Source of the DNA: Patescibacteria group bacterium | GTDB taxonomy: Bacteria; Patescibacteriota; Gracilibacteria; UM-FILTER-43-11 | Assembly (NCBI GenBank): GCA_018813295.1 | Contig: JAHJBZ010000052.1 | Location: 1 to 41,139 of the forward strand | Direction of reading: 5' to 3' | Length of the DNA: 41,139 nucleotides | Shown here: in pieces, positions 1-41,139 of the stretch | Numbering within the stretch: position 1 is the stretch's first letter | Layout of the letters: the number at the start of each line of letters is the position of its first letter | Notes under the pieces: generated by a model | The model's input: the letters and a program-made list of their open reading frames with translations, nothing else | Databases searched by the model: none | Told to the model about the DNA's origin: nothing | Position numbers and translations under genes: made by a program

Positions 1-1050
1 AAGAACTGCTTTATGTGCACTAACTTGAGGCAAAAGCAGTATTACATTTTTAATAAACAGCACACAAAAGAGGAATATGAAGCCAAAATGAAGGAAGTTA
101 ATTTTGGTTCTTATATGACCATACAGTTTTTGGCAAAAAAGTTTGAAGACTTTAGAGAAGCAAATGCAATTTACCGTTCAAATAAAAATGATCAGTGTGA
201 ACAAGTGGAAGGACACAGACTTTTTAACTGCAAGAACTGTGTTGACTGTTTTGAAGTTGAGGAGGGAAGAGATGACTTTAATTGTATTGAGGCTAATGGC
301 ATCAAAGATTGTATTGATAGTGTATCTTTTGGAAAAATTCACACAATGTCTGAATTGGGTTATGAAGTGCAGGAAAGTTGTGACTTTTATAACTTTAAAT
401 TTTGTAATTTCTGTTATTCAAAAAGTAATTTGGAATATTGTGAGGAGTGTCATAACTGTGAAAATTGTTTTGGGTGCATTGGTATTAAGAATGAATCGTT
501 TAGAATTTTTAATAAAAAGTTTTATAAGGAAGAGGAATACCATGCAATGAAGGCAAAAATTATTGAATATATGAAACAAACTGGGGAATATGGCTCATTC
601 TTCCCGCCAGAGCATTCGCCTTTTGCCTATAATGAAACAGAAGCCCTTGAATATTTTCCTGCTGAAAAAGAAGAAGTTGAACGTATGGGTTTCCGCTGGA
701 AAGACGACATGCCATCTGCAGAAGGTATGCTTGTAGATAGTATGGAAATACCTGACAATATTAAGGATATTCAAATGGATATTTGCCAAAAGGTGATGCA
801 GTGTGAAATTACCGGTAAGAAATTTGCAATTACGGAGCAGGAACTTCTTTTTTATAAAAATAACAACCTACCACTGCCGAGACGCTGTCCTAATCAGAGA
901 CACAGCGAAAGATTGAAAGAGCGTCACGTTCTTCATTTATATGATCGTCAGTGTACTAAATGTGGTATTGATATTAAGAGCGCTTATCCGGTTAATGATA
1001 CGTATAAGAGAGTGTACTGTGATAAGTGTTACTTTGAGTCGGTTTACTAA
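1..1050 (+). CDS. Cysteine-rich zinc-ribbon-like protein, 5' end missing
   Basis: The frame is open from the first base, and the residues before the first ATG (K-N-C-F at bases 1-12) continue the same pattern, so the gene starts upstream and only its last 349 codons are here. The N-terminal half is a run of short cysteine motifs (N-C-x2-C type). A segment 'NCF-x-C ... IFNK ... EEY' occurs twice, near bases 4-90 and 460-540, which indicates internal duplication. The C-terminal part has C-x2-C pairs near the end (C-T-K-C and C-D-K-C), as expected for a zinc ribbon. There is no signal peptide or membrane segment in the visible part, so it is probably cytoplasmic. Proteins of this look are, from memory, common hypothetical proteins in CPR genomes. 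Metal binding is inferred from the cysteines; no enzymatic motif is recognised. Confidence 0.75.
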   Translation, partial: KNCFMCTNLRQKQYYIFNKQHTKEEYEAKMKEVNFGSYMTIQFLAKKFEDFREANAIYRSNKNDQCEQVEGHRLFNCKNCVDCFEVEEGRDDFNCIEANGIKDCIDSVSFGKIHTMSELGYEVQESCDFYNFKFCNFCYSKSNLEYCEECHNCENCFGCIGIKNESFRIFNKKFYKEEEYHAMKAKIIEYMKQTGEYGSFFPPEHSPFAYNETEALEYFPAEKEEVERMGFRWKDDMPSAEGMLVDSMEIPDNIKDIQMDICQKVMQCEITGKKFAITEQELLFYKNNNLPLPRRCPNQRHSERLKERHVLHLYDRQCTKCGIDIKSAYPVNDTYKRVYCDKCYFESVY

Positions 1051-1130
1051 TTGGGGCCTGGCCTACGGCCGGTGACCTAATTGGAGGCCTAATTGGTGTA
1101 ATACACCCATAAGGTCACCAATTAGATCCC
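1048..1130. repeat. Intergenic inverted/direct repeat (ctaattggtg family)
   Basis: Fills the gap between two convergent genes. A perfect 10-bp inverted repeat, ctaattggtg at 1089-1098 and its complement at 1116-1125, makes a hairpin. The shorter unit taattgg occurs three times as direct copies from 1048 on, the first including the TAA stop of the upstream gene. There is no clear T-tract, so it is a repeat first and only possibly a terminator. Confidence 0.6.
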
Positions 1131-1137
1131 CTATTAG

Positions 1138-2310
1138 TTATATAAGCTTCAAAAACTTCTCCGCCTTCAGCATACATTCTTCGTATTCTTTTTCAGGCTC
1201 GCTGTCTGCCACTATTCCCCCACCGGCCCAGTATTCGATGTAGCCGTTTTGGACGAGGGCAGTGCGGATGGCGATGTTGAAGTCCATCTGGAATCCGGAC
1301 TCCCCTGGAGTCCGGACTCCAGACTGAATATAGCCAACACTCCCCGTAAATATATTCCGTGGCAATCCCTCAAGCTCCTCAATATACTCCATTGCTCGTT
1401 TTTTTGGGCAGCCGGTTATTGAGCCGCCGGGGAACATTGCTTTAATTATTTGATCGGGGGTGAGTCCGGACTCCAATTTTCCCTCAACTTGCGAATAAGT
1501 ATGCCAAAGGTTTTTAAGTTCTAAGACTTCACGTTCTTTGGCGAGGCGTAATGTTCCATATTTGCAGATTTTTCCGACATCATTACGTTCGAGATCGGTG
1601 ATCATATCTAGCTCAGCCCTTTCTTTATCGCTGTTTAACAATTTTTTTAGATTTTTATCAGGAAACAGGAAACAGGATTCAGGATTCAGTCTATTTAGAT
1701 TTTCTGTTTTCTGTTTCCTGATTCCTGAATCCTTGGCAATAGTGCCTTTAATTGGTTGAGTGATGATTTTATTACCTTCAACTTTAAAAAATCGTTCCGG
1801 TGAATTGCTTATTATTTGGAAATCACCACAATTCAGGTAAGCGGAGAAGTCAGTTGGATTGGCTTCAGTTAGCCTTAAAAACAATGCGTATGGGCTTCCT
1901 ATGAACTTTTTTCTAAATCGAATACAATAGCACATTTGATAAATTTCTCCGGCAGCAAGAAGCTCTTTGATTTGGTGAATTTTTTTAATGTATTCGGATT
2001 TGGTGACGGATTGTTCGAGTTTTCCGGATGTTTCAAAAGAAATCCCATCAACCGAAGGCGGACAAACGTTTGTCCGCCTTCGGGGGTGGGTAATTGTTTT
2101 TAATTCATCAAATTCGTAAAACCGACTATCAGGAATATTATTTTTGAGGGTTGGGTTTGGATATGCAAAATAACCGATTTGAAATTTCGGATTTCGCATT
2201 TCGGATTTCGCATTCAATCCGATAACTGACCGCACATTACCCCCGCCCCATTTACCATGGAGAACTGCAAAACCTTCCCTATTGATGTCATTATTTGATA
2301 ACTTTGCCAA
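1138..2310 (-). CDS. pabB: Aminodeoxychorismate synthase component I carrying in-frame repeat insertions
   Basis: Chorismate-binding enzyme that, with the PabA glutaminase, makes 4-amino-4-deoxychorismate for p-aminobenzoate and folate. Visible motifs: S-P-E-R-F-F (170-175), P-I-K-G-T (186-190), L-D-M-I-T-D-L-E-R-N-D (234-244), P-G-G-S-I-T-G (294-300) and D-F-N-I-A-I-R-T (343-350). The Lys in PIKGT is typical of PabB; TrpE has Ala there. The start is a TTG with no Shine-Dalgarno; an in-frame TAA lies upstream and no closer ATG exists. Four repeat-derived stretches are read in frame: residues about 32-46, 76-87, 195-219 and 330-340. The third enlarges the loop after PIKGT to 36 residues before the S-D-K-E motif (about 19 in E. 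coli PabB as I recall it). All core motifs are intact, so the enzyme may still work. pabA lies 16 bp upstream. No pabC is visible. Confidence 0.88.
   Translation of the reverse strand: MAKLSNNDINREGFAVLHGKWGGGNVRSVIGLNAKSEMRNPKFQIGYFAYPNPTLKNNIPDSRFYEFDELKTITHPRRRTNVCPPSVDGISFETSGKLEQSVTKSEYIKKIHQIKELLAAGEIYQMCYCIRFRKKFIGSPYALFLRLTEANPTDFSAYLNCGDFQIISNSPERFFKVEGNKIITQPIKGTIAKDSGIRKQKTENLNRLNPESCFLFPDKNLKKLLNSDKERAELDMITDLERNDVGKICKYGTLRLAKEREVLELKNLWHTYSQVEGKLESGLTPDQIIKAMFPGGSITGCPKKRAMEYIEELEGLPRNIFTGSVGYIQSGVRTPGESGFQMDFNIAIRTALVQNGYIEYWAGGGIVADSEPEKEYEECMLKAEKFLKLI
1291..1322. repeat. GAGTCCGGACTC palindrome inside pabB, copy 1
   Basis: An 18-bp perfect palindrome at 1305-1322, centred on gagtccggactc, follows a partial copy (tccggactcc) at 1294-1303. 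It encodes PabB residues 330-340 between G-Y-I and M-D-F-N-I, where homologues have a shorter turn, so it looks like an in-frame insertion. Confidence 0.7.
1462..1473. repeat. GAGTCCGGACTC palindrome inside pabB, copy 2
   Basis: A 12-bp perfect palindrome identical to the core at 1307-1320. It encodes E-S-G-L at PabB residues 280-283. Here the protein length matches the family, so it could be chance or replacement rather than insertion. Confidence 0.45.
1660..1733. repeat. Heptad-built hairpin element (aggaaac/aggattc family) inside pabB
   Basis: Left arm 1660-1689 is four 7-bp units (aggaaac twice, aggattc twice) plus ag. Right arm 1704-1733 is the complement of four similar units. A 14-bp loop separates them. 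The element is read in frame as PabB residues about 194-217, including G-I-R-K-Q-K-T and E-S-C-F-L. The same architecture with 30-bp arms occurs at 3722-3781 at the end of nadC. Confidence 0.85.
2052..2083. repeat. 32-bp perfect palindrome inside pabB
   Basis: Every base from 2052 to 2083 pairs with its mirror position; the core is cggacaaacgtttgtccg. It encodes PabB residues 76-87 (P-R-R-R-T-N-V-C-P-P-S-V) in the linker before the chorismate-binding domain, so it is read in frame. Confidence 0.85.
2175..2216. repeat. Heptad tandem repeat (gaaatcc/gaaatgc) inside pabB
   Basis: On the minus strand 7-bp units gaaatcc, gaaatgc, gaaatcc and gaaattt follow one another without gaps. They encode PabB residues about 32-46 near the N-terminus. 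The 7-bp phase is shared with other elements in this window although the unit sequence differs. Confidence 0.7.
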
Positions 2311-2315
2311 AATGA

Positions 2316-2350
2316 AAATTGTAAATTTAAAATTGTAAATTTAAAAAATT
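2316..2350. repeat. Heptad tandem repeat at the pabA/pabB junction
   Basis: Units aaattgt and aaattta alternate twice (period 14 = 2 x 7) at 2316-2343, followed by aaaaatt. The repeat supplies the last four residues (N-L-Q-F) and the TAA stop of pabA and ends just before the TTG start of pabB. Confidence 0.75.
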
Positions 2351-2911
2351 GTGCAGCAATTTTTTACCTTCTTTCGTTCCAAGGCTCTCGGGGTGAAATT
2401 GAACTCCAAAAACCGGATATTTTTTATGTTGAATTCCCATAATTAAAAAATCTGATGTGTGGGCCACGGTATCAACTTCTGAATTCATCCAAAAGGGCGT
2501 GTCGACGATTAAAGAGTGGTATCGCATGGCCTCAAAAGGGCTTTTTATACCCTTAAAGATCCCTTGATTGGTGTGATAAATATCCGACCTTTTCCCATGC
2601 ATTATTTTTGGTGCACGGATAATTTGACCTCCAAAATATTTACAGATCGCCTGATGACCGAGGCAAACGCCCAGAATTGGAACCTTTTTATAAAATTCCT
2701 TAATTACGTCGAGTGTGATTCCGACGTCCTTTGGATTATCAACGGTGCCGGGACCTGGTGAAAGGACGATGTGAGTCGGTTTTTTTCTTTTAATTTGCTC
2801 GACTGTAATTTCATCATGAAAAAAAACCTCCGGATTTCCTCCAAGCTCCCCGAAATATTGTTTGAGGATGTAGGTGAAGGAATCGTAGTTGTCGATTATG
2901 AGGGTCTTCAT
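2327..2911 (-). CDS. pabA: Aminodeoxychorismate/anthranilate synthase glutaminase subunit
   Basis: Class I glutamine amidotransferase of 194 residues that hydrolyses glutamine and passes ammonia to the chorismate-binding partner. It opens with the family hallmark L-I-I-D-N-Y-D-S-F-T, then S-P-G-P-G-T (51-56), nucleophile Cys83 in G-V-C-L-G-H-Q, and His173 and Glu175 in F-H-P-E-S. The reading frame extends about 66 codons further upstream, but that extension is repeat-derived and non-conserved, so the ATG at 2909-2911 is chosen. It lies 16 bp upstream of pabB, which supports a pabA-pabB pair. Sequence alone cannot separate PabA from TrpG; the PIKGT partner next door favours PabA, and some bacteria share one glutaminase for both. 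The last residues come from a heptad repeat. No Shine-Dalgarno sequence is seen. Confidence 0.9.
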   Translation of the reverse strand: MKTLIIDNYDSFTYILKQYFGELGGNPEVFFHDEITVEQIKRKKPTHIVLSPGPGTVDNPKDVGITLDVIKEFYKKVPILGVCLGHQAICKYFGGQIIRAPKIMHGKRSDIYHTNQGIFKGIKSPFEAMRYHSLIVDTPFWMNSEVDTVAHTSDFLIMGIQHKKYPVFGVQFHPESLGTKEGKKLLHNFLNLQF

Positions 2912-2943
2912 ATTTTTATTGTTGGCTTGCCTTATCTTATTTT

Positions 2944-3054
2944 CGCTACGCTGTGGATGCGTCCCGACTATGGGACTGTGGATTCGGCTAGCGCCTGTGG
3001 TTGAATTCAGTATGCTTATTGCATTCACAGCGTAGCGCATCCACAGCGTTAGCG
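2944..3054. repeat. Complex inverted repeat with GTGGA blocks upstream of pabA
   Basis: cgctacgctgtggatgcg at 2944-2961 pairs with 3036-3054 (one extra base in the latter). Between them gtgga/gtggt blocks are separated by small self-complementary spacers such as gtcccgactatgggac. It fills the gap between the transglutaminase-like gene, whose stop abuts it at 3057, and pabA. The layout resembles the element at 26484-26646. Confidence 0.7.
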
Positions 3055-3056
3055 AA

Positions 3057-3713
3057 TTACAATTGATAATATGTTTTTCTCGCCAACGCGGAACTGTCTG
3101 GCAATTCATTAAACTGACACGTATCGCATGTCGCCTCCAAATTTAACCACTTTTCACTTTTATATTTTGGAATACTGATTTGGGCAAAGGCATGACTTGG
3201 TACATAAACAAGTTGTACGCTATTACCAATTGATTTTTCCAGGGCGAGAAGTAGTACCGCCATATCTTCACAATCTGCGCCACCGGTTTTTAGGACGGTG
3301 ATTGGATTTTCGAGCTGGTCGTGGAATTTTTCATCCGGGACGTATTGAATATTGTCGCGGACGAAATAAAAAAGCGCTTTGCTTTGGCAAACGCGATCAG
3401 CCTTTTTACAGGAATTGGCTGCGATGTAGTTAGCGACTTGTTTTATTGTGTCGCTGGATTCTTCCATTACGATTTCGAGATCATCTGCGCGGTGTGATGT
3501 GAATGGGTTATCCAAATTACTAGGCAAAAATTCTTGAACCTCGGAAAGTTTTGGAATATTTACTGGTTCCGGATGCATTAAATAAAAATACCCCTGAAGT
3601 GACAGAAGAAATAATGCCACGGCAGTAAATAGCGCTAATACGCCATAAAATGGATTACGTTTTTTTGGTGTAATTTCTTCGTACTCCTGATGGTGTGGAT
3701 GTTGTTGGTTCAT
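3057..3713 (-). CDS. Membrane-anchored transglutaminase-like cysteine protein
   Basis: 218 residues. A charged, His-rich N-terminus is followed by one membrane segment (about 22-45), so the rest probably lies outside the membrane. The C-terminal domain has the transglutaminase-like triad pattern: Cys148 in G-G-A-D-C-E-D, His174 in P-S-H-A-F-A and an Asp at about 197 after L-E-A-T-C. The G-G-x-C-x-D layout is typical of bacterial transglutaminase-like/arthropod-defensin-like peptidases. Likely roles are protein crosslinking or peptide/wall cleavage; the substrate is unknown. Two extra cysteines (102 and 109) and C-D-T-C at 196-199 could form disulfides. It starts 6 bp after nadC and is probably co-transcribed with it. 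The stop codon abuts a large repeat element. Confidence 0.7.
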   Translation of the reverse strand: MNQQHPHHQEYEEITPKKRNPFYGVLALFTAVALFLLSLQGYFYLMHPEPVNIPKLSEVQEFLPSNLDNPFTSHRADDLEIVMEESSDTIKQVANYIAANSCKKADRVCQSKALFYFVRDNIQYVPDEKFHDQLENPITVLKTGGADCEDMAVLLLALEKSIGNSVQLVYVPSHAFAQISIPKYKSEKWLNLEATCDTCQFNELPDSSALARKTYYQL

Positions 3714-3719
3714 ATTTAT

Positions 3720-4673
3720 CTAGGAAACAGGATCCAGGAAACAGGATTCAGCTGTTTTCTGTGTTCTGTGTCCTGTTTCCTTTATATTAAGTGACATATC
3801 TAAATTTTTTGCTCTACCGGTAATTGCGCCAGAAGAAATAGCAGTCACTCCTTTTATGCAGTATTTTTCAATATTCCTCTCGCTAATACCTCCAGATAAT
3901 TCAATTGTTAAGCCAGCTTGTTTTAGTTGCGGGATAACTCGTTTGATATCGGCCGGTCTAAAGTTATCCAGCATAACCACTACAGGTTTTTGGGGGGTGA
4001 CCTTCTCTTTCAGACTATCATAAACGACGAGAAAATCGTGAATTTGATCAATGCTTTCCAATTCAATTTCAACAAAACGCACTTTTTTATTTTTTAGAAC
4101 TTTACTAAGCCCACTTCCCCAATCCATTTCAAAATCCAAGTGGTTGTCTTTAATAAGTACAGCATCATCCAGGTTTAGACGGTGAGTTGCACCGCCTCCG
4201 AGTGCGACGGCTTTTTTATCAAGCAAACCCCATAATGTTTTCCGAGTTGCTAGGAGCTTGATGGTTTTTGGTAATTTGGAACTTAGTTTTTTGCTTGCAG
4301 TTGCAACCCCACTCATTCGTTGTAAGAGATTTAGGAGTGTGCGTTCGGCGGAAAGTATTTTTTGGATCGTACCTTCAATTTTTAAAACAATATCTCCTCT
4401 TTTTATATCCGTACCTTCTTTAAACTTTTCTAAAACTTTTATTCCAAGCCGATTTAAAAACCACTCTGCCTCATGTATGCCAGCTAAAATACCCTCTTTA
4501 TTCATCACAACTTCTGCGATGACCTTTTTACTTTTATTTTTGATAAAAAGATTGGTGGTGACATCTCCTTTTCCAAGATCCTCAAGATAAGCCTGCCATA
4601 CATAAAGCTGTACCGCTTTTTTGTAAACGGGGTTTTTTAGACTTAGCTCACCTACGGCATTTAAAAAAGACAT
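3720..4673 (-). CDS. nadC: Quinolinate phosphoribosyltransferase with repeat-encoded C-terminal tail
   Basis: Converts quinolinate and PRPP to nicotinate mononucleotide in de novo NAD synthesis. The middle of the protein has the family core A-T-R-K-T, then G-G-G-A-T-H-R-L-N-L and L-I-K-D-N-H, and the C-terminal barrel motif S-G-G-I-S. Length is 317 residues from the ATG at 4671-4673; a GTG directly before it is a possible but less likely start. Homologues normally end soon after the segment seen here as L-D-M-S-L-N-I. This copy continues for about 20 residues (K-E-T-G-H-R-T-Q-K-T-A-E-S-C-F-L-D-P-V-S) encoded by the heptad hairpin at 3722-3781, which also provides the TAG stop. nadA and nadB are not in the window. 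The transglutaminase-like gene follows after 6 bp. Confidence 0.92.
   Translation of the reverse strand: MSFLNAVGELSLKNPVYKKAVQLYVWQAYLEDLGKGDVTTNLFIKNKSKKVIAEVVMNKEGILAGIHEAEWFLNRLGIKVLEKFKEGTDIKRGDIVLKIEGTIQKILSAERTLLNLLQRMSGVATASKKLSSKLPKTIKLLATRKTLWGLLDKKAVALGGGATHRLNLDDAVLIKDNHLDFEMDWGSGLSKVLKNKKVRFVEIELESIDQIHDFLVVYDSLKEKVTPQKPVVVMLDNFRPADIKRVIPQLKQAGLTIELSGGISERNIEKYCIKGVTAISSGAITGRAKNLDMSLNIKETGHRTQKTAESCFLDPVS
3722..3781. repeat. Heptad-built hairpin element at the 3' end of nadC
   Basis: Two adjoining 30-bp arms (3722-3751 and 3752-3781) with no loop, each made of four 7-bp units of the aggaaac/aggattc type plus ag; about 23 of 30 positions pair. The nadC reading frame runs through nearly all of it and ends at a TAG partly inside it. 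It is the same family as 1660-1733. Confidence 0.85.
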
Positions 4674-4697
4674 CACAGCTGGTTAAATACGTGATTA

Positions 4698-4725
4698 ATT
4701 ATAGTACAGTATTTTGTTTTATAAA
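4698..4725 (-). promoter_or_regulatory. Possible sigma70-type promoter for nadC
   Basis: On the minus strand TATAAT (4698-4703) lies 16 bp after a poor -35 (TTTATA, 4720-4725), in the 55-bp gap before nadC. The -10 is perfect and the -35 weak. Confidence 0.35.
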
Positions 4726-4728
4726 AAC

Positions 4729-5139
4729 TTAAGACGCATCTTCATCTCCCCACACTTCAGTTCTGCATTTTGTACGTATGGGGCAGTCTAAAAAGGCTCT
4801 TTGGCATTGCCTGCGAATGGCCCTTGTTATGTCTACGCTTCCTATACCTGATTCTATAAGTTCAGCAACTACAGTTTTATGCCCTGCAAAAGCTTCACAC
4901 TCTTCGGGTGCATTGTCGGCAGTAATTTTGTGGGGTGGAATTTTGTTGGGAGACATTACTTTGGTTAAGCATTGGAGCCTTATTGGGCAAGCCCCTGTTG
5001 ATCTTCCGCACTGTTCTTGGTCAGTATCTATATTTTCCATCACTGCCATAATTGCGGCTCTATTGCTCTCAAAAGCCTGACAATCATCGGGCTTATTTTT
5101 GCTGGTGATTTCGGTAGGTAAAATTTTATTGAAGGGCAT
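4729..5139 (-). CDS. Duplicated four-cysteine Wbl-like protein
   Basis: 136 residues made of two copies of the domain found in the next four genes upstream. Copy 1 has Cys20, 44, 51 and 57; copy 2 has Cys81, 112, 119 and 125. Each copy starts with K-I-x-P-x-x-I-T, then [DE]-C-x-A-F, and ends with C-x6-C-P-I-R-x2-C. The final C-P-[IV]-x3-C spacing and the four-cysteine set resemble WhiB/Wbl iron-sulfur proteins, but the second-to-third spacing is 6 (Wbl: 2) and no G-V-W-G-G motif is seen. A 4Fe-4S or zinc site is inferred. It is last in a five-gene series on the minus strand and lies upstream of nadC. No signal peptide, so cytoplasmic. Function unknown. Confidence 0.75.
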   Translation of the reverse strand: MPFNKILPTEITSKNKPDDCQAFESNRAAIMAVMENIDTDQEQCGRSTGACPIRLQCLTKVMSPNKIPPHKITADNAPEECEAFAGHKTVVAELIESGIGSVDITRAIRRQCQRAFLDCPIRTKCRTEVWGDEDAS

Positions 5140-5146
5140 GGAGGGA

Positions 5147-5368
5147 TTAATTAATTACTATTGTTCTAAGAATTTTATTACCACATTCCATACGAAGCGG
5201 GCAATTTAATTTTTGGCATTGATCACGTGTTAGATCCACAATATCTGCGGGGCTTTCTTGTGAGCGGCTAAATCTGATTAATGCCTCTTCATTTAACCGA
5301 AAATCAGCACAATCTATAGGCCTGCTATTTGGAGTGATTTCGTTTGAGGGAATTTTTTGAGTGAGCAT
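5147..5368 (-). CDS. Small four-cysteine Wbl-like protein
   Basis: 73 residues from the ATG at 5366-5368. A longer frame starting at 5395 would overlap the preceding gene by 20 bp; the inner start is preferred because it aligns with the paralogues (I-P-S-N-E-I-T-P, then I-D-C-A-D-F) and leaves a 7-bp gap. Cysteines 20, 51, 56 and 62 give C-x30-C-x4-C-P-L-R-x2-C. It is one of five adjacent paralogues. A metal or Fe-S site is inferred from the pattern; DNA binding, as in WhiB proteins, is possible but not shown by any motif here. Confidence 0.75.
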   Translation of the reverse strand: MLTQKIPSNEITPNSRPIDCADFRLNEEALIRFSRSQESPADIVDLTRDQCQKLNCPLRMECGNKILRTIVIN

Positions 5369-5375
5369 AATGAAT

Positions 5376-5591
5376 TTACTTAACAGCTTCTTCATCGCAT
5401 ATATTGCGAAGTGGGCAGCCTAAATTAAAACATTCAGAAACTGCGCATCTTATAGCATCTGCAGCAGTTTTTTGTGATTCTGCATAAGTAGCTAAAGTTG
5501 TTCTGCGATTCGCAAAATCCGCACAATCTGCAGGTTTATGCTCAGGAGTTAGCATAGCAGGCTGAATTAATTTAGGAATGCTAAGTGACAT
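5376..5591 (-). CDS. Small four-cysteine Wbl-like protein
   Basis: 71 residues. The N-terminal lead-in is I-P-K-L-I-Q-P followed by L-T-P-E-H-K-P-A-D-C-A-D-F, close to the paralogue at 5147-5368. Core cysteines are 23, 54, 59 and 65 (C-x30-C-x4-C-P-L-R-x2-C), with an extra Cys49. It lies 15 bp after the gene at 5607-5870 in the same direction. No membrane segment or known catalytic motif is present. The identical spacing in two separate paralogues argues that the four cysteines act together as a ligand set. Confidence 0.75.
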   Translation of the reverse strand: MSLSIPKLIQPAMLTPEHKPADCADFANRRTTLATYAESQKTAADAIRCAVSECFNLGCPLRNICDEEAVK

Positions 5592-5606
5592 GGGAATATT
5601 AATTAT

Positions 5607-5870
5607 TTAATAAACATGAATTTTTTTATATCCATTCGGCATTTGGGCTAAACATTCGCTTCGTAAAGGGCAAAGGGTATCACTGCACATATCTCTGAAT
5701 TCACTGATATGACGGATAGATCCTGGAGTTCTGTATTCCTGCCAGGCTGCTAATTGTATTTCAAAATAAGTGCAGCCTCCAGGGCCAGTTTTAAAAAGTA
5801 AATCTCTATCAGTTCGAGCTAATTCTTTTAGTTCACCCGGAGTATATAACTGTTCAGATTCGGAGGGCAT
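5607..5870 (-). CDS. Small four-cysteine Wbl-like protein, second subtype
   Basis: 87 residues. The N-terminus differs from the three downstream members: L-Y-T-P-G-E-L, then a D-x4-F-x-x-G segment, then G-C-T-Y-F. Cysteines 33, 62, 67 and 73 give C-x28-C-x4-C-P-L-R-x2-C. The closest relative is the next gene upstream (5882-6127), which shares M-P-S, L-[YF]-x-P-x-E-L and G-C-T-x-F. It is separated from that gene by 11 bp, consistent with one transcript. The family resembles Wbl iron-sulfur proteins only in the cysteine layout. Confidence 0.72.
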   Translation of the reverse strand: MPSESEQLYTPGELKELARTDRDLLFKTGPGGCTYFEIQLAAWQEYRTPGSIRHISEFRDMCSDTLCPLRSECLAQMPNGYKKIHVY

Positions 5871-5881
5871 AAAAAAATTAG

Positions 5882-6127
5882 TTATTGTGAAGTAAATTGG
5901 GTATCTTCTCTGCCGGCTAACATTCTTATTTTACAGACACAATTAGCATAAAGAGGACACATTATTCTGTCACATTGATTTCTTGTGTCTTTTGCAATTC
6001 TAGCTGTTTTGTTATTTTGAAATTCTGTACACCCCTCGGCGCCAATTTGAAAAACTGCAGCTTTATCTGTTTCAGCCATCGTAGCTAATTCGTCTGGGGC
6101 GAATAATTTATCAGGTTTGGAGGGCAT
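5882..6127 (-). CDS. Small four-cysteine Wbl-like protein, second subtype, first of the array
   Basis: 81 residues. Cysteines 33, 52, 57 and 63 (C-x18-C-x4-C-P-L-Y-x2-C) with an extra Cys65. The first loop is about ten residues shorter than in the neighbours, and Tyr replaces the usual Arg after C-P-L. It shares M-P-S, P-D-E-L and G-C-T-E-F with the following gene. A good promoter (TTGACA, 18 bp, TATTAT) begins 55 bp upstream, right after the end of pyrE, so the array probably has its own transcript rather than depending on pyrE. Confidence 0.7.
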   Translation of the reverse strand: MPSKPDKLFAPDELATMAETDKAAVFQIGAEGCTEFQNNKTARIAKDTRNQCDRIMCPLYANCVCKIRMLAGREDTQFTSQ

Positions 6128-6156
6128 AATAAAAAATAATTGATATCAGGTGTGGG

Positions 6157-6186
6157 ATAATACCAAATATTATTATTCTATGTCAA
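6157..6186 (-). promoter_or_regulatory. Sigma70-type promoter for the four-cysteine gene array
   Basis: Minus strand: TTGACA (6181-6186), 18-bp spacer, TATTAT (6157-6162). It lies between the pyrE stop and the first four-cysteine gene. Confidence 0.6.
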
Positions 6187-6189
6187 TAG

Positions 6190-6792
6190 CTAAACCTGCG
6201 TTTCCGCAATAAATGCTTTAGCTTTTTGATAATTTTCTTCATCAATCTTCCCTTCTTCTTTTAGAATATTGAGAAGTTCATTGATGCCGATAACGCTGTG
6301 GAGTTTGTAACCCTTTTCTTCAAGCATTCTTCCTCCACCTTGTTCGCGATCGACCAAGACAACGAAGTCGGTGATTTTGAGGCCAGATGCTTCGAATGGT
6401 TCAATGGTTTCAAATTTACTACCGCCTGTTGTAATTAGATCGTCGATTATAAGAGCTGTATCACCTTCTTTATATACACCTTCAATTTTCTTTTTGGTGC
6501 CATAATCTTTGACCTCTTTTCTCGCATATGTCATCGGCCAGCCCTGATCGACTGAAATTGCCGTAGCGATTGGCAGGGCAGTGTATGGAATGCCGGCAAT
6601 GACATCGAACTTGAGATCTTTTTCTTTAACGAGCTCAACCATTGCATCACTTATTAACTTAAGGACTTTTGGATAAGAGATTAGAAGGCGTAAGTCGATG
6701 TAAATTGGTGACATAATGCCTGATTTAAGCTTAAATTCACCAAATTTAATAGCTCCTATTTCGTGGAGTGCGAGTGCAATATCCTTCTTCAT
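6190..6792 (-). CDS. pyrE: Orotate phosphoribosyltransferase
   Basis: 200 residues, normal length. Transfers phosphoribose from PRPP to orotate, giving orotidine monophosphate in UMP synthesis. The N-terminal part has G-A-I-K-F-G-E-F-K-L-K-S-G with S-P-I-Y-I-D, typical of PyrE, and the PRPP-binding loop is A-L-I-I-D-D-L-I-T-T-G-G-S (113-125). A flexible-loop stretch rich in Lys with K-D-Y-G-T-K-K-K follows residue 92. The channel gene ends 27 bp upstream on the same strand, so the two may share a transcript. pyrD and pyrK lie about 14 kb away on the same strand; pyrB, pyrC and pyrF are not seen here. Confidence 0.95.
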   Translation of the reverse strand: MKKDIALALHEIGAIKFGEFKLKSGIMSPIYIDLRLLISYPKVLKLISDAMVELVKEKDLKFDVIAGIPYTALPIATAISVDQGWPMTYARKEVKDYGTKKKIEGVYKEGDTALIIDDLITTGGSKFETIEPFEASGLKITDFVVLVDREQGGGRMLEEKGYKLHSVIGINELLNILKEEGKIDEENYQKAKAFIAETQV

Positions 6793-6819
6793 AATTAATG
6801 GGTTAAAAATTAATTTTAA

Positions 6820-7641
6820 TTATTTTCCTTTTACCTTTTTTTCCATTTCCTGAATGTTAACTTCTTCCAGCTCAGTTGCACCAAATAGCGAAGTCATCAT
6901 GTATTTTCCGATTACATTCATTAATAAACCAAAGAGTGCCAATCCGCAGAGCATGGTAACTGCAGCAATTAACCGGCCTAATACTCCGGTTGGATACATA
7001 TCTCCATAACCTACAGTTGTAATAGTTACAATGCACCACCACATAGCATGTGGAATGGTTGTAAATGGTGTTCCTTCAATTCCGCGTTCTGCGTAATACA
7101 TCAAAGTGCTGAAAATCACCACAACCGAAAAAAGTGCAATAAAGTAAATCTGCAAATCCATTTTCAATGTATCAAATTTATTTACTTTGTGTTCATGCTC
7201 ATGCCCCTTTGTAACATGTTTGGCCAATTTTAATAAACGAAGCATTCTCATTAGTCTCAAAAATCTTAACACTCTCAGAACTCTGAAAACTTTGATTGCT
7301 CTTAAGTCAATAACATTTAAATAAGAAGGAACGATTGCCAAAATATCAATAATACCCCAAGGACCTAATATGTATTTTAATTTATTTTCCGCTACATATA
7401 TATTAGCTAAATATTCAATAGTAAATATGCCGACAACTATCATTTCCGAAACGTCAAAAAATTTCTGATGAGCAAGGTAAATATCTTCAACCGAAGCAAC
7501 TATAATAGAGCCGATTGAAAAGAATATAAGTAATACTACTATATCGTTTACTATTCTATATAAAGTAGATTGCTCATTGGCAAAAGCCTCCCTCATCCAA
7601 TAATCAAAACGAGCTAGTAAATACATAGGTTTTTTTGTCAT
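6820..7641 (-). CDS. Voltage-gated potassium channel (Kv-like, six membrane segments)
   Basis: 273 residues. Selectivity filter T-T-V-G-Y-G-D at 208-214 between the pore helix (H-A-M-W-W-C) and the last membrane segment. The voltage sensor is clear: from Arg114 to Lys138 a basic residue occurs every third position (R114, K117, R120, R123, R126, R129, R132, R135, K138). S1-S3 cover roughly residues 30-110. The N-terminus is short, with no tetramerisation domain, and a Glu/Lys-rich tail follows S6. It conducts K+ across the cytoplasmic membrane and faces the trkA-trkH-transporter-ATPase block across a short divergent promoter region, which suggests joint control of K+ and membrane potential. 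Confidence 0.92.
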   Translation of the reverse strand: MTKKPMYLLARFDYWMREAFANEQSTLYRIVNDIVVLLIFFSIGSIIVASVEDIYLAHQKFFDVSEMIVVGIFTIEYLANIYVAENKLKYILGPWGIIDILAIVPSYLNVIDLRAIKVFRVLRVLRFLRLMRMLRLLKLAKHVTKGHEHEHKVNKFDTLKMDLQIYFIALFSVVVIFSTLMYYAERGIEGTPFTTIPHAMWWCIVTITTVGYGDMYPTGVLGRLIAAVTMLCGLALFGLLMNVIGKYMMTSLFGATELEEVNIQEMEKKVKGK

Positions 7642-7675
7642 TTTATATTTTTATTAGTAACTTAATTAAGTATCA

Positions 7676-7703
7676 GTTGTATTTACAAAAAATACAATAT
7701 CAA
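7676..7703 (-). promoter_or_regulatory. Promoter for the potassium channel gene
   Basis: Minus strand: TTGATA (7698-7703), 16 bp, TACAAC (7676-7681). It lies in the 137-bp divergent region, back to back with the trkA promoter. Confidence 0.45.
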
Positions 7704-7705
7704 TT

Positions 7706-7733
7706 TTGCGTTCGAGCCTGCATCGATTATAAT
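7706..7733 (+). promoter_or_regulatory. Promoter for the trkA-trkH-transporter-ATPase block
   Basis: TTGCGT (7706-7711), 16 bp, TATAAT (7728-7733), 45 bp before the trkA start. The -10 is perfect and the -35 moderate. Confidence 0.55.
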
Positions 7734-7778
7734 TTGATTACTTAGTTATTGTGTACTATCTAAAATAATAAAAACAAG

Positions 7779-8420
7779 ATGAAAATCATGATTATCGGCG
7801 GTGGGACTACAGGGTTTACACTTGCCAATCTTCTGGGAGAAGAACACCAGATTATTATAATTGAAAAGGATGAGGAAAAAGCTAAAGATATTGCTGATAA
7901 AACCCCTGCACTTGTTGTGCAAGGTGACGGAAGTGATATTTCTCTTTTAAAAGAATCGGGGCTTGCGGAAGTTGATGAACTGGTGACTACAGCAGATGAC
8001 AAAACTAACCTGATGATCTGCCAGATTGCGAAAAGCGAAAATATTGGCCGGATTATCTCTCTTGTAAATGAGCCTAAAAATGAAGAACTGTTTACAAAGC
8101 TGGGAATAAACCGTCTTGTTTCTGTGGTGGGTACAAATGTTACAGCTATAAAACGCATGCTGTATCAGTTCGAAAATGTCCGCATCATAGCCCAACTCGG
8201 CGAAGGGGAAATGCAGATTGTGGAGATAACAGTTTCAGATAAAAGCAGTTTAATAGGCCAGGAAACTTCTCTTAATAAAGCAACAATATCTGCTATATAC
8301 CGCGGGGGGGAGCTTATTATTCCGAGAAAAACGACCGTTATTGAGAAAGGAGATTTGCTTTTGGTTGTGGTTAAAACAGAAGATTTGTCTCATATTACTC
8401 GTATCATTACAGGCGAATGA
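7779..8420 (+). CDS. trkA: Trk/Ktr potassium uptake regulatory subunit (RCK domain)
   Basis: 213 residues, the short single-unit (KtrA-like) form. Nucleotide-binding Rossmann start M-K-I-M-I-I-G-G-G-T-T-G, with acidic Glu/Asp after the second strand (I-I-I-I-E-K-D) and V-V-Q-G-D-G-S as in NAD-binding TrkA-N. The C-terminal part (from about 140) is a TrkA-C ligand-binding domain ending in G-D-L-L-L-V-V-V. It gates the membrane subunit TrkH in response to bound nucleotide. The stop overlaps the trkH start by four bases (ATGA), so the two are translationally coupled. TGA is the stop codon, which excludes the UGA-glycine code. Confidence 0.93.
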   Translation: MKIMIIGGGTTGFTLANLLGEEHQIIIIEKDEEKAKDIADKTPALVVQGDGSDISLLKESGLAEVDELVTTADDKTNLMICQIAKSENIGRIISLVNEPKNEELFTKLGINRLVSVVGTNVTAIKRMLYQFENVRIIAQLGEGEMQIVEITVSDKSSLIGQETSLNKATISAIYRGGELIIPRKTTVIEKGDLLLVVVKTEDLSHITRIITGE

Positions 8421-9838
8421 AAACTCTATTCTATTATTTAGGCTATCTTCTGATTATTTCCGCCTTTTTTCGCATCGTCCCAATCGTTACCGCCCTGATT
8501 TATGATGAACCTGTAATGAGTTTTTTTCTGGCGGCCTTTTTATCACTCGCGCTTGGGGGTGTGCTTTTGTGGACTTCTCGGCCAAAAGAAGATGATAGGG
8601 AAAAGGGTTTAACGCTTTCACACGGATTGATGCTGGCAGCTGTTTCTTTTATTGTATTACCCCTTATCAGCGCATTGTCATTTCTGTCTTCATTCGACTA
8701 TAGCTATATCGATGCAGTTTTTGAATCCATTTCCGGCTTCACCACAACGGGGCTTACCCTTTATGATTCATTGGAATATATTCCCAAAAGCCTTCTGATG
8801 TGGCGGGCTATGACTCAATGGATAGGAGGTATTGGGATTGTAATGGTGTTTTTATTTATTTTCAGCCGTTTGCACGCGCATGATTATATGCATATTTCGG
8901 AAGCTGAAACTTCAGCACAATCCACTATGGCGCTTTATAAATCTCAGGGGTTTACGGAAAAAATGGAAGGTGGTCTGAAAAAGAGTGTAACTAATGTAAT
9001 GCTGATTTATATCGGATATAGCGTTATTGGAATCATTCTGCTTTTGATTGTTGGCTTGCCGGTGTATGACGCAATTGCAATGACTTTTACCTCTCTTTCA
9101 ACGGGAGGTTTTAGTGTGAATGATGTGTTTTATTCAAATGGATGGCAGCTTGCGATCCTCAGTTTGTTAATGCTTATTGGTTCCATTTCATTTCTTACGC
9201 ATAATAAACTTTTGCAGCGACAATGGAAAAAATTCTTTTTTGCTTTTGAAAAAAATGTTTTTTTTGTTTTTCTTATTTTGATTATTTTAGTAACTTTAAC
9301 GGTAACGACCGATATACGGCTGGTGCTTTTTCAGCTTATTTCAGCCTTTACCACAACCGGTTATTCCATTTCTAAAATCGCCATGCTCCCCCAGCTTTTT
9401 ATTATGATGATTATGGCGGGAATGATGATGGGGGGCAGTATCGCAAGCACAGCTGGCGGCATTAAAGTCTTTCGCATTTATTACCTTCTTCGTGCCATCC
9501 CCTGGTCCATAAAAAAACTGGCTTCACCGCCGCATTCCGTTATCCCGCTTAAAATTCATGGCGCTCAGACTGACGAGGCCAAACTGGTGAATATTGGTGT
9601 GTTTGTATTTTTGTATTTTCTTATTTTATTTGCCGGAACTGTTATATTTATGATATTCGGACACTCATTTTTAAATGCATCTTTCCAAATTGTCTCTGCA
9701 TTGGGAACTGTAGGACTCCAGACTATGGAGCTGGCATCACTTAACCCCTTCCTAAAATTTGTTCTGATAATCGCTATGCTCTTTGGCCGTCTTGAAATTT
9801 TTCCAGTATTAATCTTAATCCGCAAAATATTTAAATAA
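8417..9838 (+). CDS. trkH: Trk/Ktr potassium transporter membrane subunit
   Basis: 473 residues, polytopic. Pore-loop Gly motifs of the TrkH/KtrB superfamily are visible: S-G-F-T-T-T-G, S-T-G-G-F, F-T-T-T-G-Y and, weaker, A-L-G-T-V-G-L near the end. The central segment has G-G-S-I-A-S-T-A-G-G-I-K, the conserved stretch before the basic residues of the last repeat. It works with the TrkA-type subunit encoded directly upstream to import K+. Length is between typical KtrB and TrkH, so the exact subfamily is uncertain. The transporter gene at 9850 follows after 11 bp in the same direction. Confidence 0.93.
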   Translation: MKTLFYYLGYLLIISAFFRIVPIVTALIYDEPVMSFFLAAFLSLALGGVLLWTSRPKEDDREKGLTLSHGLMLAAVSFIVLPLISALSFLSSFDYSYIDAVFESISGFTTTGLTLYDSLEYIPKSLLMWRAMTQWIGGIGIVMVFLFIFSRLHAHDYMHISEAETSAQSTMALYKSQGFTEKMEGGLKKSVTNVMLIYIGYSVIGIILLLIVGLPVYDAIAMTFTSLSTGGFSVNDVFYSNGWQLAILSLLMLIGSISFLTHNKLLQRQWKKFFFAFEKNVFFVFLILIILVTLTVTTDIRLVLFQLISAFTTTGYSISKIAMLPQLFIMMIMAGMMMGGSIASTAGGIKVFRIYYLLRAIPWSIKKLASPPHSVIPLKIHGAQTDEAKLVNIGVFVFLYFLILFAGTVIFMIFGHSFLNASFQIVSALGTVGLQTMELASLNPFLKFVLIIAMLFGRLEIFPVLILIRKIFK

Positions 9839-9849
9839 CCCCATATTCC

Positions 9850-12054
9850 GTGGCAGACACAGAAATAGCAAAAAAACCAAAAAAATTCGGTGCCTTTATA
9901 GGTGTTTTTGTGCCGACATTTTTAAGTATTGTGGGGGTGATCTTGTATTTAAGGCTTGGTTATATAGTTGGTTCCGCAGGAATTTTTCTTACGATTCTTA
10001 TAATTCTTTTAGCCGCCTCCACAACATTTGCAACGGGCCTCTCACTTAGTTCCATAACTTCGACTTTGAGTATTGGTGCCGGTGGAGCTTATTCTCTGGT
10101 TTCAAAAACCCTTGGGCTGGAAGTCGGGGGAAGCGTTGGCATACCGTTAGTTCTGGCGCAAATATTTTCAGTTGTTTTTTATATTTTCGGTTTCACGGAA
10201 GGTTGGAACTTTATTTTTCCAAGCCATCCACAATGGCTTGTGGCTTATGTAGTACTTTTTTTAATATTTTTGCTAACAATAGTTAAAGTGACTCTTGCGG
10301 TAAGGGCACAATTTCTTGTTTTTTTATTGATAATTGCATCTTTGTTTTCAGTGTTCTTAGGGGGTGGTGATTGGTGGTCTAATGTATTAACAACACCACT
10401 GGCGGCTGAAGGTACAGGCACTTCTTTTTGGGTGCTTTTTGCACTTTTTTTCCCGGCAGTCACTGGCTTAATGGCTGGAATCGGACTTTCGGGAGATTTA
10501 AGTGATCCCAAAAAACAAATACCCAAAGGCGTAATGTGGGCAATTGCTACTACGACAATAATTTATATAATGATGGCTTTTTGGTTTAGCCACACATCAA
10601 CTTCGGCAGAACTTACAGGTGATTATTTAATAATTGTTAAAAAAGCTTTATACAGCCCGCTGGTAATAGCAGGTATTCTGGCTGCAACTTTTTCAAGTGC
10701 ACTTACAACTTTTGTAGCGGCACCAAGACTTCTTCAGGCTCTTGGGGAATCACTAATCATTCCTTTTAGTGGTTATTTTGTGAAAAAAACAAAGGGTGAT
10801 GAGCCCAGGAACGCAACATTATTTGCAACCATGATTATTTTGCTGGCATTGGCAATGGGGAGTTTAAATAGTATTGCTCCATTGCTTACAATGTTATTTT
10901 TGATAACTTATGCAATAATAAATATTTCGGTTTTTACGGAAATGGCTTTGGGTTTAGTTAGCTTTCGTCCAACCATTCGAATTCCTAAATTAATACCTCT
11001 TTACGGATTTTTATCTTCGATAATATTTATGTTTCTTATAAGTCCTATTGCAGGAATTATTGCCTTGGTATTTCTTTTTGTAGTTTATACCTGGCTGGTA
11101 CAGAGGAAGTTAATTCAAAAAGAAGGGGATGTCCGTTCCGGTTTATTCGTAAGTATTGCTGAATGGGCTGCAAAAAAAATTATCAAACTTCCCGAATCAA
11201 CAAAGCATACATGGAAGCCGAACATATTAATTCCAGTAGTTATAACAAGAACTTTACTTGGTAATTTTCCTCTGATTAAAGCTATTTTATATCCAAAGGG
11301 GACCATGACTGTTCTCGGTGTAGATTTATTGAAGAAAGAAAAAAAAGCTCCTGATTCATCGGGTTTAACGAAGGAAGAAATTAAGGAAGAGCTGGAGGAA
11401 TTACCTGAACTCGTACAAAAATTTGGCGAAGAAGGAATTTTTACTTCCTCATCAGTCATTGATGTTGATGATTACACAAAAGGCGTATGTATTGCACTTG
11501 AGGCTATAGAAAGTCAGGTTTTTCACCCAAATATTTTATTTTTACCCTTCAAGGCAAATCGCCTGCCCCAGTCCGCATTAAAAAGAATATATGAAACCGC
11601 AGATAGGCATGGGGTCGGTGTTATAATATTTGATCGTGATGAAGATATTGGTCTTGGTTCGGAAGAAGACATTCACGTTTGGCTTCCATCCGAAGTGCTT
11701 GATGGTGATTTCTATGATATTAAATCTTTTGATTTAGCAATGTTGGTTGCCTATAAATTATATAGAAATTGGAGTGGCAAAATAACCTTATGGATGTGTG
11801 TTCATGAAGACCAGAAAGAAAGCGCTCAATATCACCTAAAGAAGCTTATTTATGAAAGCCGATTTCCGCTTAACACAAAAATTATGGTTTCCACGGATTC
11901 ATTCACAAAAACAATTAATGATGCACCACAAGGAGATGTCCATATCATTCCGGTTTCCGGTGATCAGACGAAATTTATAATTAAAACCGCAAGGTCACAA
12001 GATAAATCCTTCTTGTTTGTTACAGATTCCGGGAAAGAAGATGTGTTAGCTTAA
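9850..12054 (+). CDS. SLC12-like cation-chloride cotransporter / APC-superfamily permease
   Basis: 734 residues with a GTG start 11 bp after trkH; no nearer ATG fits. About twelve membrane segments lie between residues 12 and 425. The first (G-V-F-V-P-T-F-L-S-I-V-G-V-I-L-Y-L-R-L-G) resembles the NKCC/KCC first helix, and F-A-T-G-L-S-L-S-S-I-T-S-T plus G-A-G-G-A-Y fits the following helix-loop. The soluble C-terminal region of about 300 residues, with alternating strands and helices, also matches cation-chloride cotransporters rather than simple amino-acid permeases. Ion selectivity cannot be read from the sequence; K+ and Cl- are inferred from the family and from the trkA-trkH neighbours. Amino-acid transport remains the alternative. 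Confidence 0.8.
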   Translation: MADTEIAKKPKKFGAFIGVFVPTFLSIVGVILYLRLGYIVGSAGIFLTILIILLAASTTFATGLSLSSITSTLSIGAGGAYSLVSKTLGLEVGGSVGIPLVLAQIFSVVFYIFGFTEGWNFIFPSHPQWLVAYVVLFLIFLLTIVKVTLAVRAQFLVFLLIIASLFSVFLGGGDWWSNVLTTPLAAEGTGTSFWVLFALFFPAVTGLMAGIGLSGDLSDPKKQIPKGVMWAIATTTIIYIMMAFWFSHTSTSAELTGDYLIIVKKALYSPLVIAGILAATFSSALTTFVAAPRLLQALGESLIIPFSGYFVKKTKGDEPRNATLFATMIILLALAMGSLNSIAPLLTMLFLITYAIINISVFTEMALGLVSFRPTIRIPKLIPLYGFLSSIIFMFLISPIAGIIALVFLFVVYTWLVQRKLIQKEGDVRSGLFVSIAEWAAKKIIKLPESTKHTWKPNILIPVVITRTLLGNFPLIKAILYPKGTMTVLGVDLLKKEKKAPDSSGLTKEEIKEELEELPELVQKFGEEGIFTSSSVIDVDDYTKGVCIALEAIESQVFHPNILFLPFKANRLPQSALKRIYETADRHGVGVIIFDRDEDIGLGSEEDIHVWLPSEVLDGDFYDIKSFDLAMLVAYKLYRNWSGKITLWMCVHEDQKESAQYHLKKLIYESRFPLNTKIMVSTDSFTKTINDAPQGDVHIIPVSGDQTKFIIKTARSQDKSFLFVTDSGKEDVLA

Positions 12055-12067
12055 AAATAAGTATTTA

Positions 12068-14677
12068 ATGCCAAAAATCAGCAAAATTGTTGGGTTAAGC
12101 AAGGCAGAGGCAGAGAAAGCTTTTGAGAAATTTGGCCCCAACGAACTAAAAGAAAAAAGGGAATTTGCAACGTTAAAAGTTTTTTTCAGGCAATTCACAA
12201 ATGTAATTGTTTGGATTTTAATTATCGCCACCGCAATTTCTTATGGAATAGGCGAGGTAATTAATTTCTGGGTAATAAATTTCATAATTGTTTTTGTGAT
12301 TTTCATGGGATTTTTACAGGAATTCAAAGCCGAAAAAGCTATGAAGGCTTTGCGGAATATTGTTCGCCCTCAAACCACAGTCATACGCGATGGTAAATTA
12401 ATGCAAATTGAAGCAAGAGAAGTTGTGCCAGGAGATATTCTTTCACTTGAAGTGGGAGACCTCGTACCGGCTGATTCAAAAGTGTTGCAGGATATTAATG
12501 TTGAAATTGATGAATCAATGTTAACGGGGGAAAGTCTGCCGGCAAGGAAAACAAAAGACGATTTAATTTATGCGGGTACACAAGTTATTAATGGGCGTTT
12601 GCATGCAGAGGTTGTCGCAATTGGCATGAAAACCAGACTCGGGGATATCGCCACAATGATTCAGGAAAAAGAAGAAATTACACCGCTACAAAGAAGAATG
12701 GATCGTTTGGGTAAATTTTTGGCTATTATCGCCTTGAGTGCTTCTGTAATAATTTTGATTTTGGGTATTACCAGGGGGGCGACTGCAACCGAAATGCTAA
12801 TAGTTGCATTGGCTTTAGCTGTGGCGGCAGTGCCGGAAGGACTCCCGCTTACAATGACTTTAGCTCTTTCTTTCGGTATGCATAAAATGGCAAAAAAGAA
12901 GGCAATTGTCCGCAGAATGATGGCGGTAGAGACGCTTGGTTCAACAACTGTAATTTGTACGGATAAAACAGGTACACTCACAGAAAATGAAATGACAGTA
13001 CAAAAAATATTTATTGATAACGAGGAAATATTAGTTACGGGTGCAGGGTATAAACCGGTTGGAGAATTTAAAAAAGGTAATAAAAATGTAAAAAGCTTAA
13101 ATAAATGGTCAGAATTATTTAAAGCTTGCACCCTTTGTAACAATGCGGATATTTATGAAGAAAAAAATAGATGGCTTCCAGTTGGTGACCCTACAGAAGT
13201 TTCACTTATGGTACTTGGTGCGAAAGCCGGATACATAAAAGAGGAATTGGATGAATCATATAAGCGTACCGAGGAAATTTTGTTTACTCCCGAAAGAAAA
13301 ATGATGACAACAGTTAATAAAATAAAAAATGAATATTTGGTATATACAAAAGGAGCTCCGGAGGAAGTATTAAAACTTTGTACACATCAATTATTAAATG
13401 GGAAACACCATAAGCTTGATAAGGAAGATATAAAAACCATTCTTAAGAAAAATCAGGAATTTGCACAAAAAGGATTAAGAGTAATGGCCATTGCAACAAA
13501 ATCTCATGGTTCCAAAAAAATACCATCAAAAGATATTGAAAAAGATCTCATGTTTTTGGGCCTTGTAGCTATGAAGGATCCCGCCAGACCGGAAGTAAAA
13601 GAAGCCCTGGAAGTATGTAAACAGGCTGGTATAAAAGTTGTAATGATAACTGGAGACAACGAACATACCGCAATTTCTATAGCAAGGCAAATAGGACTTG
13701 CCAATGGAAGAGTCAGAGCCATTACGGGGGGTACAATGGATAAATTAACTGACAAAGAACTTTTGGAAAGACTCAAAGAAACTCACATTTTTGCCCGTAC
13801 TCAGCCTGAACATAAATTGAGAATAGTTAATTTGTTGAGAGGTCAGGGTGAAATTGTAGCAATGACAGGAGATGGTATTAACGATGCACCGGCACTTAAA
13901 AAAGCTGATATTGGAATAGCTATGGGGATAAAGGGAACCGATGTTTCAAAACAAGCTTCGGATATGATTCTTCAGGATGACAATTTTGTAACCATCGTTG
14001 AAGCGGTTAAAGAAGGTAGGAGAATTTATGAAAACATTGAAAAATTTTCTGCTTATTTAATTTCACGTAATTTTACGGAAGTAATTTTGATTTTTCTCGG
14101 CATTTTATTATTTGATTTCAAATTCTTGCCTCTTCTTGCATTACAAATTTTATTTATAAATGCATTTGATGAAGAAATGCCAGCAATTGGATTAGGGCTC
14201 GATCAGGCGCATGGAGATCTTATGCAGCGCCCGCCCCGCCCGCCTGACGAAAATATTTTAAATAAAGGAAATGCATTTATTGTTTTTTCAATTGCAGTTT
14301 TTAGCGCGTTGATATCTTTTATAATCTTCATAATGCACAATCCAATAGATAATATTGAAAAGGCAAGAACAATGGTTTTTGCAACAATAGTTTCAATGGT
14401 TATTGTGGGTACTTATAACTTCCGATCCCTTCGTGCGTCGATTGCATTAACGGGAGTATTTAATAATAAATTTTTATTATTTGCGGTGGTTTCAATTTTT
14501 GCAACTACTCTGTTCGTTATGTATTTTCCTGTAACACAGAAAATATTTGTTCTCAGTCCACTAAATTTTACCGACTGGATAATTTGTATAGGCGCTAGCC
14601 TACTTAACTTGGTCTACATGGAAATGATTAAATGGTTTAGGAGGAATTTTGAGAATAACAAGAGGCTGATTTCTTGA
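12068..14677 (+). CDS. P2-type cation-transporting ATPase (calcium-pump-like)
   Basis: 869 residues, full length. N-terminal cation-ATPase domain, then actuator motif T-G-E-S (153-156), P-E-G-L-P in the fourth membrane helix (256-260), phosphorylation site D-K-T-G-T-L-T with Asp299, nucleotide-domain K-G-A-P-E and hinge motif T-G-D-G-I-N-D (600-606). P-E-G-L-P-L-T-M and N-A-F-D-E-E-M-P in the later helix fit calcium-type (P2A/P2B) pumps better than heavy-metal or H+ pumps. Ca2+ export is the best guess; Na+ or other cations are possible given the K+ transport neighbours. It begins 13 bp after the cotransporter gene. The TGA stop lies inside the -35 of the next promoter. Confidence 0.93.
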   Translation: MPKISKIVGLSKAEAEKAFEKFGPNELKEKREFATLKVFFRQFTNVIVWILIIATAISYGIGEVINFWVINFIIVFVIFMGFLQEFKAEKAMKALRNIVRPQTTVIRDGKLMQIEAREVVPGDILSLEVGDLVPADSKVLQDINVEIDESMLTGESLPARKTKDDLIYAGTQVINGRLHAEVVAIGMKTRLGDIATMIQEKEEITPLQRRMDRLGKFLAIIALSASVIILILGITRGATATEMLIVALALAVAAVPEGLPLTMTLALSFGMHKMAKKKAIVRRMMAVETLGSTTVICTDKTGTLTENEMTVQKIFIDNEEILVTGAGYKPVGEFKKGNKNVKSLNKWSELFKACTLCNNADIYEEKNRWLPVGDPTEVSLMVLGAKAGYIKEELDESYKRTEEILFTPERKMMTTVNKIKNEYLVYTKGAPEEVLKLCTHQLLNGKHHKLDKEDIKTILKKNQEFAQKGLRVMAIATKSHGSKKIPSKDIEKDLMFLGLVAMKDPARPEVKEALEVCKQAGIKVVMITGDNEHTAISIARQIGLANGRVRAITGGTMDKLTDKELLERLKETHIFARTQPEHKLRIVNLLRGQGEIVAMTGDGINDAPALKKADIGIAMGIKGTDVSKQASDMILQDDNFVTIVEAVKEGRRIYENIEKFSAYLISRNFTEVILIFLGILLFDFKFLPLLALQILFINAFDEEMPAIGLGLDQAHGDLMQRPPRPPDENILNKGNAFIVFSIAVFSALISFIIFIMHNPIDNIEKARTMVFATIVSMVIVGTYNFRSLRASIALTGVFNNKFLLFAVVSIFATTLFVMYFPVTQKIFVLSPLNFTDWIICIGASLLNLVYMEMIKWFRRNFENNKRLIS

Positions 14678-14701
14678 CTTTAAAAATATTTCTTGTAAAA
14701 T
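14674..14701 (+). promoter_or_regulatory. Promoter for the gene at 14732
   Basis: TTGACT (14674-14679), 16 bp, TAAAAT (14696-14701). The -35 overlaps the ATPase stop codon. Confidence 0.55.
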
Positions 14702-14731
14702 TCACTTCTGTGTAACTAATTTTGCCCTAAT

Positions 14732-15169
14732 ATGAAAAAACCAAAGGATGCACCATCTTTAGATCATGTTTTCATCGTTGACGTCTTTGATCCACGAGCA
14801 CAAGAAATTGAAGCTTTGGCTCGCAAGCATTCTTCTTCAGTCAGAGTTTTCTCTATGGATTGCCAAGATTTTAGAGAAGTTTGTGGTGAGTTTGCAGATG
14901 CGTTGAGAGTCGAACTAGAACAACGAAGAAATGTAATGGTTTGTTTTGGTGCTGTTTCTGGTGTTAGAGGAGGTGTTGTTGAAGCGCTAAATCAAGTAGA
15001 GAAAGAGGCGGGAAGAGGAACGAGACGAGTAATTGTTAGCTGTCTTCATGGAAATACTATTAATAAAGGATTTAGAAAGAGAGGTATCCCTCGTGATGGA
15101 ATTAGGCATGTTAGGTATGATGGAGATAATCCAAATAGGTGGATGAAAAAATTTGAGGATTTGTTTTAA
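14732..15169 (+). CDS. Hypothetical soluble protein, 145 residues
   Basis: Not recognised. It opens with P-S-L-D-H-V-F-I-V-D-V-F-D-P-R, and two hydrophobic strands, N-V-M-V-C-F-G-A-V-S-G-V-R-G-G and R-V-I-V-S-C-L-H-G-N-T, alternate with helical stretches, which suggests a small alpha/beta domain. The Gly-rich turn after V-C-F-G and the C-L-H-G motif could be a ligand or phosphate site, but they match no family I can name. The C-terminal third is basic (K-G-F-R-K-R-G). No signal peptide or membrane segment. It has its own promoter and a terminator 31 bp downstream, so it is monocistronic. Confidence 0.65.
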   Translation: MKKPKDAPSLDHVFIVDVFDPRAQEIEALARKHSSSVRVFSMDCQDFREVCGEFADALRVELEQRRNVMVCFGAVSGVRGGVVEALNQVEKEAGRGTRRVIVSCLHGNTINKGFRKRGIPRDGIRHVRYDGDNPNRWMKKFEDLF

Positions 15170-15200
15170 GGAGATTTGAAATAGAAAATTATACATACCT

Positions 15201-15225
15201 AAAAAGGCTTGTCGAAGTCTTTTTT
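15201..15225. terminator. Bidirectional intrinsic terminator
   Basis: Ten-base arms aaaaaggctt (15201-15210) and aagtcttttt (15215-15224) with a gtcg loop and one G-T pair. The T-tract works for the plus-strand gene at 14732 and the A-tract for tRNA-Trp on the minus strand. Confidence 0.75.
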
Positions 15226-15229
15226 GGTG

Positions 15230-15303
15230 TGGCAGGCCCACCAGGATTTGAACCCGGACCAACGGTTTTGGAGACCGGTATGCTACCATTACACTATGGG
15301 CCT
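15230..15303 (-). tRNA. tRNA-Trp (anticodon CCA)
   Basis: Cloverleaf with 7-bp acceptor stem (AGGCCCA with TGGGCCT), D-arm containing AATGGTA, anticodon loop CTCCAAA (T33, anticodon CCA), T-loop TTCAAAT and an encoded CCA end. The discriminator base is G, as usual for Trp. The top pair of the anticodon stem is mismatched (C-T). Confidence 0.93.
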
Positions 15304-15311
15304 TTGCAACG

Positions 15312-15340
15312 ATTTTACATTGTTGCTTTCATCTAAGCAA
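15312..15340 (-). promoter_or_regulatory. Promoter for tRNA-Trp
   Basis: Minus strand: TTGCTT (15335-15340), 17 bp, TAAAAT (15312-15317), with TG before the -10. The tRNA starts 8 bp beyond the -10. Confidence 0.6.
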
Positions 15341-15360
15341 AACAAAAGACTGTTAATAAT

Positions 15361-15390
15361 TTGTGCTTTTTCGTTATTTTTGCTTAAATA
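15361..15390 (+). promoter_or_regulatory. Possible promoter for the fibre-like protein gene
   Basis: TTGTGC (15361-15366), then 17-18 bp, then TTAAAT/TAAATA with an upstream TG (tgcttaaat). Both boxes are imperfect. Confidence 0.35.
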
Positions 15391-15417
15391 GAAAGGTAAA
15401 ACTTAAATAAAAACATC

Positions 15418-18108
15418 ATGAAAATTACAAAACTCTTCCGAGTTATTATGACTGCCCTCATAATCGCTTCTTTTTGCAGTGCTCCACTTTACGCTGCAAC
15501 AAATATCGGTACAAGCATTTCAACCGATGACGATTTAACTGTTGATGGTGATGTCCAATTTACCACTGGTGCAGGCGCAGGTTTGGTTTTAACCTCAGAT
15601 GCATTGGGTAATGCTACTTGGCAGGCAGTACCTGCCCCTGCGGAAACTGATCCTATTTATGGTGCAGCACCAGCTGCTGGCATTACGGCACCTGACATAG
15701 TTAATTGGGATACAGCATTTGGATGGGGCAATCATGCTGTTTCAGGTTATCTGCTTCTGGAAACTGATCCTCAAATAGGTGCTAATACCCTTAGCTATGT
15801 ACCAAGGTGGAATGGTAGTGCATTGGTAACTGGTACTATTTATGACGATGGTGCTGCTATTGCTATTGGTCACGCAGCTCCGTCTGTTGAACTTGATGTT
15901 AACGGTGATTTGAGGATAAGGAATCTTATGAATTGTGACACGATTGATACAGATGCAAATGGTAATTTCAGCTGTGGAACTGATAATTCTGGCAGTGCAG
16001 ATTTTTCCGATGGTGGTGAGGCGGGAGGAGCCAATAGAACACTTGGTAATACAGATACGTTTAATTTAGGATTTTTAACCGACAATCAAACTAGGCTATC
16101 AATTGAATCCGACGGAGATATAAAATATAATGCCCCGGCAACAGCTGGTTTTACATTTGATGGTACTACCACACGAACAGGTACAGCTCCTCTTATCTTT
16201 GTTGATGGAGTAATAGATACAACAGTTGCGGGAGATGATCTTTCTATAATTGATGTGGATGTAACTCGTGATGCGGGTGATACAGGTAGCCTATATGGTG
16301 TTGATGTGGAACTTACTTATAATAATTTAGGCGCTGGCGAAGATTTATATGGAGGTGTATTTAATGTTAACCTAAATAACGCTTTAGCAGATGGTACAAT
16401 TATAGGAGTTTTGGGTAGTTCTATTGCTACCACTTCTGCAACTGGTGCATCAATTGGTGCAGCCAACTTTTCTGTTAATTCAGGCTCTGGATTTAGTGTT
16501 GGAACATATAGCATTGGTCGAGACGCTACATCTGCTTCTGCTTATACCGCAGGTGGTATTTTTGCAAGTGCCCAGGATATTAATTCTTCTGTTATGAGTG
16601 CTGGTGTAGCTGTAATGGGTGCTTCTACTGGTGGTGCTTCTGGTATTCCAACAGATTTTGGTCTTGCGGTAACTGATTATCAAGGAGATCCTACTTTTGG
16701 TGATGAAGGTTTTGTGGTTGGGGTTGGTGTACACCCGACAACTCTTACTACAGGCATTCTAATTCAACCACCTGCTGGTTCTACTTATACAACTGGTATT
16801 GATATTGATAACAGCCAGGGTGGAACTGTTACAACTGGCTTGCAGATAGATGGTGGAACTAATGCTATTGTTGCAAATTCAGGTGCTGTTTTGTTTAATG
16901 GAACAACAGGTGGCACTCCTACAAGCGGTGCTGGAACAAGGTTAATGTGGATACCCGCAAAATCAGCTTTTCGAGCTGGAGTGGTAAGTGGAACCGATTG
17001 GGATGATGGAAATGTTGGAAGTAATTCCTTTGCTGTTGGAGCTAATAACATTGCTTCTGGTCCAAACTCTTTTGCCATAGGGCCATGGGTACAGGCGAGT
17101 GGAACTGATTCATTTGCTATTGGATCAGGTGTTGATGCGGGAAATAAAATGGTAGTTGGTGTATCCAGTGTGGGCATTGGTCTCAATTCAACAGTTCCTA
17201 CATTAGTTGTAACACCTGGTTCTGGGGCAGGAACAAATGGTGATGTGGGTATCGGGGTAGCAACTCCAGGTGCTCGATTCGAAGTTGAAGTGGATAATGC
17301 CGAAAATGAAATTGGATTATTGCTGGACATGGACGACAGCACCAATAATCCAAATGCTTTGGTTATCAACAATGCAGGTACAGGTTACTCCATGCTAATA
17401 GATGAAGGTGATACTGTTTTGGATGCGAATTTAGTGGTAGGCGGTTCTACAAGTAGAACTTCAACCATTGAAAATGGGAGTTTTGCACTTGGTGGAAACG
17501 ATGCTTTCTTTGCAGGTGATGTTGGTATCGAGGACCATATTTATGTAGATGGAAATATTATTTTCCCAAATAGTCTTGCAATTGGTACACACGGACAAAT
17601 TTTAGAGGTAGAACGAATTGAATTTACCGATATCAATGACCCAGGCAATGGGGTTAAGTTTATTGCTAACGGCGATGAACACTTTAATTTCTATTTTGGT
17701 GCAAGTACCGGTGGAACTTTTTCTTTCCGCGACAAAGATGTTGTACAACAGGGTGGGATTAAGGCAGATGGAAATAACACCTCCCCTTCTTTTGGTTTTG
17801 TAGATAAGGATTCATCATGGGTAATAAAAATGAAACACGATGATTACATTAGCTTTGCTGTTAACAATAGTGAAATAATGCGAGTTGAAGATGATGGTAC
17901 CGTTGGTATTGGCACAACAACTCCAGGTGCCGAATTAGAAGTAGATGGTGGTATTAGATTAAATCCAGACGATGCATCAAAACCAACTTGTGATGCTAGT
18001 CATAGGGGTGAGTTGTGGTACACAGAGTCTGGAGCAGGTGTAACAGACACATTAGAAATTTGTGGAAAAGATGCAGGAGATGCATATGCCTGGAGAACGT
18101 TGTGGTAA
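15418..18108 (+). CDS. Large secreted fibre/adhesin-like protein
   Basis: 896 residues with a clear signal peptide (basic start, hydrophobic core, cleavage near A-P-L-Y-A-A). The body is Gly-, Thr- and Asp-rich beta repeat. Residues about 540-575 carry YadA-head-like units (S-F-A-V-G ... I-A-S-G ... S-F-A-I-G), and there are several V-G-I-G-x-x-x-P-G-A-x-[FL]-E-V units like those of phage tail fibres and trimeric adhesins (near 622-635 and 833-845). The C-terminus (R-G-E-L-W-Y-T-E-S-G ... W-R-T-L-W) holds two of the few cysteines and looks like a capping domain. It is probably a cell-surface appendage or attachment protein. The SLH protein gene follows after 39 bp and could help display it. 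Binding partner unknown. Confidence 0.78.
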   Translation: MKITKLFRVIMTALIIASFCSAPLYAATNIGTSISTDDDLTVDGDVQFTTGAGAGLVLTSDALGNATWQAVPAPAETDPIYGAAPAAGITAPDIVNWDTAFGWGNHAVSGYLLLETDPQIGANTLSYVPRWNGSALVTGTIYDDGAAIAIGHAAPSVELDVNGDLRIRNLMNCDTIDTDANGNFSCGTDNSGSADFSDGGEAGGANRTLGNTDTFNLGFLTDNQTRLSIESDGDIKYNAPATAGFTFDGTTTRTGTAPLIFVDGVIDTTVAGDDLSIIDVDVTRDAGDTGSLYGVDVELTYNNLGAGEDLYGGVFNVNLNNALADGTIIGVLGSSIATTSATGASIGAANFSVNSGSGFSVGTYSIGRDATSASAYTAGGIFASAQDINSSVMSAGVAVMGASTGGASGIPTDFGLAVTDYQGDPTFGDEGFVVGVGVHPTTLTTGILIQPPAGSTYTTGIDIDNSQGGTVTTGLQIDGGTNAIVANSGAVLFNGTTGGTPTSGAGTRLMWIPAKSAFRAGVVSGTDWDDGNVGSNSFAVGANNIASGPNSFAIGPWVQASGTDSFAIGSGVDAGNKMVVGVSSVGIGLNSTVPTLVVTPGSGAGTNGDVGIGVATPGARFEVEVDNAENEIGLLLDMDDSTNNPNALVINNAGTGYSMLIDEGDTVLDANLVVGGSTSRTSTIENGSFALGGNDAFFAGDVGIEDHIYVDGNIIFPNSLAIGTHGQILEVERIEFTDINDPGNGVKFIANGDEHFNFYFGASTGGTFSFRDKDVVQQGGIKADGNNTSPSFGFVDKDSSWVIKMKHDDYISFAVNNSEIMRVEDDGTVGIGTTTPGAELEVDGGIRLNPDDASKPTCDASHRGELWYTESGAGVTDTLEICGKDAGDAYAWRTLW

Positions 18109-18147
18109 AAAATTAACATTTTACCTATTTCAATTTTTCTTAAAAAT

Positions 18148-19797
18148 ATGAAAAAAATACTGTCAAAAATATCAATAATCGGTGTCGGGCTTCTGATAAT
18201 CCCCCTAGTGGCTTACGCTATTAATGACGTTAATCTGACGGCTGATACCAATTTTGATTTGCTGACAGCTGACACAGCAGCCGCAACTACCATTGTTGGA
18301 GCAAATGGTGGGATTGTGACGAGTTTGGAGATTGAAACAAATTATATTGACGTTACTTTGGATGCCGGATCTGATATTACTTTTAATACGGATGGATCTG
18401 TGTTTTTTGACGTGACTCCTATGGCGGGTGGTAGTTGGGCTATCACTCCAACCTGCCCAACAACCACAGTGGAACTGTCTGCTCCAGTTAATGCTGTTTT
18501 GCGCGTGGAGGTAAATACAACCCCGACTGTTTGTCTTTGTGGAAATGGCACTTGTAATGCAGGTGAGTCACAAGCCAACTGCCCAGCGGACTGTTCAGAT
18601 GATGGAGATGATGCAATTGGAGGTGGGGGTGGAGGTGGAGGTGGAGGTGGTGGTAGTTATAATGCACCACCTTCCGATTCTAATACCGAAACATCAAATA
18701 TTGCTTCACAGATTTATGGAACAATAACAACTAGTCGCACTTATAGCCGGCCATTACAATTGGATGAAGGTATGATCACGGATAATTCAGCACAATTAAC
18801 GGGAGATAGTGCTGAAGTTACCATTAAGCCAAACTCTGGTTCTACTATTTCAGCAACCATTCCGCCTAATACCACTGTGACTGGTTCAGAAGGTTGGGAT
18901 GGGGAAATTAGCCCACCAATTGTTAAAAGTACAACAATAATTAGTGCTACCGGTGAACCTATTGAGGGTAGTGACACCGAGCTTGCTCGCGATGATGCAG
19001 ATGTTGTTGTTAGGATAGGTTCTACAAATAATGTGCCTCTATTATTCTCTAACAATGTAATGATTGAAATTCCTGTTGATCTTGCTGATGGAACAATTGT
19101 CAGAGTGCTCTTTTCACAAGACGGATATACCTGGGAAGACTTTGGTACGGCAGTTGTTGTGGATGGAGCGCTGCAAGTTGCGACCGATCACTTTAGCTAT
19201 TTTACAATTTCAAAATCTCTTGCGGCTATTTTGGGTAAGGGGCCTACAATGGGGATCACAACCACCGATTTTGAAGATATTACAGAACACTGGGCTCAAA
19301 GTTATATTGAAAGTATTTTCTACCAAGGCATTGTGAACGGTAAAACAGAGACCAGTTTTGCACCAAACGACAACATTACCCGTGCTGAACTTACCAAGAT
19401 TGCTGTAAATGCATTCAATGTGCGGGCGAGATCAGCTGGTCATGTTAATTTGTTTTTAGATGTTCACGAATCAGATTGGTTTGACTCTTATATAATTGCT
19501 GCCCGTGAGAATGGTATTGTGGATGGGTATTACAATAATAAATTCTTCAAACCAGACAATTACATCAATCGTGCTGAAGCTTTAAAGATTTTACTTGAAG
19601 CTGCAGAGTTTGATGTATCAGATATTACTCCTGATTTCAGCGATGTAGCAATTGACAGCTGGTTTGCATCTTATGTGGGTTACGCGCAAAACAACGGAAT
19701 TGTAGGAGGTTACAGTGATGGAACATTTGGGCCAGGCAACTATATAACTCGTGCTGAAGTCGCGAAAATTGTTGTGAAGATTATGGATATGCAATAG
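18148..19797 (+). CDS. SLH-domain cell-surface protein with polyglycine linker
   Basis: 549 residues. Signal peptide (about 1-23), a beta-rich N-terminal region, then a Cys-rich acidic motif C-G-N-G-T-C-N-A-G-E-S-Q-A-N-C-P-A-D-C-S near 135-154, which resembles calcium-binding repeats often seen in secreted CPR proteins. A run of twelve glycines follows (bases 18619-18654). The middle region is a ZU5/Ig-like beta domain ending in D-H-F-S-Y-F-T. Three SLH domains occupy about 370-549, each with F-x-D-[IV]-x-x-x-x-W and I-x-R-A-E. They should bind it to the wall or S-layer. The stop codon merges with a heptad repeat, and an intrinsic terminator follows. Confidence 0.88.
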   Translation: MKKILSKISIIGVGLLIIPLVAYAINDVNLTADTNFDLLTADTAAATTIVGANGGIVTSLEIETNYIDVTLDAGSDITFNTDGSVFFDVTPMAGGSWAITPTCPTTTVELSAPVNAVLRVEVNTTPTVCLCGNGTCNAGESQANCPADCSDDGDDAIGGGGGGGGGGGGSYNAPPSDSNTETSNIASQIYGTITTSRTYSRPLQLDEGMITDNSAQLTGDSAEVTIKPNSGSTISATIPPNTTVTGSEGWDGEISPPIVKSTTIISATGEPIEGSDTELARDDADVVVRIGSTNNVPLLFSNNVMIEIPVDLADGTIVRVLFSQDGYTWEDFGTAVVVDGALQVATDHFSYFTISKSLAAILGKGPTMGITTTDFEDITEHWAQSYIESIFYQGIVNGKTETSFAPNDNITRAELTKIAVNAFNVRARSAGHVNLFLDVHESDWFDSYIIAARENGIVDGYYNNKFFKPDNYINRAEALKILLEAAEFDVSDITPDFSDVAIDSWFASYVGYAQNNGIVGGYSDGTFGPGNYITRAEVAKIVVKIMDMQ

Positions 19798-19861
19798 ATT
19801 TTTGATTTAAGATTCATGATTGTTGATTTCCCATTGAATCACAAATCAAAATTCAAAAATT
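19797..19861. repeat. Heptad-built hairpin element after the SLH gene
   Basis: Five consecutive 7-bp units (gattttt, gatttaa, gattcat, gattgtt, gatttcc) run from 19797, beginning with the last base of the TAG stop. The opposite arm, 19834-19861, is complementary and also built of 7-bp units (gaatttt, gatttgt, gattcaa when read in reverse). Confidence 0.8.
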
Positions 19862-19874
19862 TTGCTATATCCCT

Positions 19875-19916
19875 AAAAACCCCGGCTCCTGAATACTCGG
19901 ACGGGGTTTTTGTTTT
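19875..19916. terminator. Intrinsic terminator (bidirectional)
   Basis: Stem aaaaaccccg (19875-19884) with cggggttttt (19902-19911), followed by more Ts. It ends the SLH gene on the plus strand, and by symmetry the minus-strand Gly/Cys gene. Confidence 0.88.
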
Positions 19917-19923
19917 GTATGTA

Positions 19924-19954
19924 CCATGTGGCGCATACCACATGGGGGTTTTTT
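19924..19954 (+). terminator. Second hairpin with T-tract
   Basis: Stem ccatgtgg (19924-19931) and ccacatgg (19938-19945), then ggg and a run of Ts. It is a plus-strand backup terminator. Confidence 0.65.
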
Positions 19955-19955
19955 A

Positions 19956-20054
19956 TTAGCTACCGCAGCCACAGCCATCGCAGCCACCGTTGTATCCGCA
20001 GCTACCATCACCGCAACCACAGTCGCCACCGCAACCGCCATTAAAATTAGTCAT
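19956..20054 (-). CDS. 32-residue Gly/Cys-rich peptide
   Basis: A short open frame from ATG (20052-20054) to TAA (19956-19958). After M-T-N-F-N nearly every residue is Gly or Cys: seven cysteines, with pairs such as D-C-G-C and C-G-C-G, plus a few Asp, Ser, Tyr and Asn. The composition is far from random for this genome, and the frame ends just beside a terminator, so it is probably real. It has no basic or hydrophobic leader and no G-G cleavage site. A metal-binding (metallothionein-like) peptide or the precursor of a modified peptide are both possible; no modifying enzyme is adjacent. The next gene on this strand, pyrK, ends 38 bp upstream and may share its transcript. Confidence 0.6.
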   Translation of the reverse strand: MTNFNGGCGGDCGCGDGSCGYNGGCDGCGCGS

Positions 20055-20092
20055 GATATTTGGAGTTAAATTTTAAATCTTGGTTGATTATA

Positions 20093-20899
20093 TCATAATC
20101 TACATCCATCCAAACCTATTTTTACGCCTGCAGAATCTCTTTTGTATTTACCGAATTCTTGATGTTTGAGTGCAACTTCGCCAGGAAACACAGGTCCATC
20201 TTTACACACTCTTAAGCCTGTACCATCTATGCAACATTGCCCGCAAATTCCAAACCCGCATTTCATATAACGCTCCAAACTTACCTGACTTGGGGTATTG
20301 TAATCTTGAGCAAGCTGAGCAACTTTTACCATCATCATTTCTGGGCCGCAGGTGTATACGCAATCTACTCCGCCTTTTTCAAGTTCTTTTTCCAGGACAT
20401 CTGTAACGAAACCTTTGTGACCTTTGCTTCCGTCATCCGTTGCGGCATGGATTTCGCATCCGAGATCTTTGAATTTCTTTTCAAAAAGCAGGTGGTCTTT
20501 TGTGCGGCCGCCGAGGAGCACTGTTGTTTTGACGCCAGCTTTTGTTGCGCTCTGCGCAAGGCTAAGCATTGGTGGCATTCCGCATCCACCACCGACCAAT
20601 ACGATATTTTTATAGCCTTCGTGAGTGAACGGATTTCCGTAAGGTCCGCGCATACCGAGCTTGTCGCCGACTTTAATTTGCTCATGAATTGCCTTTGTAC
20701 AATCCCCTGCCAACGCGATACTCAAGTGGAATTGTGTGTCGGACTGCCAGCCAATGGACATTGGAACTTCATCAACACCAGGCATCCAAACCATTACAAA
20801 TTGGCCTGGTTTAGCGCGTAATCCATGTTCAAAGACGTATGTTTTTAGATTGGGTGCATCTTCTATTATTTCTTTTACTTCTAATGTTAATACAGACAT
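20093..20899 (-). CDS. pyrK: Dihydroorotate dehydrogenase electron-transfer subunit
   Basis: 268 residues. FAD-binding barrel (K-P-G-Q-F-V-M-V-W-M-P, then M-S-I-G), NAD-binding segment (I-V-L-V-G-G-G-C-G-M-P-P, 99-110) and a C-terminal [2Fe-2S] site with Cys214, 219, 222 and 232 (C-x4-C-x2-C-x9-C). It passes electrons from the class 1B PyrD to NAD+. It sits 19 bp downstream of pyrD with a 28-bp heptad repeat across the junction. The short Phe/Tyr turn that separates PyrK from other ferredoxin-NADP-reductase-like proteins cannot be checked by eye, but the pyrD neighbour makes the call secure. Confidence 0.93.
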   Translation of the reverse strand: MSVLTLEVKEIIEDAPNLKTYVFEHGLRAKPGQFVMVWMPGVDEVPMSIGWQSDTQFHLSIALAGDCTKAIHEQIKVGDKLGMRGPYGNPFTHEGYKNIVLVGGGCGMPPMLSLAQSATKAGVKTTVLLGGRTKDHLLFEKKFKDLGCEIHAATDDGSKGHKGFVTDVLEKELEKGGVDCVYTCGPEMMMVKVAQLAQDYNTPSQVSLERYMKCGFGICGQCCIDGTGLRVCKDGPVFPGEVALKHQEFGKYKRDSAGVKIGLDGCRL

Positions 20900-20927
20900 A
20901 ATTTTTAATTATTAATTTTTAATTTTC
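20900..20927. repeat. Heptad tandem repeat at the pyrD/pyrK junction
   Basis: Four gapless 7-bp units (aattttt, aattatt, aattttt, aattttc) starting next to the pyrK ATG. The pyrD TAA stop (20919-20921) lies inside it. Confidence 0.7.
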
Positions 20928-21839
20928 GTGAGCGAGTCCTACGAGCTCAGAAATATCGGTAAATCCTTCCTCTTCCATATACTCGCGGATTTTGTCGACG
21001 ATCATTGTAAAGCATTGCATGTCATTGGACATAATTGCAGAGCCAATGCCAAGTAGACTTCCGCCGGCCAGAATCATTTCAAGTGCAGCATTACCATTGA
21101 CGACGCCACCAGTTGCGATTATTGGGATTTGTACTGCGCTGTAAACATCATAAACACATCGGACCGCTATTGGTTTTAAGGCTTGGCCAGACACACCACC
21201 AACCTTGTTGGCAAGAATTGGGCGGCGGAGTTTTGGATCGATAAGCATCCCCGGCCCCATTGTGTTAACAGCGGTAATTGCATCAGCTCCTTCCATTTCG
21301 GCATGCTTGGCAATCATGCCGATGTCGGGGACGTTAGGGGAAAGCTTTACGCTAATTGGTTTTTTAACGACTTTGCGAATTGCTTTTGTTGCTTCAGCTG
21401 TCATTAATGGATCGCAAGCTATTGGCCTTCCCATCTCATCATCCACATTTGGACAGGAGAAGTTGAGCTCGATCATGTCGACCGGGTAGGTATCCATAAT
21501 TTCCGCAACTTCAACTAATTCTTTGAGGTTCTTCCCGCCAATACTGCCGATAATCGGGTTATCGGGGGCTGAATCTCGATATATTTCGAACTCGTGTTTT
21601 GCATTTTTAATGCCCTCTCCGCACAATCCGACTGCATTGATTAGCCCGCCAGGAAAAGCTACGACGGTTGGATTTGGGTGCCCAGGACGCTCATCCATGA
21701 AAATTGTTTTTGCCGTAACACCACCCGCTCCATTTTTAGCACAACTGGCTAAACTCGCTCCGGTTACACCTAAATAACCTGAGGCAACGACGGTTGGATT
21801 TGGAAATTTAATTCCGCAAAAGTCTACGCTTACATTCAT
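20919..21839 (-). CDS. pyrD: Dihydroorotate dehydrogenase, class 1B catalytic subunit
   Basis: 306 residues from the ATG at 21837-21839. A TTG seven codons upstream is possible but adds only non-conserved residues. FMN-barrel motifs: N-P-T-V-V-A-S-G near the start, N-F-S-C-P-N with Cys129 as the catalytic base (Cys is typical of class 1), V-K-L-S-P-N, and I-I-A-T-G-G-V near the phosphate site. Oxidises dihydroorotate to orotate; with PyrK it uses NAD+. pyrE, the next pathway step, is in this window at 6190. A -10-like TATAAT on the minus strand overlaps the heptad repeat upstream, but its -35 is poor. Confidence 0.95.
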   Translation of the reverse strand: MNVSVDFCGIKFPNPTVVASGYLGVTGASLASCAKNGAGGVTAKTIFMDERPGHPNPTVVAFPGGLINAVGLCGEGIKNAKHEFEIYRDSAPDNPIIGSIGGKNLKELVEVAEIMDTYPVDMIELNFSCPNVDDEMGRPIACDPLMTAEATKAIRKVVKKPISVKLSPNVPDIGMIAKHAEMEGADAITAVNTMGPGMLIDPKLRRPILANKVGGVSGQALKPIAVRCVYDVYSAVQIPIIATGGVVNGNAALEMILAGGSLLGIGSAIMSNDMQCFTMIVDKIREYMEEEGFTDISELVGLAHEN

Positions 21840-21875
21840 TTGATTTTGTTTTAAGTTCAAATGAAGTATATCGAA

Positions 21876-21910
21876 TCAAATTAAAAATTACGAATTAAAA
21901 ATTACGAATT
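21876..21910. repeat. Heptad tandem repeat upstream of pyrD
   Basis: Five gapless 7-bp units ending in att: tcaaatt, then aaaaatt and acgaatt twice each. It lies in the divergent region between pyrD and the gene at 21987. Confidence 0.75.
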
Positions 21911-21935
21911 ATACTAGTAAGATTACTATAAAACC

Positions 21936-21964
21936 TTGATTTTTTGGCTTAAAAATGCTATAAT
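21936..21964 (+). promoter_or_regulatory. Strong sigma70-type promoter for the gene at 21987
   Basis: TTGATT (21936-21941), exactly 17 bp, TATAAT (21959-21964) with an extended TG (tgctataat). The start codon is 22 bp beyond the -10. Confidence 0.75.
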
Positions 21965-21986
21965 TATATGATAACAAACTCGGAAT

Positions 21987-22280
21987 ATGAATACCCGTCT
22001 GGATACATCAGCGGGGAAAGAAATTGTCACCCATTGGGATGGCAGGGATTTTTTGGGTCGACTGCAGATGATTATGGATAACAGAGAGCTGTTTTGGTCA
22101 CTGGGGCTCATAACGCAAAGTGAACTTGAGATGGTAGCGGCGATGTCGGAATCCGGAATAGAATATGTTATCGACCGCGAAGATCAACCATTTTTCCAAA
22201 GTATTAATTTGAAAAAAGACATTGAAATGCAAAATCATAGAGATAAGTTGGAGACTGCCCTGAAGGCAGTTTTTTTGTAA
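21987..22280 (+). CDS. Hypothetical protein, 97 residues, ending inside a terminator
   Basis: Not recognised. Hydrophilic and probably helical (for example S-L-G-L-I-T-Q-S-E-L-E-M-V-A-A-M), without signal peptide, membrane segment or cysteines. An I-D-R-E-D-Q-P-F-F-Q motif is near residues 62-71. A near-consensus promoter directly upstream supports expression. The last nine codons (E-T-A-L-K-A-V-F-L) are the hairpin and T-tract of an intrinsic terminator, with the TAA straight after the Ts; translation would therefore run through the terminator. No neighbour hints at its role; it is monocistronic. Confidence 0.68.
   Translation: MNTRLDTSAGKEIVTHWDGRDFLGRLQMIMDNRELFWSLGLITQSELEMVAAMSESGIEYVIDREDQPFFQSINLKKDIEMQNHRDKLETALKAVFL
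22254..22276 (+). terminator. Intrinsic terminator inside the coding end of the 21987 gene
   Basis: Stem actgcc (22254-22259) and ggcagt (22265-22270) with loop ctgaa, then seven Ts. The codons of the upstream gene continue through it to TAA at 22278. Confidence 0.75.
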
Positions 22281-22289
22281 TTTATATTA

Positions 22290-22323
22290 AAAAATCCGTC
22301 CCGCTGAGCGGGACGGATTTTTG
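22290..22323. terminator. Strong bidirectional terminator hairpin
   Basis: Perfect 16-base arms around one G at 22306: aaaaatccgtcccgct and its complement. The A- and T-rich ends make it symmetric. It is a second terminator 14 bp after the first. Confidence 0.88.
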
Positions 22324-22327
22324 TTGT

Positions 22328-22356
22328 TTGACTCTAACACCCAAACATATTATAAT
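22328..22356 (+). promoter_or_regulatory. Strong sigma70-type promoter for the gene at 22400
   Basis: TTGACT (22328-22333), 17 bp, TATAAT (22351-22356). It covers the region a longer upstream TTG start would use, so it sets the true start at 22400. The leader holds a small hairpin (tcctaattttagga). Confidence 0.78.
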
Positions 22357-22399
22357 TTGCCTCCTAATTTTAGGAATTTTGTCCTCTAACTTAAATATT

Positions 22400-22846
22400 A
22401 TGGGAATTGTTGAGAAATTTAAAGAAGGTTATCAATTAACAGATGATGAACAAGGGTGCAGAGATTTTAATAGAGCATGGGATAGGGATTTTGGTGACTT
22501 TGGAGACAAGCGCCGATCTGCTATGAGAGGAACACGTGGAAAAGCAATGCGTGTTTTAAATGGCGTGCAAAATGCGGTACCTTTTCTTGAGCGGACTCGA
22601 GAACATACTGATCGATTTGGAGCTGGGTTTAAATTAACAGACGAAGAGTATGATCGCGTTCAGGCAAATAAGCGAAATAACATAATACTTGAGCAAAGAA
22701 TTGATGGTAATTGGTCAGTCGGTAGCCGAAGGCATATTCCTGTTATGGAAGGTACGCGCAGCAGAATTACTCGTATTGCTGATGGTTTTGGAGCAATGCT
22801 AAATCCCGATACTATTGATAATAATATTGTGAGCGATGATCGTTAG
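22400..22846 (+). CDS. Hypothetical basic protein with an internal duplication
   Basis: 148 residues from ATG 22400-22402. An upstream TTG (22328) is rejected because it coincides with the -35 box. Two related halves are visible: [YF]-[QK]-L-T-D-[DE]-E near 11-17 and 77-83, each followed about 30-45 residues later by M-x-G-T-R and a basic helix ending in G. No membrane segment, signal peptide or cysteine cluster (a single Cys). Arg/Lys-rich helices could bind nucleic acid, but no known motif is seen. It has its own promoter and is followed by a composite palindromic repeat just 3 bp after the TAG. Confidence 0.68.
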   Translation: MGIVEKFKEGYQLTDDEQGCRDFNRAWDRDFGDFGDKRRSAMRGTRGKAMRVLNGVQNAVPFLERTREHTDRFGAGFKLTDEEYDRVQANKRNNIILEQRIDGNWSVGSRRHIPVMEGTRSRITRIADGFGAMLNPDTIDNNIVSDDR

Positions 22847-22849
22847 GGC

Positions 22850-22994
22850 AATTGTCTGAACTGTGATTTATGTGATTAAATTGATTTTTATGATTTACGT
22901 AGAGACGTTGCATTGCAACGTCTCTACAGTGTTTATGTATATAAAAAAATCATGTCCATCAGTACAATCATAAGAAATCACAGTTCAGACAATT
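22850..22994. repeat. Composite palindromic element between convergent genes
   Basis: Outer perfect 20-bp inverted arms (22850-22869 and 22975-22994). Next to the left arm TGATT recurs every 9 bp four times, and a similar spaced set is on the right. The centre is a 29-bp hairpin (22899-22927) with arms gtagagacgttgca and its complement around one T. The right arm covers part of the gatA TAA. From memory, both the centre and the outer arms resemble dispersed repeats of other bacteria; this is unverified. Confidence 0.85.
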
Positions 22995-24438
22995 AAAGAT
23001 TCGGTTTTTTAGCATGCCATTCAGTCGCCTTTTCAAATGCATGACCTACATGGAATAGGTTTTCTTCTTTATATTGGTTCGCAATAATCTGCATTCCGAT
23101 AGGAAGACCATCTTTGCTGAATCCGCCTGGGATAGACATGGCGCATACGCCAGCGAGGTTAATTGGGACAGTTAGTACATCTGCCATGTACATGGCGAGT
23201 GGGTCGTCCGCTTTTTCACCGATTTTGAAAGCTGGGAATGGTGAGGTTGGGGTGATAAGTGCGTCGCATTTTGCAAAAGCATCTTCGAATTCTTTTTTCA
23301 TTAAAGCGCGGACCTTAGCGGCTTTTAGGTAAAATGCATCGTAATATCCGGCGGAAAGAGCGTAAGTTCCTATCATAATTGCACGTTTTACTTCGTCTCC
23401 GAATCCTTCTTGGCGGGACTTCATGTAAATCTCTTCAAGTTCTTTTGCATCATCGGTGGTATGGCCATATTTGATTCCGTCGTAGCGGGCGAGGTTTGTG
23501 CTGGCCTCGGATTTTGCAAGGAGGTAGTAGGTTGGAATTGCGTATTTTGTGAGAGATAAGCTGATATCGATAACCTCTGCGCCTAGTTTTTTGAGGACAT
23601 CGATGCCCTCATTGATTACATCAGCAGTTTCCTGTTCTACACCTTCTCCATAATATTCTTTTGGAATGCCGATGGTTACTCCTTTTAAATCCTCTTTTAG
23701 AAAATCGGTGTAATTTGGAACTGGGACATCAGGTGTTGTGGCATCTTTTTCGGATTTGCCGGCAATAGCTTTTAGGACGATGGCGGCATCTTCCACAGTT
23801 TTTGCAAAAGGACCGATTGTGTCAAAGGATGATCCATAAGACATTACGCCGTATCGAGGCACACGGCCATAAGTTACCTTCAGCCCAACGCAACTGCAGA
23901 GGGAAGCGGGCTGACGGATGCTGCCTCCGGTATCTGTTCCAATGCTAAATGCGCACTGATCGGCGGCAACACTTGCAGCTGGCCCGCCGGACGAACCGCC
24001 GGAAACGTATTCGGTGTTCCATGGATTTTTTGTAACACCGAAATAACTGTGCTCTGTACTACTACCATGGGTAAATTCATCGGTATTTGTTTTGCCAAGC
24101 AGAATAGCTCCGGCATCTAAAAGTCGATCATATACATGTGCGTTGTATGGGGGGACGAAATTTTCGAGAATTTTACTGCAGGCAGTTGTTTTAATTCCGG
24201 ACGTACATACGACATCTTTTAAGTTCATTGGGATGCCAGAAAGAGGGCTTGAAAAATCACCAGCTTCATCGACTTTTTTGGCTTGCTCTAGGGCTAAATC
24301 CTTAGTGATGGTTATGTAGGAATGGAGTTTGTCATCCGTTTGATCGATGCGATCGAGGTATGCCTGAGTGAGCTCAGTTGCTGAGAACTTGCCTTCTTTT
24401 AACCCTTGATTTGTCTGTGCGATTGTTAAATCGATCAT
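22993..24438 (-). CDS. gatA: Asp-tRNA(Asn)/Glu-tRNA(Gln) amidotransferase subunit A
   Basis: 481 residues from the ATG at 24436-24438, which overlaps the gatC stop by one base (TAATG). A longer frame reaching 24519 lies inside gatC and is rejected. Amidase signature with the Ser-cisSer-Lys triad: Lys74 in P-M-N-L-K-D, Ser149 in S-G-G-S-S-G-G, Ser173 in G-T-D-T-G-G-S-I-R-Q-P-A. Releases ammonia from glutamine for transamidation of mischarged tRNA on GatB, which is not in this window. tRNA-Asn is encoded 0.4 kb upstream on the same strand. The stop codon is part of a palindromic element. Confidence 0.96.
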   Translation of the reverse strand: MIDLTIAQTNQGLKEGKFSATELTQAYLDRIDQTDDKLHSYITITKDLALEQAKKVDEAGDFSSPLSGIPMNLKDVVCTSGIKTTACSKILENFVPPYNAHVYDRLLDAGAILLGKTNTDEFTHGSSTEHSYFGVTKNPWNTEYVSGGSSGGPAASVAADQCAFSIGTDTGGSIRQPASLCSCVGLKVTYGRVPRYGVMSYGSSFDTIGPFAKTVEDAAIVLKAIAGKSEKDATTPDVPVPNYTDFLKEDLKGVTIGIPKEYYGEGVEQETADVINEGIDVLKKLGAEVIDISLSLTKYAIPTYYLLAKSEASTNLARYDGIKYGHTTDDAKELEEIYMKSRQEGFGDEVKRAIMIGTYALSAGYYDAFYLKAAKVRALMKKEFEDAFAKCDALITPTSPFPAFKIGEKADDPLAMYMADVLTVPINLAGVCAMSIPGGFSKDGLPIGMQIIANQYKEENLFHVGHAFEKATEWHAKKPNL

Positions 24439-24725
24439 TAAAATACGGATTTTACTTTTATCATATGATCCTGAATATCCATTGGTGATTGCTCGAGTAA
24501 TTTGTCGGTGAACTCGCAATCCTTTTGTTTGTCATCAAAAAATACGTCTTTTAATCCGGTGATCTGAGCGATTGGTTCTACGTTTGATGTATCCACTTCA
24601 TCCAACATTTTTGCGTAACTCAGGATATCGGAAAGCTGATGACTGAATTTATCAACTTCTTTATCCGTTAATCCGAGGCGGGCGAGCTTGGCGATATGTC
24701 TTACGTCATCGTGGCTTAATTGCAT
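24438..24725 (-). CDS. gatC: Asp-tRNA(Asn)/Glu-tRNA(Gln) amidotransferase subunit C
   Basis: 95 residues, normal for GatC. N-terminal L-S-H-D-D-V-R-H-I-A-K-L-A-R-L-G-L-T is the family hallmark, followed by D-V-[DE]-T-S-N-V-E-P. It is a small helical clamp that joins GatA and GatB. It starts about 36 bp from a large repeat and is translationally coupled to gatA (TAATG). A -10-like TATAGT lies upstream, but with no good -35. Confidence 0.92.
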   Translation of the reverse strand: MQLSHDDVRHIAKLARLGLTDKEVDKFSHQLSDILSYAKMLDEVDTSNVEPIAQITGLKDVFFDDKQKDCEFTDKLLEQSPMDIQDHMIKVKSVF

Positions 24726-24760
24726 AATCTTGTGGTAAATAACGTTAAAACTATATCTTA

Positions 24761-24928
24761 ATTTTGAAAGCTTGAAAACTTGAAAAAATCAACCCTTGAG
24801 CTGGCTCCATGGCTTTGCCTGGAGTCAGGTCTGTCTGATTATCTGACTTGCTGACTCCACGTACAACATGGAGCCAGCAAGGGGTGTGATTTTTTTGGTG
24901 ATGTTAATTTTCAAATTTTCAAAATTTT
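24761..24928. repeat. Large inverted repeat with octamer-built arms and a 35-bp shared core
   Basis: Left arm: ttgaaa every 8 bp three times (24764-24787). Right arm: complementary aattttc/aaattttc units (24906-24928). Inside are a tggctccatgg/tggagtcag inverted segment and a 35-bp block (24848-24882) identical to 26074-26108. It fills most of the gap between gatC and the tRNAs. Confidence 0.8.
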
Positions 24929-24934
24929 ATGGGC

Positions 24935-25036
24935 TCAGGCGGGGGGAATCGAACCCAGGTTATAAAAGGACGTCCTGTTTATAACACCAACCCTCCGGTT
25001 AACTGCCGGCCGCTCATACCAACGAGCTACGCCTGA
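24935..25036 (-). tRNA. Aberrant tRNA-like sequence with hairpin insertion (possible tRNA pseudogene)
   Basis: Acceptor arms TCAGGCG and CGCCTGA pair perfectly, and the D-arm (GCTC...GAGC with TTGGTA) and T-loop TTCGATT are standard. The anticodon stem CCGG/CCGG closes the loop CAGTTAA, giving GTT (Asn) but with A instead of T at position 33. The T-stem has only three pairs. About 30 extra bases lie in the variable region and fold into gttataaa...tttataac around aggacgtcct. CCA is not encoded. It begins 3 bp after the genuine tRNA-Asn. It may be a decayed tRNA, or a tRNA invaded by a palindrome. Confidence 0.5.
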
Positions 25037-25039
25037 ATG

Positions 25040-25115
25040 TGGCTCCTGGGGCAGGCTTCGAACCTACATGTTTCGTGTTAACAGCACGATGCTTTACCAG
25101 TTAAGCTACCCAGGA
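25040..25115 (-). tRNA. tRNA-Asn (anticodon GTT)
   Basis: Acceptor TCCTGGG with CCCAGGA, D-arm GCTT...AAGC, anticodon stem TCGTG/CACGA around CTGTTAA, T-arm GTAGG-TTCGAAG-CCTGC, discriminator G and an encoded CCA. All stems pair. Confidence 0.95.
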
Positions 25116-25125
25116 ACAGAGCAAA

Positions 25126-25154
25126 AGGATAACCATTATTTGTTATTATGTCAA
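25126..25154 (-). promoter_or_regulatory. Promoter for tRNA-Asn
   Basis: Minus strand: TTGACA (25149-25154), 17 bp, TATCCT (25126-25131), 10 bp before the tRNA. The -35 sits inside a 7-bp inverted repeat (tgttatt...aataaca, 25141-25159). Confidence 0.6.
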
Positions 25155-25186
25155 TAACAGCATTATTCAATGATCACAAAATTATC

Positions 25187-25241
25187 TTTTATTTAAGCCA
25201 AAATAATGATATAATAAAAGTGTTGTCATATAGCTAACAAC
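25187..25241 (+). promoter_or_regulatory. Promoter and possible operator of the TrmB-type gene
   Basis: TATAAT at 25210-25215 with a weak -35 region around 25187-25192. Between the -10 and the start is an inverted repeat, gttgt (25222-25226) and acaac (25237-25241). Its position suits autoregulation by the regulator encoded next. Confidence 0.4.
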
Positions 25242-25243
25242 TT

Positions 25244-26056
25244 ATGCAAATAGATACTTTTTTTTACAAATTTGGCCTAACTAATAATGAAAAAAATATA
25301 TATCTTTTTCTTTTAGGAAATGGACCTGTTATTGCCAGCGTGATTGGAAAAAGAGCTAACATAAAACGCGTTACAGTATATGCGTCACTCGATAGTCTGG
25401 CTAAAAAAGGATTAGTAATTTCTTTTGAAAAAAATAAAGTTAATTATTTTGAAGCCGTTCATCCTGAAGAAATACTATCTATTTGCAAAGAACAAACTGA
25501 GGAAGCTTTAAACCTACAAAACGAAGCTAAAAAAGTTTTATCTGCCCTCAAACAAGTAGAAAAGAATAGGATTGCTCCAATAATAGAGGTGGGAGGTAAA
25601 ATTAAATATTACCAAGGCCTGGATGCTGTAAAAAAATTAATTTACGAAACATTGGAGGAGGGGGCAAAAGAACAATTGTGTATTGGCTTAAATAGGTATC
25701 ACACGCAGCATTTGTGGGATGAGTGGAAAAAATACACAAAAAGAAGAAAATCAGTTGGCATGAATGTGCGCAGCATTCAGCCAGATACAAAAGCTGCAAG
25801 AGCCTATAAAAAAAGAGATGAAAATGAATTACGCGTAACTCGTCTTGTGCCCGATAAAAAATTCCCTACCAAATGTGAACTAAATATAATTGGTGATATG
25901 ATTGCATTATTCACTTCTCATGGAAACGAACCAAGTGGGGCAAAGATTTATAATAAAGATATGGCACAAGTTTTGAGAAGTTTGTTTGAACTAGCCTGGG
26001 AAAAATCTAAAGAATATGATGAAAAAATTACCAAAGGAGCTAAAAAATCTAAGTAA
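25244..26056 (+). CDS. TrmB-family transcriptional regulator
   Basis: 270 residues. The N-terminal winged helix is TrmB-type: L-T-N-N-E-K-N-I-Y-L-F-L-L (12-24), V-I-G-K-R-A-N-I-K-R-V-T-V-Y (33-46) and L-A-K-K-G-L-V. A coiled-coil helix (about 80-115) follows, then a C-terminal alpha/beta region with a phospholipase-D-like fold seen in many TrmB proteins, here without a catalytic H-x-K motif. DNA binding is well supported; the ligand is unknown. Short inverted repeats upstream may be its own operator. Its TAA stop is inside a 26-bp-arm hairpin. The gene downstream has its own promoter. Confidence 0.85.
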   Translation: MQIDTFFYKFGLTNNEKNIYLFLLGNGPVIASVIGKRANIKRVTVYASLDSLAKKGLVISFEKNKVNYFEAVHPEEILSICKEQTEEALNLQNEAKKVLSALKQVEKNRIAPIIEVGGKIKYYQGLDAVKKLIYETLEEGAKEQLCIGLNRYHTQHLWDEWKKYTKRRKSVGMNVRSIQPDTKAARAYKKRDENELRVTRLVPDKKFPTKCELNIIGDMIALFTSHGNEPSGAKIYNKDMAQVLRSLFELAWEKSKEYDEKITKGAKKSK

Positions 26057-26126
26057 ACTTGAAAATTTAACCCTTGCTGACTCCACGTACAACATGGAGC
26101 CAGCAAGGGTTAAATTTTCAAGTTTA
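26054..26126. repeat. Perfect 26-bp-arm hairpin carrying the TrmB gene stop
   Basis: Arms 26054-26079 and 26101-26126 pair fully; the loop has a further ctcca/tggag stem. It contains the 35-bp block (26074-26108) also found at 24848-24882. The TAA of the upstream gene is the first three bases. It may serve as a transcription end, although no T-tract follows. Confidence 0.88.
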
Positions 26127-26152
26127 ACGTTAGTGATGCAATTTGTTATAAT
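26124..26152 (+). promoter_or_regulatory. Promoter for the gene at 26180
   Basis: TTAACG (26124-26129), 17 bp, TATAAT (26147-26152). The -35 overlaps the end of the hairpin element. Confidence 0.5.
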
Positions 26153-26179
26153 AGCTTCAAGATAAACATTAGACAGAAT

Positions 26180-26482
26180 ATGAGTAATATCAAAAATCTA
26201 CATGACGTCAGCGCTATATACTTTTTTATTCTTGCATTTATTTATGTATTTGCAGCACTTGCTTTTCGTAATGGTTTTATGGTGGATATTGCGACTTTGG
26301 CTATGAGGATTTTGGATATGCCTTTTGCATTAGTAGCATTGATGTATGGAGGCAGTACTCTTTATATGCAAATTAGCGATGATGAAACGACTTCACCTTG
26401 GGCAATGGTAATTTTTGCAGTTTGTCTGATACTTTTTGGACTTGTTGTTTTCCTTAATTTTGCGTTTCCGTCACAGCTTTAA
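26180..26482 (+). CDS. Small membrane protein, three helices
   Basis: 100 residues. Hydrophobic segments at about 12-30, 36-58 and 75-96, separated by a short acidic loop (Q-I-S-D-D-E-T-T). No signal-peptide cleavage site, no charged residues inside the helices and no known motif; function not recognised. It has its own promoter and faces guaB across a 163-bp repeat element. It ends 3' with a TAA two bases before that element. Confidence 0.75.
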   Translation: MSNIKNLHDVSAIYFFILAFIYVFAALAFRNGFMVDIATLAMRILDMPFALVALMYGGSTLYMQISDDETTSPWAMVIFAVCLILFGLVVFLNFAFPSQL

Positions 26483-26483
26483 C

Positions 26484-26646
26484 CTGCTTTGCGTGGACCT
26501 ACTACGTGTAGACCTAGCCTAACGGCTGTGGACCTATTTCATGTGGCCCTGCTACGCGTGGTTTTTCATTATTCCACGTCGAAGACATGTCCACACTCAA
26601 AGAGTAGGTCCACGGAGCGATAGCGACAGGTCCACGCCGAAGGCAG
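26484..26646. repeat. Large inverted repeat of GTGGACCT blocks between convergent genes
   Basis: The left half (26484-26561) has four gtgga/gtggc/gtaga-type blocks about 15-20 bp apart. The right half (26574-26646) holds the same blocks in reverse complement (ggtccac repeated). Spacers are themselves partly palindromic (gcctaacggc, tcgctatcgct). The loop is tttttcattatt. The element fills the gap to within two or three bases of both stop codons. Confidence 0.82.
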
Positions 26647-26648
26647 AA

Positions 26649-28130
26649 TTATTTAACCGGCTTGTAGTTCGGCGCATCTTTGATTACTTGTACATCGTGC
26701 GGGTGACTTTCTATTAAAGAAGCGGTGCTGATTTGAACGAATTTGGCCTTCTTCTGGAATGTTGGAATATCTTTTGCGCCTAAATATCCCATACCGGAAC
26801 GAAGGCCGCCGACCATTTGGAAAATTTCGTGAGCCACTTCGCCTTTGTACATAATTTGTCCTTCAATTCCTTCAGGTACGTATTTGGCTTCTTCCTGCAC
26901 ATCAGCCTGGCCATAGCGTTCTTTTCCTCCGCCTGCCATTGCCCCAAGTGAACCCATGCCGCGATAGGATTTGTAGGTTTTTCCTTCGTGGTAAATCAGT
27001 TCACCAGGACTTTCTTTTGTTCCTGCAAAGAGAGAACCGAGCATTACGGTAGAAGCACCGGCAGCAATTGCCTTGGCCACATCACCGGAATATTTAACTC
27101 CTCCGTCTGCAATAACTGGAATACCAAGTTTTTTGGCTTCTTTGGCGCAATTTATAATTGCGGAAAATTGAGGAGCTCCAATACCGGTTACCACGCGAGT
27201 TGTACAAATGGAACCAGGGCCGATTCCAACTTTTACCGCATCTGCGCCAGCTTTTGCTAAAGCTTGAACTGCCTCAACTGTTGCGATATTCCCACCGATT
27301 ACATCAATTTTTTTATAGTTCTTTTTAATGTATTTGACCGTATCGATTACTCCTTTTGAGTGGCCATGGGCAGTGTCTACAACAAGGACATCTACGCCGG
27401 CATTTATTAATTTTTCTACGCGCTCTTCCATATTTTTAGCAGGACCTACAGCAGCTCCAACGCGTAATCTTTTATCGGTATCTTTAGTCGCATCCGGATA
27501 AAGTTTGTTCTTTTCAATGTCGCGGCGGGTAACAAGTGCCCGTAATTTCATTTCCTTTTTATTATTAACAATAACCAGCTTACTGTGTTTACTTTCTTCC
27601 AGAATATCGTTAGCTTCTGAAAGTGTTATGCCCTCATAGGCAATAAGAAGCTTATCTGCTTTAGTCATACGATCTTCAACTTTGAGGTTCGCATGTTTAT
27701 GTATAAAGTAATCATTTGCTGTTATTAAACCAACTAACTTACCATCCGATTTCCCGCTATCTGTAACGGGGACTGCTTTGTAGCCATATTTTTTACGGAT
27801 TTGATAAATATCTTCAATCAAATCATTTGGTTTAGCGCAGATCGGATGTTTAATAAAACCATTTTCAAAACGCTTAACACGATTTACTTCTTCGGCTTGT
27901 GCATCTGGTGTTAGGTTTTTATGGATTATCCCAATCCCGCCATATAAAGCCATTTTAATGGCGAGTTCGTGTTCGGTAACCGTATCCATAGCTGCACTTA
28001 CCAATGGAATGTTTAATTTAATTCGCTTGGTTAGTTTAGTCTTGGTATCCACATTTTTTGGGAGTATTTCAGAATACTGTGGAAGGAGGAGAACATCATC
28101 ATATGTTAAATAAAATGGAATATCCGCCAT
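26649..28130 (-). CDS. guaB: Inosine-5'-monophosphate dehydrogenase
   Basis: 493 residues, full length. Oxidises IMP to XMP with NAD+, the committed step to GMP. N-terminal barrel strands with [10 protein letters not shown], two CBS domains (about 95-205), then catalytic Cys309 in [23 protein letters not shown] and [10 protein letters not shown] at the flap. CBS domains bind adenine or guanine nucleotides and regulate activity in this family. It has its own promoter and stands alone. Confidence 0.96.
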
Positions 28131-28160
28131 GAGCTTAAAATTAAATAAATATTAAAAATT

Positions 28161-28188
28161 ATTTTACCGGAATTTTGATGAAAGTCAA
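28161..28188 (-). promoter_or_regulatory. Promoter for guaB
   Basis: Minus strand: TTGACT (28183-28188), 16 bp, TAAAAT (28161-28166), about 30 bp before the start. Confidence 0.6.
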
Positions 28189-28220
28189 TAGAATTTGTGA
28201 TTTTGTATAGATTTCACAAC

Positions 28221-28252
28221 AAAAAAAGGAGCCCCTTCCAGACTCCTTTTTC
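28221..28252. terminator. Intrinsic terminator of the Glu-rich protein gene
   Basis: Stem aaaaaggag (28223-28231) and ctccttttt (28243-28251), flanked by A- and T-runs. On the minus strand it follows the stop of the gene at 28275 by about 23 bp. Confidence 0.82.
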
Positions 28253-28274
28253 TTCCAAATGGTTAAACTAGTGA

Positions 28275-29054
28275 TTATTTCCTTCTTCGACTTGCGAATA
28301 GTAATCCTCCTATAGCAGACGGAATAAGCAGAAGCAATGCTCCTGGACCAGTAGCTGCTAAAACACTAACGGTTGCCAGCAAATCTTCTTCTGACTCAGA
28401 TTCAGCAACTGCCTGCCCAGATTCTGTTTCAGGTGGAGTTTCAAATGTTGGTACATATGGTGCTTCACTTTCGGCAGACTCAGTGTCTTCGACTGATTCG
28501 GCTTCAGTTTCTTCATCTCCTGTATAATAATCGATAATTTGATCGATAATTGATTCACTTTCAGCTGGTTCTTCTGTAGCTGGTTCTTCTGTAGCTGGTT
28601 CTTCGACCTCTTCTTCGACCTCTTCTTCGACTGGTTCTTCTGCTGGTTCTTCTGCTGGTTCTTCTATAGGATTCAGCATGTCTTCTTCAGTTTCGTAGTA
28701 GGTAATATTAAATGTAGTAATTCCACCCGCAACAACGCTTTGTGGGTTTTCAGTTGTGATTTGATAAACATCGTAAAAATCGTAGATTCCTGTTGCCTTG
28801 CGAGCTTCCAGATAATAAGAACCTGGGTCTACCTGGAATGTTTCTCCGCTTAAACCGTTGCGAATAACAGAACCGTTGATTGTTCCACCTTGGTGCAAAT
28901 ACCAATTACCGGTAATCGCTTCACCTTCTTGGTTTCTTGTATTAATTGTAATGGTTCCAAGACTTGGATCCTCTTCCGCAAAGGTTACAAACGGAATAAA
29001 GGACAGAATGAATAGTGATAAAAATGCTATTGAAGCTTTTTTGAATAGTGACAT
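28275..29054 (-). CDS. Secreted Glu/Pro-rich protein with C-terminal sorting-like signal
   Basis: 259 residues. Signal peptide with cleavage near V-T-F-A-E-E (about 25), a beta domain of roughly 100 residues (G-T-I-T-I-N-T-R-N-Q-E-G-E onward, like a carboxypeptidase-regulatory or SpaA-type fold), then a long acidic stalk of E-E-P-A, E-E-V and T-E-E-P-A repeats (about 128-215). The C-terminus is tripartite: A-A-T-G-P-G, a hydrophobic helix, and R-R-R-K, like an LPXTG-type sorting signal with a variant motif. It is probably anchored at the surface. No sortase gene is in the window. It has its own promoter and terminator. Confidence 0.75.
   Translation of the reverse strand: MSLFKKASIAFLSLFILSFIPFVTFAEEDPSLGTITINTRNQEGEAITGNWYLHQGGTINGSVIRNGLSGETFQVDPGSYYLEARKATGIYDFYDVYQITTENPQSVVAGGITTFNITYYETEEDMLNPIEEPAEEPAEEPVEEEVEEEVEEPATEEPATEEPAESESIIDQIIDYYTGDEETEAESVEDTESAESEAPYVPTFETPPETESGQAVAESESEEDLLATVSVLAATGPGALLLLIPSAIGGLLFASRRRK
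28562..28675. repeat. Coding tandem repeat (Glu/Pro stalk)
   Basis: Units of ggttcttctg and tagct type recur with 9-15 bp periods and encode the E-E-P-A, E-E-V and T-E-E-P-A stalk on the minus strand. Such tracts often vary in copy number. Confidence 0.65.
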
Positions 29055-29084
29055 GTTAGTTAAAATTATTGATTAAGGTTGTTA

Positions 29085-29112
29085 ATGTTATAGATTTTGG
29101 ATTTTTTGTCAA
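29085..29112 (-). promoter_or_regulatory. Promoter for the Glu-rich protein gene
   Basis: Minus strand: TTGACA (29107-29112), 16 bp, TAACAT (29085-29090). Confidence 0.42.
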
Positions 29113-29192
29113 ATGAAAATTTCACATATGTGCGTTCCCCTCACTCATTCCTATTAGGGGTAAGAGGGAAAGGTATAAAGGGGAGAAAAGAA

Positions 29193-32159
29193 TTAATAAT
29201 AAGAAAAGAAATTCACTAATTTATTAAACGCCTTTTCTTTTTTATCTCCATAATATTCAGTGGCTTCTTCATTGGTTTTTCCTAAACCACGTATGTTATC
29301 TATAAAATCTTGCCACTTGGCGCCCGTGATTGAGAAAGCTTCTTCCAGTTGTTTATAAAAAGAATATTCTCCATACAAAATAATTTGAGAAATCATTATG
29401 TTATCGGTGACAATCATATTATCGCTATCCTGATTGTCTTTCAGCATTTCCACTATAGTAGCCATTGCAACAGCATTTTGAGCCATTTCCCATTGATCAG
29501 AAATGTGGACTATTGTGTTGTATGTCATTGCAATCCAGCCTAATCCAGGTGAAGATAATCCCATTTTTTTTGCATATAGTTCTGCTAAAGTTATTCCTAA
29601 ATTCAGAGATGAACTAACTATCTCATCCATATTGCTGTTTACAGCCACAGCAAATGCACCCATTTTTGATGATTGAGAAGCTAAAATATTTGTCTGTGCA
29701 TGACCAATTGCATTTCTTAAGGCGTAATCAAGATTACTGCTTCCTATTAAATAAAGATTTTCTTTAATTGCATAAAATCTCTCTTCGGCAAGATCGTTAG
29801 AAAGTGCATTTAGCAGTAATGCACCAGTAACTGCTTCTGTTAATTCAACTGTTGCAGTAATGTCTGCCAACGCCATGGTTAAGGCGGCAAATGCAGGGTT
29901 CTTTTTTGCTTTATTAAGATCTCTACCAATGCTTGCCAATTTATTTTTGGCGTCAGCTGCAAGAGTTCCTCCTGCAACGTATTTTTTATTTATTGAATCT
30001 GCACCATTATCAATTAAATCCATTACCAGTTGTATATCCTCTCCTGCAACTCCTATTTCATTTAATGAGTTTTGAAAATCAAGGATGTTGTTTTCAGTTA
30101 ATTCAGGCTGCAAAGAAATTTCTCTGATTGCTATTTCGTATGCTTCTGTTCTGCGGTCTCCATAATACAACGTATCAAACATTCCAAGAAAACCACCTAC
30201 CATTCCATACAATTGACCACTGGCTTTATCGTTATCTAGGGACAGGGGTAAATATAAAGTAACCCATTTCCCCTTTTCATCTTTTATTCTATGCGGGATT
30301 AGATCTTTTTCTAATTTCAGGCTTTCGTCTTTTTCCTGATCAATTAAATTCGAAATACAACTATTTAGACCAGTACCACTATTAATTGCTTCTGCTCCAA
30401 CACTTATGATGTATTTAAAAATTGCAACGGCTACCTCTTTACGAGTTAAATCTTTATAAGGTAAAAAGTTTTCACTACGTTTAGGAAATAGCTTGTATTT
30501 TTGAGCTATTCCAGCGTATGAATAAAACCACGAATTACTAAAAACATCACTATAGGTATTTGTGAGATTTTGGTTTATATCGTTACATGCTACAGTGAGC
30601 ATTTTTACAAATTCCGCTGTACTAACAGGCTGTTCAGGTTTAAATGTGCCATCAAAATATCCATTAACCATGCCTTTGTCGGCTGCTCTGATTATGTATT
30701 TTGTGTACCACTTTCCATCTTCCACATCGCTAAATCTTCCATCATTTTCTAATTCATCTATTTCTCCATAACGAGCAAGTACTAAGTATTTAACTGCTTC
30801 AGCGCGTGTGATTAATCTGCCACCTTTAAATTCACCATCGGAGTAGCCTGTGATTATTCCTTTGTAATAAAGTTCTGCTGCAGCTACCCCCTCTATAGTG
30901 TTCATGCTCATGTCGGAGAATGGACTTTTGATATCCACATCTTTTATGTCTATCAATTTATCTGCAATTTTAATGTGGTCATCATCTACTACATCTATTA
31001 CTTGGATTTCTTGATCTTCTGAGTCTTCATCTTCGTCTATATTTATTACTATGATATCGTCGGGATCAGTATCTATATCTACTATTTTGATTTCGTGGTC
31101 TTCTGTTTCTTCAGGAGATGATTCTATTAACCTGATATCATCAAAATAAGCGTATATATCTACACCGCTCCATGAATTACTCATGAATATTATTTGCTGA
31201 ACATCACCTCCCGACATTCGGTCATACCCAATCCCATGATCATTTCCATTGATTGATAATCGAAATTGATTTCCCTCTGAATCCCATTTAATTAAAAACT
31301 TATTCCATTGATCAAAGCCGATCGATGCGGGAATCGGGAAATCATGATACTCATCTTCATGATAATATCTTACGGCACCTGTTTCAGAATCAATATTTAT
31401 GAAAAATTGATAATTTGGGTATTTGTGCCAGGAGCTTTCATCGGTAAGCCCTATCGCCACGCCACTCGTATTACCCGATGGAATGTAAGACCAAAATTCT
31501 AATTGTCCGTTCGGCAATGGTGAAAATATTTTATAAGATTCGGCCATATCTCCGCCATTTCTGGTGTCGTTCACTTTAATGGAGTAATTGCCACTATAAG
31601 AATATTCTGTCGACAAAGTAGAATTGTCTCGTGTTCCCCATCCATCTAATGTCCCATCATCGAAATAACTAAAAAATATTTCATCATTTGCTAGATCTTC
31701 AATGGCAATAATTTCCTCTTCATCTTCTTCAATCTCTTCCTCAGCTTGAAGACTTGCATTAGCATCAAAAACAACATTGTCATCATCGTCTGTACATTTT
31801 TCATCCCAACGGTCCCAAGTACTACCTTGTGGACAACATGCATGATCAAAATAAGATGGTGAATTAAAATTTGAACAATTGCCTGATGAACATTGGTCAT
31901 TGGAATAGCAGAATGCCCCATTCGAAAGTCCCGTTTCATATGCTGCAACACAATCTTGTCCATAAAACGTACATCCTATGCTTGCACATTCATCGGGAGA
32001 ACAGCTGCCGTCTTTGTAACAGGTTGCTCCGCATTGGATATCCTCGTCTGATCGAATGTCTGAAATGGAAGCAGTGGCGGAGGCGTTAGAAAAATTTATC
32101 AGGAATACCAAAAAAAGGCACGCAATTATGCCTAGCGCTCTTGAAAGTAATTTATTCAT
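29193..32159 (-). CDS. Large SLH-domain surface protein with Cys-rich head and lectin-like domain
   Basis: 988 residues. Signal peptide (about 1-29), a Cys-rich region with about fourteen cysteines (40-128), an acidic linker, then a concanavalin/laminin-G-like beta domain (about 160-345: F-D-D-G-T-L-D-G-W-G, F-W-S-Y-I-P-S-G, Y-F-D-D-I-R-L-I). A very Asp/Glu-rich segment (about 345-405) could bind calcium. Three SLH units follow (about 411-585: I-T-G-Y-S-D-G-E-F, V-N-G-Y-F-D-G-T-F, and a more diverged third). The last 400 residues are helical and unrecognised. SLH domains inside rather than at the end are unusual. It is probably an S-layer-associated protein. It has a strong promoter and is divergent from the A2M-like gene. 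Confidence 0.85.
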   Translation of the reverse strand: MNKLLSRALGIIACLFLVFLINFSNASATASISDIRSDEDIQCGATCYKDGSCSPDECASIGCTFYGQDCVAAYETGLSNGAFCYSNDQCSSGNCSNFNSPSYFDHACCPQGSTWDRWDEKCTDDDDNVVFDANASLQAEEEIEEDEEEIIAIEDLANDEIFFSYFDDGTLDGWGTRDNSTLSTEYSYSGNYSIKVNDTRNGGDMAESYKIFSPLPNGQLEFWSYIPSGNTSGVAIGLTDESSWHKYPNYQFFINIDSETGAVRYYHEDEYHDFPIPASIGFDQWNKFLIKWDSEGNQFRLSINGNDHGIGYDRMSGGDVQQIIFMSNSWSGVDIYAYFDDIRLIESSPEETEDHEIKIVDIDTDPDDIIVINIDEDEDSEDQEIQVIDVVDDDHIKIADKLIDIKDVDIKSPFSDMSMNTIEGVAAAELYYKGIITGYSDGEFKGGRLITRAEAVKYLVLARYGEIDELENDGRFSDVEDGKWYTKYIIRAADKGMVNGYFDGTFKPEQPVSTAEFVKMLTVACNDINQNLTNTYSDVFSNSWFYSYAGIAQKYKLFPKRSENFLPYKDLTRKEVAVAIFKYIISVGAEAINSGTGLNSCISNLIDQEKDESLKLEKDLIPHRIKDEKGKWVTLYLPLSLDNDKASGQLYGMVGGFLGMFDTLYYGDRRTEAYEIAIREISLQPELTENNILDFQNSLNEIGVAGEDIQLVMDLIDNGADSINKKYVAGGTLAADAKNKLASIGRDLNKAKKNPAFAALTMALADITATVELTEAVTGALLLNALSNDLAEERFYAIKENLYLIGSSNLDYALRNAIGHAQTNILASQSSKMGAFAVAVNSNMDEIVSSSLNLGITLAELYAKKMGLSSPGLGWIAMTYNTIVHISDQWEMAQNAVAMATIVEMLKDNQDSDNMIVTDNIMISQIILYGEYSFYKQLEEAFSITGAKWQDFIDNIRGLGKTNEEATEYYGDKKEKAFNKLVNFFSYY

Positions 32160-32198
32160 ACTGTGATGATTAAAAAATATTGGAAAGGGAGGAGGGTT

Positions 32199-32226
32199 AT
32201 ATTAGTCCTTTTGTGATTTTTGTCAA
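32199..32226 (-). promoter_or_regulatory. Promoter for the large SLH protein gene
   Basis: Minus strand: TTGACA (32221-32226), 16 bp, TAATAT (32199-32204), 40 bp before the start. Confidence 0.65.
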
Positions 32227-32251
32227 ATACAAATTTACTATCACGGTTAAA

Positions 32252-32282
32252 TTAGACCCCCAGCACCTATTTATGCTACAAT
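32252..32282 (+). promoter_or_regulatory. Possible promoter for the A2M-like gene
   Basis: TACAAT (32277-32282) with an extended TG (tgctacaat); the best -35, TTAGAC (32252-32257), is at a long 19-bp spacing. Confidence 0.35.
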
Positions 32283-32298
32283 ACCCCTTGCTCTTTAA

Positions 32299-35200
32299 AT
32301 GAATTTTATGGCTAGCCCACTTAAGATTATTGGGGAAATGTGGCATTTAAGAAAAGTCCGTGCAGCAATAATTATAGTTGCTTTTTTGGGGTTATTTATT
32401 AGTGGCTATAATGCTATATCTTCCCCTTATATAGAGGGGGCGGACAGCGCTGATGCTGCTTATAAAGTAAGTTTTAATGCGCCTTTCACTCTGCATTTTA
32501 ACCAGAGAATGAACAAGAAGAGCGTGGAGGAAGCCTTTCAAATTTACCCAAAGCTTTCCGGGGATTTTGTTTGGCCTGATGGAAAAACTTTGGAATATCA
32601 CCCTAGTGGATCATTAAGTATTGATGATGATTACCGCATAGTTATTGGAGCTGAAGCAAATAGCTTTTTCCAAAAATCATTAGGAGTTGATGTAACACTC
32701 AATTTTACTGTAACAGGGCCACCATATGTTCAGTTTGTTGCACCTGGGCCAATTTTAGACTCGGTTGATGTGCCAGTGGTGGCTCAAGATCAGATTATTA
32801 CGGTTATGTTTGATAGGCCAATAGAATGGCCAGACGTTAATATACATGAAGGTGCGCTTTTACAAATCAGCCCGCCTGTAAAAGGAGAGTATAGGATTTT
32901 AGGTTTGAGTACTTTTCAGTTTATTCCGGATGAACTGCCAATGAATACGCATTTTATATTAACCGTTCCGGCTGGTGTGCCAGCACGTGATGGTGGTAAG
33001 ACTGAGGAAGATAAGACATGGGAAATGGAAACGCCTGCATTACGGGTGCTTGATAGTTCACCACAAGTTATGGAGGAAAATGTTGGTATTAATACTTCTA
33101 TTACGCTGTATTTTAACCAACCTGTTGATCTTGAAAAAATTAAACCTAGCAACAATGCCTTGCTCTACCCCTCTAATGATTTAGATGCGGGAGCGAATCC
33201 TCAATACGATGGATTTTTTAATACGGAAGTAACGTATGGAAAAAATGATGAAGGTAAAACCGATAAAACCATTTTAGTTTTTGAACCGACATTCCCTTAT
33301 CTATATGACATGGAATATAAGTTTGTGCTGAAATCTGGACTCCCTGCTGAAAAGGGTAATTTAGGATCGAAGAAGGATTTTGAACTTTATTTTAAAACAT
33401 CATCTGAGCCGGGTATTGAGAATATTGAGCCGCCGACTGTTGATCAGCAAAATATAGTTATTACATTTAATACGCCGATGACGGCGGAAAGTATTTTGGA
33501 GAATTTGTCGATATCACCAGAAGTCGGTATTCCGGCAGTAATGATGACTAATAATAATTATAAGGTTGAGATAAATTATAATCTTCAGCCTGATACGGAA
33601 TATATATTTGAATTAAAGGACGCTCTAAAAGACGCTGCAGGAAATGAGCTTAAGAGCGGCGAAATTATAACATTTACCACATCTGCTTTGGAATCTGAAT
33701 TTTATTGGGAATCCGGCAGCAACTTAGGAACTTTTATGCAGGGTGTTGATCCTGAATTTATTGTGAAACATCAAAATATCAGTGAATTAAACCTGGAACT
33801 TTGTCAAGTTACCGAAAGAAATTTCTTTAATGCAAATGAAAATAATTCCTGGGAAGGTTACAATTGTTATGATCAGCCTCTGTCTTTAAGGGTGCAGGAT
33901 GCCGGAAGTACTTTGCTTAATGTGGCTGCCTTGTTTAAGCGTGATCTGGGGAATGGTATTTATTATCTATCGGTTGAGGCAGATGATTTAAAAATTTATA
34001 AGGTATTTTTTGTTACAGATACAACACTTGTTCTAAAAAAATCCGGAAACAGCATGCTTGTTTGGGCGACAGATAGCATGAGCGGTGAACCTGTTTCCCG
34101 TATGGAGTTATTTGTTTATGGTTATGATGGAGAAGAATTAAGTCGCGGTGTCACCGATGGAGATGGTGTTTATAAAATCACACGTGATCTTGGAGAGGGT
34201 GTTTATGTTACCGGAAAAAAGAATATAGATGGGGAAAATCGCTGGGCGCTTATTAGTGAATACTGGCTTACCGGAACAGATTATCCCAGTAGTTCTGAAT
34301 GGTTTAATTCAGGACAACAGCGTGTATATTTGATGTCAGACAGAAACACGCTCCATGCCGGCGAGGATTTTAATGTTCAGGGAATTTTCCGGACGGATTA
34401 TGATGCAATGTTAACAATTCCTGAGGCAGAGAAGCAGGTTATTTTTAAACTGGAGGATGATGATCAAAATGTGCTAATAGATGAAACAATTTTTTTAAGG
34501 CGCAATGGATCGTTTGATGCCGTGCTTTCTCTTCCTTCCAATATTTCTTCGGGGACTTATCAGCTAAAAGTATATAATCAATCTGGCGAGCTAATTCCTG
34601 CAAATAATAAATATATTGTCGTTGCGGAGGAGGATTTGCCCTTTGAAATGAATTGGATAAATCCGACATATGATTATTATACGGATGACATAATCCTTTT
34701 TGACCTTGAAGCTTTTTATGATCTTGGGATTCCTGCTGCAAGCTTAAGGGGTCAATGGAAGCTTTATAAAAAACCTTATTATTACAGTAATCATATAGAA
34801 GGGGCTTTTTATTCTTTTGGGGATTTGCCGCATCTTCTTTGCTCAAAAGGAGCATGTAATTCAAATGAAAATTTGGTAAATGAAGGTGAATTTCGATTTG
34901 ATCAAAATGGTTTAGCGCAAATTGTGCTTACGGATAATGAAGGAAGTTCATTGGAGGAAGGTTATGAATATCGCTTAGTGGCAGCTGCGCAAAATATTGA
35001 TGGCCGGGAAATTTCCAAAACACTTAGTTTTAAAGTTTACCCCGGGAAATTCTATATAGGTTTAAGTGCGAAGCATTATTTGCTTAACCCAACAGATGAT
35101 ATTAATGTAAGTATTATTACTTCCGATATCCAAAATAATTTTATTGATGGTGAGGAGGTTGAGTTGGCATTGGTTCAGATGTCGGGTGATAAAGAGAAGA

Positions 35201-38196
35201 AAATTTGGTATAGCAAGGTTGTAGATGTGAGCACCCAACCGACTGTAATTTCAATTCCGATAACTTCAAAAATGCCAAGTGGAGTTTATAAGCTAAGGGC
35301 TGAGGGCAGTGATGATGAAGGCAATGAAGTTTTTGCCGAATTGGAGTGTTATGTAATCGATGACGAAGAAAATCAGGTTGCCGATAGCTTAACTTTACTT
35401 TTTGATCAGCCGGAATATTTTGTTGGCGGTAAGGCTCACTTAAAAATTAATGCCCCTTACGCAACATCTGAAAATCCAATGACTGCATTGATTGCCTATC
35501 AGCGTGGGGAAATTATAGGATATCAAGTGGTTACCTTGGAATCTACATTAACTTCAGTTGATATACCTATTGCTGATGCCATGGTGCCTAATATATATGT
35601 CACCGCCATGGTGATTAAGCAAAACGAAGATATTGATTCCTTTTTAGAAGGCCAGGAATTAAGGCGTGCTGAAACTGAATATATAAAAACGGAACTTGAA
35701 ATATTGTTATTGGAGGAAGAATTACAATCGCTATTGAATCAGGGGGATGGAAATGAAGATGAGATTAGCCGCCTGCAAGAAGAAATAGAATCTTTGAAAA
35801 ATCAAATTCCTGAAGACTTGGAAATCAGCGGGAATGCTGATTTAAATTCTATAGATCCAACAATTGAAGAAATTAGTGCCAATATTCTTGTAAGTAATCC
35901 AGACCAGGAAATAAATGTAAATATTACGGTTTCCCCCCAGGAACCACAACCCGGCGAAGATGTAACGATTAATTTCTATAGTTATGACTATCAAAATCGG
36001 CCTATAGCTTCTGTTGTTACACTTAATATTTTTGATAATCAGTATGAAGAAAATTATTTAGATCCTTTGCCGCTGGATTTTTTCTATAAGCCACGTAATT
36101 CACAAATTTCCACTTCCTCTAACGCTACTTTGCCAAAGTCATATTTAATAGATGGCAATACCTCTTCATCATTTAGCAGTTCACCTGCCCTATTAAATGA
36201 AATTCAATCTTCTGCATACTTTAACCCAGTAGTTCTGACCGATGAAAGCGGAAATGGAGAAGTTACTTTTACACTTCCGGATAAAAACATCACATGGCAA
36301 GTGGATGCAGTTGTCACAAGTGATGCAAAGAAGTTTGGTTATTCAAGATCTGATATCGCAGTAAAAAAGCGTTTGGAAATAAAACCAATTACACCTGCTT
36401 TTGTAATCCCTGGTGATCAAATTGTAATTGGCGCACAAATTCAAAATCTTTCGAATGAAAAAGTGGAAACCAGTATTGAGCTATTGGTGGATGATATTGA
36501 GCTGAGCGGAAATAATAAAAAGAATATTTCAATTGAATCCGGAGAAGTGATTACGGTAGATTGGAACGTCGAAATTGGTCCTTTTGCAGAAGATGAAATG
36601 CTTAAAATTGCACTCAGGTCCAGTGGAGATTACGTTGAAACCAAGGTTCCAATTAAATATCCACAAATTTTTGAAACGCTTGGCGGCATGGGGCAAGTGG
36701 AAGACGAATGGAATGGAAAAATGAGAATCCTGCAGGAGATTATAGAAAACAAAGGTGGTTTAAATGTCTCCATCAGCGCTATACCAATTAATATAATAGA
36801 GAAATATATCGATGAGATTCAGGGATATTCTTTTTCTTCTGTTGAACTTTTGGCGAGCAATTTGATAGCTGAAGCAAGTGATGCCAAAATCCAGGAGCTG
36901 CTCAGTAAACAGAGAGCGGATGGAGGTTATGCTTTTTGGGATGGGTCGGATGAAAGCAGTCCCTGGTTAACTGCATATGTACTTTTTGCTCTAAATTTCG
37001 CTGATGCAGGACCACAACAGGCAAGCATTCAGTATCTTTGGGACGAGTTATCAGACGAAAATTTACCTATTGCAGATCGTTTATTTATTTTGTGGGTATT
37101 AAGTGAAGTTGGTCAATATAATACGAGTGCAACCCTGGAAGCTTTTCAAAACAGGGATCAAAGCTCTCTATCCGGGATTGGTTTTTTGCTTATGAATATC
37201 GATAACTTAGTAAATGCAGGACAAAAAAGCGCCTTTCCGTATTTGGAAAGATTGCAGGGTGAGCTGGTATCGGAAAAAATTATTGAAGATGATAGTTTTA
37301 TATATTTTGAAGATGAAAAGGGAAATGGGCTCGATACCAATATTCGTAGCACTGCAATAGTGCTTCTTGCTCTAACAAGGCTATCGGGCGAGAATTTACT
37401 AATTCCACCTATGGTCAATTATCTAATATCATTAACTTCTGACCGATATAACTCGCAAGAGGCTGTATGGAAAATACTGGCTTTATCCGAATTTATTGAT
37501 CGTGGAATATTAAATCCAAATTTCATAACACAGGTTGATATTAATGGAGAAACTGTAATCGATACTTCAGTTACATCTGATAATTTTAAAGAAATTTATA
37601 GTTATAATCTCTCTCTTAACGCATTAAAAGAGAATGAAATTAATGAAGTAAATATTTCCAAAGACGGTGCTGGCAATCTTTATTATATTGCGGAGCTCAC
37701 GTACTATTTGCCAAATGAGAAAATATTGCCAGCTGAAGAAGGTGCCAGTATTATCCGCACTTTTTATTCAGCTGAAGACGGCAGCAAGGTTACAGAAATG
37801 AATGCAGGTAATTTGTATTATGGAAAATTGCATTTAATTGTTCCGGAAGATATGAGCTATGTTGTTGTTGAGGACAATTTGCCAGCAGGGATTAAAGCTC
37901 TTGCGTTTAGCCCCGAGCTCACGGATGAATCCAGACAATATCAAATTGAAGATCTGGCGGACAGGTATGGTTTCACCTGGATAAATAATCCTCTTTGGTA
38001 TTTTGATGAGAATGTAATTGAGGATGATCGCCTGCTTCTTTATGCAGAATACTTACCAGCTGGTGTTTATGAAATTGATTATTTACTGCAAGCTGGGATA
38101 CCAGGAAAATATAACCATTTACCTGCTTCTATTAGACAAATGTATAATCCAGAGGTCTATGGTAGAACTGGTGGAGGGTGGATGGAGATACGATAA
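32299..38196 (+). CDS. Alpha-2-macroglobulin-like protein lacking the thioester
   Basis: 1965 residues. One membrane anchor near 20-40, then SbsA-like Ig domains (F-N-Q-R-M-N, M-F-D-R-P-I, Y-F-N-Q-P-V, F-N-T-P-M-T units) to about 455. Macroglobulin domains follow, with the bait-like region, and the late A2M hallmark F-T-L-P-D-K-N-I-T-W-Q-V-D-A-V-V-T (about 1325-1340) precedes the thioester-domain helices (R-A-D-G-G-Y-A-F-W-D). Where C-G-E-Q/C-A-E-Q is expected (about 1510-1518) it reads G-Y-S-F-S-S-V-E, so there is no thioester. A Glu-rich coiled coil (about 1120-1175) is inserted in the middle. It would trap or shield against proteases outside the membrane. No penicillin-binding-protein partner (pbpC), common beside bacterial A2M genes, is present. 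A start at 32308 is also possible. Confidence 0.88.
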   Translation: MNFMASPLKIIGEMWHLRKVRAAIIIVAFLGLFISGYNAISSPYIEGADSADAAYKVSFNAPFTLHFNQRMNKKSVEEAFQIYPKLSGDFVWPDGKTLEYHPSGSLSIDDDYRIVIGAEANSFFQKSLGVDVTLNFTVTGPPYVQFVAPGPILDSVDVPVVAQDQIITVMFDRPIEWPDVNIHEGALLQISPPVKGEYRILGLSTFQFIPDELPMNTHFILTVPAGVPARDGGKTEEDKTWEMETPALRVLDSSPQVMEENVGINTSITLYFNQPVDLEKIKPSNNALLYPSNDLDAGANPQYDGFFNTEVTYGKNDEGKTDKTILVFEPTFPYLYDMEYKFVLKSGLPAEKGNLGSKKDFELYFKTSSEPGIENIEPPTVDQQNIVITFNTPMTAESILENLSISPEVGIPAVMMTNNNYKVEINYNLQPDTEYIFELKDALKDAAGNELKSGEIITFTTSALESEFYWESGSNLGTFMQGVDPEFIVKHQNISELNLELCQVTERNFFNANENNSWEGYNCYDQPLSLRVQDAGSTLLNVAALFKRDLGNGIYYLSVEADDLKIYKVFFVTDTTLVLKKSGNSMLVWATDSMSGEPVSRMELFVYGYDGEELSRGVTDGDGVYKITRDLGEGVYVTGKKNIDGENRWALISEYWLTGTDYPSSSEWFNSGQQRVYLMSDRNTLHAGEDFNVQGIFRTDYDAMLTIPEAEKQVIFKLEDDDQNVLIDETIFLRRNGSFDAVLSLPSNISSGTYQLKVYNQSGELIPANNKYIVVAEEDLPFEMNWINPTYDYYTDDIILFDLEAFYDLGIPAASLRGQWKLYKKPYYYSNHIEGAFYSFGDLPHLLCSKGACNSNENLVNEGEFRFDQNGLAQIVLTDNEGSSLEEGYEYRLVAAAQNIDGREISKTLSFKVYPGKFYIGLSAKHYLLNPTDDINVSIITSDIQNNFIDGEEVELALVQMSGDKEKKIWYSKVVDVSTQPTVISIPITSKMPSGVYKLRAEGSDDEGNEVFAELECYVIDDEENQVADSLTLLFDQPEYFVGGKAHLKINAPYATSENPMTALIAYQRGEIIGYQVVTLESTLTSVDIPIADAMVPNIYVTAMVIKQNEDIDSFLEGQELRRAETEYIKTELEILLLEEELQSLLNQGDGNEDEISRLQEEIESLKNQIPEDLEISGNADLNSIDPTIEEISANILVSNPDQEINVNITVSPQEPQPGEDVTINFYSYDYQNRPIASVVTLNIFDNQYEENYLDPLPLDFFYKPRNSQISTSSNATLPKSYLIDGNTSSSFSSSPALLNEIQSSAYFNPVVLTDESGNGEVTFTLPDKNITWQVDAVVTSDAKKFGYSRSDIAVKKRLEIKPITPAFVIPGDQIVIGAQIQNLSNEKVETSIELLVDDIELSGNNKKNISIESGEVITVDWNVEIGPFAEDEMLKIALRSSGDYVETKVPIKYPQIFETLGGMGQVEDEWNGKMRILQEIIENKGGLNVSISAIPINIIEKYIDEIQGYSFSSVELLASNLIAEASDAKIQELLSKQRADGGYAFWDGSDESSPWLTAYVLFALNFADAGPQQASIQYLWDELSDENLPIADRLFILWVLSEVGQYNTSATLEAFQNRDQSSLSGIGFLLMNIDNLVNAGQKSAFPYLERLQGELVSEKIIEDDSFIYFEDEKGNGLDTNIRSTAIVLLALTRLSGENLLIPPMVNYLISLTSDRYNSQEAVWKILALSEFIDRGILNPNFITQVDINGETVIDTSVTSDNFKEIYSYNLSLNALKENEINEVNISKDGAGNLYYIAELTYYLPNEKILPAEEGASIIRTFYSAEDGSKVTEMNAGNLYYGKLHLIVPEDMSYVVVEDNLPAGIKALAFSPELTDESRQYQIEDLADRYGFTWINNPLWYFDENVIEDDRLLLYAEYLPAGVYEIDYLLQAGIPGKYNHLPASIRQMYNPEVYGRTGGGWMEIR

Positions 38197-38290
38197 TTTT
38201 CAATTTTCTCCGCCTAAGGCGGATCAATTTTCATTTAGAGGAAATATATTCCCGATGGAGCCCCGCTAAGGCGGGAGTCGACGGCTTTCA
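38196..38290. repeat. Pair of (c)ctaaggcgg hairpins after the A2M-like gene
   Basis: tccgcctaaggcgga (38209-38223) and cccgctaaggcggg (38262-38275) are two related small hairpins. They are flanked by direct copies of caattttc (38201-38208 and 38225-38232). No long T-tract directly follows. Confidence 0.6.
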
Positions 38291-38324
38291 GCTGATAAAA
38301 TCTTGATTTTTTTATCTCATAATA

Positions 38325-38372
38325 TTGCTTTATGAGCTTTTTTGTGGTATAATATAATGATTATTTTATACC
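38325..38372 (+). promoter_or_regulatory. Promoter overlapped by a 27-bp operator-like palindrome
   Basis: TTGCTT (38325-38330), 17 bp, TATAAT (38348-38353). The palindrome 38346-38372, ends ggtataa and ttatacc, pairs at 12 of 13 positions about a central G (38359). It covers the -10 and the likely transcription start, the classic place for a repressor. Confidence 0.68.
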
Positions 38373-38378
38373 ATAGAA

Positions 38379-39407
38379 ATGGTTCAACCGCTTAATACAC
38401 CACAGTCAGGTCCATCCTCAGTACCAAAGCCAAGTCATCCTTTTGCTCCATTTGTTGGGGCTTATAGGGGACAGGTTGGTGGGGTGCTGAATATGCCACA
38501 GCCAAGGCCATTGTACACTCCGACAAAAAGATCGCCTATATTACGACCAATACGCAAGCAACCAATGATTTGTGATGGTAAAAATGCAAGTTCATTAAAA
38601 GAATCTATTGAGCTTTTTTATACGGAAAGTGGCGACAGAATTGCAGTTGCTACGGATAAAGGGATTGGATATAAAAATCATAATCAGGATAGAGTTTTGG
38701 TTATTCCTGCACAAAATGTACTTGCTGTTGTTGATGGTATTGGAGGGAAGGATGATGGGGATAAAGCGGCTCAGATATTCGCAGAAGAAGTTCAAAATTC
38801 ACCTCAGGATTTTCAAAATGCTACTCTGGATACATCTATTAGATTATTACAAGAAGGCTTAGATAATGCTGGCACTTGTTTTGTTGGTAATAGGGTTGTT
38901 GTTGAAAATGGAGAAAAATTTTTAGAAGTAACTCAGGCTGGTGATGTAAAAACCATAGTATTTGATGAACATGGCAATGTTATATTTGAATCAAAAGATG
39001 AATCTCTTGTACAGGAAAAAGTGAACCGGGGCGAAATAACCCCTGATGAAGCTTTATATAATAAAAAAAGGAATATTGTTACACATCAAATCAGTGCTGA
39101 TAGCAGTATAATAACAACATATCCCCGAATTCCTTTAAAAAAAGGTTATCGGGTTGTTAGTTATACCGATGGTATAGGTGACAACTTTACCCCAAGTGAA
39201 ATCTGGCATTTAATTAAAGGTAAATCGGCAGAAGAAGCTATTGCGTTAATTTCTGATGCTTCGGATGTGAGAATGAGGGGGAAAGACTTAATTATTGATA
39301 AAACAGATAAAAAAGGTGGCAGGGAAAAATTAGGCAGATATGTGGATGGTTATTTATCCAAGCCAAAAAGGGATAATCGTGGAATTGGAATAATTGATGT
39401 GAATTAG
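38379..39407 (+). CDS. PP2C-family protein phosphatase
   Basis: 342 residues. A Pro-rich, disordered N-terminus (1-65) precedes a PP2C domain. Metal-binding motifs are clear: A-T-D-K-G-I-G-Y-K-N-H-N-Q-D-R (91-105), V-V-D-G-I-G-G (117-123), a Q-A-G-D-V segment (about 186-190), S-Y-T-D-G-I-G-D (about 262-269) and D-N-R-G-I-G-I near the end for the last metal Asp. It would dephosphorylate Ser/Thr on proteins using Mn2+/Mg2+. In place of the usual G-D-S-R it has G-D-V-K. No kinase gene is in the window. Expression is probably controlled through the palindrome over its promoter. Confidence 0.88.
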   Translation: MVQPLNTPQSGPSSVPKPSHPFAPFVGAYRGQVGGVLNMPQPRPLYTPTKRSPILRPIRKQPMICDGKNASSLKESIELFYTESGDRIAVATDKGIGYKNHNQDRVLVIPAQNVLAVVDGIGGKDDGDKAAQIFAEEVQNSPQDFQNATLDTSIRLLQEGLDNAGTCFVGNRVVVENGEKFLEVTQAGDVKTIVFDEHGNVIFESKDESLVQEKVNRGEITPDEALYNKKRNIVTHQISADSSIITTYPRIPLKKGYRVVSYTDGIGDNFTPSEIWHLIKGKSAEEAIALISDASDVRMRGKDLIIDKTDKKGGREKLGRYVDGYLSKPKRDNRGIGIIDVN

Positions 39408-39432
39408 TTATTATGAGATTGCCTGACGGTCT

Positions 39433-39825
39433 TCAGCTTTTATCTGAAGGGCCGGGGAGTTTTCGGCGAATGCGGCTAAGGAGTCTGTCGCGGAGACCTT
39501 CTTGCCCACCTGAGGTGAGTTTTTTTTCTTTTTCTTCTTTCTCTACCTCATCAATCCAACGCAAAATGCTGGCTAATGCCCAAACTCTTTTTCTGAAGTT
39601 TTTTGTTGATTCTGCCAAACTTTCCGTCACTCTTGCAGCCGCAAAAAGAATAAATTTGTCTTCCATGGGGATGTCTGCCCGTGCTAAAGTCCCTAAAACA
39701 ATGCGCAAAAAGCCGTGTCTGGATCTCTCTATGATCTGCTCAGCTTGCTCAAGATAATCCGTTTTATCTATATCTCCTTTTGAGAGATCAGCTGGTGGGA
39801 GGTGGCTAAGGGCATTGGTTGTCAT
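39433..39825 (-). CDS. Hypothetical helical protein, 130 residues
   Basis: Not recognised. Mostly alpha-helical and highly charged, with A-D-I-P-M-E-D-K-F-I-L-F-A-A-A-R-V-T-E-S-L-A in the middle and an E-K-E-E-K-E-K-K stretch near 95-102. No membrane segment or cysteines. The opposite strand also has an open frame of 114 codons (39413-39757), but its protein is Ser/Phe/Arg-rich without plausible structure. The minus-strand reading has a start with an upstream promoter-like pair, so it is preferred. Convergent with the phosphatase gene. Confidence 0.62.
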   Translation of the reverse strand: MTTNALSHLPPADLSKGDIDKTDYLEQAEQIIERSRHGFLRIVLGTLARADIPMEDKFILFAAARVTESLAESTKNFRKRVWALASILRWIDEVEKEEKEKKLTSGGQEGLRDRLLSRIRRKLPGPSDKS

Positions 39826-39852
39826 TGCTTGTCGGGGATAATTTGGATGGCT

Positions 39853-39882
39853 ATGTTAGCATTAGTTTATCCAATTTGGCAA
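39853..39882 (-). promoter_or_regulatory. Possible promoter for the gene at 39433-39825
   Basis: Minus strand: TTGCCA (39877-39882), 18 bp, TAACAT (39853-39858) with TG upstream. Confidence 0.4.
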
Positions 39883-39988
39883 ATTAATTTTTTCTTTCTT
39901 CGTTTTTCTTTTTATTTAATTTTTCTTTTGCCCTTCTTTCTTTTCCCGCAAACCCCAGAATGAGGGGGGCGTATGCGCGTGAAAAAAT

Positions 39989-40016
39989 TTGACAATCTAC
40001 AAATCCTTGATAAAGT
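39989..40016 (+). promoter_or_regulatory. Promoter for the gene at 40047
   Basis: TTGACA (39989-39994), 16 bp, TAAAGT (40011-40016). The upstream stretch 39889-39955 is almost pure pyrimidine on this strand. Confidence 0.5.
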
Positions 40017-40046
40017 GAAGTGCCTTTATAACTTAATTTATTTATT

Positions 40047-40259
40047 ATGGGTGATCCAGAAGGGCTAAGAACAGAAATCGTTGTACAGGACTTTGATATG
40101 GACATGGTAAGAGAACTAGAAGCGCAAGGCATTACTGATGTATCTAGCGTTCCTATAGATAGGGGGAGAAGTACAAAAATAGTCGCTAATTGTACAAGAA
40201 GCTCTCTTACAAGTGCACTTATGGAGGTAGGCTGTACAATAATTTTAGAACAAGAGTAA
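40047..40259 (+). CDS. Hypothetical small protein, 70 residues
   Basis: Not recognised. Acidic N-terminal half (E-I-V-V-Q-D-F-D-M-D-M-V-R-E-L-E) and a C-terminal alpha/beta segment T-K-I-V-A-N-C-T-R-S-S-L-T-S-A-L-M-E-V-G-C-T-I-I. The latter loosely resembles the segment A-R-I-I-K-G-F-C-S-E-N of the next gene, in the order strand, Cys, helix, Gly, strand; the two may share a small domain, but this is weak. It has its own promoter. No signal peptide or membrane segment. Confidence 0.6.
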   Translation: MGDPEGLRTEIVVQDFDMDMVRELEAQGITDVSSVPIDRGRSTKIVANCTRSSLTSALMEVGCTIILEQE

Positions 40260-40325
40260 TTTTAAAATTTAATTACTAATCCCGAAGTTTATTGCCCTCG
40301 GTGTTTTTGTGATCATTTTTGCCTC

Positions 40326-40354
40326 TTGACACAAAGACGTTTTTTTACTACAAT
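40326..40354 (+). promoter_or_regulatory. Strong sigma70-type promoter for the gene at 40385
   Basis: TTGACA (40326-40331), 17 bp, TACAAT (40349-40354), 30 bp before the start codon. Confidence 0.72.
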
Positions 40355-40384
40355 CAACAACCTTATATTTTACCCTCCTAAAAT

Positions 40385-41139
40385 ATGCCTGAAATACTGC
40401 ACGATGCAGATGAAATTAGAGTAGGATTATACCTAGATCAAATTGAAGGAATGGGGATTAGAGGCATGAGAAGGCAAATAGCCAGGTTATTTACTGATGT
40501 CCAGGTTACGACAAGCAATCATACTGAACTTGTTTTTACTGGTAATGGTAATTTAAATGTTTGTACTGCAACTAACAGAGGCATAGTAATAATGACTCCA
40601 ACCAAAGAGAGTGTTTCTGCTTCATTTGATATGACCAGAGAGGTGATAGTTGATGGTAGACAAATATGGATCAGTCAAAATGAAGACGGAAAAAGTGTTC
40701 CTTATGAAGGGGAAGCACCTCCACTGATAGAATATGATGAAGATGAGGAAACTTGTACTGCTGAGCAAGGCTCAGGAGCAGTGTCTTTTCATGGAGAATC
40801 ATTGTTAAGTAAGCGTTTTTGTCAGTGTTACCCTGTTGTATTACAAAAATCGGAATCATTTCCGGCTGCGCTGTTGCATATTGATAGCATCCAATTGAAT
40901 TCGAGGGAATTAAGTGCCATAGAAATGTTACAACAAAGAGAGATTGGAGATCCGACTACCGCCAGAATAATTAAGGGATTTTGTAGTGAAAATGCAGCAG
41001 CAAAAGTGATAAAAGGGCAATTGGAGAGAATGGGCATAGAAGTTTTGGATGATATACAGGTAGACACTGAATATAACGAATGGGATGTTATTTACAGGCC
41101 TACCTCCCGCGTGATATTGGTGAATTTGAGAGGTGATAA
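40385..41139 (+). CDS. Hypothetical protein, 3' end outside the window
   Basis: Open from ATG 40385 for 251 codons without a stop to the window edge, behind a near-consensus promoter. Residues about 1-75 are alpha/beta (L-D-Q-I-E-G-M-G-I-R-G-M). An acidic loop (Y-D-E-D-E-E) is near 118. A later domain has F-C-Q-C-Y-P-V-V-L followed by F-P-A-A-L-L-H-I-D (about 146-168), then A-R-I-I-K-G-F-C-S and a long helix. The Cys-then-His layout with the L-L-H-I-D strand faintly recalls CheD-type deamidases, but the CheD motif itself is not seen, so no function is assigned. Cytoplasmic by appearance. Confidence 0.72.
   Translation, partial: MPEILHDADEIRVGLYLDQIEGMGIRGMRRQIARLFTDVQVTTSNHTELVFTGNGNLNVCTATNRGIVIMTPTKESVSASFDMTREVIVDGRQIWISQNEDGKSVPYEGEAPPLIEYDEDEETCTAEQGSGAVSFHGESLLSKRFCQCYPVVLQKSESFPAALLHIDSIQLNSRELSAIEMLQQREIGDPTTARIIKGFCSENAAAKVIKGQLERMGIEVLDDIQVDTEYNEWDVIYRPTSRVILVNLRGD

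Follow-up and report, generated by a model that had tools for sequence, protein, structure and literature searches.

The pabB locus and its product

The window, by which we mean the whole 41,139-nucleotide stretch of DNA analysed, is contig C23 of the host genome (G000; 1.53 Mb in 87 contigs, about 90% complete). The gene pabB lies on its minus strand at 1138..2310 and encodes aminodeoxychorismate synthase component I in one open frame of 390 codons, with an assumed TTG start. A profile search matched the core of the product to Chorismate_bind (E 8.6e-77), and its closest solved structures among the PDB matches were PabB of Bacillus subtilis and Escherichia coli. The motifs PIKGT, KERAEL, ITDLERND and GGSITGCPKK (GCPK) are conserved, so the catalytic motifs are kept, as the initial annotation of this DNA had held. 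The chorismate-binding fold, the lysine of PIKGT and an adjacent PabA-type partner ORF identify the product as PabB. This partner, a pabA/trpG-type glutaminase ORF (2327..3109, minus strand) that matches the glutaminase domain of GuaA, lies directly upstream, and the junction of the two genes carries, beside pabB, a AAAATTGTAAATTT heptad array of the same repeat class as those described below (2309..2346, no strand assigned). The nearest named relatives of this pabB come from metagenome-assembled genomes labelled Candidatus Peregrinibacteria, Gracilibacteria or Patescibacteria.

Repeats are also found elsewhere in the window. The 3' end of nadC enters a CAGGAAA-type heptad hairpin (3718-3785), which is the source of the last NadC residues, and strong intergenic inverted repeats lie at 26054-26126, 24783-24895, 22290-22322 and 1077-1137.

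No stop codon interrupts any of the family pabB orthologues listed, and their frame is open throughout. For the family pabB core, dN was 0.13-0.31 with saturated dS, which indicates strong purifying selection; the absence of stops together with the low dN shows that the PabB enzyme is under selection. Judged from sequence, the repeat elements within the gene are most simply read as translated.

Five in-frame repeat sites within pabB

The initial annotation had described a heptad array, a 32-bp palindrome, a heptad hairpin and a palindromic doublet within pabB, none of them breaking the frame, and all four were recovered at their positions. When mapped onto an AlphaFold2 model of PabB built on 39 sequences (pLDDT 89.4, pTM 0.89), the four corresponding loops, here called A, A2, B and C, fell at turns and coincided with local confidence minima.

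All sites are read on the minus strand. Loop A (2175..2216, detected at 2182-2215; residues ~32-46) is a (GCGAAAT CCGAAAT)n heptad array in the turn between modelled strands 27-31 and 43-48; it is a tandem array and not a hairpin. Loop A2 (2052..2083, residues 76-87) is a 32-bp perfect palindrome, CCGAAGGCG-GACAAACGTTTGTC-CGCCTTCGG, which belongs to a dispersed family that we call F2 and is flanked in the model by residues 71-74 and 92-100. Loop B (1656..1734, residues 193-219) is a heptad hairpin of CAGGAWW units and their reverse complement; it is placed between strand 187-192 and helix 219-225, where the model has its lowest confidence, partly below 50. Loop C (1287..1323, residues 330-342) is a doublet of a second family, F1, composed of GAATCCGGACTC/GAGTCCGGACTC and reading TCTGGAGTCCGGACTCCAGGGGAGTCCGGATTCCAGA on the coding strand, in a modelled beta-hairpin turn between strands 323-330 and 340-345. 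A fifth in-frame site, overlooked in the initial annotation, is site D (1461..1474, exact word 1462-1473), a single F1 word GAGTCCGGACTC read as LESGL that adds no length; the same word lies at the same place in pabB of the related genome G006. Three of the pabB elements of the host genome gave hairpin z-scores of -4.8 to -7.4.

The residues of these repeats had been expected to be absent from relatives. This was borne out for residues 76-87, 195-219 and ~330-340, which are extra, loop B being 21 and loop C nine residues longer than in insert-free relatives; it did not hold for residues 32-46, since in insert-free relatives loop A is filled by unrelated sequence of equal or greater length. In the manner of Rickettsia palindromic elements, loops A2, B and C are therefore in-frame insertions at positions where relatives have gaps, and loop A and site D are not. 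Because loop A replaces sequence without lengthening the protein and site D adds nothing, not every pabB site is an insertion.

The same loops in related genomes

The 13 family PabB proteins, including the present one, align well outside the four loops. In G011, G012, G006, G016, G009, G005 and G010 the loops occupy the same places and carry different hairpins or heptads. The loop A heptad array is common to the host genome and G011, with 24 identical bases in the same phase, whereas four-fold sites are only 42% identical; plain neutral drift does not predict this. In G016 and G009, loop A consists of reversed or mixed arrays with embedded palindromes, and in G012 of an unrelated perfect palindrome. 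The G009 array (pabB at L238:4722-5942) apparently encloses another two palindromes with lengths divisible by three (21 and 24 bp), which look like insertions within an insertion. Loop A2 of G006 and of G011 carries an F2-like palindrome with another interior, and the loop B arrays of G000, G006, G016 and G010 are mutually unrelated heptad arrays. For loop C, seven genomes have seven sequences, mostly with strong hairpins; these are mostly unalignable, and scores higher than those of shuffles were obtained for G011-G012 and a small number of further pairs.

On a tree built without the loops, loops A and C require one change each and loop B at least four. Loop C may reflect one ancient gain with later replacement, or several gains. 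No inserts were found in loops B and C of G003, G008 and G017. G003 and G015 likewise had none in pabB; both genomes are poor in repeats, with 4-5 noncoding features per 100 kb compared with 33 in the host genome. In the sampled relatives, second copies of the loop motifs were few (two close copies of the G012 loop A, none for most others); their inserts are therefore classed by hairpin or heptad form and not as dispersed families.

Repeat families in the host genome

Several unrelated repeat classes had been proposed to meet in pabB, and a genome-wide search found copies of each elsewhere in the genome. Family F1, GAGTCCGGACTC (GGAGTCCGGACTCC in singlets and doublets), occurs at 34 genome sites, against 0 for the reversed word. 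Doublets are frequent and spaced 17 bp, and nearly all copies are exact (24 exact and 4 with one mismatch in a 411-kb sample). Family F2, CCGAAGGCG-N14-CGCCTTCGG, has 26 copies in the host genome, five in G011 and single copies in G006 and G002; the reversed pattern gave none. The loop A2 palindrome would have passed for unique, as a search with its exact core returned one copy, but the search with the foot revealed the 26-copy family; only the interior of this member is unique.

The F2 interiors are variable yet self-complementary. Among 16 distinct sequences, 99.2% of the possible pairs were formed, whereas slid controls were only 34-49% paired, and 51 cells had changed on both sides compared with 17 in shuffles. 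This covariation also holds in intergenic copies.

Period-7 arrays are abundant, diverse and mostly intergenic. The heptad word changes from nearly every locus to the next, and the arrays therefore look locally generated. The loop B word CAGGAWW has 50 overlapping matches in the host genome, and, with up to two mismatches allowed, the loop A word CGAAATN was located at about twelve further loci. In 411 kb of the host genome we observed 73 noncoding period-7 arrays, many of them folding back; none was found in 200 kb of G003.

ORFs contain about 19 of the 28 F1 loci and 11 of the 26 F2 copies; the genes concerned include tilS, pdxT, guaA, ribD, miaB, queA, tsaD, rsmI and obgE, as named by Pfam or PDB matches or by sequence inspection. 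In TsaD, F2 has genuinely inserted: nine relatives and the best solved TsaD lack the corresponding stretch or have a shorter one. The single F1 copies in TsaD (read GSPDS) and GuaA lie on native codons and add no residues; in GuaA the word reads GVRTL where relatives have GVR(I/M/L)L. Because these copies lengthen nothing, F1 may, judging from its sequence context, have spread by overwriting compatible sequence, and the same observation prompts the comparison with HIP1 made below. Words that look as if written over compatible sequence were noted at conserved codons in guaA (C15), tsaD (C53) and, judged by eye, a rluD-like gene (C2) of G000, and on native codons, also by eye against known motifs, in aroB-like (C22) and ung-like (uracil-DNA-glycosylase-like; C156) genes of G006.

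Association with Y1_Tnp genes

Matches to PF01797 were obtained in 9 of 18 genomes in a first search and in 3 of 6 in a second. One such Y1_Tnp gene of the host genome (C18:43067-43639; 30 bits against a cut-off of 23) carries F1 on both sides of its ORF and within it, and its orthologue in G006 (C60, L276:1336-1902; 71% identical) has F1 at the same two places and at a third. F2 lies inside a Y1_Tnp-type gene (C65:44884-45501) and inside shorter HUH-containing ORFs at C1 and C55, both of which are without a Pfam match as called. In the G011 orthologue (C2, L277:1426-2055), F2 sits at the same place in a reading frame that differs from that of G000. Genes of the Y1_Tnp/RAYT type were thus seen to carry their own REP-like palindromes inside the ORF at matching places across genera.

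By sequence, F1 and F2 look like REP-like elements of Y1_Tnp/RAYT-type (IS200-like) genes, which would mobilise them. Both are dispersed short palindromes with copies flanking a Y1_Tnp/RAYT gene. F1 starts with GGAG and F2 with CCGA, and neither has GTAG/CGTC at the foot; as this tag is absent, we call them REP-like and do not file them with GTAG/CGTC REPs. The presence of Y1_Tnp follows that of pabB inserts only loosely, and ancestry confounds the relation: in G014 the gene occurs with no clear insert, and G005 (79% complete) has an insert and no match. Separately, a GTAG-tagged REP-like unit, the GTAGAGACGTTGCA hairpin, was observed in the window (22899-22927) and at L191:15-43; a copy lies inside a transposase-like ORF (C18:15-43), and G012 has a similar unit (L215:4872-4901).

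Excess of repeats in pabB

We surveyed 411 kb of the host genome (86% coding), a 27% sample taken in stretches and including the window, with a detector of period-7 arrays and inverted repeats, using ORFs from a simple ORF caller. It detected 82 arrays, nine of them coding, and 79 inverted repeats, 16 of them coding. Codon-shuffled versions of the 340 ORFs contained no heptad array and, taken together, 1-4 inverted repeats; since shuffling leaves almost none, chance is excluded as a source of the pabB repeats. Among the 340 ORFs, 321 had no site, 17 had one, one had two and pabB had four. Four sites in pabB against 19 in the other 339 ORFs corresponds to a Poisson P of ~6e-7, or ~2e-4 over all ORFs.

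Over ten family genomes, pabB had 12 sites in 11.6 kb and the other ORFs 30 in 979 kb, a 34-fold excess behind which stand fewer independent events, because the genomes share ancestry and loops A and C may each be one gain. Family controls gave 0.87 sites per kb for PabB, 0.19 for TsaD and 0 for GuaA. The proposal that pabB is a hotspot is thus upheld in the host genome and among its relatives. It had further been suggested that these elements tolerate or favour insertion into coding sequence. Tolerance fits the data and a preference does not, as only 9 of 82 heptad arrays are coding, and about two thirds of the GAGTCCGGACTC loci are genic in a genome that is 86% coding.

Discussion

We consider that pabB is a neutral sink for repeat DNA, produced by tolerant loops, a filter for the reading frame and active repeat production, and we give this reading a probability of about two in three. 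The genome would generate three kinds of short repeat, namely F1, F2 and period-7 arrays that often fold back. These would be made or moved throughout the genome, and most copies in genes would be lost; copies would survive in pabB because turns A, A2, B and C tolerate extra or replaced residues while the frame stays open, so that the translated inserts would be neutral ballast. Hairpin-templated repair would alter both arms of an element jointly, keeping them complementary as the sequence changes, and loops maintained in this way would change much more quickly than the core of the enzyme. Tolerant turns and partial dispensability of the pathway are the likeliest reasons why pabB exceeds other genes.

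A bolder proposal is that the turns of the enzyme act as family-wide docking sites at which unrelated hairpin repeats settle and are replaced, template switching keeping their arms complementary, so that repeat DNA supplies new protein sequence faster than the core evolves. We hold it tentatively, at clearly less than even odds.

Other explanations account for parts of these observations. The word GAGTCCGGACTC might be a maintained DNA word, similar to HIP1 or to DNA uptake sequences, that spreads over codon-compatible sites by biased conversion and point change. The exactness of its copies, the share of its loci within genes and the single words overlying native codons without a change in length, in GuaA and TsaD and by eye in G006 ORFs, all fit such a word. 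However, 34 copies per 1.5 Mb are sparse for words of this kind, the 17-bp-spaced doublets and the clustering at a Y1_Tnp gene resemble REP units, and in pabB no more than sites C and D would be accounted for; we think it rather unlikely. Decay of pabB, in which folate synthesis is dispensable and junk builds up under relaxed selection before the gene is lost, would agree with the lack of a pabB match in 5 of 18 same-family genomes (G001, G002, G004, G007 and G013), and with heptad arrays in pabA of G016 and in a dihydropteroate-synthase-like ORF of G009. Each family pabB found is nevertheless open, its core is under strong purifying selection and its catalytic motifs are invariant, which makes decay an unlikely account.

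The elements could instead act as nucleic acid, with mRNA hairpins that tune translation or stability and are hence kept despite sequence change. Many inserts have z-scores of -3.4 to -7.4, the changes in F2 are complementary, and the loops stay occupied across the clade as their sequence changes. Yet same-family orthologues without inserts exist (G003, G008 and G017), the loop A array does not fold, intergenic F2 copies covary too, and a function in mRNA does not predict that elements lie at protein turns; we judge it improbable. Hairpin-forming inserts that are skipped within genes occur in some mitochondria and in phage T4 gene 60. By this precedent, the pabB inserts might be bypassed by ribosomes or removed from the RNA, leaving a protein without them. 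All orthologues keep the frame and are free of stops, which skipped elements would not need, and we give such bypassing very little credence. The neutral sink remains the reading that we prefer.

Several features of this sink have relatives among known systems. Short palindromes in singlets and dimers, with copies flanking Y1_Tnp genes, recall the REP/RAYT system (REPtron, PMC3733652; REPINs, PMC3116915; RAYTs, PMC2817692). In contrast to the REPs of PMC3733652, F1 and F2 lack the GTAG/CGTC tag; copies lie inside the transposase ORF, F2 combines a constant 9-bp foot with a 14-bp interior in which the changes are paired, and the hot gene pabB also takes arrays that are not REPs. The 34 F1 and 26 F2 copies are also low for REPs, which often exceed 100. 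Intragenic REPs, some in frame in conserved genes and some in repeatedly hit genes, are already published, including one case, recB, in which two Xanthomonas species carry the element at roughly corresponding positions (PMC3733652).

The resemblance to Rickettsia palindromic elements, drawn in the initial annotation, is an analogy: both are palindromic repeats in frame inside conserved genes, but the present ones are shorter (12-37 bp), comprise several unrelated classes per gene and belong to another phylum. HIP1 of cyanobacteria (PMC4390886) is, like F1, a short exact palindrome over-represented within genes, but F1 is longer, far rarer, found in doublets and clustered with a transposase gene. 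Heptamer direct repeats such as TAACTGA of Beggiatoaceae (PMC4679880) share the seven-base period and the mostly intergenic location; in the host genome, the word is peculiar to almost each locus, folding back of the arms is frequent and some of the arrays fall in coding sequence. Joint change of both arms of inverted repeats by hairpin-templated repair is described in PMC8604942, PMC8794818 and PMC7202029, and inverted repeats homogenised by template switching, whose arms stay complementary despite multi-base changes, in coding sequence too, in PMC8604942, PMC8794818 and PMC6649704. Unlike those cases, ours is a dispersed bacterial repeat family, in which we infer template switching.

Our literature search turned up no publication that treats REP or RAYT elements of Patescibacteria, nor any on heptad arrays of the host type in the same phylum. 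The design of F2 and the REP-like copies inside transposase ORFs are new, and we know of no precedent for unrelated repeat classes that converge, in different genera, on the same loops of a single enzyme.

New protein sequence has been proposed to arise by the insertion of repeats, for which the usual examples are single elements in single genomes. The pabB gene offers a replicated natural experiment, in which unrelated repeat classes occupy the same loops in several genera, insert-free relatives exist and the fold is solved, and it makes the reading of the loops as neutral ballast testable. It also brings to view, in Peregrinibacteria-like genomes, two families of REP-like elements that have copies within transposase genes.
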